Source: Thermosulfuriphilus ammonigenes | Lineage (GTDB): Bacteria; Desulfobacterota; Thermodesulfobacteria; Thermodesulfobacteriales; ST65 | Length of the DNA stretch: 64,000 nucleotides | Assembly (NCBI RefSeq): GCF_011207455.1 | Contig: NZ_CP048877.1 | Location: forward strand, 550,576 to 614,575 | Direction: 5' to 3' | Notes under the pieces: generated by a model | The model's input: only the letters and a program-made list of their open reading frames with translations | Told to the model about the DNA's origin: nothing | Database searches by the model: none | Program-made: the position numbers and the translations under genes | Part shown: piece by piece, positions 1 to 64,000 of the stretch | Layout: every line of letters starts with the position of its first letter | Numbering within the stretch: position 1 is the stretch's first letter

Positions 1-1
1 A

Positions 2-355
2 GAGGCCCGGTTCGCCGCAGGGCTGGCCCTGGGGAGCCCCGGGGAGGCTCTAAGGTTTATCGATGAGGGAGGATTGACCTCCATCAAAGAGACCTTCTCT
101 TCTTTTATGAAATTGGGCCAGGGGTCACCCATGGCTGTCTTTAGGCTTGTCCAGAGGATCGGAACCGATCGGGATAAAATTATCACCTTCCTTAAGGCCT
201 GGGCCCTACTTCTTCGGGAACATCAGCTTAAAGGCCCCACCCCCTTTGTGAGGGAGGCCCTGAGCCAGATAAACAAGGCCATCTTGGCCTTGGAGCGGGC
301 CGCCAACCCTCGTCTTACCTTAGAGGCCCTGCTGTTGCGCCTTTCGAGGCTTTAA
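2..355 (+). CDS. holB: DNA polymerase III delta' subunit, C-terminal part (partial)
   Basis: An open frame runs in from the left edge and ends at TAA 353-355. About 117 residues are visible. The first residues contain an A-x-L-A-x-GSPG-x-AL pattern, which in clamp-loader delta' and tau/gamma AAA+ proteins lies just after the ATPase core. The rest is helical and fits the collar domain of delta'. The protein would help load the beta clamp on DNA. The ATPase part lies outside the window, so the assignment rests on this motif and on the next gene: holB-ricT-metG order is common in bacteria. A TTG at 74 is internal and is not the start. Confidence 0.6.
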   Translation, partial: EARFAAGLALGSPGEALRFIDEGGLTSIKETFSSFMKLGQGSPMAVFRLVQRIGTDRDKIITFLKAWALLLREHQLKGPTPFVREALSQINKAILALERAANPRLTLEALLLRLSRL

Positions 356-378
356 TGGTCGTGGTATTTTGAGAAGCT

Positions 379-1290
379 ATGGCCAGCAAAAAAAATCGAA
401 GACGCCATCGTTCCAAAGAACGTCCCTTAAACCACCAAAAGACCGATGAGGCCCGGGAGCTCAAAGGACGAGAGGTTCCCACTGGCAATGGCCTCAGGGT
501 AGCAGAAGTCCGGCTGCGGCCAGATCTGCCCACCACCCACTTTGACGCCAAGGATCTGCTTCTTTCCCCCGGAGATTGGGTTCTGGTAGAGGGCCCTCAT
601 GGGCCGGAGGTGGGGCAGGTAGTTCTAGAACCGGTATTCTATCCCGGACTCAAGGGAAGCCTACCCATGGTCCTGCGTCGGGCCTCGGTCAAAGAGATTA
701 ACCGTTATCATAAAATCCTGGCCCAGGAAGACCAGGCCTGGGATGTCTGCGAGACTAAGATCCAGGAACTGGGCCTGGAGATGAAGCTGGTCCGGGTAGA
801 ACGACTTTTTGACGGTAGCAAGATCATCTTCTATTACACTGCCGACGGCCGGGTGGACTTTCGCCAGCTAGTCAAAGAGCTGGTCCGGGAGCTCAGAAGC
901 CGCATAGAGATGCGCCAGATTGGGGTTCGCCATGAGGCCAAGATGCTGGGTGGCCTTGGCACCTGTGGCCGCGAACTTTGTTGTGCCAGTTTTATTCGGG
1001 ACTTTGACGCTGTCTCCATCCGGATGGCCAAAGAGCAGAGCCTCCCCTTGAATCCCAACAAGATATCTGGCATCTGTGGTCGCCTGCTCTGTTGTTTGGT
1101 TTATGAACATCAGGTTTACGTTGACCTTAAGAAGGAAATGCCCAAATTCGGCAAGAGATATTGCTGCCCCCACGGCGAAGGAAAGGTTATCCGCCACAAC
1201 ATATTTCGACGCACCGTCACCCTTGAACTTCAGGATGGCCGGGAGATCGATGTCCCCATTGAGCAAGTAAAGGCCAAGGAGGAGAGCTGA
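379..1290 (+). CDS. ricT: PSP1-domain protein RicT/YaaT-like
   Basis: The 303-residue protein matches the PSP1 family (RicT/YaaT). A basic, low-complexity N-terminus of about 35 residues is followed by the PSP1 core. It carries clustered cysteines C196, C201/C202, C233, C238/C239 and C262/C263. In Bacillus, RicT forms an Fe-S-containing complex with RicA and RicF that affects RNase Y-dependent RNA processing; whether that role applies here is unknown. The gene sits 23 bases after holB and its stop TGA overlaps the metG ATG, so it is cotranscribed with replication and translation genes. The Shine-Dalgarno before the ATG is weak. Family call firm, function inferred. Confidence 0.85.
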   Translation: MASKKNRRRHRSKERPLNHQKTDEARELKGREVPTGNGLRVAEVRLRPDLPTTHFDAKDLLLSPGDWVLVEGPHGPEVGQVVLEPVFYPGLKGSLPMVLRRASVKEINRYHKILAQEDQAWDVCETKIQELGLEMKLVRVERLFDGSKIIFYYTADGRVDFRQLVKELVRELRSRIEMRQIGVRHEAKMLGGLGTCGRELCCASFIRDFDAVSIRMAKEQSLPLNPNKISGICGRLLCCLVYEHQVYVDLKKEMPKFGKRYCCPHGEGKVIRHNIFRRTVTLELQDGREIDVPIEQVKAKEES

Positions 1291-3191
1291 TGTCCTATTA
1301 CGTGACCACCCCCATCTACTATGTCAACGCCGAACCTCATCTTGGTCATGCCTACACCACGGTGGTAGCCGATGTAGTGGCCCGCTTCTTCCGTTTGGCT
1401 GGAGAGGAGGTCTTCTTCCAGACAGGGACCGACGAACACGGTGACAAAATCGTCCAGGCCGCCAAAGAGGCGGGGGTAAGCCCCCAGGAATATGTAGATC
1501 GGATGAGTCAGGCCTTCCGGGATCTCTGGCCCAAGCTTTTTATTGAGTACGACAACTTCATCCGCACCACTGAGGAAAGGCACAAGGTGGCCGTAAAGCG
1601 CTTCCTGGAAAAGGTCTATGAGGCCGGCGACATCTACTTTGGCGAATACGCAGGGCTTTACTGTTTCGGCTGCGAGCGTTTCCTCACCGAGAAAGAATTG
1701 GTCGATGGCCGCTGTCCGGATCACAAGGTGGAGCCCGTTCACCTTAAAGAGGCCAATTATTTCTTTCGCATGGGTCGTTATCAAGAGTGGCTCATTGACC
1801 ACATCAAAAACAACCCAGAATTCATCACCCCTGAACGCTATCGCAATGAGGTTCTGGCCTTCCTTAAGGATCCCCTTGAGGATCTATGCATCTCTCGCCC
1901 CAAAAGCCGGCTCACCTGGGGTATAGAACTCCCCTTTGACGATGGATTTGTCACCTATGTGTGGTTTGACGCCCTTATTAACTATATCTCCGGGCTGGGT
2001 TGGCCTGAGGATCAGGATCGCTTTGAACGCTTTTGGCCCCAGGCCCACCACCTGATCGCCAAGGACATCCTCAAACCCCATGGCATCTACTGGCCAACCA
2101 TGCTCCGGGCTGCCGGTCTCCCCCCTTACAAGGGGCTCCATGTCCATGGTTACTGGAATGTCCAGGACGCCAAGATGTCCAAGAGCCTGGGGAACGTCGT
2201 GCGCCCAGAAGGTCTTATCAGACGTTTTGGAGCCGATGCCTTAAGATACTTCCTCCTCCGGGAGATGGCCTTTGGTCTGGACGCCAACTTCTCCGAGGAG
2301 GCCCTGGTGAGGCGCTTTAACTCCGATCTGGCCAATGACTTTGGCAACCTTGTCCAGCGAAGCCTGACTATGGTCAACAAATACAACCAGGGGCTCATAC
2401 CGGAGCCGGCCGTGGCCGAGGCCCCTGACCTTGCCCTCCGGGAGGCGGCCTTAAGCACCGTATCCCGATATGAAGAGGAAATGGTCGCCTATCGCTTTCA
2501 CCGGGCCCTGACCGCGGTCTTTGAGCTCATTGGCCAGGCCAATAAATACATTGACCAGCAGGCCCCTTGGGTCCTGGCTAAGGATGCCAAACAGCGAGAA
2601 CGCCTCCAGACGGTGCTCTACCACCTCCTGGAGACCTTAAGAATCGTGGCGATACTTCTCTCTCCGGTAATGCCTGTGGCCGCCGGCAGGCTTCTTTCCT
2701 ATCTGGGGTTGACCACCGAAGAGGCCCTGAGTTTGGATAAGGCCCGGGTCTTCGGTCTTCTTAAACCCCAGAGGAAAACGTCCTGTGGCCCTCCCCTCTT
2801 TCCTCGCCGGGAGGATAAAAGCGCTGCCGAGGTTTCTACGACCGAAGAGGTGAAAAAAACAGAAAAGAAGACAGAGACGATCAAGATCGAAGACCTGGCC
2901 CGGATAGATCTCCGGGTAGCCGAAATCGTCGCTGCCGAACCAATCCCCGGGGCCGATAGACTCTTAAAGCTCACCGTTAAGGCCCCGGAGGAGAGAACCA
3001 TTGTGGCCGGGGTGGCTAAGGTCTTTCGACCTGAGGAGCTAGTGGGGAAGAGGGTGGTCATCGTCGCCAACCTTAAACCAGTAAAGCTCAGGGGCGTCCT
3101 TTCCCAGGGGATGATGCTAATGGCCGAAGATGAAGACGGCCTCCACCTCGTAGAGGCCCCCCAGGCCCGTCCGGGAGCTCGTTTAAAGTGA
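1290..3191 (+). CDS. metG: Methionyl-tRNA synthetase with C-terminal tRNA-binding domain
   Basis: The 633-residue class I synthetase charges tRNA-Met. The HIGH-type motif HLGH lies near residues 17-20. A zinc-knuckle insert with CFGC and a later Cys/His lies around residues 125-148. KMSKS is near residue 295, followed by the anticodon-binding helices. From about residue 533 there is a tRNA-binding (OB) domain of the Trbp111/MetG-C type, reached through a Lys/Glu-rich linker. The start ATG overlaps the ricT stop as ATGA and has GGAGGAG upstream. The stop overlaps the GTG of the next gene. Confidence 0.97.
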   Translation: MSYYVTTPIYYVNAEPHLGHAYTTVVADVVARFFRLAGEEVFFQTGTDEHGDKIVQAAKEAGVSPQEYVDRMSQAFRDLWPKLFIEYDNFIRTTEERHKVAVKRFLEKVYEAGDIYFGEYAGLYCFGCERFLTEKELVDGRCPDHKVEPVHLKEANYFFRMGRYQEWLIDHIKNNPEFITPERYRNEVLAFLKDPLEDLCISRPKSRLTWGIELPFDDGFVTYVWFDALINYISGLGWPEDQDRFERFWPQAHHLIAKDILKPHGIYWPTMLRAAGLPPYKGLHVHGYWNVQDAKMSKSLGNVVRPEGLIRRFGADALRYFLLREMAFGLDANFSEEALVRRFNSDLANDFGNLVQRSLTMVNKYNQGLIPEPAVAEAPDLALREAALSTVSRYEEEMVAYRFHRALTAVFELIGQANKYIDQQAPWVLAKDAKQRERLQTVLYHLLETLRIVAILLSPVMPVAAGRLLSYLGLTTEEALSLDKARVFGLLKPQRKTSCGPPLFPRREDKSAAEVSTTEEVKKTEKKTETIKIEDLARIDLRVAEIVAAEPIPGADRLLKLTVKAPEERTIVAGVAKVFRPEELVGKRVVIVANLKPVKLRGVLSQGMMLMAEDEDGLHLVEAPQARPGARLK

Positions 3192-3847
3192 TTGCCCATC
3201 TCATTCAAAAAATAGCCCTTCTGACCATCCCCATTCTGGCCGCGGTGACTGTCCACGAGCTGGCCCATGGCTATGTGGCCTACCGCCTGGGGGATCCAAC
3301 AGCCAAGGAGTCTGGGCGTCTGACCCTCAACCCCTTTAAGCACATCGATCCCTTAGGGGCCTTGGTCTTCTTCCTCACCCAGGCCATCGGCTGGGCCAGA
3401 CCAGTGCCCGTTGATCCCCGCTACTTTCGCCACCCCCGTCAGGACATGGTCTGGGTTTCCCTGGCCGGCCCTATGGCCAATCTTCTTTTGGCCGCCACTT
3501 TGGCCCTGGCCCTCCGGGCCTGGCCTTTTATCTACCAGCCCCTTTCCTGGCTCTCCCCAGCCCTGGCTAGTGCGGTCTTAAAACCCCTACTCCTAATGGC
3601 CTATCTGGCTGTCCAGATAAATATCGGGCTGGCCATCTTCAATCTCCTTCCCGTGCCTCCTCTCGATGGCAGTAAGATCCTCTACGGACTTCTGCCTCCC
3701 GAACTGGCCCGCCGATATGCCTATCTGGAGCCGGTAGGGTTCGTTATCATTCTGGCCTTAGTCTTTACAGGAGTTATCGACAAAATTATATTGCCGCCAA
3801 TTATTTGGCTAAGTGGCCTCTTTCTGGGAAACCTAGTCCAGATCTAA
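3188..3847 (+). CDS. Site-2 protease family (M50) membrane metalloprotease
   Basis: The 219-residue polytopic membrane protein carries the zinc motif HELAH at residues 23-27 inside the first membrane segment. A second conserved motif, NLLPVPPLDG, provides the likely third metal ligand (Asp). There is no PDZ domain, so this is the short YwhC/Rv-type M50 protease rather than full RseP. Such proteins cleave membrane-embedded substrates; the substrate here is unknown. The GTG start at 3188 overlaps the metG stop, which implies translational coupling. The gene is followed 18 bases later by trpS. Confidence 0.88.
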   Translation: MIAHLIQKIALLTIPILAAVTVHELAHGYVAYRLGDPTAKESGRLTLNPFKHIDPLGALVFFLTQAIGWARPVPVDPRYFRHPRQDMVWVSLAGPMANLLLAATLALALRAWPFIYQPLSWLSPALASAVLKPLLLMAYLAVQINIGLAIFNLLPVPPLDGSKILYGLLPPELARRYAYLEPVGFVIILALVFTGVIDKIILPPIIWLSGLFLGNLVQI

Positions 3848-3865
3848 CACAAGAGGAGCTCACTC

Positions 3866-4861
3866 ATGGCCCGAAAAAAACGAGTTCTCTCCGGAATGAG
3901 ACCCACCGGTCCCCTTCATCTGGGGCATCTTCATGGAGTCCTGGAGAACTGGAAAAGGCTCCAGGAAGAGTACGACTGCTTTTTCTTTGTGGCCGACTGG
4001 CACGCCCTGACCACAGACTACGCCCGCTCTCGCAGCATTTCGAGCAACACCCGACGTCTCCTTATAGACTGGCTTTCGGTGGGGATAGATCCCCAAAAGG
4101 CCACTATTTTTATCCAATCAGAGATAAAAGAGCACGCCGAGCTCTATCTCCTTTTTTCTATGATCACGCCGGTAGCCTGGCTGGAGAGAAACCCCACCTA
4201 CAAAGACATGCTCCAGCAGTTAAGCGACCGGGAGCTTTCCACCTACGGTTTCCTGGGCTATCCGGTTCTCCAGGCCGCCGATATCCTCATGTACAAGGCC
4301 GATAAGGTCCCGGTAGGGATAGACCAGCTCCCCCACATTGAGCTTACCCGGGAGATTGCCCGACGCTTTAATTATCTTTACGAGAGCCAGGTTTTTCCCT
4401 TGCCTGAGGCCCTGCTCTCTGAGGCCCCCAAAGTCCCGGGAATCGACGGCCGGAAGATGAGCAAGTCCTTTGGAAATGCCATCTTTCTCAATGACTCCGC
4501 CGAGGAAGTCCGGAAAAAGATCTCCCAGATGGTCACCGATGTGGACCGCCCTCGCAAATCTGACCCTGGAGATCCCGAAAGGCGCTGTGTGGCCTTTAAC
4601 CTCCACCGTCTTTATTTTTCTGCTGAGGAGCTGGCGGAAATCATCGCCGCCTGCAAGGAGGCCCGTTTGGGCTGTGTTCAGTGCAAAAGAGAGCTGGCCG
4701 AGCGGGTGATTAAGGCCCTTGAGCCCATCTGGGAACGAGCCCGCGAGCTGGAAAGCAAGCCCGGACTTCTGGAAGAAATCCTCAACGAGGGCCAAAGACG
4801 GGCCCGTGACTTTGCCATTCAGACCATGGTTGAGGTCCGGCAAACCATTTTCGGTAGCTGA
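3866..4861 (+). CDS. trpS: Tryptophanyl-tRNA synthetase
   Basis: The 331-residue class I synthetase has the TrpRS N-terminal signature GMRPTGPLHLGH (residues 10-21, HIGH equivalent) and KMSKS at about residues 196-200. The length is typical for bacterial TrpS. It charges tRNA-Trp in the cytoplasm. The ATG has GAGGAG nearby upstream. The M50-trpS-scpA order is a common bacterial arrangement and supports the neighbouring calls. Confidence 0.97.
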   Translation: MARKKRVLSGMRPTGPLHLGHLHGVLENWKRLQEEYDCFFFVADWHALTTDYARSRSISSNTRRLLIDWLSVGIDPQKATIFIQSEIKEHAELYLLFSMITPVAWLERNPTYKDMLQQLSDRELSTYGFLGYPVLQAADILMYKADKVPVGIDQLPHIELTREIARRFNYLYESQVFPLPEALLSEAPKVPGIDGRKMSKSFGNAIFLNDSAEEVRKKISQMVTDVDRPRKSDPGDPERRCVAFNLHRLYFSAEELAEIIAACKEARLGCVQCKRELAERVIKALEPIWERARELESKPGLLEEILNEGQRRARDFAIQTMVEVRQTIFGS

Positions 4862-4874
4862 AAGGGAGGGGGCC

Positions 4875-5582
4875 ATGGGTGAACAGCTGGCCCTCTATCC
4901 GGTGAGGTTGCCAGAGTTTGAAGGCCCCCTGGACCTCTTGCTCCATCTTATCCGGGAGAATCGTCTAAATATTTATGACATTCCGATAGCAGAAATCACC
5001 CGCCAGTATCTGGAATATTTGGAATTGATGAAGACCTTAGACATAAAATTGGCTGGAGAGTTTTTGGTCATGGCCGCCACCCTCCTCCACATAAAGAGCC
5101 GGATGCTCCTTCCCCGACCGGCACCGGAAGAAGACGAGGAGGATCCACGGATGGAGATCGTCCGTCCCCTGCTGGAACTCATCCGTTTTCAAGAGGCGGC
5201 CCAGAGGCTCTACAGCCGTCCCCAGTGGCTAAGAGATGTCTTTCCCCGGGGAATGAGCTTTGAAGACGACAACTCAAAACCCCCCCCTGTTAAGGCCAGT
5301 CTCTTTGATCTTCTGGCTGCCTTAAGGGATCTGCTTAAGCGAAATGCCCCTCCGGAGGTTATGGAAGTCCGTCTGGCCAGGGTCTCTGTGCGGGACAAAC
5401 TTGACCAGATCTGGAAAGAACTCATTTTAAAAGGGCGGCTGTTTTTTAAGGCCTTTGTCCAGGGAGCAGATAGGGTGGAGATCATAGCCACCTTTTTGGC
5501 CCTTTTGGAATTGGCCCGGCAGGGCCGGGTCTTTCTGGTTCAGAATAGGCCCCTGGGTGAGATAGAGGTGCTCAAAAGATGA
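4875..5582 (+). CDS. scpA: Segregation and condensation protein A
   Basis: The 235-residue protein begins at ATG 4875, preceded by GGGAGGGGG. The open frame extends upstream into trpS, but homology starts at 4875. It shows the ScpA kleisin signature EGPLDLLLHLI near the N-terminus, then a helix with KIAGEFLVMAATLLHIKSRMLL-type sequence, and a C-terminal winged-helix region. ScpA bridges the heads of the SMC dimer in the bacterial condensin. scpB is not adjacent in this window. The last codons overlap the next start (ATGA). Confidence 0.93.
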   Translation: MGEQLALYPVRLPEFEGPLDLLLHLIRENRLNIYDIPIAEITRQYLEYLELMKTLDIKLAGEFLVMAATLLHIKSRMLLPRPAPEEDEEDPRMEIVRPLLELIRFQEAAQRLYSRPQWLRDVFPRGMSFEDDNSKPPPVKASLFDLLAALRDLLKRNAPPEVMEVRLARVSVRDKLDQIWKELILKGRLFFKAFVQGADRVEIIATFLALLELARQGRVFLVQNRPLGEIEVLKR

Positions 5583-6136
5583 AGATTCTTTGGTTTTTAG
5601 CCCCTCTGCTCACTATCTCGGCGGCCAAAATAGCCTACGCTGTCTCCACGGCCGCGGTGGCCGCAAAGACAGGAGGGGCCCTTTTCACTCGAACATCTGC
5701 CGCCAAGATACGGGCCATCCTGGAGGAGGTTCCCATGGCCCCGGAGACCAGGCTTTATGACCTTGGCTGCGGTGACGGACGCTTCCTGCTGGCGGCCTGG
5801 CGTCGCTATGGTGTTCGAGGAGTAGGTTATGAGATAAATCCTTATGCCTATCTTCTCTTCCAGATCAGGAAAATCATCTCCAGGGCCCCTGTTACCTGTC
5901 ACCGTCAGGATTTCTGGAAGGCTCATCTTGGCCAAGCCGAGGTGATTTTTTGCTATCTGTTTCCGGACATTATGCCCAGGCTGGCTACCAAACTGGCCCG
6001 GGAGCTTCCCGAGGGAGCCAGGATCATCAGCTGTAACTTTCCTCTCCCCGGCTGGCCCCCCGAGAAGGTAATTCGGATCGAAGATCCTATATTTTTCTAC
6101 CAAAAGAGGAGGTTTTTATGCGAACAGACCGGGTAA
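5579..6136 (+). CDS. Membrane-anchored class I SAM-dependent methyltransferase
   Basis: A hydrophobic N-terminal segment (about residues 3-29) precedes a small Rossmann domain with SAM-binding motif I, DLGCGDGRF, at residues 61-69 and an acidic motif II, GYEIN. The 185-residue protein lacks a recognisable substrate domain, so the substrate is unknown. It overlaps scpA by 4 bases and the Nudix gene by 19 bases, which suggests tight translational coupling. Similar small membrane-anchored methyltransferases are often annotated only as class I SAM methyltransferase. Confidence 0.78.
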   Translation: MKILWFLAPLLTISAAKIAYAVSTAAVAAKTGGALFTRTSAAKIRAILEEVPMAPETRLYDLGCGDGRFLLAAWRRYGVRGVGYEINPYAYLLFQIRKIISRAPVTCHRQDFWKAHLGQAEVIFCYLFPDIMPRLATKLARELPEGARIISCNFPLPGWPPEKVIRIEDPIFFYQKRRFLCEQTG

Positions 6137-6636
6137 GTGCCACCGAGCTGCTGGAGGTCTGTGATGAGGAAGACAGGGTCATGGCCCTTCTGTCTCGAGA
6201 CGAAATCCACCGTCAGAGGCTGATGCATCGGGCCGTACACATCTTCCTCTTCGATCCCAAAGGGCGGATATATCTCCAGAAGCGGGCCCAGGACAAAGAC
6301 GAACATCCCGGTCTCTGGGATTCCTCGGCTGCCGGTCATGTAGAACCCGGCGAACCCTACATGGTGGCCGCCAAAAGAGAGCTCCTGGAGGAGCTTGGTC
6401 TTAACTGTAGCCTGGATCTGGTCTTGAAACTGCCAGCTTGTGAGGAGACGGGCTGGGAACATGTCTGCCTTTATCGCGGGGAGACCAGGAAACCCCCTCG
6501 ACCTAATCCTCGGGAGTTAGAAGACGGTCGTTTCTTCACTGTAGAAGAGGTGCGAACCCTTTTGGAAAAAGAACCGGAGAACTTTACCCCCTGCTTTCGC
6601 CTTCTCTGGTCACTTTATGAGGAGAATACCAAATAG
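6118..6636 (+). CDS. NUDIX hydrolase (YfcD/IDI-like)
   Basis: The 172-residue protein contains a complete Nudix box at residues 73-95: G73, E79, R87-E88, E91-E92 and G94. The preceding sequence (LQKRAQDKDEHPGLWD) is typical of the YfcD/isopentenyl-diphosphate-isomerase-like branch, including conserved K/R and W. It presumably hydrolyses a nucleoside-diphosphate-X metabolite; the substrate cannot be told from sequence. The ATG has an ideal GGAGG, and the gene overlaps the upstream methyltransferase. The P-type ATPase gene starts directly after the stop. Confidence 0.86.
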   Translation: MRTDRVSATELLEVCDEEDRVMALLSRDEIHRQRLMHRAVHIFLFDPKGRIYLQKRAQDKDEHPGLWDSSAAGHVEPGEPYMVAAKRELLEELGLNCSLDLVLKLPACEETGWEHVCLYRGETRKPPRPNPRELEDGRFFTVEEVRTLLEKEPENFTPCFRLLWSLYEENTK

Positions 6637-9276
6637 ATGGAACCTCGCCCCTGGCACAGTCTGACCCCAGAGGAGGTAGCCCTCTATCTCGAGACGGATT
6701 TAAGCCGGGGCCTTGAGGCCAGGGCAGCTCAAGAGAGATTGACTCGCTTTGGCCCCAACCGCCTCCCTACCGGCCCCCGACGGGGAATTCTGGCCAGAAT
6801 TCTTGACCAGTTTCGAGACCTTCTTATCTATGTTCTCCTAGCCACGGCGGGGGTCAGCCTGGCCCTAGGAGAGTTTGTTGATGCCGCTGTTATCTTGGCC
6901 GTGGTGGTCATTAATGCCATCATCGGCTTTGTTCAAGAAAGTCAGGCTGAAGCCGCCCTTGAGGCCTTAAAGGAGATGCTCTCTCCCAAGGCCACCGTCT
7001 TGCGAGGTGGAGAAACAGAAATCATCCCTGCCGAGGAGCTTGTCCCTGGGGATCTAATTGTTCTTACTGCCGGGGCCAAGGTTCCAGCCGATGCCAGGGT
7101 TATCTGGAGCAAGGGGCTCCTGACCAACGAGGCCGCCCTCACCGGGGAGTCTCTGCCGGTGGAAAAGATATCTGACCCTCTGCCGGAGGATACCCCCTTG
7201 GCTGACAGACGAAATATGATCTACTCCGGCACCCTGGCCCTCTCTGGAGAGGGCCGGGCCATTGTCGTGGCCACCGGAGCGGCTACAGAGTTCGGCAAGA
7301 TTGCCCAAATGATGGCCGGGGTGGAACCGCCCAAGACCCCTCTTACCCGAAAGCTGGAAATATTCAGCCGCAAGGTAACCTTTGTTATTCTCGTCTTTGC
7401 CGTCTTCACCTTCCTTCTGGGTTACTTGCGACGTCTCCCGTTTGAGGAGTCATTTATGGCGGCGGTGGCCCTGGCCGTTTCGGCCATTCCCGAAGGGCTT
7501 CCGGTGATTATGACCGTGGCCTTGGCCATCGGTGTAAAGAGGATGGCCCGTCGGGGGGCCATCATTCGGTATCTGCCCTCGGTGGAGACCTTGGGGAGCA
7601 CCACGGTCATCTGCACTGACAAAACGGGCACCCTCACCCGCAACGAAATGACCGTAACCAGAATAATTCTGGCTGACGGCCGAAAGCTGGAGGTTGAGGG
7701 GGTAGGTTATGCTCCCCAGGGACGAATCTTAATGGATGGACAGCCAATATCCGTTCGCCAGGATCAGGCCCTTTATCGACTCCTTTTAGCGGGCTATCTC
7801 TGCAATCAGGCCAGTCTGATAGAGAAAGACGGCCGCTGGCTGGTAGATGGCGATCCCACTGAGGGGGCTTTAATCGTGGTCGCCAGAAAGGCCGGTCTTA
7901 GCGAAGAGGAGCGAAGGCACTATCCCCGGATAGACCTCCTGCCCTTTGACTCCGATCGCCAGTTTATGGTTAGTCTTCACGAAACTAAAGACGGACACCT
8001 GGCCTTCCTCAAAGGAGCTCCAGAAAAGGTCCTCCAGCTCTGCGGCCAGGAGGCCGTGGCCTTCTTTCCCCAGGTGGAGGAGCTTGCCCGATCCGGGCTG
8101 CGGGTTCTGGCTGTGGCCGAGAAAGACCTCACTCCTCCCCTTACGGATGAGGCCGTCTATAGCGGAGGCTGGCGTCTTCTGGGGCTGATTGGGATGATGG
8201 ACCCTCCACGACCAGAGGCCATGGAGGCCATCTCCCTTTGTCATCGCGCCGGGATAAGGGTCAAGATGGCCACCGGCGATCATCCCCTGACGGCCCAGGC
8301 CATTGGTCAGCTTCTGGGTTTAAAAGGCGAGGCCATAGAGGGTCAGAGGCTCGAGAAGCTTGAAGAGCAGAAGTTCTCCCAGGTAGCCGCAAAGACCGAA
8401 ATCTTTGCCCGGGTCACCCCGGCCATCAAACTTCGGCTCGTCCGGGCCCTTAAGGGGCAGGGAGAGATTGTGGCCATGACCGGAGACGGGGTCAATGATG
8501 CCCCGGCCCTTAAGGCAGCCGATATCGGAATTGCCATGGGAAGCGGCACCGATGTGGCCAAAGAGGCCTCAGACATGGTTATTACTGACGACAATTTCGC
8601 CAGCATAGTGGCCGCGGTAGAAGAAGGACGAACAGTCTTTGACAACTTGCGCAAAACTATTCTTTTTATCTTTCCCACCAATGGGGGGGAGTGTCTCATC
8701 CTTCTAGGGGCCATAGCCTTGGCTACCACCCTTCCGGTCTTGCCGCTTCATATTCTCTGGATAAATCTGGTAACTACTGTGGCCCTGGCGGTAGCTTTGG
8801 CCTTTGAGCCCCGGGAAGATGGAGTCATGGACCGTCCTCCCCGCCCTCCAAAGGCTCCTCTTCTGGAGGGATACCTCATCAGCCGGATGGCCCTGGTATC
8901 CTTTCTGATGGCCGCTCTGGCCTGGGGAGGCTTTGAGTGGTGGTTTAAGAGATCGGGTCAGGTGACTGAGGCTCGGGCCCTGGCCGTCAATGTTATTGTC
9001 TTTCTAGAGGCCTTCTATCTTCTTAATTGCCGAAGGCTCCTGGCCCCGGTGCTCTCCGTGGGAGATCTTTGGCAGAATCGGGCCGTAATTTTAGGGCTTC
9101 TGGCTATTGTCCTCCTACAGGCAACCTTTACCTATGTTCCCTTCTTTAACAGGGTATTTTCCGTTGAGCCTTTTGCCCCCTGGGTATGGCTGGTAATCAT
9201 GGGGGCTGGTCTCGTATTCTTCCTCCTTATAGAGCTAGAGAAGACCATAAGTCGTCATCTGAGGAGGAGTAGGTGA
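6637..9276 (+). CDS. P2-type cation-transporting ATPase (Ca2+-ATPase-like)
   Basis: The 879-residue P-type ATPase has a cation ATPase N-terminus, actuator motif LTGES, M4 motif IPEGLP, phosphorylation motif DKTGTLT (D328), nucleotide-domain KGAPE, and the hinge TGDGVNDAPA. M4 resembles SERCA, including the Glu ligand. In M6 the sequence is NLVTTV (N710, T713, T714), where SERCA has NLVTD, so the key Asp is replaced by Thr. Transport of calcium is plausible given the adjacent Ca/cation antiporter, but the ion is not certain. The stop overlaps the antiporter GTG start. Confidence 0.9.
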   Translation: MEPRPWHSLTPEEVALYLETDLSRGLEARAAQERLTRFGPNRLPTGPRRGILARILDQFRDLLIYVLLATAGVSLALGEFVDAAVILAVVVINAIIGFVQESQAEAALEALKEMLSPKATVLRGGETEIIPAEELVPGDLIVLTAGAKVPADARVIWSKGLLTNEAALTGESLPVEKISDPLPEDTPLADRRNMIYSGTLALSGEGRAIVVATGAATEFGKIAQMMAGVEPPKTPLTRKLEIFSRKVTFVILVFAVFTFLLGYLRRLPFEESFMAAVALAVSAIPEGLPVIMTVALAIGVKRMARRGAIIRYLPSVETLGSTTVICTDKTGTLTRNEMTVTRIILADGRKLEVEGVGYAPQGRILMDGQPISVRQDQALYRLLLAGYLCNQASLIEKDGRWLVDGDPTEGALIVVARKAGLSEEERRHYPRIDLLPFDSDRQFMVSLHETKDGHLAFLKGAPEKVLQLCGQEAVAFFPQVEELARSGLRVLAVAEKDLTPPLTDEAVYSGGWRLLGLIGMMDPPRPEAMEAISLCHRAGIRVKMATGDHPLTAQAIGQLLGLKGEAIEGQRLEKLEEQKFSQVAAKTEIFARVTPAIKLRLVRALKGQGEIVAMTGDGVNDAPALKAADIGIAMGSGTDVAKEASDMVITDDNFASIVAAVEEGRTVFDNLRKTILFIFPTNGGECLILLGAIALATTLPVLPLHILWINLVTTVALAVALAFEPREDGVMDRPPRPPKAPLLEGYLISRMALVSFLMAALAWGGFEWWFKRSGQVTEARALAVNVIVFLEAFYLLNCRRLLAPVLSVGDLWQNRAVILGLLAIVLLQATFTYVPFFNRVFSVEPFAPWVWLVIMGAGLVFFLLIELEKTISRHLRRSR

Positions 9277-10223
9277 AGGAATTCCTCTTTCTTGTTGGAG
9301 GCTTTGCCCTACTCCTTTCTGGCGGGCATTTTCTGGTAGAGGGGGCTGCCGCCCTAGCCAAAAGGCTCCGCGTCTCTGACAGGGCCATCGGACTAACGGT
9401 AGTGGCCTTCGGAACGTCGGCCCCGGAGCTTTTAGTAAATATTATTGCCGCTATTAAGAAGAGCCCGGATTTGGCTATCGGAAACATCCTGGGCTCCAAC
9501 ATCGCCAACATCCTTCTTATATTAGGAGCCTCATCCCTGGTATACCCCCTGACCATTCATTTGGGCACGGTCTGGAAGGAAATCCCTTTCAGCCTCCTGG
9601 CGGTTATTGTCCTTTTTTTTATGGCCAACGATGGTCTTTTGGATGGCCTTCCTTCGATGATCTCTCGCTCCGATGGACTGGTGCTCCTGTCATTCTTTGC
9701 CATCTTTCTCTTCTACGCCTTTGGCCTCGATCGGCGGGAGGAGATAGACTATCAGGTGAAACCCCTTCCCTGGGGGTTGGCTCTCCTTATGACCACGGGG
9801 GGCATTATCGGTCTGGGGCTGGGGGGAAACATGGTTGTTGATGGGGCCAGGGGGCTGGTGATCCTCCTGGGAGTCTCTCAGGCCTTTATTGGGCTAACTA
9901 TTGTCGCCCTGGGGACCTCTTTGCCCGAGCTGGTGACCTCGGTGGTAGCGGCCTTCAAAAAGAAGACCGAAATCGCCGTGGGGAATGTGGTGGGCTCCAA
10001 TATCTTTAACATCTTCTGGATTCTGGGGATTACCGCCAGTGTTTCGCCCATACCCTTCCGGGCCAGCCTAAATCTGGACATCGGCATGGTCATATTGGCC
10101 ACCCTGGCCCTCTTTGTCGGTCTCTTTCTGGGACGAACCCACGAGCTCGACCGCAAGAAGGGTTTTCTCTTCCTCTGTATGTACTTTACTTACTTGGCCA
10201 TTTTGGCCTTGCGGGAGAGGTAA
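9273..10223 (+). CDS. Calcium/sodium antiporter, CaCA family (YrbG-like)
   Basis: The 316-residue protein shows the internal duplication of the Ca2+:cation antiporter family. Two alpha repeats read GTSAPEL...GNILGSNIANI and GTSLPEL...GNVVGSNIFNI, each with the conserved acidic residue, and about ten membrane segments are visible. It would exchange cations across the inner membrane. The GTG start lies inside the stop region of the upstream ATPase with GAGGAGGAG just before it, so the two are coupled and likely act together in cation homeostasis. The 3' end overlaps the convergent PGPGW gene by 34 bases. Confidence 0.93.
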   Translation: MKEFLFLVGGFALLLSGGHFLVEGAAALAKRLRVSDRAIGLTVVAFGTSAPELLVNIIAAIKKSPDLAIGNILGSNIANILLILGASSLVYPLTIHLGTVWKEIPFSLLAVIVLFFMANDGLLDGLPSMISRSDGLVLLSFFAIFLFYAFGLDRREEIDYQVKPLPWGLALLMTTGGIIGLGLGGNMVVDGARGLVILLGVSQAFIGLTIVALGTSLPELVTSVVAAFKKKTEIAVGNVVGSNIFNIFWILGITASVSPIPFRASLNLDIGMVILATLALFVGLFLGRTHELDRKKGFLFLCMYFTYLAILALRER

Positions 10224-10426
10224 GGTTCCAGACGTCTGATAAGGGGCCGGAGCCGGGCCTTTAGCCAGTCCAGGAGCCTTTTGGCCCAGGGAAGCTCACT
10301 GGAGAGGATCCCCAGGGCCAGGGGAATGACCACCGTTGCCGGACCAGGCAGGACTATCATCGCCACTCCTATCAGGAGGAGAATCAAACCGAAGGCAATT
10401 TTGACCAGGCGCTTAATCTGACGCAT
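10190..10426 (-). CDS. PGPGW-type small membrane protein
   Basis: The 78-residue protein has two hydrophobic segments around the conserved PGPATVVIPLALGIL motif, typical of the PGPGW-family putative transmembrane proteins. A very basic C-terminal tail follows. Function unknown. It lies on the minus strand and its 3' end overlaps the antiporter tail to tail. Its upstream region (10427-10541) is shared with divergent secDF and should hold both promoters; no convincing hexamers were identified there. Confidence 0.75.
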   Translation of the reverse strand: MRQIKRLVKIAFGLILLLIGVAMIVLPGPATVVIPLALGILSSELPWAKRLLDWLKARLRPLIRRLEPYLSRKAKMAK

Positions 10427-10541
10427 AAAAAGACCTTAATGGAGATTGGTTCTTTTATCTAGTTGCTTTTCCCTTGAAAATGGCCCCCTGCTGGAGTAGG
10501 AAAAGACGACTTTGAAAGAACTTTCTTCCGGGAGTGGTCAT

Positions 10542-13121
10542 ATGCCAAAGGCCTTGCGTTGGAAGTTTGCCTTGCTTGTCCTCCTCACCCTGGCGTCTGT
10601 AGCCATTGTCCTGCCGTCATTCTACCCCGATCTTCCCGGCTGGTGGAAAAAATATCTTTATAGCCAAGGGCTCAAACTGGGACTTGACCTTCAAGGCGGT
10701 ATGCATCTGGTCCTCAAGGTAGATATCGATCAGGCGGTCAAAAACGCCACCGAGGCTGCGGCTCGAGATCTGAAAGATGTCCTGGCCCGGAAGGGCATCA
10801 CCGTGGTTCGTCTGGAATCAGAGCCCGGTAAGATAGTCTTCTCCCTACCCAATAAAAAGGCCCTGGCCCGGCTCAAAGAGATCCTCAAGGAGGATTTTCC
10901 TGATCTTCAAATAGTCCGCATTGATGAGACCAAGGCCTTTCCCCAGGTGGTTTTGAAGCTCTCTGAGGAGAGAGAAAAATTTATCCGCGAAAACTCCGTA
11001 GCCCAGTCCCTGGAGATAATCCGCAATCGCATCGACCAGTTCGGAGTAGCCGAACCGGTCATCGTTCGTCAGGGAGAGGACATGATCGTTGTCCAGCTCC
11101 CTGGAGTCAAGGATCCGGAGCGGGCCCTTAAGCTTATCGGTCAAACAGCCCAGTTGGAGTTCAAGCTGGTAGATGATGAAGCTGGGGTTGATGTGGCCCG
11201 CCTCATCCGCCAGGCAATAGAAGAGGGGCGCCTCAAGCCCGATGCCTCCCGAAAGGAGGTCAACCGGGCCTTAAGGGGCTACATTCCCGCTGATGACGAG
11301 GTCTATTTCTTGGTGGAGAGGGATCCCCGCACCGGACGGACCACCAAGACCCCTATCCTTCTTAAAAAGAAGACCCTTATGACTGGCGACATGGTCAAAA
11401 CGGCCCATGTCCGCATTGGTGGCCCCTACAATGAACCCTATGTGGCCCTTGAGCTTACTGACCGGGGAGCCCGGGTCTTTGAACGCATTACCGAAGAGAA
11501 TGTGGGCAAGCGTCTGGCCATTGTTCTGGATGATGTCGTTCGCTCGGCTCCGGTCATCAGAGAGAAGATAACTGGAGGACACGCTCAGATAACCGGTTCC
11601 TTCACCCATGAGGAGGCCTCGGACTTGGCTATTGTCCTTCGGGCCGGAGCCCTGCCAGCCCCGGTCAAGGTAATTGAGAATATCACCGTTGGTCCGAGTC
11701 TGGGGGCCGACTCCATTCGCAAAGGGCTTACTTCCGGCTTAATCGGGGCGGCCCTAGTCATTGTCTTCATGGTCATCTATTACCGCTTCTCGGGCCTGGT
11801 AGCCGATGTGGCCCTCTTTTTAAACATCATCTTCCTTTTGGCCGTCCTTTCTCTTTTCCGGGCCACCCTTACCCTACCCGGTATTGCCGGAATCATCCTG
11901 ACCATGGGCATGGGGGTGGACTCCAACGTCCTTATCTTTGAACGCATGCGTGAGGAAATGGCCCTGGGCAAACCTCCTCGAGCAGCCATCTATGGTGGCT
12001 ACGACAAGGCCTTTTGGACCATTGTTGACGCCCACGTAACCACCCTCATTACCGCCCTGGCCCTTTTTCTCTTTGGCACTGGCCCCATCAAGGGCTTTGC
12101 CGTTACTCTCTCGGCCGGCATTGTCATCAATCTTTTTACGGCCATCTTCGGCACCAGACTGGTCTATGATTGGCTCATCAGCCGGGGCCGGACTCCAAAT
12201 ATCAACTTCCTGCAAATTGTCAAAAATCCCAAAATAGACTTTATGGGTTTCCGTAAGCTGGCTTTTGGTCTCTCCGGGCTCCTGGTCGCCTTGGGGATTC
12301 TGGCCTTTGTTCAAATCAGTCTGGGAAGGGCCAATTTAGGGGTGGACTTTGCCGGGGGCACTATGGCCTACTATCGATCAGAGAAGGCCTTTGATCTGGA
12401 AGCGGTTCGAAAGGCCTTAGATAAGGCCGGCATATCCGGTTATCAGCTCCAGCAGGTCAAGGGAGAGAATCTTCTTATCATAAAGGTCAAACGTCAGGAG
12501 GAGACCGTAGGCGATCTTGAAGCCCAGATAAGGGAGGTCCTGAACCAAAACTTCCCCGACCATCACTTTCGTCTGGAGAGCAAAAGCGAGATTGGCTCGG
12601 CTATCAGCCAGGAACTCAAACGCAAGGCCATCATTGCCATTTCCATATCCCTGGTGGGCATCATTCTTTATCTGGCCTTTCGCTTCGATGTCAGCTTTGG
12701 GGTGGCCGCTGCTGCCGCTACCTTTCACGATGTTTTGACCGTCTTGGGCATTCTTTACCTTCTTAACCGAGAGATATCCCTTCTCATTGTCACCGCTCTT
12801 TTGACCCTGGCCGGTTACTCTCTCACCGACACAGTGGTTGTCTTTGACCGAATTAGAGAAAATATCCGCCAACATCGAGGACGGCTCAGCTTTAAGCAAA
12901 TCATCAACAAAAGCGTAAATGAGATGCTGGCCCGGACCATCATCACCTCTCTGACCACACTCCTGGTCTTGATTTCTCTCTTTGTCTTCGGAGGTATTGT
13001 CCTTAAGGACTTTGCCTTAACCCTTATCCTCGGGGTCATTGTGGGGACCTACTCCTCGGTCTTTGTGGCCAGCCCCATTGTCTATCTGTGGCGCCGAGGC
13101 GAGACTCCCAAACTTGGTTAA
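10542..13121 (+). CDS. secDF: Protein translocase subunit SecDF (fused)
   Basis: One chain of about 859 residues fuses SecD and SecF. The SecD half has the LGLDLQGG motif, a P1 head, and transmembrane helices with DxxVxxFERMREE. The SecF half begins with the LGVDFAGG-type motif and ends with the D-VVVFDRIREN signature. The complex uses proton motive force to pull secreted proteins through SecYEG. ATG 10542 is preferred because GGGAG lies seven bases upstream; a TTG at 10512 in frame is less likely. Fusion occurs in several bacterial groups, while many have separate secD and secF. Confidence 0.94.
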   Translation: MPKALRWKFALLVLLTLASVAIVLPSFYPDLPGWWKKYLYSQGLKLGLDLQGGMHLVLKVDIDQAVKNATEAAARDLKDVLARKGITVVRLESEPGKIVFSLPNKKALARLKEILKEDFPDLQIVRIDETKAFPQVVLKLSEEREKFIRENSVAQSLEIIRNRIDQFGVAEPVIVRQGEDMIVVQLPGVKDPERALKLIGQTAQLEFKLVDDEAGVDVARLIRQAIEEGRLKPDASRKEVNRALRGYIPADDEVYFLVERDPRTGRTTKTPILLKKKTLMTGDMVKTAHVRIGGPYNEPYVALELTDRGARVFERITEENVGKRLAIVLDDVVRSAPVIREKITGGHAQITGSFTHEEASDLAIVLRAGALPAPVKVIENITVGPSLGADSIRKGLTSGLIGAALVIVFMVIYYRFSGLVADVALFLNIIFLLAVLSLFRATLTLPGIAGIILTMGMGVDSNVLIFERMREEMALGKPPRAAIYGGYDKAFWTIVDAHVTTLITALALFLFGTGPIKGFAVTLSAGIVINLFTAIFGTRLVYDWLISRGRTPNINFLQIVKNPKIDFMGFRKLAFGLSGLLVALGILAFVQISLGRANLGVDFAGGTMAYYRSEKAFDLEAVRKALDKAGISGYQLQQVKGENLLIIKVKRQEETVGDLEAQIREVLNQNFPDHHFRLESKSEIGSAISQELKRKAIIAISISLVGIILYLAFRFDVSFGVAAAAATFHDVLTVLGILYLLNREISLLIVTALLTLAGYSLTDTVVVFDRIRENIRQHRGRLSFKQIINKSVNEMLARTIITSLTTLLVLISLFVFGGIVLKDFALTLILGVIVGTYSSVFVASPIVYLWRRGETPKLG

Positions 13122-13216
13122 AGGCTCCCAGGCTCAAGGAACAATCAGCTATCAACCAGAATTTGGCTTATCACCTTCAGGGATAACTTTCCTAAATGTT
13201 GTTACCCCTCTTTTAA

Positions 13217-13241
13217 GGGAATCTTTCCTACCCGCCGATAA
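13217..13241 (+). promoter_or_regulatory. Candidate sigma-28 (FliA) promoter for the chemoreceptor gene
   Basis: GCCGATAA at 13234-13241 is an exact match to the flagellar sigma-28 -10 element. About 12 bases upstream lies TAAGG, a partial match to the TAAAGTTT -35 element. The start of the methyl-accepting chemotaxis gene is about 90 bases downstream, giving a plausible 5' leader. Flagellar and chemotaxis genes are the usual targets of this sigma factor. Confidence 0.55.
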
Positions 13242-13332
13242 CCATTTTTAAAGTAATTTAAAATTATTCCAATTTTAACCAAACAATTAGATTAAAAAAA
13301 TCTAAACAAAATCAAAACAATCAGGGGAGGGA

Positions 13333-14868
13333 ATGATGAAGCGTCTCCGGCTTGATGTGATCATGGCCTTGGCCGTGGTGCCCTGTATCTTTCTTATCCT
13401 TATTGGCGGCTATCTCCTTCTTTCCATTAAGACGGCCGAAAGCCTATCGGGATCAAAGGCCGAAGGGTTAGTAGCCGCTATTGTCAGTTTGAACGAGGCC
13501 GTCATGCCCCCCAACGACTATCTCATAAGCGGTGATCCTGAAGAAGGGAAACATTTTCAAGAGGCCTCGATCCGCTTTGAGAAGTATCTTCAATCCTTTG
13601 CCGAGCACATTCACTCTCCGGAAGAAAGGCGGCTCTATGAAGAAATAAAGCTCAAATGGCCCCGATTTAAGACCCTAGCTAAAGAGATACTCTCTCTTGA
13701 GAGACCTCAGGGGAACCGCCGGGGATATGAACTTATGGAGGAGATGGACTCCCTGGGAGAGAACCTGGAGGCCGATCTGGAGAAGCTTCTGGGCCATCTT
13801 TTTGAGGAGATGCACCGCGACTACAGCCATTTAAGAAGACTTTCCCTAAAGGGGGTTCTGGCTATCATGGCCATTGCCCTGGCAGCCACCGGAGTGGGAA
13901 TTTTTCTTCTCTTCCAACTGGGATATTTCTTTAAGGAGATAGCCCGCTTTATGAACTCTGTAAGCCAAGACCAGGATCTTACCCAAAGACCAAAGGTACG
14001 GGCCATCTGTCAAGAACAGAAGGATTTCCTTAAGGCCTTAGAAAAAATTTTGGAATTTTTCTCCGGTTTTGTTAGCCGATTAAGACAGGTAACCTCAAAG
14101 GTATATGAGCTAAGTTCTCAAGTGGATCAGCTCTCAGACAGAGTGACCCGGTTAAATGGTGAGATTTACGAAGACTCCCAGAAGGTCTCCCAGCTGGCTG
14201 TCAAAACTACGGACAATATCCAGTCCATAAATACAGCTAGCGAGGAAATGAAACGGGCCATTTCCGAGATCTCCCAGAACTCTCAGGAGGCAGCCACTAC
14301 GGTACAACAGGCCGAAAGGGAGATCAGAGAGGCCAACCAACTGGCCGAACGTCTTGGTCAGAGCTCAAAAGAGATAGGTGAGATCGTTAAGATGATAAAC
14401 TCCATAGCCGAGCAGACTAACCTTCTGGCCCTAAACGCCACCATTGAGGCCGCCCGGGCCGGGGAGGCCGGAAAGGGCTTTGCCGTGGTGGCCGGCGAAG
14501 TTAAGGAGCTGGCCAAACAGACGGCCAGGGCTACTGAACGAATCACAGAGATGATTAGCAGCCTTCAACGAGACAGCAGCCAGACGGTAGCCGCCATAGG
14601 CCAGATATATCAAACCATTGACACCATCAATCAAACTTCAGAAACCATTGCCGCTGCGGTGGAAGAACAGACGGCTACGGTCTCGGAAATCAGTGAACAC
14701 CTGGGCCATGCTGTAGAAAGATCACTTCTGGTCACCGACAAGATCAAAGAAGTCACCCAAAGAAGCCAAAAGGCGGCCCAAGAGGCCCGGACCCAGAAGG
14801 AGCACATCTCTCAACTTCGCTCAGAGGTAGAAGGGCTCGAGGCCTCCGTGAAGAATGTCCGGGTCTAG
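13333..14868 (+). CDS. Methyl-accepting chemotaxis protein
   Basis: The 511-residue chemoreceptor has an N-terminal membrane segment (about residues 9-30), a periplasmic helical domain of roughly 145 residues, and a second membrane segment (about 174-196). A long cytoplasmic coiled coil follows. It contains the highly conserved hairpin tip with [16 protein letters not shown]-type sequence, here [20 protein letters not shown]. The ligand is unknown. Two tandem ATGs (13333 and 13336) follow GGGGAGGG; the second has the better spacing. The stop shares the palindrome CTAG with the convergent radical SAM gene. A sigma-28-like promoter lies upstream. Confidence 0.93.
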
Positions 14869-16184
14869 GGAACCACATCCGTATAGGGGGCCAGGAAGGC
14901 CGAATGATCATAGATATCTTGAAGGCTGATCTTGGCCCTCTTAAGGAGAGAGACCAGTTCCGGGAGGCGCTCCAGCACCAAACCAACGTGTAGTCTGGTC
15001 AGCTGACAGTACTGAAGAGTCCTTAGGGGAGAGCCTGTCAGGGCCTGCACAGGGCAGCGCCCCCCACAGTAGGCATGGACTCCGCAGTTCGAACACCCTA
15101 AGGACTCTTTGTAGGCTACCAAGGCCTCAAGGTCTGGGGAAACGGAGAAAATCACCGAACCATCCTCGCCTATCTCACCCAAAGCCCACTCTGGTGGAAG
15201 ATCAGCACAGGCGTGAAGCCGGCCATCAACCAGATCATAATTTTTGGCCAATTCCACCCCGCAGGCGGTATGTCCTCGTTTGTGGCCGGAGAGGGCATAA
15301 ATGATGAGTTCGTTTAGGTGAACGATGGGGAGAACCCGGCCCTCCTTAAGATGTTGAAGATAAACATCAAGAATGGCTGAAAATTCTTCTTCATATCGGG
15401 CGACATAACCGGCCAAATCTTCAAGGGGTTCAAATGTCTCCACCCAGTGCCAAAAGAAGTAGTCTGCCAGACCCTCGGCATAAAGCTCCATAAATTGCTG
15501 AAAACATCGAATCAGGGACTGTTCTTCTCTCAGGGTGGACCACTGGAGAACCCGAGAGGAAACGGCCCGCCGCAGGCGCCTTAAATTGGCTATGATCCTG
15601 GAGAGCTTGGTCCCCCGTCTTATCCGATTGTGTTGTTCCTCATCGCCATCTATCGAGACCGAATAGAGCCAGATGGTCTCCATCAAGTGGGGATATTTAT
15701 CCAGGGCCCGGGAGAGAAGCTCCCCATTGGTATAGACCAGATAGCGGATCCTCTCCGCCTCCGGGAAGGTAGAGATAAGGCGGACAATGGCGTCCATCTT
15801 ATCGGCGGCTAAAAAAGGCTCGCCTCCATAAAAACAAACAGTGACCGTCTCTCCAGGATAGCGAGCGACCAGGTTGACTATCGCCCGGGCGTCCCGCTCA
15901 GGAACTGTCTCTCCCGAGGTAACCAGAAGAGAACGCGGGGCCTCCAGCCCTAAGGTGACAGCAGCATTAATACACCCTTTGCAGCTGGCATTACAGCGGC
16001 CAGTAACAGTAAGATGAATGAATATCGGATCCTTAGCCTGATAGTAAGACCCTGACCAGAGAGGAGGGGAAGGCATGACTACCGAATCCGGCCGAGAAAG
16101 ATCACCAAAACGGGGGTGTTTAAGCCCTGTAATACGGGGAAAGACAGGAAGATGACCCTTTAACTCTGCCAGACAAGTAGCCAT
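14865..16184 (-). CDS. Radical SAM/SPASM domain protein of unknown substrate
   Basis: The 439-residue protein has a radical SAM Fe-S motif CNASCKGC (C64, C68, C71), a GGEPF motif, and a C-terminal SPASM-like region with CSNC, CGGRC and further cysteines that should bind auxiliary Fe-S clusters. Such enzymes often modify peptides or act as anaerobic sulfatase-maturase-like enzymes. No partner peptide gene is evident next to it. It lies downstream of nifB on the same strand but is separated by 298 bases, so it may have its own promoter. A role in nitrogen fixation is only suggested by position. Confidence 0.82.
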
Positions 16185-16304
16185 AAACCTCCCGTCTGAG
16201 TTTGTTTAAAAAAACACAAATGTTAAAGACTTATTTTTAAGGATTGTCTAACTCAAACAGGAGGTCAAGCAGATAGCATCTTTAAAAAAGAAGAAAAAAG
16301 TCAA

Positions 16305-16329
16305 TGTTATAGAGGAGTCTTTTATAACA
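16305..16329. promoter_or_regulatory. Inverted repeat upstream of radical SAM gene (possible operator)
   Basis: TGTTATA (16305-16311) and TATAACA (16323-16329) are perfect inverted arms separated by 11 bases. They lie in an AT-rich 298-base gap between nifB and the radical SAM gene, about 120 bases before the latter's ATG. Nothing else convincing, including a small peptide gene, was seen in the gap from 16185 to 16482. The arm size and spacing suit a dimeric regulator, but which one is unknown. Confidence 0.35.
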
Positions 16330-16482
16330 CATAAATGACACGAAAATGAAAACTTAAAACCCTTTTTATATTCAAACCAAGGCGGACGTCTCTTCGGGGA
16401 GGGACCTGAGCCTGATCTATTTTGGGACAGGGAAGATCCCTCCCCCCGGGAAGACCCAGCTGGGATTTGATGATATCAGGTG

Positions 16483-17760
16483 TCAGAGACAGCCCAGGCC
16501 TCCACCCCCGCGGCACCCTCCAGAGCATCCCTGACGTCGGGCCTTAAACAGGCCGGGGGCACCGCCCTCATATACAGCCTTGAGACCCTCTTCGATAAAC
16601 CCGGTCATTTCATAGGCCTTTATGCCTGCCTCTTCAAGGACCTGACGGGGGTTTTCTCCCAGTCCGGCAACCAAGACCGCTCGGCAATCCTTCAAAATTT
16701 CTGACAGGGTGAGCCAACGCTTTAAACCTCCACCTGGACGCGGGGCCGGACGCTCCTCTACAGGTTCAAAACCTCCCGACTCCGTACGCCTCCAGATCTG
16801 AAAGCTTGCTGCTTCACCGAGGTGAAGGTTAACCAGAAGGCCCTCTCTGGTAGCCACAGCCACATAAGGACGATCCTCGTCTCCCTTAAGGGGCAAGGTG
16901 GCACAGGCCCTAAGACAAGAGGCCAGCTCCTTGGCTCTATCTTCTCCCAGAAGCCCCACAGCATCGGCCCGACAGCGGGTACAATGACGCATCTGGGGAA
17001 GGTAGCGGGCGGCCTGATCCCGCAGACGGGAGATAAGAACCGGATCCGGCTCGGCTATATCCTCAAAGGGGGTCTCACGGGTGGGATACATGGGAATACA
17101 GTTGAAAAGATCCACCCCTAAAGAGGCCATCTTTTCCGCCACCTGGATAACGTGTTCTTCATTTATACCCGGGACAACAATGGTGTTCACTTTGACCATG
17201 ATTCCCTTCTCTTTTAGGGCTGTCACCCCTTCGAGCTGGCGTTCAAGAAGAAGGCCTGCCCCCCTTTCTCCCCGGTAAACGACCTTTCCATCCCTCACCC
17301 AGGCATAAATCTGGGAGCCAATCTTTGGATCGATGGCGTTTATGGTCACCGTGACATGAGATACAGAAAGGGAGGCCAAATCGTCCACATAGGCCGGAAG
17401 AGCCAGGCCATTGGTAGCCAGGCAAAGAATGAGCCCCGGGAAGCGTTCTCTTATGAGACGCAAGGTCTCAAGAGTGGCTCCCGGGTTGGCCAGGGGGTCT
17501 CCAGGACCGGCTATGCCGGCCACTGAAATCCGGGGCTCAAGTTCCAGGACCTTCTCCATATAGGCTAAGGCCTGGTGAGGTGAGAGGACCTTGCTTGTCA
17601 CCCCAGGCCGGCTCTCATTGGTGCAATCATATTTGCGGTTACAGTAGTTACATTTGATATTGCACTTAGGGGCCACCGGCAGATGAACCCGCCCAAACTG
17701 GCCCTTGGCTTCGGCGTTAAAGCAGGGATGATGGTGGACATCAAAGTCTTTGGTCTTCAT
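16483..17760 (-). CDS. nifB: FeMo-co biosynthesis radical SAM protein NifB, with NifX-like domain
   Basis: The 425-residue NifB makes the 8Fe-9S-C NifB-co core of FeMo-co. It has the hallmark HHHPCFN near the N-terminus, radical SAM cysteines C33, C37 and C40, and HCTRCRADAVGLLG (C260, C263) near the end of the SAM domain. A second domain from about residue 297 resembles NifX/NafY and carries RPYVAVATREG. The extreme C-terminus is unusual, a Gly/Cys-rich tail with C412, C416 and C424. It is the last nif gene of the operon, 17 bases after nifN. Confidence 0.96.
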   Translation of the reverse strand: MKTKDFDVHHHPCFNAEAKGQFGRVHLPVAPKCNIKCNYCNRKYDCTNESRPGVTSKVLSPHQALAYMEKVLELEPRISVAGIAGPGDPLANPGATLETLRLIRERFPGLILCLATNGLALPAYVDDLASLSVSHVTVTINAIDPKIGSQIYAWVRDGKVVYRGERGAGLLLERQLEGVTALKEKGIMVKVNTIVVPGINEEHVIQVAEKMASLGVDLFNCIPMYPTRETPFEDIAEPDPVLISRLRDQAARYLPQMRHCTRCRADAVGLLGEDRAKELASCLRACATLPLKGDEDRPYVAVATREGLLVNLHLGEAASFQIWRRTESGGFEPVEERPAPRPGGGLKRWLTLSEILKDCRAVLVAGLGENPRQVLEEAGIKAYEMTGFIEEGLKAVYEGGAPGLFKARRQGCSGGCRGGGGLGCL

Positions 17761-17777
17761 GGTCTCCTCCGTATCTG

Positions 17778-19178
17778 CTAGATATAGGTGTAGCCCACAG
17801 ATGAGGTCTCCTGACGCCTCTCGATGATGGCGTTAACTAAGCGATCAAGCAGGGCCAGGGCCCCCCGATAGCCTAAATGCATAATTCTCTGGGCTCCGAA
17901 ACGATCATGGATAGGAAAGCCCACCCGCACCAGGGGAAGCCCCATCTTTCTGGCCAGGTGGTAGCCTTTGCTGTGGCCGAGGAATATATCTGGAGAGAGT
18001 TCCTCACACAGACCGGCGATACCATAAAAATCAACCCCAACGGCCACCCTGGGTGGCTCAGGAAGAATATCGTTGGTCACCTGGGAGATAGCGTCAGGAA
18101 AGTCTTTCTGACGATCGCCGGTGGCGCAGAGAACAGGTCTGGCCCCTATCTCAGCCAAAAAGCTGGTCAGACCGACAACCAAATCCTCCTCTCCGTAGAC
18201 AACCACCTTTTGGCCAAAGAGATACTTATGGGCATCTACCATGGCATCTATTAGGCGCCCCCTTTCAAGAAGGTGCTTCTCGGGGATGGGGCTGCCCGAG
18301 ATCTCAGAAAGGGCCTCAAAGAAGCGATCTGTCTCCCGCAGGCCGATGGGAAGACCGAGGTGATATGTCTTGAGGCCGAAGCGCTCCTTAAGGACTTCTG
18401 CCGGACTCCGGCGGCCTTTGACCAGCCGACCGAGATCCACGAAAGCTCGGGCTCGTCCTAAAGACTCGATCTCGGCAATGGGTGTCCCTCCGGGAGGAAT
18501 CCGTTGATATTCTTCAGCTGCCGGGGCATCAAGGGGATCAGATATGTCGGGCACAATGGTTCCCGACAAACCGAAATCGGAGAGGATTTCCTTGAGATAA
18601 CGGATATCGGCCGGGGACACGAGCCCGGGGAACACCCCCACCTCGTGCCTGGAGCCGGGCTTTTTGGCGGCCACCTGGGCCAGAAGAGCACGGGTGGCCG
18701 CCAAAAAGCCGTCTTTATGGGTGCCCGAGTAACTGGGGGTGGAGGCAAAAACGAGATAGGGGCCCTTTTGGCCATCAAAGTTAGCCCCCGTCTCTCGTTT
18801 GAATTCCTTTAGAATCAGGGGGACGTCGTCTCCGATGGTCTCCGTAAGACAGGTGGTGGCGATACCGATAAGCCTGGCGCCATACTTGTTGGCCACATTC
18901 ATAAGCCCCAGTTTAAGATTTGGCCCGCCTCCATAGACGGCGTGCTTCTCCCCCAGAGAAGAGGAGGCAATGTCCATGGGTTCACGAAAATGACTGATAA
19001 GGTAGCGGCGCATATAGGTGGCACAGCCCTGGGAGCCGTGAAGAAATGGCACTGATCCCTCTACCCCCCGGAAGGCCAGGGCGGCCCCCAGGGGCATGCA
19101 CATCTTGCAGGCATTGGTGGTGGAAACATACTCCCGGCGAGAGCCGCTTATAAAGGACGCACTTCTAGCCTCGGGCAT
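17778..19178 (-). CDS. nifN: Nitrogenase cofactor scaffold subunit NifN
   Basis: The 466-residue protein belongs to the nitrogenase component 1 family and is most like NifN. It has NACKMCMPLGA near residue 23, the FLHGSQGC motif (P-cluster-like region) and TCLTETIGDD, and lacks a cofactor His. NifEN is the scaffold on which the NifB product is matured with molybdenum and homocitrate. The gene is separated from nifE by the cyanase gene, and a hairpin lies in the 67-base gap between cyanase and nifN. It is assigned NifN rather than NifK because a separate, better NifK lies upstream. Confidence 0.92.
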   Translation of the reverse strand: MPEARSASFISGSRREYVSTTNACKMCMPLGAALAFRGVEGSVPFLHGSQGCATYMRRYLISHFREPMDIASSSLGEKHAVYGGGPNLKLGLMNVANKYGARLIGIATTCLTETIGDDVPLILKEFKRETGANFDGQKGPYLVFASTPSYSGTHKDGFLAATRALLAQVAAKKPGSRHEVGVFPGLVSPADIRYLKEILSDFGLSGTIVPDISDPLDAPAAEEYQRIPPGGTPIAEIESLGRARAFVDLGRLVKGRRSPAEVLKERFGLKTYHLGLPIGLRETDRFFEALSEISGSPIPEKHLLERGRLIDAMVDAHKYLFGQKVVVYGEEDLVVGLTSFLAEIGARPVLCATGDRQKDFPDAISQVTNDILPEPPRVAVGVDFYGIAGLCEELSPDIFLGHSKGYHLARKMGLPLVRVGFPIHDRFGAQRIMHLGYRGALALLDRLVNAIIERRQETSSVGYTYI

Positions 19179-19216
19179 TTACATCCTCCTATCTAAGGCT
19201 TTTGCAGGTCCTTAAA

Positions 19217-19232
19217 GGGGGCCAAAGGCCCC
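19217..19232 (-). other. Intergenic hairpin between cyanase gene and nifN
   Basis: GGGGCC (19218-19223) and GGCCCC (19227-19232) pair around an AAA loop on the plus strand, so the minus-strand transcript can form a 6-bp GC stem, with an extra G-U possible. No poly-U run follows, so it is more likely an mRNA stability or processing element than a full terminator. Confidence 0.45.
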
Positions 19233-19245
19233 TAAAAGGACGAAA

Positions 19246-19731
19246 CTACCACTTTCGATAAGGAAGGAATTTGCCTTCTAGGGTGATCACCACCCGATCT
19301 CCGGCCGGATCAGGCTTCTTCCGGATATCAATACTGAAGTCAATGGCGCTCATTATCCCGTCGCCGAACTCTTCATGAATCACGGCCTTAATCGCCGGAC
19401 CATAGACCTGAAGAATCTCGTAGAAGCGATAAACCGTAGGGTCACGAGGGATATCTTCCAGGAGTCTTCCCCGATAAGGAGGCCGCTGAATACAGGCTAC
19501 CACCTCTTCATCCAGACCAAGGATCTCCTGAAGGCGGCGAGCCTCCTCTTCAGAGGCGGTAGCTTGACCATAGAAAAGGGCAGCAACCCAGACCTTATCC
19601 CGTCCGAGTTGCCGGCCAAGCTCTTCAAAGGTAAGACCCTTTTCTTCCTTGGCGGCCAGAAGACGGTTTATCCAGAGACGACGGCGACAGCCGTGATGAT
19701 GGCCTTGATGAGACTGAGTGGAACAACACAT
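19246..19731 (-). CDS. cynS: Cyanase (cyanate hydratase) inside the nif operon
   Basis: The 161-residue protein matches cyanase along most of its length, in the branch carrying [24 protein letters not shown] and [11 protein letters not shown]. The catalytic residues R102, E105 and S128 correspond to E. coli R96, E99 and S122. Cyanase converts cyanate and bicarbonate to CO2 and carbamate, which decays to ammonia. The start ATG has AGGAGG seven bases upstream. The first 15 residues are atypical, rich in Cys and His (C2, C3, H8, H11-H13, C15), and may bind metal. It lies 11 bases after nifE and 67 before nifN on the same strand. No carbonic anhydrase or cyanate transporter gene is adjacent. Confidence 0.93.
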
Positions 19732-19742
19732 GATTCTTCCTC

Positions 19743-21119
19743 CTAAGAAAGTTTTTGGCCCTGCGTAGGCTTCCCAAGGCTCTGGGCCCGGGGAACAAAG
19801 CGCCAGACCGGGCTCATCACCGTGCTGTAGACCTCGCGGGCAAAGTTGTACATGCCCACGAAGCCCTCAAGAGGCAGTTTGCGCTCGTGGTTGTGGTCAC
19901 AAAATCCTACCCCCAGTTTGTAGGCGATGGGCCGTTCCTTGACGCCACCGACAAAGATGTCGACCTGCTTTTCCCGGAGAAAGGTGGAAAGCTCAAGGGG
20001 GTTAGAATCATCGACAATAATGGTCCCCGGGTCAGTAATGGCGGCCAGCTCCCGGTAATCTTCCTCTGTCCCTGTCTGGGAGCCCACCAAAACAACCTTC
20101 ATTCCCAGAAGCCGGAAGGCCTTGACCAACGAAAAGGCCTTAAAGGCTCCGCCCACGTAGATAGCGGCCCTCTTCCCTGAAAGGGCGGCTCGAAACTCCT
20201 TAATTTGGGGATAAAGAACCTCCAGCTCCTGCCGGACCAGTTCTTTAGTCCGGGCCATGATCTCCGGATCACCAAAGTGTTCGGCCACGGCATAGAGGGA
20301 CTCGGCCATGTCCTCCACACCAAAGTAGGAGACCCTGATAAAGGGAATACCGTAGGCCTCTTTCATCATCCGGGCCAGGTCCAGGGTGGCCCCCGAACAC
20401 TGGACGACGTTAAGGGCCGCCCCATGGGCCCGGCGGATATCATCCACCCGACCGTCTCCGGTAATGGTGGCCACCACCTGAAGGCCCATGCGCTCGTAGT
20501 ACTCCCTGATGATCCAGATCTCGCCGGCCAGGTTAAAATCGCCGAGGATGTTGATGCTCAGGGGGGATATCCCCTCAGTAGAGCCGGTTCCCACCAGGCG
20601 GAAGAGGGCTCGACAGGCGGCATTGTAGCCGGCTCTTTTGTTCCCCTTAAATCCCTCTGACTGCACAGGGATGACCGGAATCCCCTCTTCAGCCTCCACC
20701 CTCTTGGCCACCGCCTCCAGGTCATCACCGATAATGCCTACAATGCAGGTGGAGTAAACAAAGGCCGCCCGGGGCCGGTGACGGGCGATAAGCTCTTTGA
20801 GGCAACGGTAGAGCTTTTCCTCACCGCCAAAAATAACGTCCCGCTCGCTGAGATCCGTGGAAAAGCTTAAGCGATGGAGTTCCGGCCCAGAGGAAAGAGC
20901 CCCCCGAATATCCCAAGTGTAGGCAGCGCATCCCACCGGCCCGTGGACCAGATGAAGGGCGTCGGCCACCGGATAAAGGACCACCCGAGAGCCACAGAAA
21001 ACACAGGCCCTCTGGCTGACGGCCCCGGCCAGACTCTCCCGATTACAGGCAATCCGGAAGGCCCCCTCCCCTTTGGTATATATCTGGTCTTTTCTTTCCT
21101 CAAAGATGACTGCCGGCAT
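19743..21119 (-). CDS. nifE: Nitrogenase cofactor scaffold subunit NifE
   Basis: The 458-residue nitrogenase alpha-like protein shows the NifE N-terminal cysteine region (CVFCGSR), the [13 protein letters not shown] motif, the [10 protein letters not shown] motif and a later CSGATLDL. It forms the NifEN scaffold. It follows nifK by 11 bases, with a Shine-Dalgarno sequence before its ATG, and precedes the cyanase gene by 11 bases. Its length is typical. Confidence 0.94.
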
Positions 21120-21130
21120 CCTGGCCTCCT

Positions 21131-22501
21131 CTACATAACAAGCTCAAAGGACTCATCAGCGTCGTCGCGATCTTTACGATCAAGCAGGGTGTTTACGATT
21201 CGGGAAAGAAGATACATCCCGCCGCGGTAGCCAACCGTTGGGAAATAGCTGTGTCCCACCCGATCCAAAATGGGAAAGCCAAAGCGGACAAAGGGGATAT
21301 CTTCAGCCCGGGCAATGTACTTGCCGTAGGTGTTGCCTACCAGCAGATCCACCGGTTCGTTCTTTATCCACTGGTGAAGGAGAAAGAGATCCCCGGCCGC
21401 CCGCACGTTGGCCCCGGGGGCTACTTCTTTGAGGATTCCCTTTAGCCGGAGCTCAAAGCGCTTCCCCGGCGTGCCTGTAAGAACATGGATCGGCTTCATG
21501 CCACAGCTGACGAGAAACTCAGTAAGGGCGATCACCTGATCCGGGTCGCCAAAGATGGCCACTTTTTTGCCATAGAGGTAGTGCTGCATGTCCGTCATGA
21601 TGTCGATGAGGCGCCCCCGATCATCTATCAGGGTCTCCGGAGGTTCCAGGCCGGTGATATCCATAATGGCCTGGACAAAGCGGTCCGTAGCCGCCACCCC
21701 AATGGGAAGATCAAGGACTTTAAAGGGCACGCCGCACTTGTTCTCTAAGGCCTTGGCCGCCGCTTCAGAGGCCCAGGGTCCAAGGGCCAGAGTGGCTTTG
21801 GCTGAGCCGGTAGCCTTAAGGTCGTCTATCCGGACTCCGCCCTTGGGAAAGAGATGATAATCTCCCGTCTGAGGGGTATCGAGAACATCAGAGGTGTCGG
21901 GGAAAACAATCCCTCTCAGACCAAACTGAGAAAGCAGGGATTTTATCTCCCGCATATCTGCCGGCTCTACAAAGCCGGGAATAACATTTAGATGCTCGCC
22001 GGCTGTCTCCGACTCGGCAAAGTAGTCCACCATGGACTTGACCATATTGGAGAAGCCGGTCACATGGGAGCCGACATAGCTCGGGGTGTTGGTGTGGATG
22101 ACCCACTTGCCCTCTGGAATCAGACCGTCTTCGCGGGCCTTCTTTATGATTGTGGGCAGATCATCACCTATCGTCTCCGAAAGACAGGTGGTGTGGACAG
22201 CAACGACATCTGGATTATAGACTTTAAAGATAGTCCTTAAGGCCTGGCGAAGATTCCCTCCTCCGCCGAAGACGGCCGCTCCTTCAGTAAAAGAGCTGGT
22301 TGCCGCCACCACCGGCTCCCGATAGTGGCGGGTGAGGTGGCTTCGGTGATAGGCACAGCACCCCTGGCTTCCGTGGCTGTGGGGCAGACAGCGGTGGATA
22401 CCCAGAGCGGCATACATGGCCCCAATGGGCTGGCAGGTCTTGGCTGGATTGATGCGCAGAGCCTTTCTCTCCTGAATTTCTTTAGGGGTCATATCAAGCA
22501 T
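21131..22501 (-). CDS. nifK: Nitrogenase MoFe protein beta subunit
   Basis: The 456-residue NifK carries the P-cluster cysteine motifs TCQPIGA, HGSQGC and TTCLSETIGDD, and the TPSYVGSHVTG segment with the conserved serine region. It lacks the roughly 50 N-terminal residues of the Azotobacter-type subunit, like the clostridial and methanogen forms. NifK pairs with NifD in the alpha2beta2 dinitrogenase. A stable hairpin occupies the 66-base gap to nifD. Confidence 0.96.
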   Translation of the reverse strand: MLDMTPKEIQERKALRINPAKTCQPIGAMYAALGIHRCLPHSHGSQGCCAYHRSHLTRHYREPVVAATSSFTEGAAVFGGGGNLRQALRTIFKVYNPDVVAVHTTCLSETIGDDLPTIIKKAREDGLIPEGKWVIHTNTPSYVGSHVTGFSNMVKSMVDYFAESETAGEHLNVIPGFVEPADMREIKSLLSQFGLRGIVFPDTSDVLDTPQTGDYHLFPKGGVRIDDLKATGSAKATLALGPWASEAAAKALENKCGVPFKVLDLPIGVAATDRFVQAIMDITGLEPPETLIDDRGRLIDIMTDMQHYLYGKKVAIFGDPDQVIALTEFLVSCGMKPIHVLTGTPGKRFELRLKGILKEVAPGANVRAAGDLFLLHQWIKNEPVDLLVGNTYGKYIARAEDIPFVRFGFPILDRVGHSYFPTVGYRGGMYLLSRIVNTLLDRKDRDDADESFELVM

Positions 22502-22540
22502 GGTCTCACACTCCTCCTGAAGTCTTATCCTAGATCCTGG

Positions 22541-22562
22541 GGGCGGGAGGACAGTCCCGCCC
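22541..22562 (-). other. Intergenic hairpin between nifD and nifK
   Basis: GGGCGGGA (22541-22548) pairs perfectly with TCCCGCCC (22555-22562) around a 6-base loop. It lies in the nifD-nifK gap on the operon mRNA and is not followed by a U-run. An effect on mRNA stability or on relative expression of the downstream genes is plausible but unproven. Confidence 0.55.
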
Positions 22563-22567
22563 GCTGT

Positions 22568-24193
22568 TTATGAGGTCACAGGTTCCGCCTTAAGAACCGG
22601 GGTCTTCTCCCAGGGAGGCCTTATGTAGCTCCAGGCCGGGTTGTTGATCATCATGTCTATTTCTCTGGCGAAGTTGACCGCCCCTCGGTAGCCGGCATAA
22701 GGACCGCTGTAGTCATAGTTGTGGAGCTGTTTTGAGGGGATACCGAACTTCTCGATGATGTATTTGTCTTTGATCCCTGAGCAGACAATATCCGGTTTGA
22801 AGCGTCGAATGAGGATCTCCAGTTCGGCGTGACTGATATCATCAATAACGATACTGCCGGCGGGCATATCGGGCATCATGCCTTCGTAGTAGTCAATGAT
22901 GCCCGCCTCTTTCAGGGCAGCCAGGATCTCCTCCGGCTTGCGCAGGCGGAATCGTTCCGGATCTGGCTCTACGTGAAGCTCTTCAATGTTTCGACTGTCA
23001 GCATCGATCTTGATAAAGGGCAGGACCTGCCGCCCCTCATAGTCATCACGGTGGGCAAATTCATAACCGGCAACAATGGTCTCCATGCCCAGATCCCGGA
23101 AGAGATCCTGATAATGATGGGAGCGAGAGCCTCCCACAAAAAGCATGGCCGTCTTGCCCTCCAGACGCTTTCGGTAAGGGGCTATCTGCCGCTCGGCCTC
23201 GGCCTCCTCCTCGGCGATGACCTGCTCAATGCGCTCGGTAAGCTTGGGATCATCAAAAAACGTAGCCAGCTTACGCAAAGTCTTGGAGGTGGCCTTGACC
23301 CCGATGAAGTTGACCTTCATCCAGGGGATCCCGAAGCGGGTCTCCATCATCTCGGCCATGTAGTTGATGGATCGATGACACTGGACCAGGTTGAGCTGGG
23401 CCATGTGGGCCCGCCGCAACTCATCATAGGAGGCATTGCCGCTAAAGGTGGCCAGGACTTTGATACCGCACCGTTCCAGAATGCGCTCTATTTCCCAGGC
23501 ATCTCCTCCAATGTTGTACTCTCCCAGGCAGTTGACGGTGTAGCCCTCCACTTCTACATCATCGAGACCGACGATGTGTTTGAAGAGACCATTGTTGGCA
23601 ATATGATGGCCAGCCGACTGGGAAACCCCTCGATATCCTTCGCAATTAAAGGCCACCACCTGGATGCCCAACTTCTGACTCATTTCTTTAGCTACTGTCT
23701 GGATGTCATCTCCAATAAGGCCCACCGGACAGGTGGCATGGACACTTATGGCCTTGGGTTTGAAGATCCGGTAGGCCTCCTCAATGGCCGCCCGGAGCTT
23801 CTTTTCTCCACCAAAGATGATGTCATCCTCCTGCATGTCGGTGGAGAAGCAATAGTGGAGATAATAGTGGCCGTCCTCACGGGGACGCCCCTGGTTCCGT
23901 CTGGTGGCCCAGGCGTAAAAGGAGCAACCTATCGGCCCATGAACGATATGAACCATGTCCACGATGGGACCGATGACCACCCCTTTGCAGCCGGCATAAC
24001 AGCAGCCTCTCTGGGTAATGATGCCGGGAACCGTTCGGACATTGGCCTCTATCTGCTGTTGCTGGGATGGATCACGAACAACGATGTGTTTGCGCCTCTT
24101 TTTGGCCACCTTGGCCGGATAAAGGCTGATGATTTCCTCCACTACCTGGTGGGGATCAACAGCCGGTGCCTTCTTGAGTCTCAGATCCGCCAT
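22568..24193 (-). CDS. nifD: Nitrogenase MoFe protein alpha subunit
   Basis: The 541-residue NifD carries all key ligands: P-cluster cysteines C64, C90 and C155, the FeMo-co cysteine C272 (CHRSINY), cofactor His H491 in HNYDYSGPY, and active-site Q192 and H196 in SQSAGHH. Its length and an extra segment of about 50 residues near 385-435 are features of clostridial and methanogen-type (group II/III) nitrogenase. Binding residue R357 is present in the GGSR motif. The gene is preceded by nifI2 (19 bases) in the nifH-I1-I2-D-K order. Confidence 0.97.
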   Translation of the reverse strand: MADLRLKKAPAVDPHQVVEEIISLYPAKVAKKRRKHIVVRDPSQQQQIEANVRTVPGIITQRGCCYAGCKGVVIGPIVDMVHIVHGPIGCSFYAWATRRNQGRPREDGHYYLHYCFSTDMQEDDIIFGGEKKLRAAIEEAYRIFKPKAISVHATCPVGLIGDDIQTVAKEMSQKLGIQVVAFNCEGYRGVSQSAGHHIANNGLFKHIVGLDDVEVEGYTVNCLGEYNIGGDAWEIERILERCGIKVLATFSGNASYDELRRAHMAQLNLVQCHRSINYMAEMMETRFGIPWMKVNFIGVKATSKTLRKLATFFDDPKLTERIEQVIAEEEAEAERQIAPYRKRLEGKTAMLFVGGSRSHHYQDLFRDLGMETIVAGYEFAHRDDYEGRQVLPFIKIDADSRNIEELHVEPDPERFRLRKPEEILAALKEAGIIDYYEGMMPDMPAGSIVIDDISHAELEILIRRFKPDIVCSGIKDKYIIEKFGIPSKQLHNYDYSGPYAGYRGAVNFAREIDMMINNPAWSYIRPPWEKTPVLKAEPVTS

Positions 24194-24212
24194 GGATATC
24201 CCTCCTTAACCC

Positions 24213-24611
24213 TTACTTACCGGTCATTTCGTCGATGGCCGTCTCTCCAGACTCTCCGGTTCGCACCCGAATGACATCAGAGATGGGCATAACGAAGATC
24301 TTGCCATCGCCGGGATTACCAGTCTGGTTGACCTTGATAATGGTCTGGATGACCTCAGAAACTTTGGCATCAGGGACGATAAGGCTTATCATCCGCTTGG
24401 GGATAAGACGCGGCCCCTGCGCCAAAACAGCCAGGGCATCGGCACTGTCTTCCGGGTCTTCATTAAGGGCCTCAATGTATTTGAAATCCACAGGCCTCCG
24501 TCCCCGGCCCAGGGCCTTAACCGCGTGGAAGGCCGGGTAACCAGCCTCTACCAGGGCCTTCTTGGTCTGGTTAATCTTGTTCATACGAATTACCGCCAGC
24601 ACCTCTTTCAT
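24213..24611 (-). CDS. nifI2: PII-like nitrogenase regulator NifI2
   Basis: The 132-residue PII-family protein lies between nifI1 and nifD. It has the PII core, with MKEVLAVIRMNK at the N-terminus and a GDGKIFVMPI motif near residues 101-110. It has an enlarged T-loop region without the PII tyrosine (RRPVDFKYIEALNE), which sets NifI2 apart from GlnB. In methanogens NifI1-NifI2 bind the MoFe protein to inhibit it under ammonium and are released by 2-oxoglutarate. Confidence 0.95.
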   Translation of the reverse strand: MKEVLAVIRMNKINQTKKALVEAGYPAFHAVKALGRGRRPVDFKYIEALNEDPEDSADALAVLAQGPRLIPKRMISLIVPDAKVSEVIQTIIKVNQTGNPGDGKIFVMPISDVIRVRTGESGETAIDEMTGK

Positions 24612-24623
24612 CTCTGCCTCCCT

Positions 24624-24950
24624 TTAGGCTTCTCTAGTCCCAGAGCTGATGGTGTAGACCTCTTCCACCGGGCTGACGAAGATCTTGCCGTCACCGTAAG
24701 CCCCCTTCTCCCCGGTCCGGGCACTTTGAAGGATGGCCTGGACAACAAAGTCCTTTTCCTCATCAGGAACTACTACCATGAGCATTTCCTTGGGCAGCTC
24801 ATCATAGATCACATCCCCAAGGCGGATGCCGCGCTGTTTACCCCGGCCAGCCACTTCAATCTTGGTGACGGCCGGATAGCCAGCCTCCAGTAAGGCCTGC
24901 ATGACCTCAGCACTTTTTTCCGGTCTGACAATGGCTCTGACCATGATCAT
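24624..24950 (-). CDS. nifI1: PII-like nitrogenase regulator NifI1
   Basis: The 108-residue PII-like protein starts at ATG 24950, with AGGAGG six bases upstream. A longer reading frame continues 64 codons into nifH but has no support. It contains RAIVRPEK at the start, a T-loop of the NifI1 type (GKQRGIRLGDVIYDELP) and the GDGKIFVSPVE motif. It works with NifI2 as the ammonium switch-off complex and lies 46 bases after nifH. Confidence 0.94.
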   Translation of the reverse strand: MIMVRAIVRPEKSAEVMQALLEAGYPAVTKIEVAGRGKQRGIRLGDVIYDELPKEMLMVVVPDEEKDFVVQAILQSARTGEKGAYGDGKIFVSPVEEVYTISSGTREA

Positions 24951-24996
24951 CTTTTTCCTCCTTGCTGGTTTAAATGGGGAAGGCCCCGATTTGGCT

Positions 24997-25821
<825 letters not shown>

Positions 25822-25869
25822 CTAGTCTGACCTCCTTTGGCTTAAGATTTCCGTTTTGCCAGACGCCTG

Positions 25870-25886
25870 TGGCAAGCCCTGTGCCA
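25870..25886 (-). promoter_or_regulatory. Sigma-54 promoter of the nifH operon
   Basis: Reading the minus strand from 25886 to 25870 gives TGGCACAGGGCTTGCC, nearly the sigma-54 consensus TGGCAC-N5-TTGCA. The GG (-24) and GC (-12) are correctly spaced. A start near 25860 would give a leader of about 40 bases before nifH ATG at 25821. The region is also partly palindromic, but the plus-strand reading is a poorer match. Confidence 0.85.
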
Positions 25887-25955
25887 AATCCGGTCAGAGT
25901 TATCTAAAGTCTGTTAGTTAACGTCTATTTTTGACATCTCTTTTGGCAGAGAACA

Positions 25956-25972
25956 GTCAGAGAAAATCTGAC
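25956..25972. promoter_or_regulatory. Candidate NifA-type enhancer: inverted repeat GTCAGA-N5-TCTGAC
   Basis: GTCAGA (25956-25961) and TCTGAC (25967-25972) are perfect inverted arms separated by GAAAA. The hexamer also occurs singly at 25826, 25893 and 26021, and the copy at 26021-26031 repeats the 11 bases of the right arm in reverse complement. The centre lies about 100 bases upstream of the inferred nifH start and about 60 upstream of the inferred nifV start. The classical NifA site TGT-N10-ACA was not found in this gap, so this repeat is the best candidate for activator binding. Confidence 0.5.
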
Positions 25973-25999
25973 AATAGTGGCCTTATCGTTCAATTAAAT

Positions 26000-26015
26000 T
26001 GGGGCAAAGGTTGCA
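26000..26015 (+). promoter_or_regulatory. Sigma-54 promoter of nifV-nifA
   Basis: TGGGGCAAAGGTTGCA matches the -24/-12 consensus at GG and GC and has a perfect TTGCA -12 element. Two bases of the -24 box differ. Transcription should start near 26026, upstream of the nifV ATG at 26091. This also argues against the in-frame ATG at 26019 as the nifV start, since that codon would not be in the transcript. Confidence 0.7.
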
Positions 26016-26090
26016 AAAATGTCAGATTTTCAGGGAACTGTCTTCTGGAATCTATTTTGCTTTTTATTTAGGACGGAGGCGGATGGAGAG

Positions 26091-27221
26091 ATGCTCCTAG
26101 ACACTACTCTTAGAGAAGGAGAACAACGCTTTGGAGTCTATTTTAGCCCGGAGATCAAACTCGGTCTCCTAGAAAGGCTGGCCCGCCTGGGGGTGGAAGA
26201 GATAGAGCTGGGAGTGGCCAGTCCGGACAAAGAGCTGGAGAAGCTCCTTACGGCCGCCAGCAGGCTCCAGGTCCGGGTCAGTATCTGGGCCCGGCTCCGG
26301 GAGGAGGATCTCTACTTGACAAAAGAGTTGGGAGTGAGTCGGGCCAACTTCGGGTTGCCGGTCTCCCTTGATCATCTTCAGAGAAGGCTAAGAATCGGCC
26401 CCCAGGAGGCCCTCAAGAGGATAAAAAAATTGATTTCCCAGGCCAGTCGGGTCATCCCTTATGTCTCCCTCGGTCTTGAAACCGCCAGTCAGGCAGAGCC
26501 TGACTTTCTTCTTAAAGCCGCCGAGACGGCCATTGAATCCGGGGCCAAAAGGATCAGGATCTCCGATACTCTGGGAATATTGAATCCCCTGGAGACAGCG
26601 ACCATCATCAGAAGGCTGCGGGAAAGGATTCCCGCAGCCGAATTGGCCTTCCATGGTCACAATGACTTCGGCCTGGCCACGGCCAACGCTATCGCCGCCC
26701 TGGAGGCCGGGGCTAGGTGGGTAGATGTATCTGTTTTAGGACTGGGCGAGAGGGCCGGCATAGCCGCCCTGGAAGAGGTGGTCGCCTATCTGTATTTTCG
26801 GAGAAAAAAGACCTCCTACCACCTCGAAAACCTCGGTGAACTGTGCCGCTTTGTGGCCTGGCACGCCAGGTGCCCCATCCCGGAGCACAAACCCATAATT
26901 GGACGGGGGCTCTTTCTCTGCGAGACAGGGCTCCATGTCCACGGCCTGGCCCAGGCCCCCGAACTTTACGAACCCTTCCCTCCCGAAAAGATCGGCCTAA
27001 AACGACGTTTGGCCCTGGGCAAAAAGAGCGGCCGGGCCGCTGTAAGACTCAAACTTAAACAGATGGGGATATCCGTGCCGGATGAGGCCCTGGATGGTCT
27101 GGTCAGGGCCATTCGCCAGGTCTCCCGGCTTAAAGAGCGCCCCCTAACCGAGGCAGAAATCCATCAGATCGTCGAGGACCAGAAGATATGGCCGAACAAA
27201 AAGATTTTTACAAAAATGTAA
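26091..27221 (+). CDS. nifV: Homocitrate synthase (NifV-like)
   Basis: The roughly 376-residue DRE-TIM metallolyase-like protein has the conserved DTTLREGEQ at its very start and HGHNDFG later, both typical of homocitrate and isopropylmalate synthases. It would condense acetyl-CoA with 2-oxoglutarate to supply homocitrate for FeMo-co. ATG 26091 is chosen because the catalytic motif follows immediately and the inferred sigma-54 start lies downstream of the alternative ATG at 26019. NifV rather than LeuA is supported by the nif context and length. nifA overlaps its end. Confidence 0.9.
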
Positions 27222-28816
27222 ACAAAAAATATCCAATCAACACCAAAAATGTAAAATCGCTCGATGCCCTGGAGCTGGAGGTCCTTTACGCTATCTCCGA
27301 GGTCATAAGCGATGTCTTGGAGCTCGATCGGGCCCTAAGAAGGGTTCTGAGAATCCTCTCCGAGACCCTGGACATGGAGAGGGCCACCATCACCCTGCTT
27401 GACGAAGAATCGGGGAGGCTGGTCATCAGGGCCTCCCATGGTCTCTCGCCCCAGGAGGAGCAAAGAGGCATCTATGCCATCGGCGAGGGTGTCACCGGAC
27501 AGGTTTTTGCCACCGGCGAGCCCTGCGTGGTTCCCGATGTTCGCTCTGAGCCCCTATTTCTTAACCGAACCGGGGCCCGAGCAGTGGCCAAAGAGAGGCT
27601 TTCGTTTATCGCTGTTCCCATCACCCTTAAAAGGCACCCCATTGGAGTCCTGTCGGTGGACAAACTCTTTGGCAAAGACGTTGATCCGGCCGAAGATGTA
27701 AAATTCCTAAAGATCGTGGCCACCCTCATTGCCCACTTTGTCAGCCTGAATCAACAGGTAGCCGCCAGAGAAAAACTCTTAAGACAGGACAACCTGAACC
27801 TCCGCCGAGAGCTAAAAAGCCGCTTTCAGCGTCTTTTCTGGCACAGCCAGAGCCCGGTCATGCAGAGGACCCTTGAGATGGTCCGCAAGGTGGCCCCCAC
27901 CAAGGCCACCGTGCTTCTTCTGGGAGAATCCGGGACGGGAAAGACCATGACAGCCCGGCTCATCCACGAGCTCTCTCCCCGAGCGGGGAAGCCCTTTGTC
28001 AAGATAAACTGCGCCGCCCTGCCCGAAAACCTCCTTGAGGCCGAGCTTTTTGGCTATGAGAAGGGGGCCTTCACCGGAGCGGTGACCTCAAAGAGCGGTC
28101 GTCTGGAAGAGGCCAACGGGGGCACGGTGTTTCTAGACGAAATCGGAGAGCTGCCCCTCTCCCTCCAGGCCAAACTTCTGCGGTTCATCCAGGAAAGGGA
28201 GTTTGAAAGGCTGGGGAGCACCAAAACAAAAGAGATAGATGTCCGTCTCATCGCTGCCACCAATCGCGACCTGGAAGAGGCCGTGGCCAGAGGTGAATTT
28301 CGCTCCGATCTCTACTTTCGATTGAGCGTCTTTCCCTTAGAGCTTCCCCCCTTAAGGAAGCGCCCTGAAGACATCCCCCTGCTTCTTAACTTCTTTTGTG
28401 AGCGGGCCTCCCAGGATTACGGGCGGAAGATCATTCTCAGCCAGGAGGCCACAGAGCGACTGGTCCATTATTCCTGGCCGGGGAACATCCGAGAGATGGA
28501 AAATATCATTGAGCGGCTGGCTATAGTCTGCGAGAAGGTCCCCATTGCCCCGGAAGACATCGAGCCCTTCCTACAGACCGACCACTTAGATCAGCCCTCT
28601 TCAGAGGAAGAGTTGCCGAACAAGGAGAGCCACTCCCTTAAAGAGATGGAGAAAAGGGAGATCCTTTTGGCCCTCAAACGCAACCAGTGGGTCCTCACCT
28701 GGGCCGCCAAAGATCTGGGGCTCACCCTCCGTCAACTCCGATACCGCATCCAAAAACTGGGGCTTCAGCCATCCATTCCCCTTCGTCGGGGCCGCCCCCC
28801 TTTAAGAAAAAAATAA
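27188..28816 (+). CDS. nifA: Sigma-54-dependent transcriptional activator NifA
   Basis: The 542-residue enhancer-binding protein has an N-terminal GAF domain (about residues 45-190), an AAA+ domain with Walker A GESGTGKT (246-253) and the sigma-54 contact loop GAFTGA (293-298), and a C-terminal helix-turn-helix near 505-525. It lacks a response-regulator receiver domain, as expected for NifA. It overlaps nifV by 34 bases and is cotranscribed with it, giving a likely positive feedback loop. Its targets should include nifH, nifV and possibly amtB. Confidence 0.92.
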
Positions 28817-28974
28817 ATCTTTACTTTTTTGTAACATACCCACCAAAACAATCTAACATCTTTGTAAAGTTTTCCTGACATACCAGAAATATTCCGGGGC
28901 TAGAATGTTTTTTCACCAGGCTTGTTTTTCGCAACCTGCTAATATTACGTCTGTTTTTGCAAAGGACACGTTTG

Positions 28975-28990
28975 TGGCACAGGTCTTGAT
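28975..28990 (+). promoter_or_regulatory. Probable sigma-54 promoter of amtB-glnB
   Basis: TGGCACAGGTCTTGAT fits the -24 element perfectly and the spacing is right, but the -12 dinucleotide is GA instead of GC. The amtB ATG is at 29029. Ammonium transporter operons are commonly sigma-54 controlled, which supports the call despite the altered base. The 28817-29028 gap holds no gene that I can support. Confidence 0.6.
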
Positions 28991-29028
28991 TATGAAGGAA
29001 GCAAGAAATCATGCAGAGGAGGTTTATC

Positions 29029-30402
29029 ATGAAGAGGCGTCGTTTGTGGACTCTGGTGGTTTGGGGCTCGCTGGCCCTCTCGGGATCGCTGGCCTGGGCC
29101 GGTGATCCCACGGGAGCCCAGACTTTAAAGTCCGACCCCGGGCTCCCGGTAGATTACGTCTGGGTTCTGATCTGCGGCTTTATGGTCATGTTCATGCAGG
29201 CGGGTTTTGCCTGTGTGGAGGCCGGTTTCTGCCGGGCTAAAAACGTCACCAACCTCTTTACCAAAAATGTCATGGATTTTGTCGTCGGTTCCCTGGCCTT
29301 CTGGGCCCTTGGCTACGGAATAATGATGGGCACCGACTGGAAGGGGCTCTTGGGAACCTCCGGTTTTTTTCTGAGTGGAGATGGCTATGACGTTGGTAAC
29401 TACCTGACTTTCTTCTGGCAGATGGTCTTTGCCGCCACCGCGGCGACCATCGTCTCCGGAGCGGTGGCCGAGCGACTCAAGTTCCAGGCCTATCTTGTCT
29501 ATTCGGCGGTGATCACCCTCTTTATCTATCCTATTTATGGCCACTGGGTCTGGGGAGGGGGCTGGCTTTCTAAACTCCCTTACGGTCTGGGGCACCTCGA
29601 CTTTGCCGGCTCCGGTGTTGTCCACGCCGTAGGGGGTTTCATTGGTCTGGCGGGAGCCATTGTTCTCGGCCCTCGCTACGGAAAGTTTGACAAAAACGGC
29701 AGACCTCGGGCCATCCCTGGTCACAGCCTGCCCATGGCCGCCCTGGGAACCTTTATCCTCTGGTTTGGCTGGTACGGATTTAACCCCGGCTCCACCTTTT
29801 CTGCACACCACCTGAGGATCTCGGTGATCGCCGTAAACACCACCCTGGCGGCCTCAGCGGCCTCCCTTACAGCCCTGCTCATCATTTTGCTAAAGACCAG
29901 GCGTTTTGATCTGGGCATGGCCCTCAACGGGGCCCTGGCCGGACTGGTGGCCATCACCGCCCCCTGTGCCTGGGTTGAGGCCTGGGCGGCAGCGGTTATC
30001 GGCATAGTGGCCGGATTCATTGTTGTCGCCGGTGTCTATCTCCTCGAGGGTCTTAAGATAGACGATCCGGTAGGGGCGGTTCCCGTCCATGGTTTCAATG
30101 GTATCTGGGGTCTTCTGGCGGTAGGAATTTTTGCCGACGGCACCTATGGCAACTACTCCATAGAGCCTCCCTTCGTCAAAGGGCTTCTCTATGGTGGTGG
30201 TGTTGATCAGTTCATCTCCCAGCTAATCGGGGCGGGAGCCTTAATTCTCTGGGCCTTTGGCTGCGGCCTGGTGCTCTTCAAGGTGCTCGATAGCCTCATG
30301 GGCATTCGGGTTGAGCCCAAAGAGGAGCTCATGGGTCTTGATATTATCGAACACGGGACTCCCGCTTATCCCGAGTTCTACACCATGAATAGCCAGACAT
30401 AA
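29029..30402 (+). CDS. amtB: Ammonium transporter AmtB
   Basis: The ammonium channel is about 457 residues long. It begins at ATG 29029, with GGAGG six bases upstream, and opens with a signal peptide ending near LAWA. The mature part has eleven helices and conserved Amt motifs such as DFAGSGVVH, with the pore His, and CAWVEAWAAAVIG. It allows ammonium entry under nitrogen limitation and is gated by the PII protein encoded next door. A hairpin occupies the amtB-glnB gap. Confidence 0.97.
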   Translation: MKRRRLWTLVVWGSLALSGSLAWAGDPTGAQTLKSDPGLPVDYVWVLICGFMVMFMQAGFACVEAGFCRAKNVTNLFTKNVMDFVVGSLAFWALGYGIMMGTDWKGLLGTSGFFLSGDGYDVGNYLTFFWQMVFAATAATIVSGAVAERLKFQAYLVYSAVITLFIYPIYGHWVWGGGWLSKLPYGLGHLDFAGSGVVHAVGGFIGLAGAIVLGPRYGKFDKNGRPRAIPGHSLPMAALGTFILWFGWYGFNPGSTFSAHHLRISVIAVNTTLAASAASLTALLIILLKTRRFDLGMALNGALAGLVAITAPCAWVEAWAAAVIGIVAGFIVVAGVYLLEGLKIDDPVGAVPVHGFNGIWGLLAVGIFADGTYGNYSIEPPFVKGLLYGGGVDQFISQLIGAGALILWAFGCGLVLFKVLDSLMGIRVEPKEELMGLDIIEHGTPAYPEFYTMNSQT

Positions 30403-30416
30403 TAAGCACCCCCCTC

Positions 30417-30444
30417 GGGCAGGAAGGCCTAAGGCCTCCTGCCC
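30417..30444 (+). other. Hairpin between amtB and glnB
   Basis: GGGCAGG (30417-30423) pairs with CCTGCCC (30438-30444) and AGGCC (30425-30429) with GGCCT (30433-30437), leaving one bulged A and a TAA loop. There is no U-run after it. It is probably an mRNA processing or attenuation element that could set the amtB:glnB ratio. Confidence 0.5.
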
Positions 30445-30478
30445 ACCCCAAAAAGAAAGATAGACAAGGAGGCAAAAG

Positions 30479-30817
30479 ATGAAAGAGATCAGGGCTATCA
30501 TCCGCCCGGAAAAGCTCCATGACGTCCTTGAGGCCTTAGATAAAGTCGGCCATCCCGGGGTCACCGTCACCAGAATCGAAGGGCACGGTCGTCAGGCCGG
30601 CCTGGTAGAGCAGTTCCGAGGGCGAGAGTACCGGGTGGAGTTGCTCCCCAAGGTCAAGCTGGAGATCGTCTGTCAGGAAGAAGAGGTTGAAAGCCTTACC
30701 CGGACTATCGCCGAGGCCGCTCGAACCGGAGAGATCGGCGACGGCAAGATCTTCGTCTATGACGTCCTGGACGCCATGCGCATAAGAAGTGGCGAAAAGG
30801 GCAAGGAGGCTGTTTAG
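30479..30817 (+). CDS. glnB: Nitrogen regulatory protein PII (GlnB/GlnK)
   Basis: The 112-residue canonical PII protein has a full T-loop with the modifiable Tyr in the segment REYRVELLPK, and the GDGKIFVYDV motif. It lies 76 bases after amtB, so it is probably the GlnK-type partner that blocks AmtB after ammonium shock. It differs clearly from NifI1/NifI2, which lack this T-loop. An ideal AAGGAGG precedes the ATG. Confidence 0.95.
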   Translation: MKEIRAIIRPEKLHDVLEALDKVGHPGVTVTRIEGHGRQAGLVEQFRGREYRVELLPKVKLEIVCQEEEVESLTRTIAEAARTGEIGDGKIFVYDVLDAMRIRSGEKGKEAV

Positions 30818-30847
30818 GCCTTCTCTTTTCTGGCTTGTGTAACTATT

Positions 30848-30867
30848 CCGTAACCTGTAGGTTACGG
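30848..30867 (+). other. Perfect hairpin in the glnB-porin gap
   Basis: CCGTAACC (30848-30855), loop TGTA and GGTTACGG (30860-30867) form an 8-bp perfect stem about 30 bases before the GGAGG of the porin gene. It could be an operator or an mRNA element. It lacks a U-run, so a terminator is less likely. Confidence 0.5.
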
Positions 30868-30902
30868 GCCAATTAAAAACTAAATACTAGAGGAGGTGTA
30901 GG

Positions 30903-31721
30903 ATGGAAGTAGTTCGCTTTCGGGTAGGTGCATGGTTGGTTGGTATGGTTCTTTTATTGGCTACGGTTCTTCCGGCCTGGGGTCAGGAGAAACCATCAGG
31001 TGAGGCCAGTGTTGATGTCCTCTCCCAATATATATGGAGAGGCTATGCTCTCAGCTCAGACAGCGTAGTCATTGAGCCTTCTATAGGTCTAAGCTATAGA
31101 GGTTTTTACGCTAACTTCTGGGGAAACTACGACACCAATGAGAAGTCAAACGCCTCTGGAGGGCCAGGCCGCACCCCCGATGAGGCCAACTGGAACGAAA
31201 CCGACTTCACCGTCGGCTACACCTATGACAAGCTTCCCTACGGCCTATCCTTGGACGTGGGAACCATCTACTACTCCTTTGACTATGCCGACGATTCCTT
31301 TGAGATCTATGCCGGCCTTTCGGCCACCTGTCCTTTCACCGGAATTGACTTCGGTCTGACTGTTTATCGGGAGGTCTCCCACTATCCTGGCTGGTGGATC
31401 GAACTTTCTGCCGCCAAGAGCTTTCCTCTCCCCTGGTACAAGGCCAGCCTGGATCTTGGGGCCACGGTTATCTATCAGAGTTCGGACGATGCCGGAGCCT
31501 ATGCCGATCCCGATGATCCTAACGATGAATACTCTGCCTGGCATTCAGCCAACATCTCCGTGGCGGTAAGCATTCCCGTGGGTGAATACATCACCGTCAC
31601 CCCCCAGGTAGGATACTGGTTCGCCCTAAGCTCTGACGCCAAAGATGTTATCGAGACTACCTCCTGGGAATCTCAACACGATTACCTTTACGGCGGAATT
31701 GGGGTCAGCATGAGCTGGTAG
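30903..31721 (+). CDS. TorF-like putative porin (Gcw_chp family)
   Basis: The 272-residue exported protein has a signal peptide ending around PAWG and alternating beta-strand-like sequence. It shows family traits such as the SQYIWRGYALS and GFYANFWGNYD segments seen in the TorF/Gcw_chp (TIGR02001-like) outer-membrane proteins. Codon reading and the GGAGG before the ATG support a real gene. Its place after amtB-glnB suggests a role in nitrogen starvation, perhaps outer-membrane passage of nitrogen compounds, but the substrate is unknown. A strong hairpin ends the operon. Confidence 0.75.
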   Translation: MEVVRFRVGAWLVGMVLLLATVLPAWGQEKPSGEASVDVLSQYIWRGYALSSDSVVIEPSIGLSYRGFYANFWGNYDTNEKSNASGGPGRTPDEANWNETDFTVGYTYDKLPYGLSLDVGTIYYSFDYADDSFEIYAGLSATCPFTGIDFGLTVYREVSHYPGWWIELSAAKSFPLPWYKASLDLGATVIYQSSDDAGAYADPDDPNDEYSAWHSANISVAVSIPVGEYITVTPQVGYWFALSSDAKDVIETTSWESQHDYLYGGIGVSMSW

Positions 31722-31747
31722 CCCTCCTCTCTTGACTCTCCTCACCT

Positions 31748-31774
31748 CCAAAGGGGGCCAGAGGCCCCCTTTGG
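31748..31774 (+). terminator. Hairpin terminator after the amtB-glnB-porin operon
   Basis: A 12-bp perfect stem, CCAAAGGGGGCC with GGCCCCCTTTGG, closes on an AGA loop 27 bases after the porin stop. It is followed only by a weak T-rich stretch (TATTTTC). It is placed as expected for a terminator of this operon and may also act on convergent transcription. Confidence 0.65.
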
Positions 31775-31854
31775 CTATCGTATTTTCTTCCGCCACCAAG
31801 AGAGAAAAAAATCCGGCCCGGCAAAAGCAGATTGAGAGTTGACAGGAAATAACA

Positions 31855-31898
31855 GAATCCGCTCCCACTTTTCGAAAACGAAAAATGAGAACGGATTC
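31855..31898. other. Imperfect long inverted repeat in a convergent intergenic gap
   Basis: GAATCCG (31855-31861) pairs with CGGATTC (31892-31898), TTTTCG (31869-31874) with CGAAAA (31879-31884), and four of the seven base pairs between are also complementary. The loop is AAAA. It lies 55 bases downstream of the cytochrome operon stop on that operon's strand, so it could serve as its terminator, but a small RNA or operator cannot be excluded. A TATAAT-like hexamer follows at 31900-31905. No gene was found from 31775 to 31952. Confidence 0.4.
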
Positions 31899-31952
31899 TT
31901 ATAATGTCGACTATTTGAGCCCCGTTGTAATAACCAGCTCCTAAGGCTTAAT

Positions 31953-32351
31953 TTAGTGCTTACCTGGAGCCAGAGGGACGCCCCTTCTTTCCCAGGTAAT
32001 GTAGGCCTCAAGGGCTATCATCCGCGGATCATCAAGGGCCAGGCCCTTTCCCTCCAGAGGATTTTCGATACACCAGTTGATCATCTCCCTTAAGGTGGCT
32101 ACCTTCCCCAACTGCTTCTGAAATTTAGGATAAGTCTCAGGGTGGATATTGCTCCCATTCGGATGGCACATATCGCAGGAGACTTTATTGGTGCCCAAGG
32201 GGCTGTGAAAAAGGCGCTCTCCTTCGGCAACTACCTTCATAAAAGATTCTTGCCACTTCTTAAGGTCTTCTTTAGTAAACTCATCGGCCTGGATATATGA
32301 AGAGAGGGCAAAAATGGCTGCTAAGACCAAGACAAATCTTTTCCAGATCAT
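31953..32351 (-). CDS. Exported monoheme c-type cytochrome
   Basis: The 132-residue protein has a signal peptide (about residues 1-22) and one heme c motif CDMCH (C59-H63). The heme domain continues with a PNGSNIHPETYP stretch. It is not clearly one of the named small cytochromes. It lies 11 bases after the phosphoesterase gene in a redox operon, so it could pass electrons to the diheme peroxidase in the same operon. A Shine-Dalgarno AAGGAGG lies upstream of the ATG. Confidence 0.78.
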   Translation of the reverse strand: MIWKRFVLVLAAIFALSSYIQADEFTKEDLKKWQESFMKVVAEGERLFHSPLGTNKVSCDMCHPNGSNIHPETYPKFQKQLGKVATLREMINWCIENPLEGKGLALDDPRMIALEAYITWERRGVPLAPGKH

Positions 32352-32362
32352 AATTAACCTCC

Positions 32363-33442
32363 TTAATAGTGTTCCTGGGGGGGGATCCTCTTGTCGGGAT
32401 CCTGGTACTTAGAGTCAACGGGGTGCCCAACTTCCTGGTCAAAATAAACCGTTCGAGGCTGATTTTCCCAGAGCTGGTAGTGATGGATCACCCGACCACT
32501 TTCTAGATCAACGTACGACCAACCCGTGCCGTCCCGTTCGTGAAAGGGATCCGCCCGGTTCATAAAGACCGTCATCTTGGGAACCATGTTGGGCTTCTGG
32601 GTATAGGAGACAGGATACGGCCACGGCCAGGCTGTGGACATAAAGGCCAAGAAGCTGATGTTGCCGATCTGGTTGTAAAGCACCTGATGTACATGACCGT
32701 GAAGAACCGTAACCTTCTTAAAGGGGCTGAGGATCTCCTGAACAGCCTCAGCATCATCGGTCCAGAAGTTCCAGGGTTTAAAGATTTTGTAGAGGGGAGA
32801 GTGCGAGAGAACGACTATAGGGGTCTCTGGGTTCACTCTGGCCAAGTCTTTCTTCAACCAGCTCCGCTGCTCCTCGCCCACCATAAAGGGAGAGCCCTGG
32901 GGATTGTCCAGGCGGGCCATCTGATTCATTCTCTCCTCGGCTGAAGGCCACTTTTTCATCCAGTCTTCATAGGTAAGAATGCTATTGAGGACGACAAAGT
33001 GAACACCTTTGTGGTCAAAGCTGTAGTAGAGTTTGCTCACCTTCTCCTGCCAATGCTCCCCAAGATCCAGGTAGTAGTCATGTTCGCCGATAACGAACTT
33101 AATGGGCACGTCAATCTTAGAGAGGATCTCCAGCCCGTGGTCTATCTCTTCCTTTTTGCCCAGCTGAGCCAGATCACCACCAAAGACGACAAAATCTGGC
33201 CTTGGCCACATAAAGTTGACCTCGGCCACAGCCTTGCTCAGCCCCTCATCAAAATTGCGGACAAACTTGGTCCCTTTGATATGGGTCAGGTGGGCGTCGG
33301 AGATACAGGCGAAGGTAAATTTCTCTCCCTCCTCCTTACCCCAAACCACTTCTACCAGGTTAAGGGGCAAGGTGCTGGCTGCAGCGACTAAAGAGGCCTT
33401 TTTAAGAAACGCACGGCGGTTTAGGCCTTTCTTTTTCTTCAT
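32363..33442 (-). CDS. Tat-exported calcineurin-like metallophosphoesterase
   Basis: The 359-residue protein starts with a twin-arginine signal (NRRAFLKKA), so it should be exported folded to the periplasm. Metal motifs of the calcineurin-like superfamily are visible: DAH, GGD, GEHD in place of the more usual GNHD/E, SHS and GHVH. The substrate is unknown. It lies 26 bases from the peroxidase and 11 from the cytochrome gene, on the same strand. GEHD is a noteworthy deviation that does not remove the metal-binding His and Asp. Confidence 0.85.
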   Translation of the reverse strand: MKKKKGLNRRAFLKKASLVAAASTLPLNLVEVVWGKEEGEKFTFACISDAHLTHIKGTKFVRNFDEGLSKAVAEVNFMWPRPDFVVFGGDLAQLGKKEEIDHGLEILSKIDVPIKFVIGEHDYYLDLGEHWQEKVSKLYYSFDHKGVHFVVLNSILTYEDWMKKWPSAEERMNQMARLDNPQGSPFMVGEEQRSWLKKDLARVNPETPIVVLSHSPLYKIFKPWNFWTDDAEAVQEILSPFKKVTVLHGHVHQVLYNQIGNISFLAFMSTAWPWPYPVSYTQKPNMVPKMTVFMNRADPFHERDGTGWSYVDLESGRVIHHYQLWENQPRTVYFDQEVGHPVDSKYQDPDKRIPPQEHY

Positions 33443-33468
33443 TATACCTCTCCTTTCTTATGATTTTC

Positions 33469-34563
33469 CTACTTCTTGAGTAGATGTTGATACTCCGGAC
33501 TGGTGAGGCTTTTTAGGAACTCCACCAGATCGGCCTTTTCCTGTTCGGTAAGGTTAAGAGGCCTGATACCACTGGCCAGGAAGGGGTTTTTCTCCCCACC
33601 CTGATTGTAAAGCTCAATTACTTCCTCTAAGGTCTTAAGGCTTCCGTCATGCATATATGGGGCGGTAACAGCCACATTCCGCAAAGTTGGTGTCTTAAAG
33701 GCCCCAAGGTCAGAAAGGTTAAGGGTCACGGCAAAACGGCCGAGCTCTGAAATCTCCACCTTGCTCAAAACAGCCTCGTCAAGGGAGCCACCGGCCTGTT
33801 TCATCTGCCGATAGCGGTTGACGATCTCCCGGAGGCGGGGAGCTATCTTGTCAAAACCTACCCCAAGATTGTGAAACTTGTTGTCGGTAAATATGGCATA
33901 ACGCTCGCCAATGGTGTGACAACTCTGACAACGCCCCTTACCCTTGAAGACCTCAAATCCTCTTTTGGCCGCCTCCGAAATGGCGTTTTGGTCTCCACCA
34001 TAAAGATAGCGATCAAAGGGAGAGTTACCAGAAATAACCGTCCGCTCAAAGGCAGCAATGGCCTTGGCCACATGGTCAATAGTGATAGAAGAGGTCTCAA
34101 CCCCAAAGACCTCCTTAAATCGACGCTGGTAGTCGGGATCTTTGCGGACGATCTCTACCACCTGATCATGACTGGTGAGACCATGCTCCACGGGGTTGAG
34201 CAGCGGATCCTTGGCCTGCTCTTCAAGGGTGGCCCGACGACCGTCCCAGAATTGGCTGGTGTAATAGACCGCATTTATTACTGTAGGCGTATTTCTAGTC
34301 CCCTTAAGGCCTCTTATCCCTTCCGCCACAGGGAGGCCATCTACAAAGGCCAAATCCGGTCGATGGCAGGTGGCGCAGCTTACCGTCCCGTCGGCACTAA
34401 AGCGTTTGTCTTCAAAAAGGGCCTTGCCCAGCGCCACCTTAGCCGGAGTCAGAGGATTGTCCTCAGGAACAGGAACCGGTGGTAGCCCCAGGGGAGGCTC
34501 AGCCCAGAGGGAAGAAAGAGAAAAGAGAAAAAACATTAAAACAAAAAACGCTCTTTTAAACAT
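33469..34563 (-). CDS. Diheme cytochrome c peroxidase (MauG/CcpA family)
   Basis: The 364-residue protein has a signal peptide (residues 1-21) and two heme c sites, CATCH (63-67) and CQSCH (212-216). A MHDGS motif with the axial Met is also present. Diheme peroxidases of this family reduce hydrogen peroxide in the periplasm with electrons from a small cytochrome, which fits the neighbouring cytochrome gene; MauG-like oxidation chemistry is an alternative. An AT-rich upstream region contains a 16-bp perfect palindrome. It is the first gene of the redox operon. Confidence 0.9.
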   Translation of the reverse strand: MFKRAFFVLMFFLFSLSSLWAEPPLGLPPVPVPEDNPLTPAKVALGKALFEDKRFSADGTVSCATCHRPDLAFVDGLPVAEGIRGLKGTRNTPTVINAVYYTSQFWDGRRATLEEQAKDPLLNPVEHGLTSHDQVVEIVRKDPDYQRRFKEVFGVETSSITIDHVAKAIAAFERTVISGNSPFDRYLYGGDQNAISEAAKRGFEVFKGKGRCQSCHTIGERYAIFTDNKFHNLGVGFDKIAPRLREIVNRYRQMKQAGGSLDEAVLSKVEISELGRFAVTLNLSDLGAFKTPTLRNVAVTAPYMHDGSLKTLEEVIELYNQGGEKNPFLASGIRPLNLTEQEKADLVEFLKSLTSPEYQHLLKK

Positions 34564-34617
34564 CTAAACCTCCAAACCTAGATTTATTTTTCAAAAATCT
34601 TAAGCAATAATTGTTAA

Positions 34618-34633
34618 TACTTAAATTTAAGTA
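34618..34633. promoter_or_regulatory. 16-bp perfect palindrome upstream of the peroxidase operon
   Basis: TACTTAAATTTAAGTA reads the same on both strands and lies 55 bases before the ATG of the diheme peroxidase gene. It sits in a very AT-rich promoter-like segment. It is a plausible operator for a dimeric regulator, possibly one of oxidative stress such as PerR, but no such regulator gene is seen here. Confidence 0.4.
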
Positions 34634-34690
34634 AATCTCAAATTAGATTTATTCTTAAATAGAAGAACTAAAAACAAAAGTCAAGAAGAA

Positions 34691-34718
34691 AAATAAAAAG
34701 GGGGGCTTGGCCCCCCTT
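34691..34718 (-). terminator. Rho-independent terminator of rpoD
   Basis: On the minus strand an AAGGGGGGC/GCCCCCCTT stem of nine base pairs with a three-base loop is followed directly by TTTATTTTT. It lies 20 bases beyond the rpoD stop. This is a textbook intrinsic terminator and separates rpoD from the peroxidase operon. Confidence 0.9.
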
Positions 34719-34738
34719 CTTGAGGATGGAATCCAATT

Positions 34739-36067
34739 TTACTCAAAGAAGTGTTTCAGGTGATCGCGGCGGGTGTTGTGACGGAGACGATTGAGGGCCT
34801 TCTTTTCTATCTGACGGATTCTCTCCCGGGAGACCCCAAAGCGCTTTCCTATCTCCTCGAGGGTATATTCGCCATCTTCACCGATACCAAAGCGGAGCCT
34901 GATAATCTTCTCCTCACGGGGAGAAAGGGTGGAAAGAATGCTTCGGATCTTCTCAGTAAGCTCCTTATCTCGGACTTTCTCATAGGGAGAAGGCGAGGTC
35001 TGATTTTCGATAAAATCACCCAGGGTTGAATCTTCATCTCCCACTGGAGTCTCTAAAGAGACCGGCTCCCGGCTGGCCTCCAAAATGGCCAGAATCTTCT
35101 CCTGGGGCAGACCAGTGCGTTCGGCTATCTCCACTGGAGTTGGCTCTCGGCCAAGCTCCTTGACCAGCTCATACCAAGCCTTAAAGAATTGGCTCCGAAG
35201 CTCCAAAAAGTGGACCGGAAGACGAATGGTGCGCGTCTTATCCAGAATAGCCCGGGTAATAGCCTGCCGAATCCACCAACTGGCATAGGTGGAAAACTTG
35301 TTGCCCTTGCTGTAATCAAAGCGAAAGACAGCCCGCATAAGCCCCAGGTTGCCTTCCTGAATGAGATCGGCCAAAGAAAGGCCCTGATTCATGTAGCGCT
35401 TAGCAATGGAGACCACCAAACGGAGGTTGGCCTTGATCATCTCATCTTTGGCCTTTTCTATCTCTGCTGCCCGGGCCTCCACCGCTGCCAGAAGCTCAGA
35501 GAGCCCCTTTTCCTGGGGGTGCTTCCTGGCTATCTCCCGAAGACTGCGCAGCATGATGTTCAGATGGCTCTTCTTGGGCTTGAGCCCCGGATCTCGATGC
35601 CGCCAGAGGGCTATCTGCTTCTTGAGGGCCTCGATCTCTGGAAGCTCTAAGGAGCACTCTTCTATAGACTTAACTATAAACTGAAACCCCCCACGGATAA
35701 TCCGGGAAAGCTCCTCTTCACGCTCCGGCGTCAGCAAGGGGTAACGCCCCATCTCCCGGAGGTAGGCACTGGTGATCTCCTCCGTTTCGTGGACCTCCTC
35801 CTCAGGGGCCTCTTCCTCGGGGGCCTTCGGGGCTTGTGGCTGTTCAACCTTCTGAAGCCAGATACTATTCCCCTCTTCGGGGGCATCAACCACCTGAATA
35901 TTGTTCCGAAAAAGAAAATCAAATATCTCTTCTATCTCCTGAGGATCCTTGATGTCCTCAGGAAGAAGTTCATTTAGAGCCTCGTAGGTTAAAGCCCCAC
36001 CCTGGGATGCCTCAAGGAGTCTCTCCTTGACCTTTTTCTTGGCTCTGTTAGAGTCCTTCTTGGGCAT
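34739..36067 (-). CDS. rpoD: RNA polymerase primary sigma factor RpoD
   Basis: The protein is 442 residues from ATG 36067, or 466 from 36139. It has the sigma 1.1-like N-terminal helical region, an acidic linker, sigma 1.2, and the 2.1-2.4 core with NKFSTYASWWIRQAI. The 3 and 4 regions end with the VSRERIRQIE helix-turn-helix. It directs most transcription. ATG 36067 is favoured because conserved sequence begins there, although no start has a strong Shine-Dalgarno; 36139 and 36115 are alternatives. A strong terminator follows. Confidence 0.93.
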   Translation of the reverse strand: MPKKDSNRAKKKVKERLLEASQGGALTYEALNELLPEDIKDPQEIEEIFDFLFRNNIQVVDAPEEGNSIWLQKVEQPQAPKAPEEEAPEEEVHETEEITSAYLREMGRYPLLTPEREEELSRIIRGGFQFIVKSIEECSLELPEIEALKKQIALWRHRDPGLKPKKSHLNIMLRSLREIARKHPQEKGLSELLAAVEARAAEIEKAKDEMIKANLRLVVSIAKRYMNQGLSLADLIQEGNLGLMRAVFRFDYSKGNKFSTYASWWIRQAITRAILDKTRTIRLPVHFLELRSQFFKAWYELVKELGREPTPVEIAERTGLPQEKILAILEASREPVSLETPVGDEDSTLGDFIENQTSPSPYEKVRDKELTEKIRSILSTLSPREEKIIRLRFGIGEDGEYTLEEIGKRFGVSRERIRQIEKKALNRLRHNTRRDHLKHFFE

Positions 36068-36190
36068 GTTAAAAATCACCACCTGTCTTTTGTTTTTAGA
36101 CAGAAAGAATTTCATAACATGAAATATCGTCTTCTGCAAGTTTGAAGTTAAGTTTTATCCCTCAATCTGTCCACCTGATTACCTCCTTCT

Positions 36191-36946
36191 TCAGGCTGGT
36201 ACCTTGAGCCAGATCAAAAACTCTCGGTTCCCTTTAGGCCCCAATATAGGAGAGGGGATGAGCCCTTTGTCCTCCAGCCCCTCGGCGGCAAAAAAGTCTT
36301 GCAAACGGGAGATGACCTTCCGGTGCTTTTGGGGGTCTTTCACTACCCCACCACGGCCCACCTCTCCTCGTCCCACTTCAAACTGCGGCTTTATCAAGGC
36401 GATGATGTCCCCTCCTGGGACAACCAGCTTTTTGACCGCCGGTATTATCTTGGTAAGAGAGATAAAAGAGACATCGATTACCGCAAGATCAACTAACTCC
36501 CCCAGGTCTTTAAGGCGTAGGTAGCGCGCGTTTGTTCGCTCCAAAACCACCACCCGGGGATCTTGACGCAGACGCCAGTGAAGTTGGCCATAACCTACAT
36601 CCACGGCATAGACCCGGGCGGCTCCCCGTTTAAGAAGACAATCGGTAAACCCTCCTGTGGAAGCTCCCACATCAAGGGCCCTTTTCCCTGCAACCGAAAT
36701 CCCGAAGGCCTCAATGGCCGCCTCCAGCTTTAGGCCTCCTCGGCTCACATAAGGACAAACCGGCCCTCTGACCTCTACTCTAGCCTCTTCAGGAACCAGG
36801 GCGCCGGCCTTATCAACCCTTTGTCCCTCCACGAAGACCTGACCGGCCATAATGGCCGCCTGGGCCTTCTGGCGGCTCTCAAAAAGCCCCCGTTGGACAA
36901 GAAGTTTGTCAAGACGCTGGCGAGACAATGAGCCTCGGACCTTCAC
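36191..36946 (-). CDS. tlyA: TlyA-family rRNA methyltransferase (S4 and FtsJ-like domains)
   Basis: The 251-residue protein has an S4 RNA-binding domain (about residues 8-70, starting [12 protein letters not shown]) followed by an FtsJ/RrmJ-like methyltransferase fold with the [21 protein letters not shown] motif. TlyA proteins methylate the 2'-O of rRNA cytidines, and some were described as hemolysins. The N-terminus overlaps the dxs 3' end by 38 bases. Confidence 0.93.
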
Positions 36947-38813
36947 TGCTTAAAAAATTCAGGATGGAATCTTTAATTTTGGGGGTTGTAAGTCCCAGTT
37001 TATCCCGAAGGATGGCCGGGGAGCCGTGTTCCACGAAGACATCCGGAATCCCAAGGCGCATCAAGGGAACAGAGAGTCTCCGATCGGCAAGGAGTTCGGC
37101 CACGGCGCTACCAAAACCTCCGATAAGGCTGTTTTCTTCAATGGTCATCAGACGATCATGACCCTGGGCCAGATCCAGAATTAGTTCTTCATCAAGGGGT
37201 TTGGCAAAGCGAGCGTTGACCACCGTAACCGAGACCCCCTGAGAGGAAAGCTCCTCGGCCGCCTTAAGGGCCGGCCAAACGGTGGCTCCAATGGCCAAGA
37301 CAAGGATATCCTGCCCCTCCCGGAGCACTTCAGCCCGCCCGATGGGGATGGCCTTAAGCTCCCAATCCAGACTTACCCCCACCCCTGAGCCCCGAGGGTA
37401 GCGAAGGGCAATGGGACCTCGGTAGACCATAGCCGTGTAGAGCATGTGCTGAAGTTCATTTTCGTCCTTGGGGGCCATGACCACCATGTTGGGGATCAGG
37501 CGGAGATAAGAAAGGTCGAACTGCCCCTGATGGGTAGGGCCATCTTCCCCCACAATCCCCCCTCTATCGAGGGCAAAGATTACGTGTTGTTTGGTCAAAC
37601 AAACATCGTGAATGATCTGATCAAAGGAGCGCTGCAAAAAGGTAGAATAAATAGCGCAGACAGGGATAAGCCCCTCAATGGCCAGGCCGGCAGCAAAAGT
37701 AACCGCATGCTGTTCACAGATGCCCACATCAAAGAAGCGTTCCGGAAACCGCCGGGCAAAGTCCTTAAGCCCTGTTCCGGTAGGCATGGCCGCAGTAATG
37801 GCCACCAGACGAGGCTCCTCCTCCGCCAGCCGGATCATAGTCTGCCCAAAGACTTGGGTGTAATCCGGAGGCCGAGGCCCTTTACGCCGCGGCCGGCCAG
37901 TGACCACATCAAAGGGACCTAGACCATGAAAACGTTCGGGTTCCTCCTCGGCCGGAGGGTATCCTTTGCCTTTCTTGGTGAGGACATGAACCAGAACCGG
38001 CCCCTCTAGTTCCTTGACGTTTTTAAGGGTTGGAATGAGCACATCTAACCGATGGCCGGGCAGGGGCCCAACATATTCAAAATTAAGGGCCTCGAAAAGC
38101 ATTCCCGGAGTAAGAAACCCCTTAAGGGTGTCCTCGCTCCTTTTGAGGATATGAACGATCTGGTCTCCCCCGGGAAGATTGCGGAAGAAGCCCTCGAGCT
38201 CCTTTTTCACCCGAGTGGCCACCCTCCCGGTAAGCTTACGGGAAAGAAAAGACGAAAGGGCTCCCACGTTGGGAGAGATAGACATCTCGTTGTCGTTTAG
38301 AATGACGATGAGATTCTTGCGGATATGGCCAGTATTATTAAGGCCCTCGAAGGCAAGGCCCGCGGTCATAGAGCCGTCTCCGATAACCACCACCACCCGC
38401 CCGGGCTTTCCCTGGAGCTCCATGGCCACCGCCATACCCAGACCGGCCGAAATGGAGGTGGAGGAGTGGCCGGTGTCCAGGGCATCATAGGGGCTTTCAG
38501 AACGTTTGGGAAAGCCAGAGATTCCTCCATAAGTACGCAAGGTGTGAAAGACGTCTCTTCGGCCAGTAACCAGCTTGTGGGCATAGGCCTGGTGGCCAAC
38601 ATCCCAGACTATGCGATCCTGGGGGGCATCAAAGACATAATGAATGGCCAGGGTAAGCTCCACCGTCCCCAGGTTAGGAGCCAGGTGGCCGCCGTTTTCG
38701 GAGACCGTCTGAATGATGGTCTCCCTGATCTCCCGGGCCAATTCTCTAAGCTCTGGGAGACGAAGTCTTTTAAGGTCCTTTGGGCTATCGATGCGGTCAA
38801 GGATCCTGGTCAT
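36909..38813 (-). CDS. dxs: 1-deoxy-D-xylulose-5-phosphate synthase
   Basis: The 634-residue thiamine-diphosphate enzyme makes DXP from pyruvate and glyceraldehyde 3-phosphate, the first step of the MEP isoprenoid pathway. It has the [11 protein letters not shown] and [16 protein letters not shown] (ThDP-binding) motifs and the [15 protein letters not shown] loop. It lies 12 bases after ispA, consistent with isoprenoid genes in one operon. The start ATG has GAGGTGAG upstream. Confidence 0.97.
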
Positions 38814-38825
38814 GCTCGTCTCACC

Positions 38826-39725
38826 TCACATCTTTCTCTCTACAATATACCGGGCAATGGCCTTAAGGACATCACCTCTGTCTCCCAAAGGCTCGAGGGC
38901 CTTCTCTGCCTCGCTGACCAACTTATAGGCCTGATCTCTAGCGGCCTGGAGGCCGAACATCTGGGGATAGGTGGGCTTGCCGTGTCTAAGATCAGAGCCT
39001 ACCGGTTTACCCAACAAGGCCTCATCTCCGGTGATGTCCAGGATGTCGTCAACGATCTGGAAGGCCAGGCCAATCTTCTCCCCATAGAGCCGGAGGGCTC
39101 CCAGCTCCCGGCTATTGCAGCCGGCCAGAACCCCCCCGGCAACCACCGAGGCCTGAATGAGGGCCGCCGTCTTGTGGAAGTGAATAAACTTAAGCTCTTC
39201 AGGGGCAATTTCTCGACCTTCGGCCAGAATATCCGCCGTCTGTCCCCCCACCATACCGGCCACACCAGCAGCTTGAGCCACAAGGGAGATGGTCTCCAGG
39301 GCCGCCAGGGGCCCAACCCTGGCTACCAGCTCTTTAAGACTCAAGAGCTCAAAGGCCAGGGTGAGCAAGGCATCCCCAGCCAAAATGGCCAGGGCCTCTC
39401 CGAACCTCTTGTGGCAGGTGGGACGGCCGCGCCGCAGATCATCGTCATCCATAGCAGGGAGATCATCGTGAATGAGGGAATAGGTGTGAATACACTCCAG
39501 AGCACAGGCCGCTGGCAGATAGACCTTCAGGTCTTCGTTTTTTGTGGCCGCTGCCGTAAGAAGAAGGATGGGACGAAGGCGTTTCCCCCCGGCAAAGACG
39601 CTGTAACGCATGGCCTCAATCACCGGAGCCGCCCCACCCTCTGGGCGAGGGAGATAGTGATCCAGGGCCTCATCTACCAAAGCCTTAAGGGAAGAAAGAT
39701 AGCGAATAAGGTCGGAACTACTCAC
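38826..39725 (-). CDS. ispA: Polyprenyl synthetase (farnesyl diphosphate synthase-like)
   Basis: The 299-residue prenyltransferase carries the first aspartate-rich motif as DDLPAMDDDDLRRG and the second as DDILD. This DDxx(xx)D form with two extra residues is the bacterial short-chain synthase type. It condenses isopentenyl diphosphate units and feeds quinone and cell-wall lipid pathways. The GTG start, with GAGGA six bases upstream, overlaps the xseB stop. Chain length (C15 versus C20) cannot be fixed. Confidence 0.93.
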   Translation of the reverse strand: MSSSDLIRYLSSLKALVDEALDHYLPRPEGGAAPVIEAMRYSVFAGGKRLRPILLLTAAATKNEDLKVYLPAACALECIHTYSLIHDDLPAMDDDDLRRGRPTCHKRFGEALAILAGDALLTLAFELLSLKELVARVGPLAALETISLVAQAAGVAGMVGGQTADILAEGREIAPEELKFIHFHKTAALIQASVVAGGVLAGCNSRELGALRLYGEKIGLAFQIVDDILDITGDEALLGKPVGSDLRHGKPTYPQMFGLQAARDQAYKLVSEAEKALEPLGDRGDVLKAIARYIVERKM

Positions 39726-39951
39726 CGGATTCCTCAGGAAAGGGGATAAATTCTACCTGACCATCTGGCTGGCCAATAAGCAGCTCTACCTTTCGTTCGG
39801 CCTCATCAAGCATCTGATTAAGGGCTCGCGAAAGCCTGATGCCTTCTTCAAACTTCTTCAGGGAATCCTCCAGGGAAAGGCCCTCTGATTCCAGCTCGGA
39901 GACAATCTTCTCCAGGCTCTGGAGCCCGGCCTCAAAGTCCTTCAGTTCCAT
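39718..39951 (-). CDS. xseB: Exodeoxyribonuclease VII small subunit
   Basis: The 77-residue small, acidic, helical protein matches XseB, with LEKIVSELESEGLSLEDSLKKFEEG. Together with XseA it degrades single-stranded DNA. The gene overlaps the M23 peptidase by 20 bases and ispA by 8. Its separation from xseA by the peptidase gene is unusual but stays within one operon. Confidence 0.93.
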   Translation of the reverse strand: MELKDFEAGLQSLEKIVSELESEGLSLEDSLKKFEEGIRLSRALNQMLDEAERKVELLIGQPDGQVEFIPFPEESGE

Positions 39952-40792
39952 GGGAAGTCTCCTTCCTGACCGAAAATGGTCTTAAAGTAATGAGGCTTAG
40001 GGGATCCACCCGAAGCCCCGTCAGTGAGACACCAAAGTGAAGGTGGGGCCCGGTTACCCGGCCGGTACGACCCACCAGGCCTATACGCTGCCCCCGGCGG
40101 ACTTTATCCCCTTCGGTCACCACGATTTCTTTAAGGTGGCAATAAATACTGTAAAGACCTAGACCATGATTGATGACCACAGTGCGCCCGGAGAGATAAA
40201 AGTCTCCCGTCAAAACCACCTGACCATCGCCAAAGGCAACTACTGGAGTGCCTTCAGGGGCGGCAAAATCCACTCCCATATGAGGGCTTCGGGGTTGTCC
40301 ATTAAGGATACGCCTAAGCCCAAAGGGGCTGGAGAGACGCCCCTCCACAGGACGAACAAAGGGGCCGAGATAAGGTTCCTCCCTGGTCACGGGCTTGAGG
40401 GCCTCAAGCAACCTGGCCCTTTCTCTCTTTATCCGAGCCAGGGTCTTTTTATCAAAGGTGACCATCTTTGGGGGGAGCTTAAGGTGTTCCTCAGGAAAGG
40501 TCTTGGGGATAATGTTCAGCCCCACCCTTGCCCGCTTCCCAGAGGCAAAATGTACCTCTAAGACGGCCCGCCCAGGAGAAGCTCCGTAGGGAACGGCCAC
40601 AAATCCCCGGGCTTCGGGTCCCAGAGAAACCAGAGGAAAACAATGCTTAAGTAAGCAGGCCTCTTTTGCCCTCCCGGGCACCCTTAGCAGAAAGGCCTCG
40701 CCCGGAGCCACAGCAGAGGGAGCCTCTATAGCCTTAGCCCCGGCAGATAAAAGGAGGCAAACTATCAGGACTGAGATTCCAAAACGCGACAT
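39932..40792 (-). CDS. Exported M23-family metallopeptidase
   Basis: The 286-residue protein has an N-terminal signal peptide (about residues 1-22), a basic middle part and a C-terminal LytM/M23 domain. Metal and catalytic residues are visible in HMGVDFAAP, HGLGLYSIYCH and HLHFGV. M23 peptidases cleave peptidoglycan cross-links or regulate cell-wall amidases. It is embedded between xseA and xseB and overlaps both. Confidence 0.92.
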   Translation of the reverse strand: MSRFGISVLIVCLLLSAGAKAIEAPSAVAPGEAFLLRVPGRAKEACLLKHCFPLVSLGPEARGFVAVPYGASPGRAVLEVHFASGKRARVGLNIIPKTFPEEHLKLPPKMVTFDKKTLARIKRERARLLEALKPVTREEPYLGPFVRPVEGRLSSPFGLRRILNGQPRSPHMGVDFAAPEGTPVVAFGDGQVVLTGDFYLSGRTVVINHGLGLYSIYCHLKEIVVTEGDKVRRGQRIGLVGRTGRVTGPHLHFGVSLTGLRVDPLSLITLRPFSVRKETSHGTEGL

Positions 40793-42030
40793 AAAACCCT
40801 GCCCTTTTTGAGCTTTAATCTTAGAAGGTCTCCCGGACGCACCTGATCCGCCTCGGTAAGAAGACGGCCTTGAGGCAGAATCTCTACCAGGCTGTATCCC
40901 CTGGACAGAATACCATAAGGGCTAAGGGCCTCTAAGCGATGCTCTAAGGCCTTAAGCCTGGCCTTCTTGGTGGCCAGATATCTGACTATAGATCGTTCAA
41001 GGGCAGAGGTGGCCGCCTCAAGGCGTAGCCTTTTTTCCACCAGACGTCGCCGGGGATCTTTGAGCCTTAGAGTAAGGACTTTTAAGGTCTGCCGGTGCCC
41101 CCTGAGCCCTTCTAATACGAGGTCTTGAAGACGTCGTTCTAAGGCCCTGAGGCGTTCTTTCAGCTCACCATGATCCGGAAAGACCATCTGAGCAGCCGCT
41201 GTAGGGGTCGGAGCCCGGTGATCGGCCACAAAATCGCAGATGGTAAAATCAACCTCATGCCCTACGGCGGAGACCACCGGAATCCGGCTCCGGGCTACAG
41301 CCCGGGCCAGGGCCTCGTCATTGAAGGCCCAGAGATCCTCTAAGGACCCACCGCCTCGACAGATGACAATAACATCTACCGGCAAATGAAGGTTAAAGAA
41401 ATCCAGGGCCTGACAGATCTCGCCGGCTGCCTCCTGGCCCTGGACCCTGGTAGGGTAAATAATAATTTGCCCCCCCGGAAAGCGCCCCCTCGAAACCCTC
41501 AAGAAATCATGAACCGCCGCCCCTGTAGGGGAGGTAATTAAACCCACCCTGGAGGGAACCAGGGGTAGTGATTTTTTGCGGGAGGGATCAAAGAGACCTT
41601 CACGGCGCAGACGCTCTTTAAGCTCCTCAAAGGCCATCATCATGGCCCCGGCCCCCCGGGGCTCAACAATAGTGGCAATAAGTTGATATTGTCCTCGAGG
41701 CTCATAAAGGCTGAGTCTTCCCAGACAGAGAATTCGAAGCCCGTCCTTAAGGGGAAAGCGGACCTTTGCCGCCTCCCGGCGGAAGAGGACCACCTGGATC
41801 TGAGCCATCTCGTCCTTGAGAGAAAAATAGACATGCCCAGAAGAGGGAACGCGTAGATTGGAGACCTCTCCTTCCACCCACACAAAGGGGAAGGCCCCTT
41901 CTAAAAGATCTTTTAAAACACGGGTTAGCTCGGAGACGGTAAAGACCCGGGGCTCAAGAGTCTCGTCGGTCTCCAGGGCTCCTTCGGCCAGAGGCGGGGA
42001 AGGGATCAGGTTTTCCAGAGAATCCGGCAT
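40765..42030 (-). CDS. xseA: Exodeoxyribonuclease VII large subunit
   Basis: The protein is about 421 residues from ATG 42030; a TTG at 42048 would add six. It has the OB-fold N-terminus ([25 protein letters not shown]) and the catalytic region with [46 protein letters not shown] and C-terminal coiled helices. It processes single-stranded DNA with XseB. Its start is divergent from dnaJ, and an 82-base gap must hold both promoters. Confidence 0.95.
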
Positions 42031-42112
42031 TGTTTTTCCGGGCCACAAAGCTTATAGTCTTTTGCCGAAAGTTAGCCCAAAGAAGATACTTAGTAAACCG
42101 GGTAAAAAAACC

Positions 42113-43183
42113 ATGATCAAGAAAGACCTTTATGAAATTTTAGGCGTCTCTCCCGAGGCCACTCAGGAGGAGATTAAAAAGGCCTACCGGCGTCTGGCCC
42201 GAAAATATCATCCGGATCTAAACCCAGGAGACAAAGAGGCTGAGAGGCGCTTTAAAGAGATAAATGAGGCCTATGAGGTCCTCTCTGACCCCAAAAAGAG
42301 GGCCGAATACGATCAGCTACGCCAAGCGGCCTCGGCTCACACCTTCACCACCCCTGAGGGTGAAACGGCCTATGATTTCTCGGGTCTTTTTGAGGAGGGT
42401 GGTCTCGGAGGTTTTGCCGATCTGTTCGAAGACCTCTTCGGATTTGAGACCAGAAGTCATCGTCCCCGGCGGGGAGAGGACATCATGGCCCGGGTGGAGG
42501 TTGACCTGCGGGATGCCGCTTTAGGCCGAGAAATAGAGGTCGAGGTCCCCTACCGAGGTCCATGTCCCACCTGCGGGGGGCAGGGGCTGGATCCAACTGA
42601 TACTGGCTCATCCTGTCCGGCCTGTGGGGGACAGGGCAAGAAGGATATCCGTCAGAAGGGAATGAGGGTGATCCAGATCTGCAGCCACTGTGGGGGAAGT
42701 GGTCGAATAAGGACAAAACCTTGCCCCACCTGCCGCGGAACAGGGGTCTCTGGTCACCGGGAGCGGATAAAGATCAAAGTTCCCCCCGGGGTCAAGGAGG
42801 GAGACACCATACGCATTCCGGGCAAGGGTGCCCCAGGAATAATGGGAGGGCCTCCGGGGGACCTGTATGTCCAATTTGTCATCAGGCCTGACCCCCTCTT
42901 TGAACGTCGGGGAGATGATCTTTATGTCAAAGTGCCGGTAGACATCTTTACCGCCACCCTAGGGGGCGAGGTGGTCGTTCCCACTATAGATGGTCAGGTA
43001 AAAATGAAGATCCCCCCGGGCACTCAGTGCGGCCAAAAGTTTCGCCTAAAGGGTAAGGGCCTCCCGCGGGCCAGAGGTGGTCGCGGAGATGAATATGCCG
43101 AGATCATGATTCGGGTTCCAACCCATCTCTCTCCGGAGGCCAAAAAACTTTTTGAGGAACTCAAAAGTAAGATCCACCCTTAG
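42113..43183 (+). CDS. dnaJ: Molecular chaperone DnaJ
   Basis: The 356-residue DnaJ starts at ATG 42113; the frame upstream is antisense to xseA. It shows the J-domain with HPD, a short Gly-poor linker, and a zinc-finger domain with four CxxCxGxG repeats ([32 protein letters not shown]). A C-terminal substrate-binding region follows. The usual Gly/Phe-rich linker is short and less Gly-rich. dnaK and grpE are not in the window. The stop overlaps the convergent histidine kinase stop. Confidence 0.94.
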
Positions 43184-44715
43184 GACCGGGGAATAAAGAT
43201 TCGGAAGACTGTGCCCTCACCGGCCTGGCTTTTTACCTGGATGTCGCCCCCCCAGGACTCCACCAGACGATGGACAATAGACAGGCCAAGGCCGGTTCCT
43301 TCCGGGCGCGTGGTGTAAAAGGGGTTAAAGATATGGTCCAGAGTCTCCGGGGGAATACCGCCCCCGGTATCCCTTACCTCCAGCCAGGCCCCTTCCCGGC
43401 CCTCATCAAGAGATATGGTCACCCTACCGTTTGGATGACCGTTGCAGGCCTCTACAGCGTTCATCACCAGGTTGAGTAACACCTGACGGAACTGGTCAGG
43501 GTCAAGTTCCAGCTCAAAATCCTCGGCGATAAGATTCTCTATCGGGACTTTCTTAAAGCGACCGTGGCGTCCCACCAAGGAGATGACCTCTTCAGCCACC
43601 TGAGCCGGATGGAAGATCCGACGTTTCCCTCGCTCCGGCCGGGCGAAAAGGAAAAAATCATCCGACAAAGACTCCAGACGCTCTGCCTCCCGGAGGATTA
43701 TCTCTAGCAAGGGTTGACCTTCCACAGAGACCAGTTCCTGCTCCTTTAGAAGTTGCGCCGCGCCACTTATACTGGTGAGAGGATTCCTGATTTCATGAAC
43801 CAGGCCATCGGCCATATGGCCTAAGGCTGCCAGGCGCTCGATACGACGCATCTGTCCTTCCCGGCGTTTGATCTCTGTAATGTCTTGAAAGATGATCCCC
43901 CTTCCCAAGACCTGACCGGAATCATCGGTAATATCAAAGCAAGAAAGTCCCAGGATGATCTCTCCCCGTTGCGGATGTTTAAGGGTTAAATCTTGACGTT
44001 CACTACACTCGACAGCAGCCATTTCCGGGATGATCTCTGCCAGGGGCCTTTGCTGAAAGGTCGAAAGAGGCCGGCCGAGAATCTCTTCGGCCCGCCGGTT
44101 GACCAGGGTCAGGTTTCCCTGGGCATCGGTTATAATGAGCCCTGACTGAAGGCTGTGGAACACATGATGTTGGATCTTCTCCAGTCGCCGGATATCCGCC
44201 TCTCTCTGATGAACCTTGGCCTGGACAAGAGTGATATCTCGAACGAGCCGCAGGGTCATAAGACCTACCAGAGAAAAGGCCCCCAGATCCAAAAAATAAA
44301 AGAAGACCTCCTCGGACCTAATCGCCCGGCCTCCTTTAAGAAGGGGAGGCCAATAAATGATGGTCAGACCCAGGGCCACCACGCCCATGGTCAGGTTGAG
44401 GCCACTGCGTCCCAGAAGGACGGCCGCAATAATGACCACCAGAGAGTAAAGAACAATAAAGGGGCTTTGAGGCCCACCGCTAACCCCTATTAGCAAGGTA
44501 ATGAGAAAGGAGTCTCCCAAAACAAGGGCCCAGGCCAAACGATGAGCCGAGACCCCCATCTTGGAGGCCACCAAAATGGCCAGACTAAGGGCAAAGGAGG
44601 CGCCCACCACCCAGAAGAAGGCCTCATGGAAAAGATCCTTAAGGACAACTCCCCCGGCCAGAACTGCCAGTAAAATGACCAGCTTCAGGGCGTTGATAAC
44701 CGAGAAACGAAACAT
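43180..44715 (-). CDS. Membrane sensor histidine kinase with PAS domain (PilS-like)
   Basis: The roughly 511-residue kinase starts at ATG 44715. Up to six membrane segments occupy about residues 8-160, followed by a coiled coil, a PAS domain with GRPLSTF, a dimerisation motif with the phospho-His (HEIRNPL), and an ATPase with DTGGGIPPE and GTGLGLS. It follows the regulator gene by seven bases. The multi-helix input resembles PilS, and the pair may sense an envelope or nutrient signal; pilus control is not proven. Confidence 0.88.
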
Positions 44716-44722
44716 TGGTGTT

Positions 44723-46090
44723 TTAGAGGTTGTATTTGGCCAGGCGATACCTGAAAGAACGAAAGTTGAGACCAAGTAGTTTGGCCGCCTCGGTCTTTAC
44801 TCCGCCGGTGCGTTCAAGGGCCTGTTTGAGAAGATCCATCTCTATTTTGGCCAGAAGTTCCTCGAGATCCAACCCCTTCTCTGGCAAAGTAATACGAAAA
44901 TCCTTCTGGCCGTTGTCCCCTTCCTCCTGACGTTTGCTCCGGGAAAGAACCAGACTTTCGGGCAGGATGAGGCTTCCCGTCTCCAGGGCCACCGAACGCT
45001 CAATGATATTTTCCAGCTCTCGAATATTTCCGGGGAAGTCGTATTCTTCCAAGGCCTTAAGGGCATAAGCTGAAATGCCCTCAACCTTTTTACCCATCTG
45101 ACGGGCGTACTTGTCTAAGAAATATTGGACCAAAACCGGGATATCCTCTCGCCTCTCTCTTAGTGGCGGAACGTGAATGCTGATAACGTTTAGTCGGTAG
45201 TAGAGGTCCTCTCGAAAATTTCCGGCCAGAACCTCCTTTTCTAAATCCCGGTTGGTGGCCGAAATTATCCGGACGTCAACCTCGATCTCCTGGGTTTCTC
45301 CCAACGGAATAAAACTTTTCTGTTGGACAACCCGGAGAAGCTTTACCTGAAGCTCGGGTGGAAGCTCCCCTATCTCATCCAAAAAGATGGTTCCACCATG
45401 GGCCACGGCAAAAAGGCCCTTTTTCTCCCGGGTGGCCCCGGTAAAGGCCCCTCGGCTGTAACCAAAAAGCTCGCTTTCCAAGAGATTGGCCGGGATGCCA
45501 CCGCAGTTGACAACCACAAAAGGGCGATCCTTCCGGGGACTCAAACGGTGAATGGCCCGGGCAATGAGCTCCTTACCCGTGCCTGACTCTCCAGTGATGA
45601 GAACATTAGACGGGGCCTGGGCTACCTTAGGCAGAAGGGAGAAGATCTTGCGCATGGCCGCACTCTTGGCCACCATGCCTTCAAACTGAACTATCTGCTC
45701 CCCCTTAGGCTCACCCTCGCGGCTCTTTTCGGCCTTCTTGAGGGCCCGGGCCACCGTCTCTCGAAGTTCAGAAAGGTTAAAGGGTTTGGTCACATAATCA
45801 AAGGCCCCCTCCCTCATGGCCGAAACGGCCGTATCCATAGAGGCAAAGGCCGTGATCATGATCACTGGAATCTGGGGCCAGCGGCCCTTGATCTCCTTAA
45901 GGAGAGAGAGGCCATCCATCTCCGGCATCCTGATATCGGCCAAAACCACATCTACAGGCTGCTTCTCCATGAGCTTAAGGGCCTCTTTGCCTGTCTCCGC
46001 GGTGAAGACCTGATACCCATCCTTGCTGAAGAGAATATCCAGAAACTGGCGCAGGCTCCTGTCATCATCAACAATGAGCAGATGGGCCAT
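44723..46090 (-). CDS. Sigma-54-dependent response regulator (PilR/NtrC-like)
   Basis: The protein starts at ATG 46090, with GGGAGG six bases upstream. It has a receiver domain (LLIVDDD, DIRMPEMDG phosphoacceptor Asp), an AAA+ domain with GESGTGKE and GAFTGA, and a C-terminal Fis-type helix-turn-helix (EAAKLLGLNFRSFRYRLAKY). It would activate sigma-54 promoters on phosphorylation by the adjacent kinase. Target genes are not identified. It is one of three sigma-54 activators in this window, while rpoN itself is not present here. Confidence 0.9.
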   Translation of the reverse strand: MAHLLIVDDDRSLRQFLDILFSKDGYQVFTAETGKEALKLMEKQPVDVVLADIRMPEMDGLSLLKEIKGRWPQIPVIMITAFASMDTAVSAMREGAFDYVTKPFNLSELRETVARALKKAEKSREGEPKGEQIVQFEGMVAKSAAMRKIFSLLPKVAQAPSNVLITGESGTGKELIARAIHRLSPRKDRPFVVVNCGGIPANLLESELFGYSRGAFTGATREKKGLFAVAHGGTIFLDEIGELPPELQVKLLRVVQQKSFIPLGETQEIEVDVRIISATNRDLEKEVLAGNFREDLYYRLNVISIHVPPLRERREDIPVLVQYFLDKYARQMGKKVEGISAYALKALEEYDFPGNIRELENIIERSVALETGSLILPESLVLSRSKRQEEGDNGQKDFRITLPEKGLDLEELLAKIEMDLLKQALERTGGVKTEAAKLLGLNFRSFRYRLAKYNL

Positions 46091-46273
46091 CATCTGCCTC
46101 CCTGTTATAAAATCCGGCGCTTCTCTTAAATTTTTGTCGTCAGAAAGGAACATTTTGTTAAATAATTTGTCACCCGTTGACGTTTTTTGTTATTAGGGAA
46201 GCGCAACTAGTAAGGCCCTTTATCAGGGGGGCAGAATTTCACCGCCTTTAGGTGGCGGCCGATTCTAGATAAT

Positions 46274-47305
46274 ATGCCCCAAAGAGAGATGACTTCCCGA
46301 GGCTCCGGACCCACAAGATTGGAACCCCTCTTTGAACTCTCCAAAAGCCGTGGAGACAGAGGCGGCCTTTGGGCCCTAGGGCTTTGCTTCCTGGCTGCGG
46401 CCGGTCTCTCTACAGAGGTTCTCCTTCAGATATACAAAGGGAAAAGCGTCTGTCCCAACGAGGTCTGTGCCCTGGTAGGAGAATACGTCCTTATCGGCGA
46501 GCGAGGGCTTATGACTATAGGGGCGGCTTTCTTCTGGATCCTCTTTGGCCTTATATTTTTTAGCCGCCGTTATCCCCGGCCCTGGCTTAAGGCCTTGCCC
46601 CAGATAGCCCTTCTGGGGGCCCTGGCCTTTGACGGCCTTCTTATGGGATTCCAGGTTTTTAAGATCCAGAAACTCTGTCTCATCTGTCTGGCCACGGCCT
46701 TAGTCCTTATCACCATTCATTTGGTTTATTCATTTGGTCTTAAAAGCTTTGCCGTAGCCGTAGCCGGACTGGCTGTCTGGACCGGGGCCTTTGCCGGCAA
46801 TGGTCTTCTTAAGATGCCCCAGGGCCCTAAGGGCCCGGTTAACTTCGTTTTTTACAGTCTTCGGGCCACCAATGGGCCAGAATTCCCCCGTTTAACTCTG
46901 ATCTTCAGTCTTCATTGTCCCCACTGCCTGAAGGTCATTGAAAGGCTCTCCGAAATCCCCCCTGGGGGCCTAAATCTCCGGCTGGCTACAGTAGATACTG
47001 ACGCAGAGGCCTTAGAGAAGTTAAGTTCTTTCCTCAAAGAGGCCCCCAAAAGTGATCAGCCCCTCTCCCTACTTCTTAAACTTAAAAGAAGTGCTCCTTC
47101 CGAGAAGAAGGCCATCCCTGCCGGACTTGTCGCGGCCGCCCAGGCCGCCCGTGAGTTTCTCTTTGCCCAAGGCCTTTATGGGATCCCTGTCTTGATGGTG
47201 GAAGAGGGGCCTGACAGGCGTCTTATCTTAAGTGGAGAAGAGGCCATAATGACCTATCTCCAGCAGGTCTTCACTCCCGAAGGCTCAAACCAAGAGGGGC
47301 GATGA
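46274..47305 (+). CDS. VKOR-thioredoxin-like fusion, disulfide-forming membrane protein
   Basis: The 343-residue protein has VKOR-type helices with the two redox pairs of the family, C60/C65 and the CLIC motif C135/C138. A C-terminal thioredoxin-like region follows with CPHC (C215/C218). Bacterial VKOR-Trx fusions make disulfide bonds in the periplasm and take electrons to quinone, replacing DsbA/DsbB. ATG 46274 or the second Met at 46289 is possible; neither has a strong Shine-Dalgarno. Its 3' end overlaps the convergent precorrin gene by 35 bases. Confidence 0.8.
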   Translation: MPQREMTSRGSGPTRLEPLFELSKSRGDRGGLWALGLCFLAAAGLSTEVLLQIYKGKSVCPNEVCALVGEYVLIGERGLMTIGAAFFWILFGLIFFSRRYPRPWLKALPQIALLGALAFDGLLMGFQVFKIQKLCLICLATALVLITIHLVYSFGLKSFAVAVAGLAVWTGAFAGNGLLKMPQGPKGPVNFVFYSLRATNGPEFPRLTLIFSLHCPHCLKVIERLSEIPPGGLNLRLATVDTDAEALEKLSSFLKEAPKSDQPLSLLLKLKRSAPSEKKAIPAGLVAAAQAAREFLFAQGLYGIPVLMVEEGPDRRLILSGEEAIMTYLQQVFTPEGSNQEGR

Positions 47306-47909
47306 ATTCTGCCACTTTATCCTCCCTGCCCTCAGCCAGCCACTGGGGGATAGGAGAGTAAGCCAGCTTTTTGAATATGGCCTCCCTCTCAGAGGCCGGA
47401 AGACCTCGAGAGAGAATCTCCCTGCGCCAGCGCCTCATTAACTCCAGAAACCTTCCCCACTCTGGCCCAAAAGACCCCTCAAGCTCTTCCCTTAGCCTTC
47501 TGGCCAGGGCCGGACTCGCTCCAGAGGTCGAGATGGCGATGGTTAAATCACCACTTTTGACCACCGAGGGAACAATAAAGCTACAATACTCCGGCTTATC
47601 CACCACATTGCAAGGGATTCCAAGGGCTTCGGCCTCGGAGAAGACCGCCTCCTGGACGGCTGGATCATCGGTGGCGGCAATAACCAGCCGCATTCCCCTG
47701 AGATCTCCCGGACGATAGCCCCGCATCTCCAGCTCAAGCCGACCTTCTTGGGCCGCCAGACGAATTTCTTCACAGACCTGGGGAGAAACCACCCTGACCT
47801 GAGCCTCTGCCTCAAGAAGGGAGGCTATCTTTCGAGCCGCCACCTGGCCACCGCCAACCACCAGGCACTTTTTACCCGCCAATTTGAGAAAGAGTGGATA
47901 GTACTTAAT
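47271..47909 (-). CDS. Precorrin-2 dehydrogenase / sirohydrochlorin ferrochelatase-like (SirC/Met8 family)
   Basis: The roughly 213-residue protein has the NAD-binding motif CLVVGGGQVAARK and the family segments AATDDP, CNVVDKPEYC and TSGASPALA. It oxidises precorrin-2 to sirohydrochlorin in the siroheme branch and may chelate iron. Homologues begin M-K/R-YYP. Here KYYP is preceded by ATT (47909-47907), and an ideal GGAGGTGA lies just before it. GTG 47915 overlaps that Shine-Dalgarno, so the ATT codon is the more likely start. The frame upstream overlaps the next gene. Confidence 0.8.
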   Translation of the reverse strand: MKYYPLFLKLAGKKCLVVGGGQVAARKIASLLEAEAQVRVVSPQVCEEIRLAAQEGRLELEMRGYRPGDLRGMRLVIAATDDPAVQEAVFSEAEALGIPCNVVDKPEYCSFIVPSVVKSGDLTIAISTSGASPALARRLREELEGSFGPEWGRFLELMRRWRREILSRGLPASEREAIFKKLAYSPIPQWLAEGREDKVAEFIAPLGLSLRE

Positions 47910-47934
47910 GGTCACCTCCTCAAAAAACGCCGCT

Positions 47935-48276
47935 TTAACAAGTAAGGTGGAAGGCCCCGGCCACCTTTTTCTTCTCTTGCCAGAGACGATTGAACAGATC
48001 CACTGCTCGGCCCGTAGGTAAGGCCTCAAACTCAATGGCCTCGCGCTTTAGGGCCTCTTCCACTTCTGGGCTGAGGCTCATAGCCCCATAGGCACCGGTG
48101 CCGATAACCAAAAACTCCGGATGGGCCTGGAGAATATCGGCAATATCTTCAGAAAAGAGACGGTGCCCCTCCTTACGCCACCAGTTGGGAACCACCTGGC
48201 CGTTTATTACCTTTAGGTCTCGAGAATAGATTTTGCCGGCAATTTTCATCTGACCAAAGCTATAGGCCTCAATCAT
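47935..48276 (-). CDS. Mth938-like domain protein
   Basis: The 113-residue protein matches the Mth938/NDUFAF3-like small family, with the core FLVIGTGAYGAMSLSPEV. The family has no settled enzymatic role in bacteria. It follows the MgtC-type gene by nine bases. The ATG has GGAGGGGG just upstream. Confidence 0.85.
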   Translation of the reverse strand: MIEAYSFGQMKIAGKIYSRDLKVINGQVVPNWWRKEGHRLFSEDIADILQAHPEFLVIGTGAYGAMSLSPEVEEALKREAIEFEALPTGRAVDLFNRLWQEKKKVAGAFHLTC

Positions 48277-48285
48277 CGCCCCCTC

Positions 48286-49533
48286 CTAAAACCAGACTGT
48301 CAAAAGCCAGAGGACCCCGGAGACAAAGGCCAAAGCAAGCATGGTCGGCCCTCCGACCCTCAGGCCACCAAAGACCAAAGAATACAGCCCCTTGGCCAGA
48401 TTATTACTTATAGAGGCCACCACAATGGCCATTTCAATCTCCCGCTGCCCCACTGCCTGATATTTGCCCTGAATTATACCTAAAATGAAGGGGTCAATAT
48501 CTACAAACCCGATGATACTGGCCAGATAGTGAAGCCCGTATTCTCCGTAGCGTGAGAGCGTCCACCGGGTAATGGCCACCACGGCCACAAAAAGAATAGC
48601 AAAAAGGAGGGCCGCCGTCAGCTCAAGGGGGTTCTCTGGACGATCCGAGGGAGTACTCCGGGAAGGGCAGTGACAGAGTCTGTCAAGGATGAGACCGGCC
48701 AAACCGGCCAGGCCGGCCACAGCCAAAAAATAGGGGCTAAGGGTCAACCCCAGAGAAAGGTTGAAAAGGCTTACCAGAACCGCCAGACGAAGATACATGG
48801 CCCCGGTGGCCAGAACAATGGGGCCCACGGCCTGAGGGCCTTTAATCCTTCTGGCCATAACCACCGTGGTGGCCGTGGAGGAATACACGCCTCCCAGGAA
48901 GCCTGAGAGAAGAAGTCCTCTTACCGGGAAAACATAGGCCTGGATAAGATAGCTGGCATACGAGATAGAAGAGACCGCCACTACCGCCAGCCAAATCTGA
49001 TAAGGGCTTATCTCCAAATAGGGAATCTTTTCCCGGGGCAAAAGGGGAAGAACAACCCCGATCACCAACAGAAACTTGGAAAGGGTAAGAAGTTCTTCCT
49101 CAGGAAAGACCCGGGTCAGATAATGAAGGGTGGGTTTTGAATGGAGAAGAACCACTGTGGCTACAGTGATCCCTACCGGCCACCAGATGGGTTTCCCTAC
49201 CACCATGGGGCCCAAAGTGTAGGTGATAAAGGCTGCGGTCTCACTGGTTATCCCGGTACGGTCTGCAGACATCTTGCGCCAATAGCTAACCAAAAGCAGG
49301 GCTGCCAGGGCCACAAGCCCAATAACGTAGGGAAGCAAATGGACAGGATCCAGGATATAAAGAATGAGTCCCAGAATGCCTATAAGGGGAAAGGTCCTTA
49401 TCCCTCCGAAGTAGGGAACATCTTCCTCTTCTTTAGCCACCTTACGCAGGTGGTCTTCTTCCCTTTCCAGACCAATGATGAAAGAAAGGGCTAAAACAAC
49501 CAAAAAATCCCGCCAGAAAAAGGAAATATCCAC
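48286..49533 (-). CDS. MgtC/SapB family membrane protein with DUF4010 domain
   Basis: The 415-residue polytopic protein starts with the MgtC-like SFIIGLEREE segment and a following FPLIGILG. About ten membrane helices run on into the DUF4010-like region (YSSTATTVVMAR). Transport or magnesium-homeostasis roles are only inferred from the family. It overlaps the LarE stop codon by one base, so the two genes are coupled. Confidence 0.85.
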   Translation of the reverse strand: MDISFFWRDFLVVLALSFIIGLEREEDHLRKVAKEEEDVPYFGGIRTFPLIGILGLILYILDPVHLLPYVIGLVALAALLLVSYWRKMSADRTGITSETAAFITYTLGPMVVGKPIWWPVGITVATVVLLHSKPTLHYLTRVFPEEELLTLSKFLLVIGVVLPLLPREKIPYLEISPYQIWLAVVAVSSISYASYLIQAYVFPVRGLLLSGFLGGVYSSTATTVVMARRIKGPQAVGPIVLATGAMYLRLAVLVSLFNLSLGLTLSPYFLAVAGLAGLAGLILDRLCHCPSRSTPSDRPENPLELTAALLFAILFVAVVAITRWTLSRYGEYGLHYLASIIGFVDIDPFILGIIQGKYQAVGQREIEMAIVVASISNNLAKGLYSLVFGGLRVGGPTMLALAFVSGVLWLLTVWF

Positions 49534-50324
49534 TATTCCTCTTTCTTGAGTTTGCGTCTCCAGCCTTCAAGATCAAGGCTCACATATTTAAACCCCACCC
49601 TTTTAACCTCATAGACTATCTCATCGGCCAGGTTAATAAGACGGGCAAAATCTTCCCTGAGGACTTCTATTCTGGCCAGCTCGCCGTGATAGCGGACCCT
49701 TAAGGTCTGAAATCCAAAAGGCAAAAGTCTCTCTTCGGCCTCAGCCACCATATCAAGGGCCGTCCGACTGATGGGAACTCCGGTAGGAATGCGGGTGGCC
49801 AAACATGGCCCCGAAAACCGATAGGGAGGAGACATCTCCATAAGGGAAAATGATCGAAGGATCTCGTCTTTGTCTAGGCCGGCCTCAAGGAGAGGGGTCT
49901 TTACTCCCAGCTCCCGGATGGCCTCCAGCCCTGGCCGGTCCTCCTGGAGATCATCTGCCTGGGTTCCATCTACCAGGGTCCGGAAACCTCTTTCTCGGGC
50001 CAGATTCAGAAGGTGGCCATACATGTTTCGTTTGCAATAGTAACAGCGGCGGGAGTCATTGCGGACAAACTCCAGCCACCTTAGGTGATCAAGCTCAAGG
50101 TAAGTGTGGTTAACCCCCCAGCGATCAGCCCAGGCCCGGGCCGCCTCGGGAGCTCCCCTCCGAGAGATAGGAGAAACCACCGTAACCGCCAGAAGCTTAT
50201 CACGCGGGAGCACTCCAGCAGCCACCTTCAGGACAAAGGCGCTATCGATTCCTCCAGAAAAGGCTAAGACTAAAGGGGCCAGCCGAAGGAGGCTTTCCTT
50301 TAGGGCCGCAATCTTTTGAACCAG
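49533..50324 (-). CDS. larE: LarE-like ATP-dependent sulfur transferase, non-canonical start
   Basis: The adenine nucleotide alpha hydrolase (PP-loop) protein has the signature AFSGGIDSAF and the later RCYYC and GPCLATRIP motifs. The three cysteines are consistent with a cluster- or sulfur-carrying LarE. LarE inserts sulfur into the nickel-pincer cofactor; other members of the family are known only by domain. No ATG, GTG or TTG occurs in frame between an upstream stop at 50385-50387 and the SGGIDS motif. The 50324 start is a CTG, and an ATT at 50312 is also possible, so the start is uncertain. It follows the DUF39 gene directly. Confidence 0.78.
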   Translation of the reverse strand: MVQKIAALKESLLRLAPLVLAFSGGIDSAFVLKVAAGVLPRDKLLAVTVVSPISRRGAPEAARAWADRWGVNHTYLELDHLRWLEFVRNDSRRCYYCKRNMYGHLLNLARERGFRTLVDGTQADDLQEDRPGLEAIRELGVKTPLLEAGLDKDEILRSFSLMEMSPPYRFSGPCLATRIPTGVPISRTALDMVAEAEERLLPFGFQTLRVRYHGELARIEVLREDFARLINLADEIVYEVKRVGFKYVSLDLEGWRRKLKKEE

Positions 50325-50343
50325 AAGCTGGTCTCTGGCCGAG

Positions 50344-51567
50344 TTATTCTTCCTCAGCTTCCTTGGCCCCCTTCTGGTTGTTGTTTAGTAAAGATGGGCT
50401 GGCCGGAGCCGGGATAGGCTCCTGGGGCTCAGAGAGGAGAAATTTTCCCTCTTTTATCCATCCCTTAAGGATTTCGGCAATTTCCCTGGCCCTTACGTAG
50501 CTTGACACCGGCACCGTGGGGACATCCTTGCCCAGAACCCGGATGCTGCCACTGCGAAGCTCCGCATAGGAGACCTCGCCATAGTTACGTTTGATGCCAT
50601 TGGGATAGTCATAGCCATAGTCCACTATCTGGGTAAAAATCTCCTCGTCAGAGACTCCGGTCCAGGAGGCAATCTCTTCATTAAGGATGGGGATGGGGAC
50701 CCCAATGCCTACACTCAAAGAACAGCCATAGCCCAACATACTCACTCCCATGATCCAGCGGGGGCTCATCTCCTTCAGGTTACCCATGACCATCAAAGTC
50801 CCTGCTGGTCTTTTAGGGACGCCCTTGTTGGTCCGAGGAACATCAGGATTGTGCTGGGTCCCGTACCAAACGATATAGCCCTGGGCCCCGCCCAGAAATA
50901 TCCTCGTCCCTAGCCCCATGGTCCGATAATAGGGATCATTCATAAGAGGTGATAGCTGCCCGGCAGTGGCATAGTTGGCGTTTCCGGCTCGAGGACGCAG
51001 GACTCCCATATAGGTGTAGATAGTTCGTTCGGAGAGATTTATGGCGCAGTTGTAGTTCTGATAGGCATTGCGGGGGTTACAAAGCACCGCATAGGGGAGA
51101 TCGGCCAGGGTAATCTCCTTCTCCAGATACTTTCGGGGATAACAGTGGGTCCCGTAGGCCTCAGCCCGAAGAAGGAGCTTCTTGCCAGCCACCAGATCCT
51201 CAATCACGTGCCCTCCCCCATAACGGAACTCTCCCGGATAGACCTTGTTAAGGGGGTCATCTTCGGATGGTTCTGTGGCTCCGATGTAGATATCTACCGC
51301 CGCTAGGCCGGCATAGGCCGGAACCCCATTGATCCAGACCCGATGGGCCTTGATGGTCGGCACAGAATGGCCAAAGTTGATAAAGGCTCCCGAAGAGCAC
51401 ATGGGTGAGAAGGTCCCGGTAGTGACGACGTCCACCTCCTTGGCCGCCTTAACCGGCCCCTCGGTCTTGACGATGTCTATCATTTCCTCCGCCGTAACCA
51501 CCACGGCCTTACCCTCTCTTATCCGCTGATTAATCTCAGCTATGGTCTTCTCTACCTTGTAGGCCAT
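50344..51567 (-). CDS. Homocysteine biosynthesis protein (DUF39 family)
   Basis: The 407-residue protein matches the DUF39/HcyBio family that makes homocysteine from aspartate semialdehyde and a sulfur source in methanogens and some sulfate reducers. It has the CSSGAFINFGH segment with the conserved Cys near residue 57, the CYPRKYLEKEITLADLP segment, and a GYGCSLSVGIG glycine-rich motif. The NIL/ferredoxin partner of the archaeal system is not adjacent. It is separated from the ion permease by 60 bases. Confidence 0.86.
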   Translation of the reverse strand: MAYKVEKTIAEINQRIREGKAVVVTAEEMIDIVKTEGPVKAAKEVDVVTTGTFSPMCSSGAFINFGHSVPTIKAHRVWINGVPAYAGLAAVDIYIGATEPSEDDPLNKVYPGEFRYGGGHVIEDLVAGKKLLLRAEAYGTHCYPRKYLEKEITLADLPYAVLCNPRNAYQNYNCAINLSERTIYTYMGVLRPRAGNANYATAGQLSPLMNDPYYRTMGLGTRIFLGGAQGYIVWYGTQHNPDVPRTNKGVPKRPAGTLMVMGNLKEMSPRWIMGVSMLGYGCSLSVGIGVPIPILNEEIASWTGVSDEEIFTQIVDYGYDYPNGIKRNYGEVSYAELRSGSIRVLGKDVPTVPVSSYVRAREIAEILKGWIKEGKFLLSEPQEPIPAPASPSLLNNNQKGAKEAEEE

Positions 51568-51627
51568 AAGGACCTCCTCATCTAACGGTTTGGCCTATCA
51601 TAGGCCAGCAGAGACATTTTTCAATAC

Positions 51628-52692
51628 TCAATAAAGCAACCAGAAAAGACCACTTCCTAAAGCAAAAAACAAATAGCCCCAGAGATGAAAAAGGAGAAGA
51701 AAGTGCCCCTGAGAAGAGGATTGTTTAAGATAGAAGCGAAAGGCAATAAGATTGGCCAGAGAGCCGACAAGGCTTCCGAAACCTCCCACATTAACACCCC
51801 ACAGAAGGGCCGGCCACTGGCGAGTAAAATCGGCCCCCAGAAGGGCCGCCGGCACATTGCTAATAAGCTGGCTGGAGAAGGCAGCCATCCAGAAGACGTG
51901 ATCTATCTCTTTAATGGAAGATTTCAGGACAAAGGCCAAATTATCAGTAAGGCCAAAAAAACAAAGAAAGGTCAGCAAAAGAAAATAATCAATCTTAATG
52001 ACTCGATAATCTAAAAAGACAGCCAGGGCCAATACAATCCAGCCTAGCCAAAGGGGAAAAATCTTTAAAATTGTAACCACAAGGGCCAGAAAAAGCCCCA
52101 AATAAATTCCGATGGATTGATTAAATTGAACGTCCCGACAGGCCTCAAACCTCAACCCCCTGAGAAAGATGAGACCAAGGATCAAAAGAAGACCCCCGCA
52201 GACTATACTCAAAGGGGCTATGGTCTTTAGGAAGGCCCCTGGATGAAGATCATAAAACCAGTAAATGAATAAGTTTTGCGGATTGCCAAACGGGCTGAGA
52301 GAAGAACCTGCGTTAGCGGCAATAGCTAGATAGACAATTAAGAGGGCCTTCCTTTGGCTCTGACAACGAAGGGCCACAGGGAGAGTCGCCATAAGGGCCA
52401 CATCATTGGTGACCACCATGGAAAGGAAAAAGGTAGCCCCTAACAATTTGAGGCCCGAGGCATCTCCTCCAAGGAAACCGGTCATGACTTCAAAGAAGCC
52501 GGCCTCCTCTAAACCCCTTATGAGGGCCAAAAAGACAGCCAGAACAAAAATGATCTCAAAGTCTTCCGGGCTGTAAGACGGCAATCTCCTTAATATCAAG
52601 GAGCTTAAGATTAAGCCGGTAAAAGAGGCGGTTAAGATCCATTCTCTGATCAGAAACTCAAGGAGCTGATTCCTGGAGGGGATCGCCCTCAA
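51628..52692 (-). CDS. ArsB/NhaD/SLC13-like ion transporter
   Basis: The 354-residue hydrophobic protein has about ten membrane helices and two repeat-like motifs, SPFGNPQNL and SNVPAA, that place it in the ion transporter superfamily with SLC13/ArsB/NhaD. Substrate could be arsenite, sodium, citrate or sulfate; none is shown by the sequence. It follows the CBS-ACT gene by five bases. Confidence 0.8.
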   Translation of the reverse strand: MRAIPSRNQLLEFLIREWILTASFTGLILSSLILRRLPSYSPEDFEIIFVLAVFLALIRGLEEAGFFEVMTGFLGGDASGLKLLGATFFLSMVVTNDVALMATLPVALRCQSQRKALLIVYLAIAANAGSSLSPFGNPQNLFIYWFYDLHPGAFLKTIAPLSIVCGGLLLILGLIFLRGLRFEACRDVQFNQSIGIYLGLFLALVVTILKIFPLWLGWIVLALAVFLDYRVIKIDYFLLLTFLCFFGLTDNLAFVLKSSIKEIDHVFWMAAFSSQLISNVPAALLGADFTRQWPALLWGVNVGGFGSLVGSLANLIAFRFYLKQSSSQGHFLLLFHLWGYLFFALGSGLFWLLY

Positions 52693-52697
52693 GGGGG

Positions 52698-53303
52698 TTA
52701 CTCCAGAACAGAGATAACCCTGTGTCCGGCCTCTTCCAGGGCGGAAACTATAGGTCTGAGGTCGCAGGTCTCAAGACGAATATAGTGAACCTTTTCAAAA
52801 GGGGGTTGGGTATCCATACCGATAGAGATGATCTCTACCCCAAAGGAACGAATAATCTGGACAATCTCTTCAAAAGAACCTTCCTTCGTTGCCGGAATAA
52901 CGTCGATCCGGGAGCTCTGACGCAGAAGGCCCATGAGCTCTACAAAGGCCGCCAGAAGGTCCGTCACCGTGATAATACCCACCAGATTTCCCTCATTGGT
53001 TACCACCGGAAGACCGCCTATTTTATGGCGGTAAATTATCCTGGCTGCCTCTTCTACAGAATCGTCAGGGGAGATGGTGATGGGGTCTTTTATCATTACG
53101 TCACCGATGTTCATCTTGGAGACCATGGCCGGAAAGAGAAATTGCCTAATGTCGCTCTCGGTAATAAATCCGACCATTTGGCCCTCTTTTACCACCGGCA
53201 GGTGTCTGATGGCATGGACCTTCATTAGCTGAATGGCCTCCTCGATGGAGGACTCTGGGGAGATGGTAACCAGTTCCTTAACCATCCAGTTTTTGACCTT
53301 CAC
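52698..53303 (-). CDS. CBS-domain and ACT-domain protein (AcuB-like)
   Basis: The 201-residue protein has two CBS motifs (KVKNWMVKELVTISPESS and GDVMIKDPITISPDDS) and a C-terminal ACT-like part with IRSFGVEIISIGMD. CBS pairs bind adenosine nucleotides and ACT domains bind small ligands. The ligands are unknown, but the adjacent regulator and permease suggest a nutrient sensor role. Confidence 0.85.
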   Translation of the reverse strand: MKVKNWMVKELVTISPESSIEEAIQLMKVHAIRHLPVVKEGQMVGFITESDIRQFLFPAMVSKMNIGDVMIKDPITISPDDSVEEAARIIYRHKIGGLPVVTNEGNLVGIITVTDLLAAFVELMGLLRQSSRIDVIPATKEGSFEEIVQIIRSFGVEIISIGMDTQPPFEKVHYIRLETCDLRPIVSALEEAGHRVISVLE

Positions 53304-53332
53304 GGCAGACTCCTTAACCTGGCCTTAGGTCT

Positions 53333-54673
53333 TTAGAGTTTAATATCATAGGCCTTTATTTTGTAGTGAAGAGTCCTCAGAGAGATCCCTAAAAGCTCCG
53401 CGGCCCGGCGGCGATGCCCCCCGGTCTTTTTAAGGGCGGCCTCAATGGCCCGCCGTTCGATCTCTTTAAGGTTGGCTGCCGGAATCTCCCCGGGTTCTAA
53501 AGAATCATCTTTTAATGATCCCTGGCCGGGATTCAGTCTCAGGACCCCATCACGACTTAAGATAACGGCCCGCTCCAAGATATTACGCAGTTCTCTGATG
53601 TTTCCCGGAAACGAATAGTTTTTAAGGGCCTTCAGGCCCTCCGGGTCTATGTCTTTTATCTCCTTGCCCAGCTCCGTTGTTATCTCTTTGAGCAAATACT
53701 GGATGATAACCGGCAAGGCCTGGATTCTCTCCCTTAAGGGGGGAATCTCTAAAGGAAAGACGTTAAGACGAAAGAAAAGATCCTCCCGAAACCGACCTTC
53801 CCTGACCATCTTGGTCAGGTCGCGATTGGTGGCGGCGATGAGTCTTACATCAACCTTGAGGGTGGAGAGCCCCCCCAAGCGCTCAAAGGTACCATCCTGA
53901 AGGACCCGCAAGAGTTTAGCCTGGGCTCCGGCAGGAAGTTCGGCCACCTCATCTAGAAAGACAGCCCCCCCGTCGGCCAGCTCAAAACGCCCCTTCTTTC
54001 CCCTTACGGCCCCGGTAAAGGCCCCCTTCTCATAGCCAAAAAGTTCGGCCTCAAGGAGGTTTTCGGGCAGGGCGGCGCAGTTTATCTCCACAAAGGGACC
54101 CTCACGTCCAGAAAGCTCATGGATAACCCTGGCCACCAGAGTCTTACCGGTACCGGACTCTCCCAGAAGAAGCACTGTAGCCTTGGTAGGGGCAACGGCC
54201 CGAATATCCTCAAGGAGAGGTTCCATACCGGCAAAGACAATTTCAAGAGGGGGAAGACCAGCAGACCCGGCCTTAAGGGCCAGGTTCTCCCGCAGGAGAC
54301 GATACCTTTCATAGGCCTTGGCTACCACCGCCCGCAACTCATCGGGGCTAGAAAGGGGCTTGCTCAGGTAGTCCAGAGCCCCATCCTTCATGGCCCTGAC
54401 GGCTGACTCCACCGATCCAAAGGCGGTAATGACGATGAAATCAATCTCCGGGTGCTCGCGTCTGACTCTCTCCATAAGCTGGTGACCGTCTATTTCCGGC
54501 ATTTTGAGATCAGTGATCACCAGATGGGGCAGAAAGTGGGCGATAAGCTTAAGGGCCTCCCGGGCCTCGGAGGCCTTCCTGACATTGTAGCCCTCCTCAC
54601 GAAGGATACTTACCAGGAGGTTGAGAAACGAGGGCTCATCGTCCACCACCAGGATGCGATAATTTTCCTTCAC
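53333..54673 (-). CDS. Sigma-54-dependent response regulator (AtoC/NtrC-like)
   Basis: The roughly 446-residue regulator starts at GTG 54673, with AGGAGG just upstream, and overlaps the kinase by 38 bases. Visible are a receiver (ILVVDDE, DLKMPEIDG), AAA+ motifs GESGTGKT and GAFTGA, and a C-terminal Fis-type helix-turn-helix (RRAAELLGISLRTLHYKI). It should activate a sigma-54 promoter, which may belong to neighbours such as the CBS-ACT or permease genes. Confidence 0.9.
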   Translation of the reverse strand: MKENYRILVVDDEPSFLNLLVSILREEGYNVRKASEAREALKLIAHFLPHLVITDLKMPEIDGHQLMERVRREHPEIDFIVITAFGSVESAVRAMKDGALDYLSKPLSSPDELRAVVAKAYERYRLLRENLALKAGSAGLPPLEIVFAGMEPLLEDIRAVAPTKATVLLLGESGTGKTLVARVIHELSGREGPFVEINCAALPENLLEAELFGYEKGAFTGAVRGKKGRFELADGGAVFLDEVAELPAGAQAKLLRVLQDGTFERLGGLSTLKVDVRLIAATNRDLTKMVREGRFREDLFFRLNVFPLEIPPLRERIQALPVIIQYLLKEITTELGKEIKDIDPEGLKALKNYSFPGNIRELRNILERAVILSRDGVLRLNPGQGSLKDDSLEPGEIPAANLKEIERRAIEAALKKTGGHRRRAAELLGISLRTLHYKIKAYDIKL

Positions 54674-56000
54674 CGTCCTCCTTGGCCTCCATCTCGGGCA
54701 GACTAAGCTCAAAGAAGGTGCATTCTTCCTTTCTATATACAGTAATTTGGCCCCCTAGGACACCGGCCAGTCTTTTAACAATAGCCAGGCCGAGGCCACT
54801 TCCCTTGGCCTTGGTGGTAAAAAAGGGTTCGAAAATCTCCCCTGCTCTCTGGGAGTCAATCCCCGGCCCGCTGTCGCCAACAGAGATGATAATGTGTCCT
54901 GAGGCCCGACGGAGAGCGACTATAATCCTCCCCCCAGGAGAGATGGCCTCAAGGGCATTGGTCAGAAGATTAAAAAGGATTTGCTTGACTTTTTCAGGGT
55001 CAGTGATCGTTCGAATCTCTTCCAGACTTTCTTCAAGTTGAGGAGTCTTCTCCTCCCAGACCTCCGAACAAGTAAAAGAACGAACCGTCTCCCTGACCAA
55101 GGAGGTAAGATCCACCTCTTGGGGCTTTAACGGGCTAGGACGAGCATAGGTCAAAAGATCCCTGGTAAGCTGTTCCAGCCTTGAGGCCTCAGAGACGATG
55201 GTGGCCAGATCGGCCTGCATCTCCACCAGGGCCTCTGGGGTCAGGGGGCGAGTGCCAAAAATGGCCCGTCCCAGTCTTTCTCTCATAAGTTGGGCAAATC
55301 CCTTAATGCTTCCCAAAGGATTTCTGATCTCATGGGCCAATACCGCCGCCAGTTGCCCCAGGGCAGCCAGATGCCGGGCCTGCCTCATCTCCTCAGCCAG
55401 CCTCTCGCCCCGCAGCCAGGAACGATACCCCATTATCCCCAGAAGCCAGGTTATTAAAACCGAGGCCCCCATGAGCATTCCCTGAAGGCGGGCCTGACGA
55501 ACAATCCATCGGGCCGGATAGGTATGAAGGGCCACTCGCAAGACATAGTAGGGGCCCTTAGTCCCACCCTGAAGATGAACTGGGAGGTCAAAGACAAAAA
55601 CCATCTCACCTGTCTGAAGACGTAAAAAATGGCTTACCGGCCGTCGCTCTTCAAATACTTTAGAAATAGTCGGATCCCGGTATTCCTCTTCAATAAGGTT
55701 GGGGTTGGAATGAAGGAGGATCTCCCCATCAGCATCATAGAGGGCCAAAAAGGCCAGATCGTCCCAGCGGCCACTGCGGAGAATCTCCTCAAAAAGGACT
55801 ACATTATCGATACCCTCGCGATGAAGAAGGAACTCCACCCCAATGGCAATATCCACGGCCCGGGTGGCCAAAAGATCCTGAGAAGCCCGCAGGGATAAAC
55901 GATAAGAGCTATAGATGGCTGCCCCCATGGCGATGGTGAAGAAGAAAAGAAGCCCTAACAGGAAAAGAAGCGTGCGTCTGGAAGGTTCAGTAAATGACAT
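54636..56000 (-). CDS. Membrane sensor histidine kinase
   Basis: The 454-residue kinase has a first membrane helix (about residues 10-32), an extracytoplasmic sensing domain of about 140 residues, a second helix, and a kinase core with HEIRNPL, NALEAI and DSGPGID/GLGLAI motifs. It lies 12 bases after the OB-like protein and overlaps its regulator, an arrangement similar to ZraS/AtoS systems. Its signal is unknown. Confidence 0.9.
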   Translation of the reverse strand: MSFTEPSRRTLLFLLGLLFFFTIAMGAAIYSSYRLSLRASQDLLATRAVDIAIGVEFLLHREGIDNVVLFEEILRSGRWDDLAFLALYDADGEILLHSNPNLIEEEYRDPTISKVFEERRPVSHFLRLQTGEMVFVFDLPVHLQGGTKGPYYVLRVALHTYPARWIVRQARLQGMLMGASVLITWLLGIMGYRSWLRGERLAEEMRQARHLAALGQLAAVLAHEIRNPLGSIKGFAQLMRERLGRAIFGTRPLTPEALVEMQADLATIVSEASRLEQLTRDLLTYARPSPLKPQEVDLTSLVRETVRSFTCSEVWEEKTPQLEESLEEIRTITDPEKVKQILFNLLTNALEAISPGGRIIVALRRASGHIIISVGDSGPGIDSQRAGEIFEPFFTTKAKGSGLGLAIVKRLAGVLGGQITVYRKEECTFFELSLPEMEAKEDGEGKLSHPGGGR

Positions 56001-56012
56001 AGCCCAAGAGGA

Positions 56013-56414
56013 TTAGCGTCCCCATAGAGGCCGGCCGGTCTCATCTCGAAGGTAAAATTTTTTTTGGTGCCAGCGGACAACCCGACCCAAGATGTATATC
56101 CGACCATCCTTTCCAAAGACCTTTGAGCCGGTGATCTGAAGTCGGTCTCCAGGGCGTGGTCTAAGCCCTAACTTTTTGCTAAACCATCGCGGGCCCAAGA
56201 TAAGTCGATAGGTCTTGTCTTCTACCTTAAGGACGAGTTTATTCCCCGGTAGAATATCGACCACCTGGCCTTCTAAGGTAATCTCCGTGTTGACATCATA
56301 GCCTTTAAAGGGCTGAGCCCCGGCAACAAGGGGAGTAAGGAGGAACAAAATAACCCCCAAAATGCCCAAGACGCATACAGTCAACCTGCCCGTGTATCTA
56401 TCTTTAGCACCCAT
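56013..56414 (-). CDS. Exported small protein, possible OB-like fold
   Basis: The 133-residue protein starts at ATG 56414; an open frame from 56483 would add a non-homologous N-terminus. It opens with a hydrophobic export segment (about residues 10-35) ending VAGA. The remainder is short beta-rich sequence with a GDRLQITGSKVF motif, resembling OB-fold or DUF5666-like periplasmic proteins. No function can be named. It is first in the operon ahead of the sensor kinase, which hints at a signal-related periplasmic role. Confidence 0.6.
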   Translation of the reverse strand: MGAKDRYTGRLTVCVLGILGVILFLLTPLVAGAQPFKGYDVNTEITLEGQVVDILPGNKLVLKVEDKTYRLILGPRWFSKKLGLRPRPGDRLQITGSKVFGKDGRIYILGRVVRWHQKKFYLRDETGRPLWGR

Positions 56415-56600
56415 GGGAGGCCTCTCTCCGGAAGTCGGTCTTTGGCTAAAACCCAAACAGAAAACATTCATAATTTGTGCCACAGTTTGGGGAAAATCAT
56501 TTTTCCCCCATCAGGCCTGTCTCCGGGAGATTTTACTTTAAGCTGGTCCTTTAAAGGAAGAGAATATTTTTGCACCTCTTGATGACAGATGCAGTCTTCG

Positions 56601-56630
56601 TTGACTCTCTGATCTGTTTAGGATTATATT
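56601..56630 (+). promoter_or_regulatory. Sigma-70-type promoter of carAB
   Basis: TTGACT (56601-56606) and TATATT (56625-56630) are spaced 18 bases, or 17 if TTATAT is used. They resemble the -35/-10 consensus. Transcription would begin near 56637, about 20 bases before the carA ATG at 56658. The 56484-56657 gap contains no gene. Confidence 0.65.
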
Positions 56631-56657
56631 GCCCCGACCTCTCTAAAAGGAGGCTCC

Positions 56658-57770
56658 ATGAAGGCACTCATTGCCCTTGAGGACGGTACCGTGTTTGAGG
56701 GAAGGTCTTTTACTGGCCGGGGAGAGGCCGCCGGAGAGATCGTCTTTAACACCTCCATGACTGGATACCAGGAGATTCTCACGGACCCCTCCTACCGTGG
56801 CCAGATTGTCACCATGACCTACCCCCTCATTGGGAACTATGGTGTCAACGATGAAGATTACGAAAGCAACCGCATTCAGGTGGAGGCCTTTGTCGTCCGG
56901 GAATACCAGTCTTTTTATTCCAACTGGAGGGCTAAACGCTCTTTGGGAGATTGGCTTGCCTCTCAGGGCGTTTTGGGAGTGGAGGGAGTTGACACCCGGG
57001 CCCTTACCCGGCGGATTCGCATCCACGGGGCTATGAGGGCGGTTATCTCTACCGAGGATCTTGATCCAAAATCCCTGGTAGAAAGGGCCAGGTCTCATCC
57101 TGGTCTAGTGGGTCGGGATCTTGTCCAGGATGTCACCTGTAGCGCCCCTTATCTCTGGGAAAATGGTCAACAAATACCAGCTGAGGGCTTTCGGGATGAC
57201 GATCGCCTCAAGGTGCTTGTCATCGACTGCGGCCTAAAATTCAATCAGCTTCGGCTTCTTAGTCAGCGAGGTTGCCAGTGCCTGGTGGTTCCCGCCCATA
57301 CTCCGGCCTCAAAGATCCTGGCCTATGCGCCAGACGGAGTCTTCTTCTCCAACGGCCCGGGAGACCCGGCTGCCCTACCCTATCTGGTCCAGACCGCCCG
57401 TGAACTCCTAGGTCAAAAACCCATCTTTGGTATCTGCCTGGGGCATCAAATTCTTTCCCAGGCCTTTGGGGCCAACACTTATAAGCTCAAGTTTGGCCAC
57501 CGGGGAGCCAACCAACCGGTAAAGGATCTCACCACCGGCCGGATCGAAATCACCTCTCAGAATCACGGTTTTTGTGTTGACGAAAAGACTCTCCCCCCGG
57601 AGGTGGAGATAACCCACATAAACCTTAACGACCGGACGGTTGAGGGAGTCAGACATCGAAGCGTCCCGGCCTTCAGCGTCCAGTATCATCCGGAAAACGC
57701 CCCTGGCCCCCACGACGCCGTCTATCTTTTCGACCGCTTCATAGATCTGATGCGTCAACCAAGCAGATAG
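56658..57770 (+). CDS. carA: Carbamoyl-phosphate synthase small subunit
   Basis: The 370-residue subunit hydrolyses glutamine to feed ammonia to CarB. It has the N-terminal CarA domain and a C-terminal glutamine amidotransferase with the nucleophile in GICLGHQ and the HPE of SVQYHPENA. It starts with AAAAGGAGG upstream and precedes carB by 26 bases. It provides carbamoyl phosphate for pyrimidines and arginine. Length is typical. Confidence 0.97.
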
Positions 57771-57796
57771 AACTCCAAAGCCAGGAGTTAAAAGGT

Positions 57797-60700
57797 ATGC
57801 CCAAAAGGACGGACATCAAAAAAATCCTCATCATTGGCTCTGGTCCTATTGTGATCGGTCAGGCCTGTGAATTCGACTACTCAGGCACTCAGGCCTGCAA
57901 GGCCCTCAAAGAGGAGGGCTATGAGGTGGTCCTGGTTAACTCCAATCCCGCCACCATCATGACCGATCCCGAGATGGCTCACCGCACCTACATCGAACCT
58001 ATCACCCCCGAGGTGGTAGAGAAGATCATCGCCGCCGAACGGCCTGATGCCCTCTTGCCCACCTTGGGAGGGCAGACCGGTCTTAATGTGGCCTTTGAGG
58101 TGGCCCGACAGGGAATCCTTGAAAGATACGGGGTTGAAATGATCGGGGCTTCGGCAGAAGTCATCAAAAAAGCCGAAGACCGCGAGGAGTTTCGGGCGGC
58201 CATGGAGAGAATCGGGCTACGCATCCCCCGCTCAGGCATTGCCCGGACCATGGAAGAAGCCAGGGCCATCGCCAGAGAGCTAGGGTATCCCCTCATCGTT
58301 CGTCCCAGCTTCACCCTGGGGGGAACCGGCGGCGGGGTAGTATATAACCGGGAAGATCTGGAAGAGATTGCCGCTGCCGGCCTGGAGCTTTCCCTGATCC
58401 ATGAAATCATGCTCGAGGAGTCAGTTATCGGCTGGAAGGAATACGAGCTTGAGGTAATGCGCGATGCCAAGGACAATGTGGTCATTATCTGCTCCATAGA
58501 AAACCTTGATCCCATGGGAGTCCACACCGGAGACTCTATCACCGTGGCCCCGGCCCAGACCTTAAGTGACCGTGAATATCAGATGATGCGTGACGCCGCC
58601 CTGGCTATCATGCGGGAGATAGGGGTGGATACCGGCGGTTCAAATATACAGTTTGCCATTCATCCCCAAACAGGGGAGATGGTGGTTATCGAGATGAATC
58701 CGCGGGTCTCCCGTTCTTCGGCCCTGGCCAGCAAGGCGACCGGATTCCCCATCGCTAAGATCGCCGCCAAGCTGGCCATAGGATACACCCTGGATGAGAT
58801 CCCCAATGATATCACCCGGGAGACCATGGCCTCATTTGAGCCTACTATCGACTATGTGGTAGTTAAGATTCCCCGCTTCACCTTTGAAAAGTTTCCCGAG
58901 GCCAAAGATGAGCTCACCACCTCCATGAAGAGCGTCGGTGAGACCATGGCCATTGGTCGAACCTTCAAGGAGGCCCTTCAAAAGGGACTAAGAGGGCTGG
59001 AAATCGGCCGAGCCGGCTTAGGGGCCGATGGCAAGTCCCCCTCTGACCGGGGAAGGTCCATTCCTCGAGAGGAGCTCGAGGCCCGACTGCGCATTCCCAA
59101 CAGTCAACGGCTCTTCTATATCCGTGAGGCCCTTCTGGCTGGTTTCTCTCCGGAGGAGATTCACCGCCTCTCCCTCATTGATCCCTGGTTTATCGAACAG
59201 ATCAGGCAGATCGTCGCAGCGGAAAAGGATGTTAAGGAAAAGGGCCACACCTCGGAAGGCATATATGAGGCCAAAAGAATGGGCTTTTCTGATCAGCAGA
59301 TAGCCTTTCTCACCGGAAAGACGGCCAGCCAGGTGGAGAGCCTGCGTAAGCAATGGGGCATCAGGCCGGTTTACAAACTGGTGGACACCTGCGCCGCCGA
59401 GTTTGAGGCCTACACCCCTTACTATTACTCCACCTACGAGGTAGAAAACGAGGCTCGAGTCTCCGATAGGCCCTCGGTAATGATCCTGGGAGGGGGGCCC
59501 AACCGTATCGGTCAGGGGATCGAATTCGATTATTGCTGTGTTCACGCTTCATTTGCCCTCCGAGAGGAGGGAGTGGAATCCATCATGGTTAATTCCAATC
59601 CGGAAACCGTCTCCACTGACTACGACACCTCTGACAAACTTTACTTCGAACCCCTGACCTTTGAAGACGTCATGCATATCTACGAGATCCATCGTCCCCG
59701 GGGCGTTATAGTCCAGTTTGGGGGGCAGACGCCCCTTAACCTGGCCGTTCCCCTGGCCCGGGCTGGAGTGCCCATCCTGGGCACCAGCCCTGACGCCATA
59801 GATCGGGCCGAAGATCGAGAGCGCTTCAAGGCCCTGCTGGAGAAGCTGGGCCTAATCCAGCCTCCCAATGGCACGGCCTTCACCCTGGAGGAGGCCAAGG
59901 ATGTAGCCTCCAGAATAGGATATCCTGTCCTGGTGAGGCCTTCTTACGTCCTTGGAGGGCGGGCCATGCAGATCGTCTATGATGAAGAAGGCCTTTCACG
60001 CTTTATGGTCGAGGCGGCTAAGGTCTCACCGGAGCATCCTGTCCTGATCGACAAGTTCCTTCAGGATGCCATAGAGGTAGATGTTGACGCCCTAAGCGAC
60101 GGCACCCATACCGTGATCGGTGGCATCATGGAGCACATCGAAGAGGCCGGTATTCACTCCGGAGACTCGGCCTGTGTGCTTCCCCCCCATACCCTTAAAT
60201 CATCGGTGGTAAACGAAATCGCCGAGGCTACCCGGGCTCTGGCCCGAGAGCTCGGGGTGGTAGGTCTAATGAACGTCCAGTACGCCGTAAAAGGGGGAGA
60301 GCTTTATGTCCTTGAGGTTAATCCTCGAGCCAGCCGAACAGTACCTTTCGTCTCCAAGGCGACTGGTGTGCCTTTAGCCAGACTGGCCACCAAGGTCATG
60401 CTTGGCCGAAGCCTCAAGGATTTGGGATTCACCTCCGAGATCAGGGTGCCCCATGTAGCGGTCAAGGAAAGTGTCTTTCCTTTTAGGCGGTTCCCGGGGG
60501 TGGATGTTCTTTTAGGACCAGAGATGAAATCCACGGGTGAGGTCATGGGCATAGACCAGTCCTTCGGTCTGGCCTTCGCCAAGGCTCAACTGGCCGCCGG
60601 TCAAAGGCTCCCTACCGAGGGGACAGTCTTTATTACCGTTAAGGACGAAGACAAGGAAGCTATCGTCGAGACGGCCAAGCTTTTATATGACCTGGGCTTT

Positions 60701-61054
60701 AAGATCATCGCCACTGAGGGGACCAGCGTCTTTCTGGCCAAACGGGGAGTGCCCAATCAGCGGGTTCTCAAGGTCTCTGAGGGCCGGCCCAATGTGGTTG
60801 ACCTCATCAAGAACGGCCAAATACAATTGGTCATCAATACCGCCCTGGGCAAACGCACCAAAGAGGATGCCTATATTATCCGGCGGGCCACTCTGGACTA
60901 CAACATTCCTTACGCCACCACTGTTGCCGGGGCTAAGGCCATGGCCTTGGCCGTTAAGGCCATGAAAGAAGAGGGTTTCCAGGTGGTTCCCCTCCAGGAA
61001 TATTATCGCCGGGTACCCGAATGTTATTACCGACGCCAAGGGCTTATCAGATAG
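57797..61054 (+). CDS. carB: Carbamoyl-phosphate synthase large subunit
   Basis: The 1085-residue enzyme has two ATP-grasp halves. Examples are [17 protein letters not shown] and [12 protein letters not shown] in the first and [17 protein letters not shown] and [11 protein letters not shown] in the second. The C-terminal methylglyoxal-synthase-like domain extends from about residue 935. It makes carbamoyl phosphate from bicarbonate, ammonia and ATP. Carbamoyl phosphate breakdown is a cyanate source, which is relevant to the cyanase found in the nif operon. Confidence 0.98.
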
Positions 61055-61080
61055 GACCGAAGGCGGTATACTCTGACTCC

Positions 61081-61098
61081 GCCCTCCAAGATGAGGGC
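61081..61098 (+). other. Hairpin just upstream of the purF ribosome-binding site
   Basis: GCCCTC (61081-61086) and GAGGGC (61093-61098) form a 6-bp stem with a 6-base loop. It ends two bases before GGAGG at 61101-61105, the probable Shine-Dalgarno of purF. It may modulate translation of purF relative to carB, or be a neutral spacer structure. Confidence 0.35.
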
Positions 61099-61110
61099 TA
61101 GGAGGAAAAA

Positions 61111-62490
61111 ATGTGCGGTATATTCGGTGTTTTTGGCCATAGAGAGGCGGCTAAATTGGCCTACTTCGGCCTTTATGCCTTACAGCACCGGGGCCAGGAA
61201 TCGGCTGGAATCGCAGTCTCCAACGGTCGAGAGATCAGGGAACACAAAGGTATGGGGTTGGTGGCTGAAGTCTTTGATGAGGAGACCCTCGTCCAACTCA
61301 AGGGACACATTGCCGTGGGTCATGTGCGGTACTCAACCACCGGCGCCTCAGCCCTCAAAAATGCCCAACCATTCTGTGTCACTCATTCCAAGCACACCTA
61401 TGGTATCGCCCATAACGGCAATCTTACCAATTCCCGGGAGTTAAGAGAAAGGCTTGAGGCTCAAGGGTCCATTTTTCAGACTACCATCGACAGCGAGATC
61501 ATCCTCCACCTCCTGGCCAAAGTGGCCTCCCGGGGCATTGAAGAGGCCCTAACCATAGTAATGGAGACCATCGAGGGAGCTTACTCCTGTCTCCTCCTCA
61601 CCGAAGACAAATTGATAGCCTTCCGAGACCCACATGGGTTCCGGCCATTGTGTCTGGGAATCCTGAACGGGGGTTACGTGGTGGCCTCGGAGACCTGTGC
61701 TTTGGATCTAATTCAGGCCCAGTATCTTCGGGACATAAGGCCGGGGGAGATAGTCATTATCGGCAAAGATGGTCTTCAGTCGATCCAGGCCATACCCCCT
61801 TCACCGCGCCAGGCCCGGTGCATTTTCGAATTTATCTATTTTGCCCGGCCCGATAGCAACGTTTTTGGGGAAAATGTCTATCTGATCCGTCGCTCTCTGG
61901 GAGAAAGGCTGGCCGAAGAGGCCCGCTTTGACTGTGACTTTGTCATGCCCTTTCCAGACTCCGGCAACTATGCGGCAGTGGGATATGCCCGGGCCAGTGG
62001 TCTGCCCTTTGAGATGGGAGTTATCCGGAACCATTACGTCGGCCGGACTTTTATCCAGCCCAGCCAGTCAATGCGGGATTTTTCGGTCCGGGTGAAGCTT
62101 AACCCGGTTAAGGAAATCATCCGGGGGCAGCGGGTTCTGGTAGTTGATGACTCCATCGTCCGGGGCACGACCAGCCGAACCAGGGTTCGGGCCATAAGGG
62201 AGGCAGGGGCCAGCAAGATCTACATGGTTATCTCCTGCCCGCCGATCCGATTTCCCTGCTACTTCGGTATAGATTTCCCCAGCCGGGGAGAACTTATTGC
62301 CGCTAGACATCAGGTGGAAGAAATTCAGAGATATCTAGACCTAGACGGTCTTCATTATCTCTCCCTCGAGGGGATGCTGGCTGCTTGCCGGGCTGAAGAC
62401 GGTTCCTTTTGCACGGCCTGCTTTACCGGCCAATACCCCATTGAAATCCGAACTGACCTTTCCAAAAACATTCTGGAACGACACCCATAA
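61111..62490 (+). CDS. purF: Amidophosphoribosyltransferase
   Basis: The 459-residue enzyme starts MCGIFGVFG with the N-terminal nucleophile Cys2 and no propeptide. The PRPP loop VLVVDDSIVRGTTS is present, as are C-terminal cysteines (CRAEDGSFCTACFTG) of the Fe-S-type PurF. It starts the committed step of purine synthesis. The TAA stop overlaps the ATG of kdsD as TAATG. Confidence 0.97.
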   Translation: MCGIFGVFGHREAAKLAYFGLYALQHRGQESAGIAVSNGREIREHKGMGLVAEVFDEETLVQLKGHIAVGHVRYSTTGASALKNAQPFCVTHSKHTYGIAHNGNLTNSRELRERLEAQGSIFQTTIDSEIILHLLAKVASRGIEEALTIVMETIEGAYSCLLLTEDKLIAFRDPHGFRPLCLGILNGGYVVASETCALDLIQAQYLRDIRPGEIVIIGKDGLQSIQAIPPSPRQARCIFEFIYFARPDSNVFGENVYLIRRSLGERLAEEARFDCDFVMPFPDSGNYAAVGYARASGLPFEMGVIRNHYVGRTFIQPSQSMRDFSVRVKLNPVKEIIRGQRVLVVDDSIVRGTTSRTRVRAIREAGASKIYMVISCPPIRFPCYFGIDFPSRGELIAARHQVEEIQRYLDLDGLHYLSLEGMLAACRAEDGSFCTACFTGQYPIEIRTDLSKNILERHP

Positions 62491-63473
62491 TGAAAAAAGG
62501 GGAGATATTGGCCAAGGCCAAGGAGGTCTTGGCCATTGAAATAGAAGGTTTGGCCACTGTCCGGGAAAAGCTGGGAGATGAGTTTGTCCGGGCGGTGGAG
62601 ATAATTCTTAGGGCCCCGGGAAGAGTGGTAATCACCGGGATGGGCAAAAGCGGCCTCATTGGCCGCAAAATCGTGGCCACCCTGGCCTCTTTAGGCACGC
62701 CGGCCCTGTTCCTTCATCCGGCCGAGGCCCTCCACGGAGATTTGGGAATGGTGGTTCCCGGAGATGTGGTTCTGGCCATCTCCAACAGCGGTAAAACCGA
62801 GGAGATAAACGCCCTTTTGCCCAGTTTCAAGGGCCGAGGGGCCAAGATTATTGCCTTTACTGGCAACCCGGACTCTCCCCTGGCCCGGGCTGCAGACGTA
62901 GTTATAGATTGTGGTGTTCCTAGAGAGGCCTGCCCCCTGGGTCTGGCCCCCACGGCCTCAACTACCGCCGCCCTGGCGGTGGGGGATGCCCTGGCGGTAG
63001 CCCTTCTGGCCTTCAAAGACTTCTCCGAGCAGGACTTCCGCCGTAATCACCCCGGAGGGACTTTAGGAGAACGTCTCAAGGTCAAGGTTGCCGAAATAAT
63101 GCTTACCGGAGAGGCCGTCCCCAAAGTAGAGGAAACGGCCTCTATGTCTGAGGCCATTGCCGAGATGAACCGAAAGGGCCTTGGTTGCGTGCTAATAATC
63201 TCCCAAGATGGACACCTGGAGGGAATCATCACCGATGGGGATCTCCGCCGGGCCATCACCCGATACGGGGAGATCCTCTCCCGAGAGATCTCTGAGATCA
63301 TGACCCCCCGTCCCAAGACCGTCTTCTATCAACGCCTGGCCGCCGAGGCCCTGGAGATCATGGAGCGCCACCTGATCACCGTGCTGCCGGTGGTAGACGA
63401 AGATGGCCACCTAGCCGGAATCGTCCACCTCCATGACCTTCTGGGCAAGGGAGAATTTAAGTTCGTGGTCTAA
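62490..63473 (+). CDS. kdsD: D-arabinose-5-phosphate isomerase (KpsF/GutQ family)
   Basis: The 327-residue protein has a SIS sugar-isomerase domain (about residues 35-170) with GMGKSGLIG and SNSGKTEEI, followed by two CBS motifs (about 205-327). It interconverts ribulose-5-phosphate and arabinose-5-phosphate for KDO and lipopolysaccharide synthesis. The ATG overlaps the purF stop. It indicates a Gram-negative envelope. Confidence 0.95.
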   Translation: MKKGEILAKAKEVLAIEIEGLATVREKLGDEFVRAVEIILRAPGRVVITGMGKSGLIGRKIVATLASLGTPALFLHPAEALHGDLGMVVPGDVVLAISNSGKTEEINALLPSFKGRGAKIIAFTGNPDSPLARAADVVIDCGVPREACPLGLAPTASTTAALAVGDALAVALLAFKDFSEQDFRRNHPGGTLGERLKVKVAEIMLTGEAVPKVEETASMSEAIAEMNRKGLGCVLIISQDGHLEGIITDGDLRRAITRYGEILSREISEIMTPRPKTVFYQRLAAEALEIMERHLITVLPVVDEDGHLAGIVHLHDLLGKGEFKFVV

Positions 63474-63639
63474 GCCCAAAGCCAGACCGACTTGCCTTAA
63501 AGAAGGAACTAACAAAGGCTCGGGAAAAACTGGAAGTGATAAACTTTTAACCTCTTTACCACCTATCTTGCCCTTTGGTCCTGACATTTGGCCTATAAGT
63601 TACGTTGACACCGGGGGGTGGATCTGGAAAGAATGGGCC

Positions 63640-64000
63640 ATGTTTTTCTGTCGTCTTATCTCCGTAGTTATGCTGGCTTTGGCTTTGGCCGTTCCTTCTC
63701 TGGCCGATGAATTGGGGCTTCCTGAGGCCCGGGAGCTGGCCCTTAAACACAACCCCCTCATCAAGGCCGCCCAGGCCGAAGAAAGGGCTGCCAGAGCAGG
63801 GATAGATCTGGCAAGAAGCAACTTTTTGCCCCGTCTGGATCTCTCTCAGAGCTACATTCGAACCAACAGTCCGCCTCAAGTCTTTTCTTTCAAGCTCTCC
63901 CAGCGGGATTTTCATCAATCCGACTTCGCCCTTGATCGCCTCAATCGCCCCTCTCCCATCACTAACCTGCGGACTGAATTGGTTCTTACTCAGCCTATAT
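63640..64000 (+). CDS. TolC-family outer membrane efflux protein, N-terminal part (partial)
   Basis: An open frame from ATG 63640 runs off the right edge. It starts with a signal peptide (VVMLALALAVPSLA) and continues LGLPEARELALKHNPLIKAAQAEERAARAG. The AxxxNPxIKAAQA helical repeat is the TolC hallmark. Only about 120 residues are visible. It would be an outer-membrane channel for an efflux pump whose other parts lie outside the window. The 63474-63639 gap shows no gene. Confidence 0.75.
   Translation, partial: MFFCRLISVVMLALALAVPSLADELGLPEARELALKHNPLIKAAQAEERAARAGIDLARSNFLPRLDLSQSYIRTNSPPQVFSFKLSQRDFHQSDFALDRLNRPSPITNLRTELVLTQPI

Follow-up and report, generated by a model that had tools for sequence, protein, structure and literature searches.

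A candidate NifA-type activator site of tandem 9-bp units in the divergent nifH-nifV control region of Thermosulfuriphilus ammonigenes

The 269-base gap at 25822-26090, from which nifH (minus strand) and nifV-nifA (plus strand) diverge, is probably (about 60%, in our estimate) a sigma-54 nif control region with an activator, most likely NifA, acting at 26000-26026. The gap lies in a stretch of 64,000 nucleotides (hereafter the window), which is part of a single chromosome of 2,287,345 bases; NifA matches place the genome near Thermosulfurimonas and Thermodesulfatator. We compared it with relatives (G001-G040) that belong to the same order, none of them to the same family. The initial annotation had proposed that a recurrent hexamer in the gap, GTCAGA/TCTGAC, marks an enhancer specific to this lineage. 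A non-canonical site conserved in the order, tied to one clade of NifA proteins and including the hexamer copy at 26021, does exist, but the hexamer does not define it. The genes of the locus and the elements of the gap that carry this reading are the following.

24997-25821, minus strand: nifH, first gene of the divergent nif operon (TIGR01287, 459.6 bits, exceeding the cut-off of 394.35)
25871-25886, minus strand: nifH sigma-54 -24/-12 promoter-like element TGGCACAGGGCTTGCC; 10 of 10 relatives whose gap is complete have an element of this kind facing nifH
26007-26026, minus strand: conserved activator-type site with units TCTGACATT TTTGCAACC, located with a profile trained on relatives; includes GTCAGA copy 5
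26046-26061, plus strand: nifV sigma-54 -24/-12 promoter-like element TGGAATCTATTTTGCT; counterpart in 10 of 11 relatives scanned
26091-27221, plus strand: nifV, homocitrate synthase-like (TIGR02660, 337 bits, under the curated cut-off of 462.9); start set by relatives
27188-28816, plus strand: nifA (TIGR01817, 516.9 bits, just under the cut-off of 528.85), with Pfam GAF, sigma-54 AAA+ and Fis-type HTH domains

The gap thus holds divergent sigma-54 promoters and, as had been claimed, lacks TGT-N10-ACA. Among the 11 relatives scanned, the nifV element had no match in G001, and a sigma-70 promoter scan gave no match. The listed nifV open reading frame, starting at 26019, is over-extended: the relatives' proteins align from the ATG at 26091, so the GTCAGA copy at 26021 is probably non-coding. 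Moreover, the nifV -24 element is downstream of 26019, and a message from the nifV promoter therefore cannot begin with the ATG at that position. Elsewhere in the nif run, a cyanase gene, cynS (19246-19731, minus strand; above cut-off), is located between nifE and a nifN/K-like gene.

In order to find a conserved element, we used 21 promoters from relatives, namely 8 nifH-nifV gaps and 13 amtB upstreams, to train a motif with the source genome excluded, by a one-site-per-promoter EM with a second-order background; an initial EM without site limits had yielded only T-runs and was replaced. Left out of the training were the two T. ammonigenes promoters, the G005 gap (no adjacent nifH), the cut G032 gap and, as near-duplicates, both G001 promoters, the G016 gap and one of the two G016 amtB promoters. 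The outcome was TTTGTnAgTTTTGTaAgTTT, a T-rich tandem direct repeat (TTTGTnAGT)x2 of 9-bp units; the site fraction was estimated at 0.99, which equals the ceiling imposed on it. When both strands of the window were scored with this profile, rank 1 went to 26026-26007 on the minus strand (TCTGACATTTTTGCAACCTT), with a score of 15.1 that was equalled by 0.2% of 1,000 shuffles of the gap (P 0.002). A third unit, TTTGCCCCA, extends the site to 26000. We define the tandem site of the tailed-NifA clade, described below, as two TTTGTnAGT-like units 9 bp apart, and the T. ammonigenes site has this form. The check that had been suggested, conservation in relatives' gaps, hence separates two things: the hexamer is without conservation, while the element around 26021 is conserved.

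The two promoter classes support one another in one direction. A profile built from the 13 amtB promoters only had its best gap match at 26008-26027 (P 0.004, rank 2 in the 64 kb) and recovered 5 of the 8 relatives' nifH-nifV gaps at P ≤0.05; training on the gaps only converged on the sigma-54 element and recovered 0 of the 13 amtB promoters. Independently of any profile, TTTG-N5-TTTG occurs 8 times in the 8 relatives' gaps (0.6 expected) and 7 times in the 13 amtB promoters of relatives (0.4 expected), and was found 0 times in 13 nifH upstreams outside the tailed clade, a set from which L196 and L187 (near-duplicates) and L108 and L009 (coding upstream) were omitted. Spacings of N9 (6 versus 0.5 expected) and N18 (4 versus 0.6) between TTTG words are also enriched in the 8 gaps. 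Between the site and the nifH -24 element there are 83-127 bp in 10 relatives and 120 bp in T. ammonigenes, where the nifV -24 is separated from the site by only 19 bp; for amtB the corresponding distance is 59-137 bp in 15 promoters of relatives and 103 bp in the window. In one tailed genome, G005, the profile fails both at the separate nifH (P 0.90) and upstream of nifV; by eye, the tandem units at its nifH are 10 bp apart. The nifH of G005 is on a different contig from nifV-nifA (L119, L093), and a tRNA-like sequence was seen by eye upstream of its nifV.

The hexamer itself does occur five times in the gap, as the initial annotation had stated, at 25826 (-), 25893 (+), 25956 (+), 25967 (-) and 26021 (+). 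The perfect inverted repeat GTCAGA-N5-TCTGAC is equally real. An exact repeat at 26021-26031 also exists, although it is 12 bp long and inverted, pairing 25962-25973 with 26020-26031.

25826-25831, minus strand: GTCAGA copy 1, abutting the nifH Shine-Dalgarno sequence AGGAGGTCAGA (by eye)
25893-25898, plus strand: GTCAGA copy 2, separated by 6 bases from the -24 element of nifH
25956-25972, no strand assigned: palindrome GTCAGA-N5-TCTGAC (copies 3 and 4), unexplained by the conserved motif
26021-26026, plus strand: GTCAGA copy 5, reverse complement of the first unit of the conserved site

The four copies other than the one at 26021 are outside the conserved element, and the best match of the relative-trained profile touching the palindrome scores only 1.3. 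As a conserved enhancer word GTCAGA fails, being present in 0 of 12 relatives' gap sequences (10 complete, G005 without adjacent nifH, and G032 cut). Across the genome, GTCAGA-N0-30-TCTGAC was found at 5 places (reversed control, 1): one further copy with the 5-bp spacer is inside a 214-codon open frame and three wider-spaced versions are all inside ORFs, and the palindrome was dropped as a regulon-wide operator on account of these four.

A first-order model of the 269-bp gap predicts about 0.14 copies of the hexamer; among 20,000 simulations at least three copies arose in 5 and five copies in none. This word was picked with the sequence already in view; asked more fairly, a non-low-complexity hexamer of any kind has five copies in 18 of 5,000 simulations (P 0.0036) and also in 25 of 709 overlapping real 269-bp segments of the same 64 kb. 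With low-complexity words allowed, some hexamer reached five copies in 139 of 2,000 simulations. GTCAGA is over-used across the whole 64 kb (48 found, 27.5 expected), and outside the cluster no 206-bp span of the window has more than two copies.

The best-surviving alternative is that the other four copies are due to chance, or are leftovers of a recombination that placed a foreign-lineage nifH operon beside the resident nifV-nifA. The T. ammonigenes NifH falls among NifHs of genomes not belonging to the order (L106-L113), with 83% identity to that of G061, versus 67-70% over the full length to NifHs of the order; the NifA is of the order's type and the nifV-nifA arrangement is common to the order. 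The nifH operon may thus have been replaced beside a resident nifV-nifA, judging from these sequence groupings, and such a replacement might account for the lack of a counterpart to the palindrome in relatives. The absence of the word from the relatives' gaps also favors this explanation; however, it leaves the conserved site at 26007-26026 unexplained, and even so the word is unusually dense. We regard it as a serious possibility, though one less probable than the activator reading.

The activator reading of 26000-26026 may extend to amtB, which follows nifA and is itself followed by a P-II gene.

28852-28871, plus strand: TCTAACATCTTTGTAAAGTT, related to the conserved site and 103 bp upstream of the -24 of amtB (by itself it scores 7.2, P 0.10)
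28975-28990, plus strand: sigma-54-like promoter of amtB, TGGCACAGGTCTTGAT
29011-30402, plus strand: amtB, ammonium transporter (TIGR00836, 462.4 bits, cut-off exceeded)

The local nifH-nifV and amtB sites have the word TCTRACATYTTTGYAA in common. With up to two mismatches it has 13 matches in the genome (the two seeds and 11 others; reversed control, 5), and with up to one mismatch 4: the seeds, one at 1815030 inside a 420-aa ORF, and one upstream of a second amtB. This last match is 116 bp upstream of a gene that also has a sigma-54 promoter, and reads as the dyad TCTTAC-AAAAAT-GTAAGA. A third amtB has a two-mismatch match, also 116 bp upstream, and a sigma-54 pattern search found nothing there. 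A related word is therefore present upstream of all three amtB genes found in the T. ammonigenes genome. The relative-trained profile gave unconvincing values at the same three upstreams (P 0.10, 0.29 and 0.12). TGT-N23-ACA occurs in 14 of 16 amtB upstreams, that of the window included; TGT-N14-ACA, initially suggested by amtB promoters, gave way to the 9-bp repeat.

We also searched whole genomes with a calibrated profile, R1, built from 20 of the 21 training sites (G016b omitted) and scoring up to 150 first-look candidates per genome. Ranks 1 and 2 went to amtB and the nifH-nifV gap in G021 and G023, which had contributed promoters to the training set. In G003 amtB was rank 1 and nifH-nifV was not among the matches listed; in G011 neither was among them. 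In G076, which is outside the training set, rank 1 was the nifH-nifA gap, the best match reported there (E 0.25). R1 found nothing in G061 and a single match at E 8 in G092, and no match was reported in T. ammonigenes at E up to 10. Given this last result and the amtB P values above, the T. ammonigenes sites appear divergent from those of the order. A regulon including molybdate genes was considered and dropped: the G011 match is inside the signal-peptide codons of a modA-like ORF, and the G003 match (L208, 1501-1520), a tandem site, touches the start of a modE-like ORF, which is too near for an enhancer of this ORF as drawn. Two nif-type amtB copies occur in G016 (L139 and L166), with site-like words scoring 18.2 and 10.0 and sigma-54-like elements.

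The candidate reader is encoded next to the site. The product of nifA belongs to the NifA family, with GAF, sigma-54 AAA+ and Fis-type HTH domains and nif linkage, and falls into a clade that combines a recognition-helix arginine with an AT-hook-like [RK]GRP tail. T. ammonigenes and 10 relatives with readable C-termini carry the helix RQLRYR and the tail RGRP (KGRP in G023); the C-terminus of G001 was read by eye from DNA. We call the tail only AT-hook-like because its Pfam AT_hook scores (12.7 bits in G003 and 14.3 in G076) stay under the gathering score of 17.4; the T. ammonigenes tail gave no AT_hook match in the Pfam search. A midpoint-rooted tree unites the tailed NifAs in one clade (0.997), T. 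ammonigenes lying outside the rest.

A NifA search listed 65 matches in 64 of 395 genomes, of which the best 30 were taken to loci (8 tailed, 22 untailed), and L170 and L076 brought the untailed loci to 24; C-termini of G018, G020 and G008, read separately, have no tail. Upstream of nifA at the 24 untailed loci (11 with a NifH match) the tandem profile scores at most 9.4, and 11 nifH upstreams outside the clade, scanned directly, reach at most 10.8, the highest (L112) adjoining the start codon. In G076, from a different family and outside the training, NifA shares this helix and tail, and the nifH upstream has tandem units (four by eye, score 25.3). The NifA of G076 nests inside the order, so the cluster was probably transferred and is not a fully independent case. 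The NifH of G076 (L168) also groups with the order, and the nif cassette was likely transferred together with its enhancer.

Taken together, these patterns suggest that the gap serves as a divergent nif control region driven by sigma-54, in which an enhancer-binding protein, most likely the NifA encoded behind nifV, would bind the T-rich element at 26000-26026 (minus strand; units TCTGACATT TTTGCAACC TTTGCCCCA). The bound activator would loop to activate sigma-54 polymerase at nifH, and may also act on nifV, whose -24 is so close. Both the adjacent NifA as reader and the activation itself are likely on this sequence evidence. Counting against NifA, site-like words are found upstream of amtB in G031 (a training promoter) and G040 (outside training, P <0.005), two MAGs (90 and 64% complete) in which a NifA ortholog was not found, and a second NifA-like protein may therefore read amtB sites.

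Such a protein could also be the reader in the nif gap, as a different nitrogen-responsive enhancer-binding protein, e.g. the NifA-like paralog at G000:C1:83069-84571, which has a different helix (LRILNYKI). Paralogs with LRILNYK or LRVLNYK helices were read in six genomes of the order, and the G040 amtB word scores 15.9. However, G061 and G068 have similar paralogs (L174 and L173) and nifH upstreams without the tandem motif (-4.9 and 8.1), and of 13 more distant amtB upstreams, all outside the training and taken from members of the order that lack a tailed NifA, only that of G040 reaches P 0.05. A reader other than NifA is thus somewhat unlikely.

A less probable explanation is that a single regulator uses all five GTCAGA copies as half-sites, in which case the palindrome would be a second lineage-specific NifA site with everted half-sites. 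The dyad upstream of the second amtB makes GTMAGA a plausible half-site, the exact 12-bp inverted copy connects the palindrome with the 26021 site, and five copies of one word are unusual. Against this, the other copies have no partner at 6-bp spacing (by eye), one overlaps the Shine-Dalgarno region and another flanks the -24, the word is missing from the relatives' gaps, and some complex hexamer occurs five times in 25 of 709 overlapping 269-bp segments of the window. Finally, reading the palindrome as a transcription terminator or RNA element is highly improbable and was dropped, for although a terminator-like scan flags 25972-25956 (minus strand), this is one match versus a shuffle average of 0.4, the stem has 6 pairs and a weak T tail, the palindrome is between and upstream of both divergent promoters, and no Rfam match was found at the gathering score.

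The preferred reading, a NifA-type activator at 26000-26026, differs in several respects from known nif control sites. The consensus of the NifA upstream activator sequence is given as TGT-N10-ACA, with a typical promoter distance, in PMC7294313, which also gives TAC-N6-GTA for AnfA and GTAC-N6-GTAC for VnfA. The excerpt of PMC4911364 describes a nif locus in Thermosulfurimonas and does not mention control sites, that of PMC12316311 concerns sigma-54 regulons, and among the titles and abstracts that searches of open-access literature brought up, subscription papers being outside the scope, none describes these sites. The T. ammonigenes site resembles a canonical NifA site in being upstream of a sigma-54 nif promoter, within about 150 bp of it (120 bp from the nifH -24), and in having a GAF-AAA+-HTH activator as its proposed reader. 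It differs in the dyad: TGT-N10-ACA, absent from this gap and thus ruled out as its site, occurs in 0 of 16 amtB upstreams and 1 of 13 nifH-nifV sequences, that of T. ammonigenes included. Enhancers of nif genes are usually sought with this consensus; if our reading is true, such searches overlook the control sites of an order of thermophilic autotrophs.

For their molybdenum nif genes, some further members of the phylum (L106-L113 and L186-L194) seem to rely on sites of the AnfA type, with TAC-N6-GTA at nifH promoters and no excess of TGT-N10-ACA. In the 13 nifH upstreams outside the clade, TAC-N6-GTA occurs 9 times (0.3 expected), in 7 sequences; 5 of the 9 matches are in the 10 sequences for which the NifA tail was read (not G079, G075 and G086). 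The T. ammonigenes gap has no exact TAC-N6-GTA, its site reading TGC-N6-GTC and departing at 2 of 6 bases, and relatives of the tailed clade have direct 9-bp repeats, with exact TAC-N6-GTA 0 times in the 21 promoters. The site upstream of the second amtB, TCTTAC-N6-GTAAGA, matches AnfA/VnfA sites by eye in its GTA half-site and 6-bp spacing. We tentatively propose that a NifA subfamily may have changed its DNA reading, the helix arginine and [RK]GRP tail going with tandem direct 9-bp repeats in place of the NifA/AnfA palindromes, and T. ammonigenes, sister to the rest, possibly retaining an intermediate, dyad-like site. If true, this would be a natural case of a sigma-54 activator shifting from inverted to direct repeats alongside the gain of a tail on its DNA-binding domain, and a domain of about 60 residues together with short DNA fragments would suffice to test it. 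A predicted nitrogenase regulator of the same kind is DVUA0143 of Desulfovibrionales, described as AnfA/VnfA-like and with a candidate motif in the excerpt of PMC4641369, where the letters of the motif are not given.
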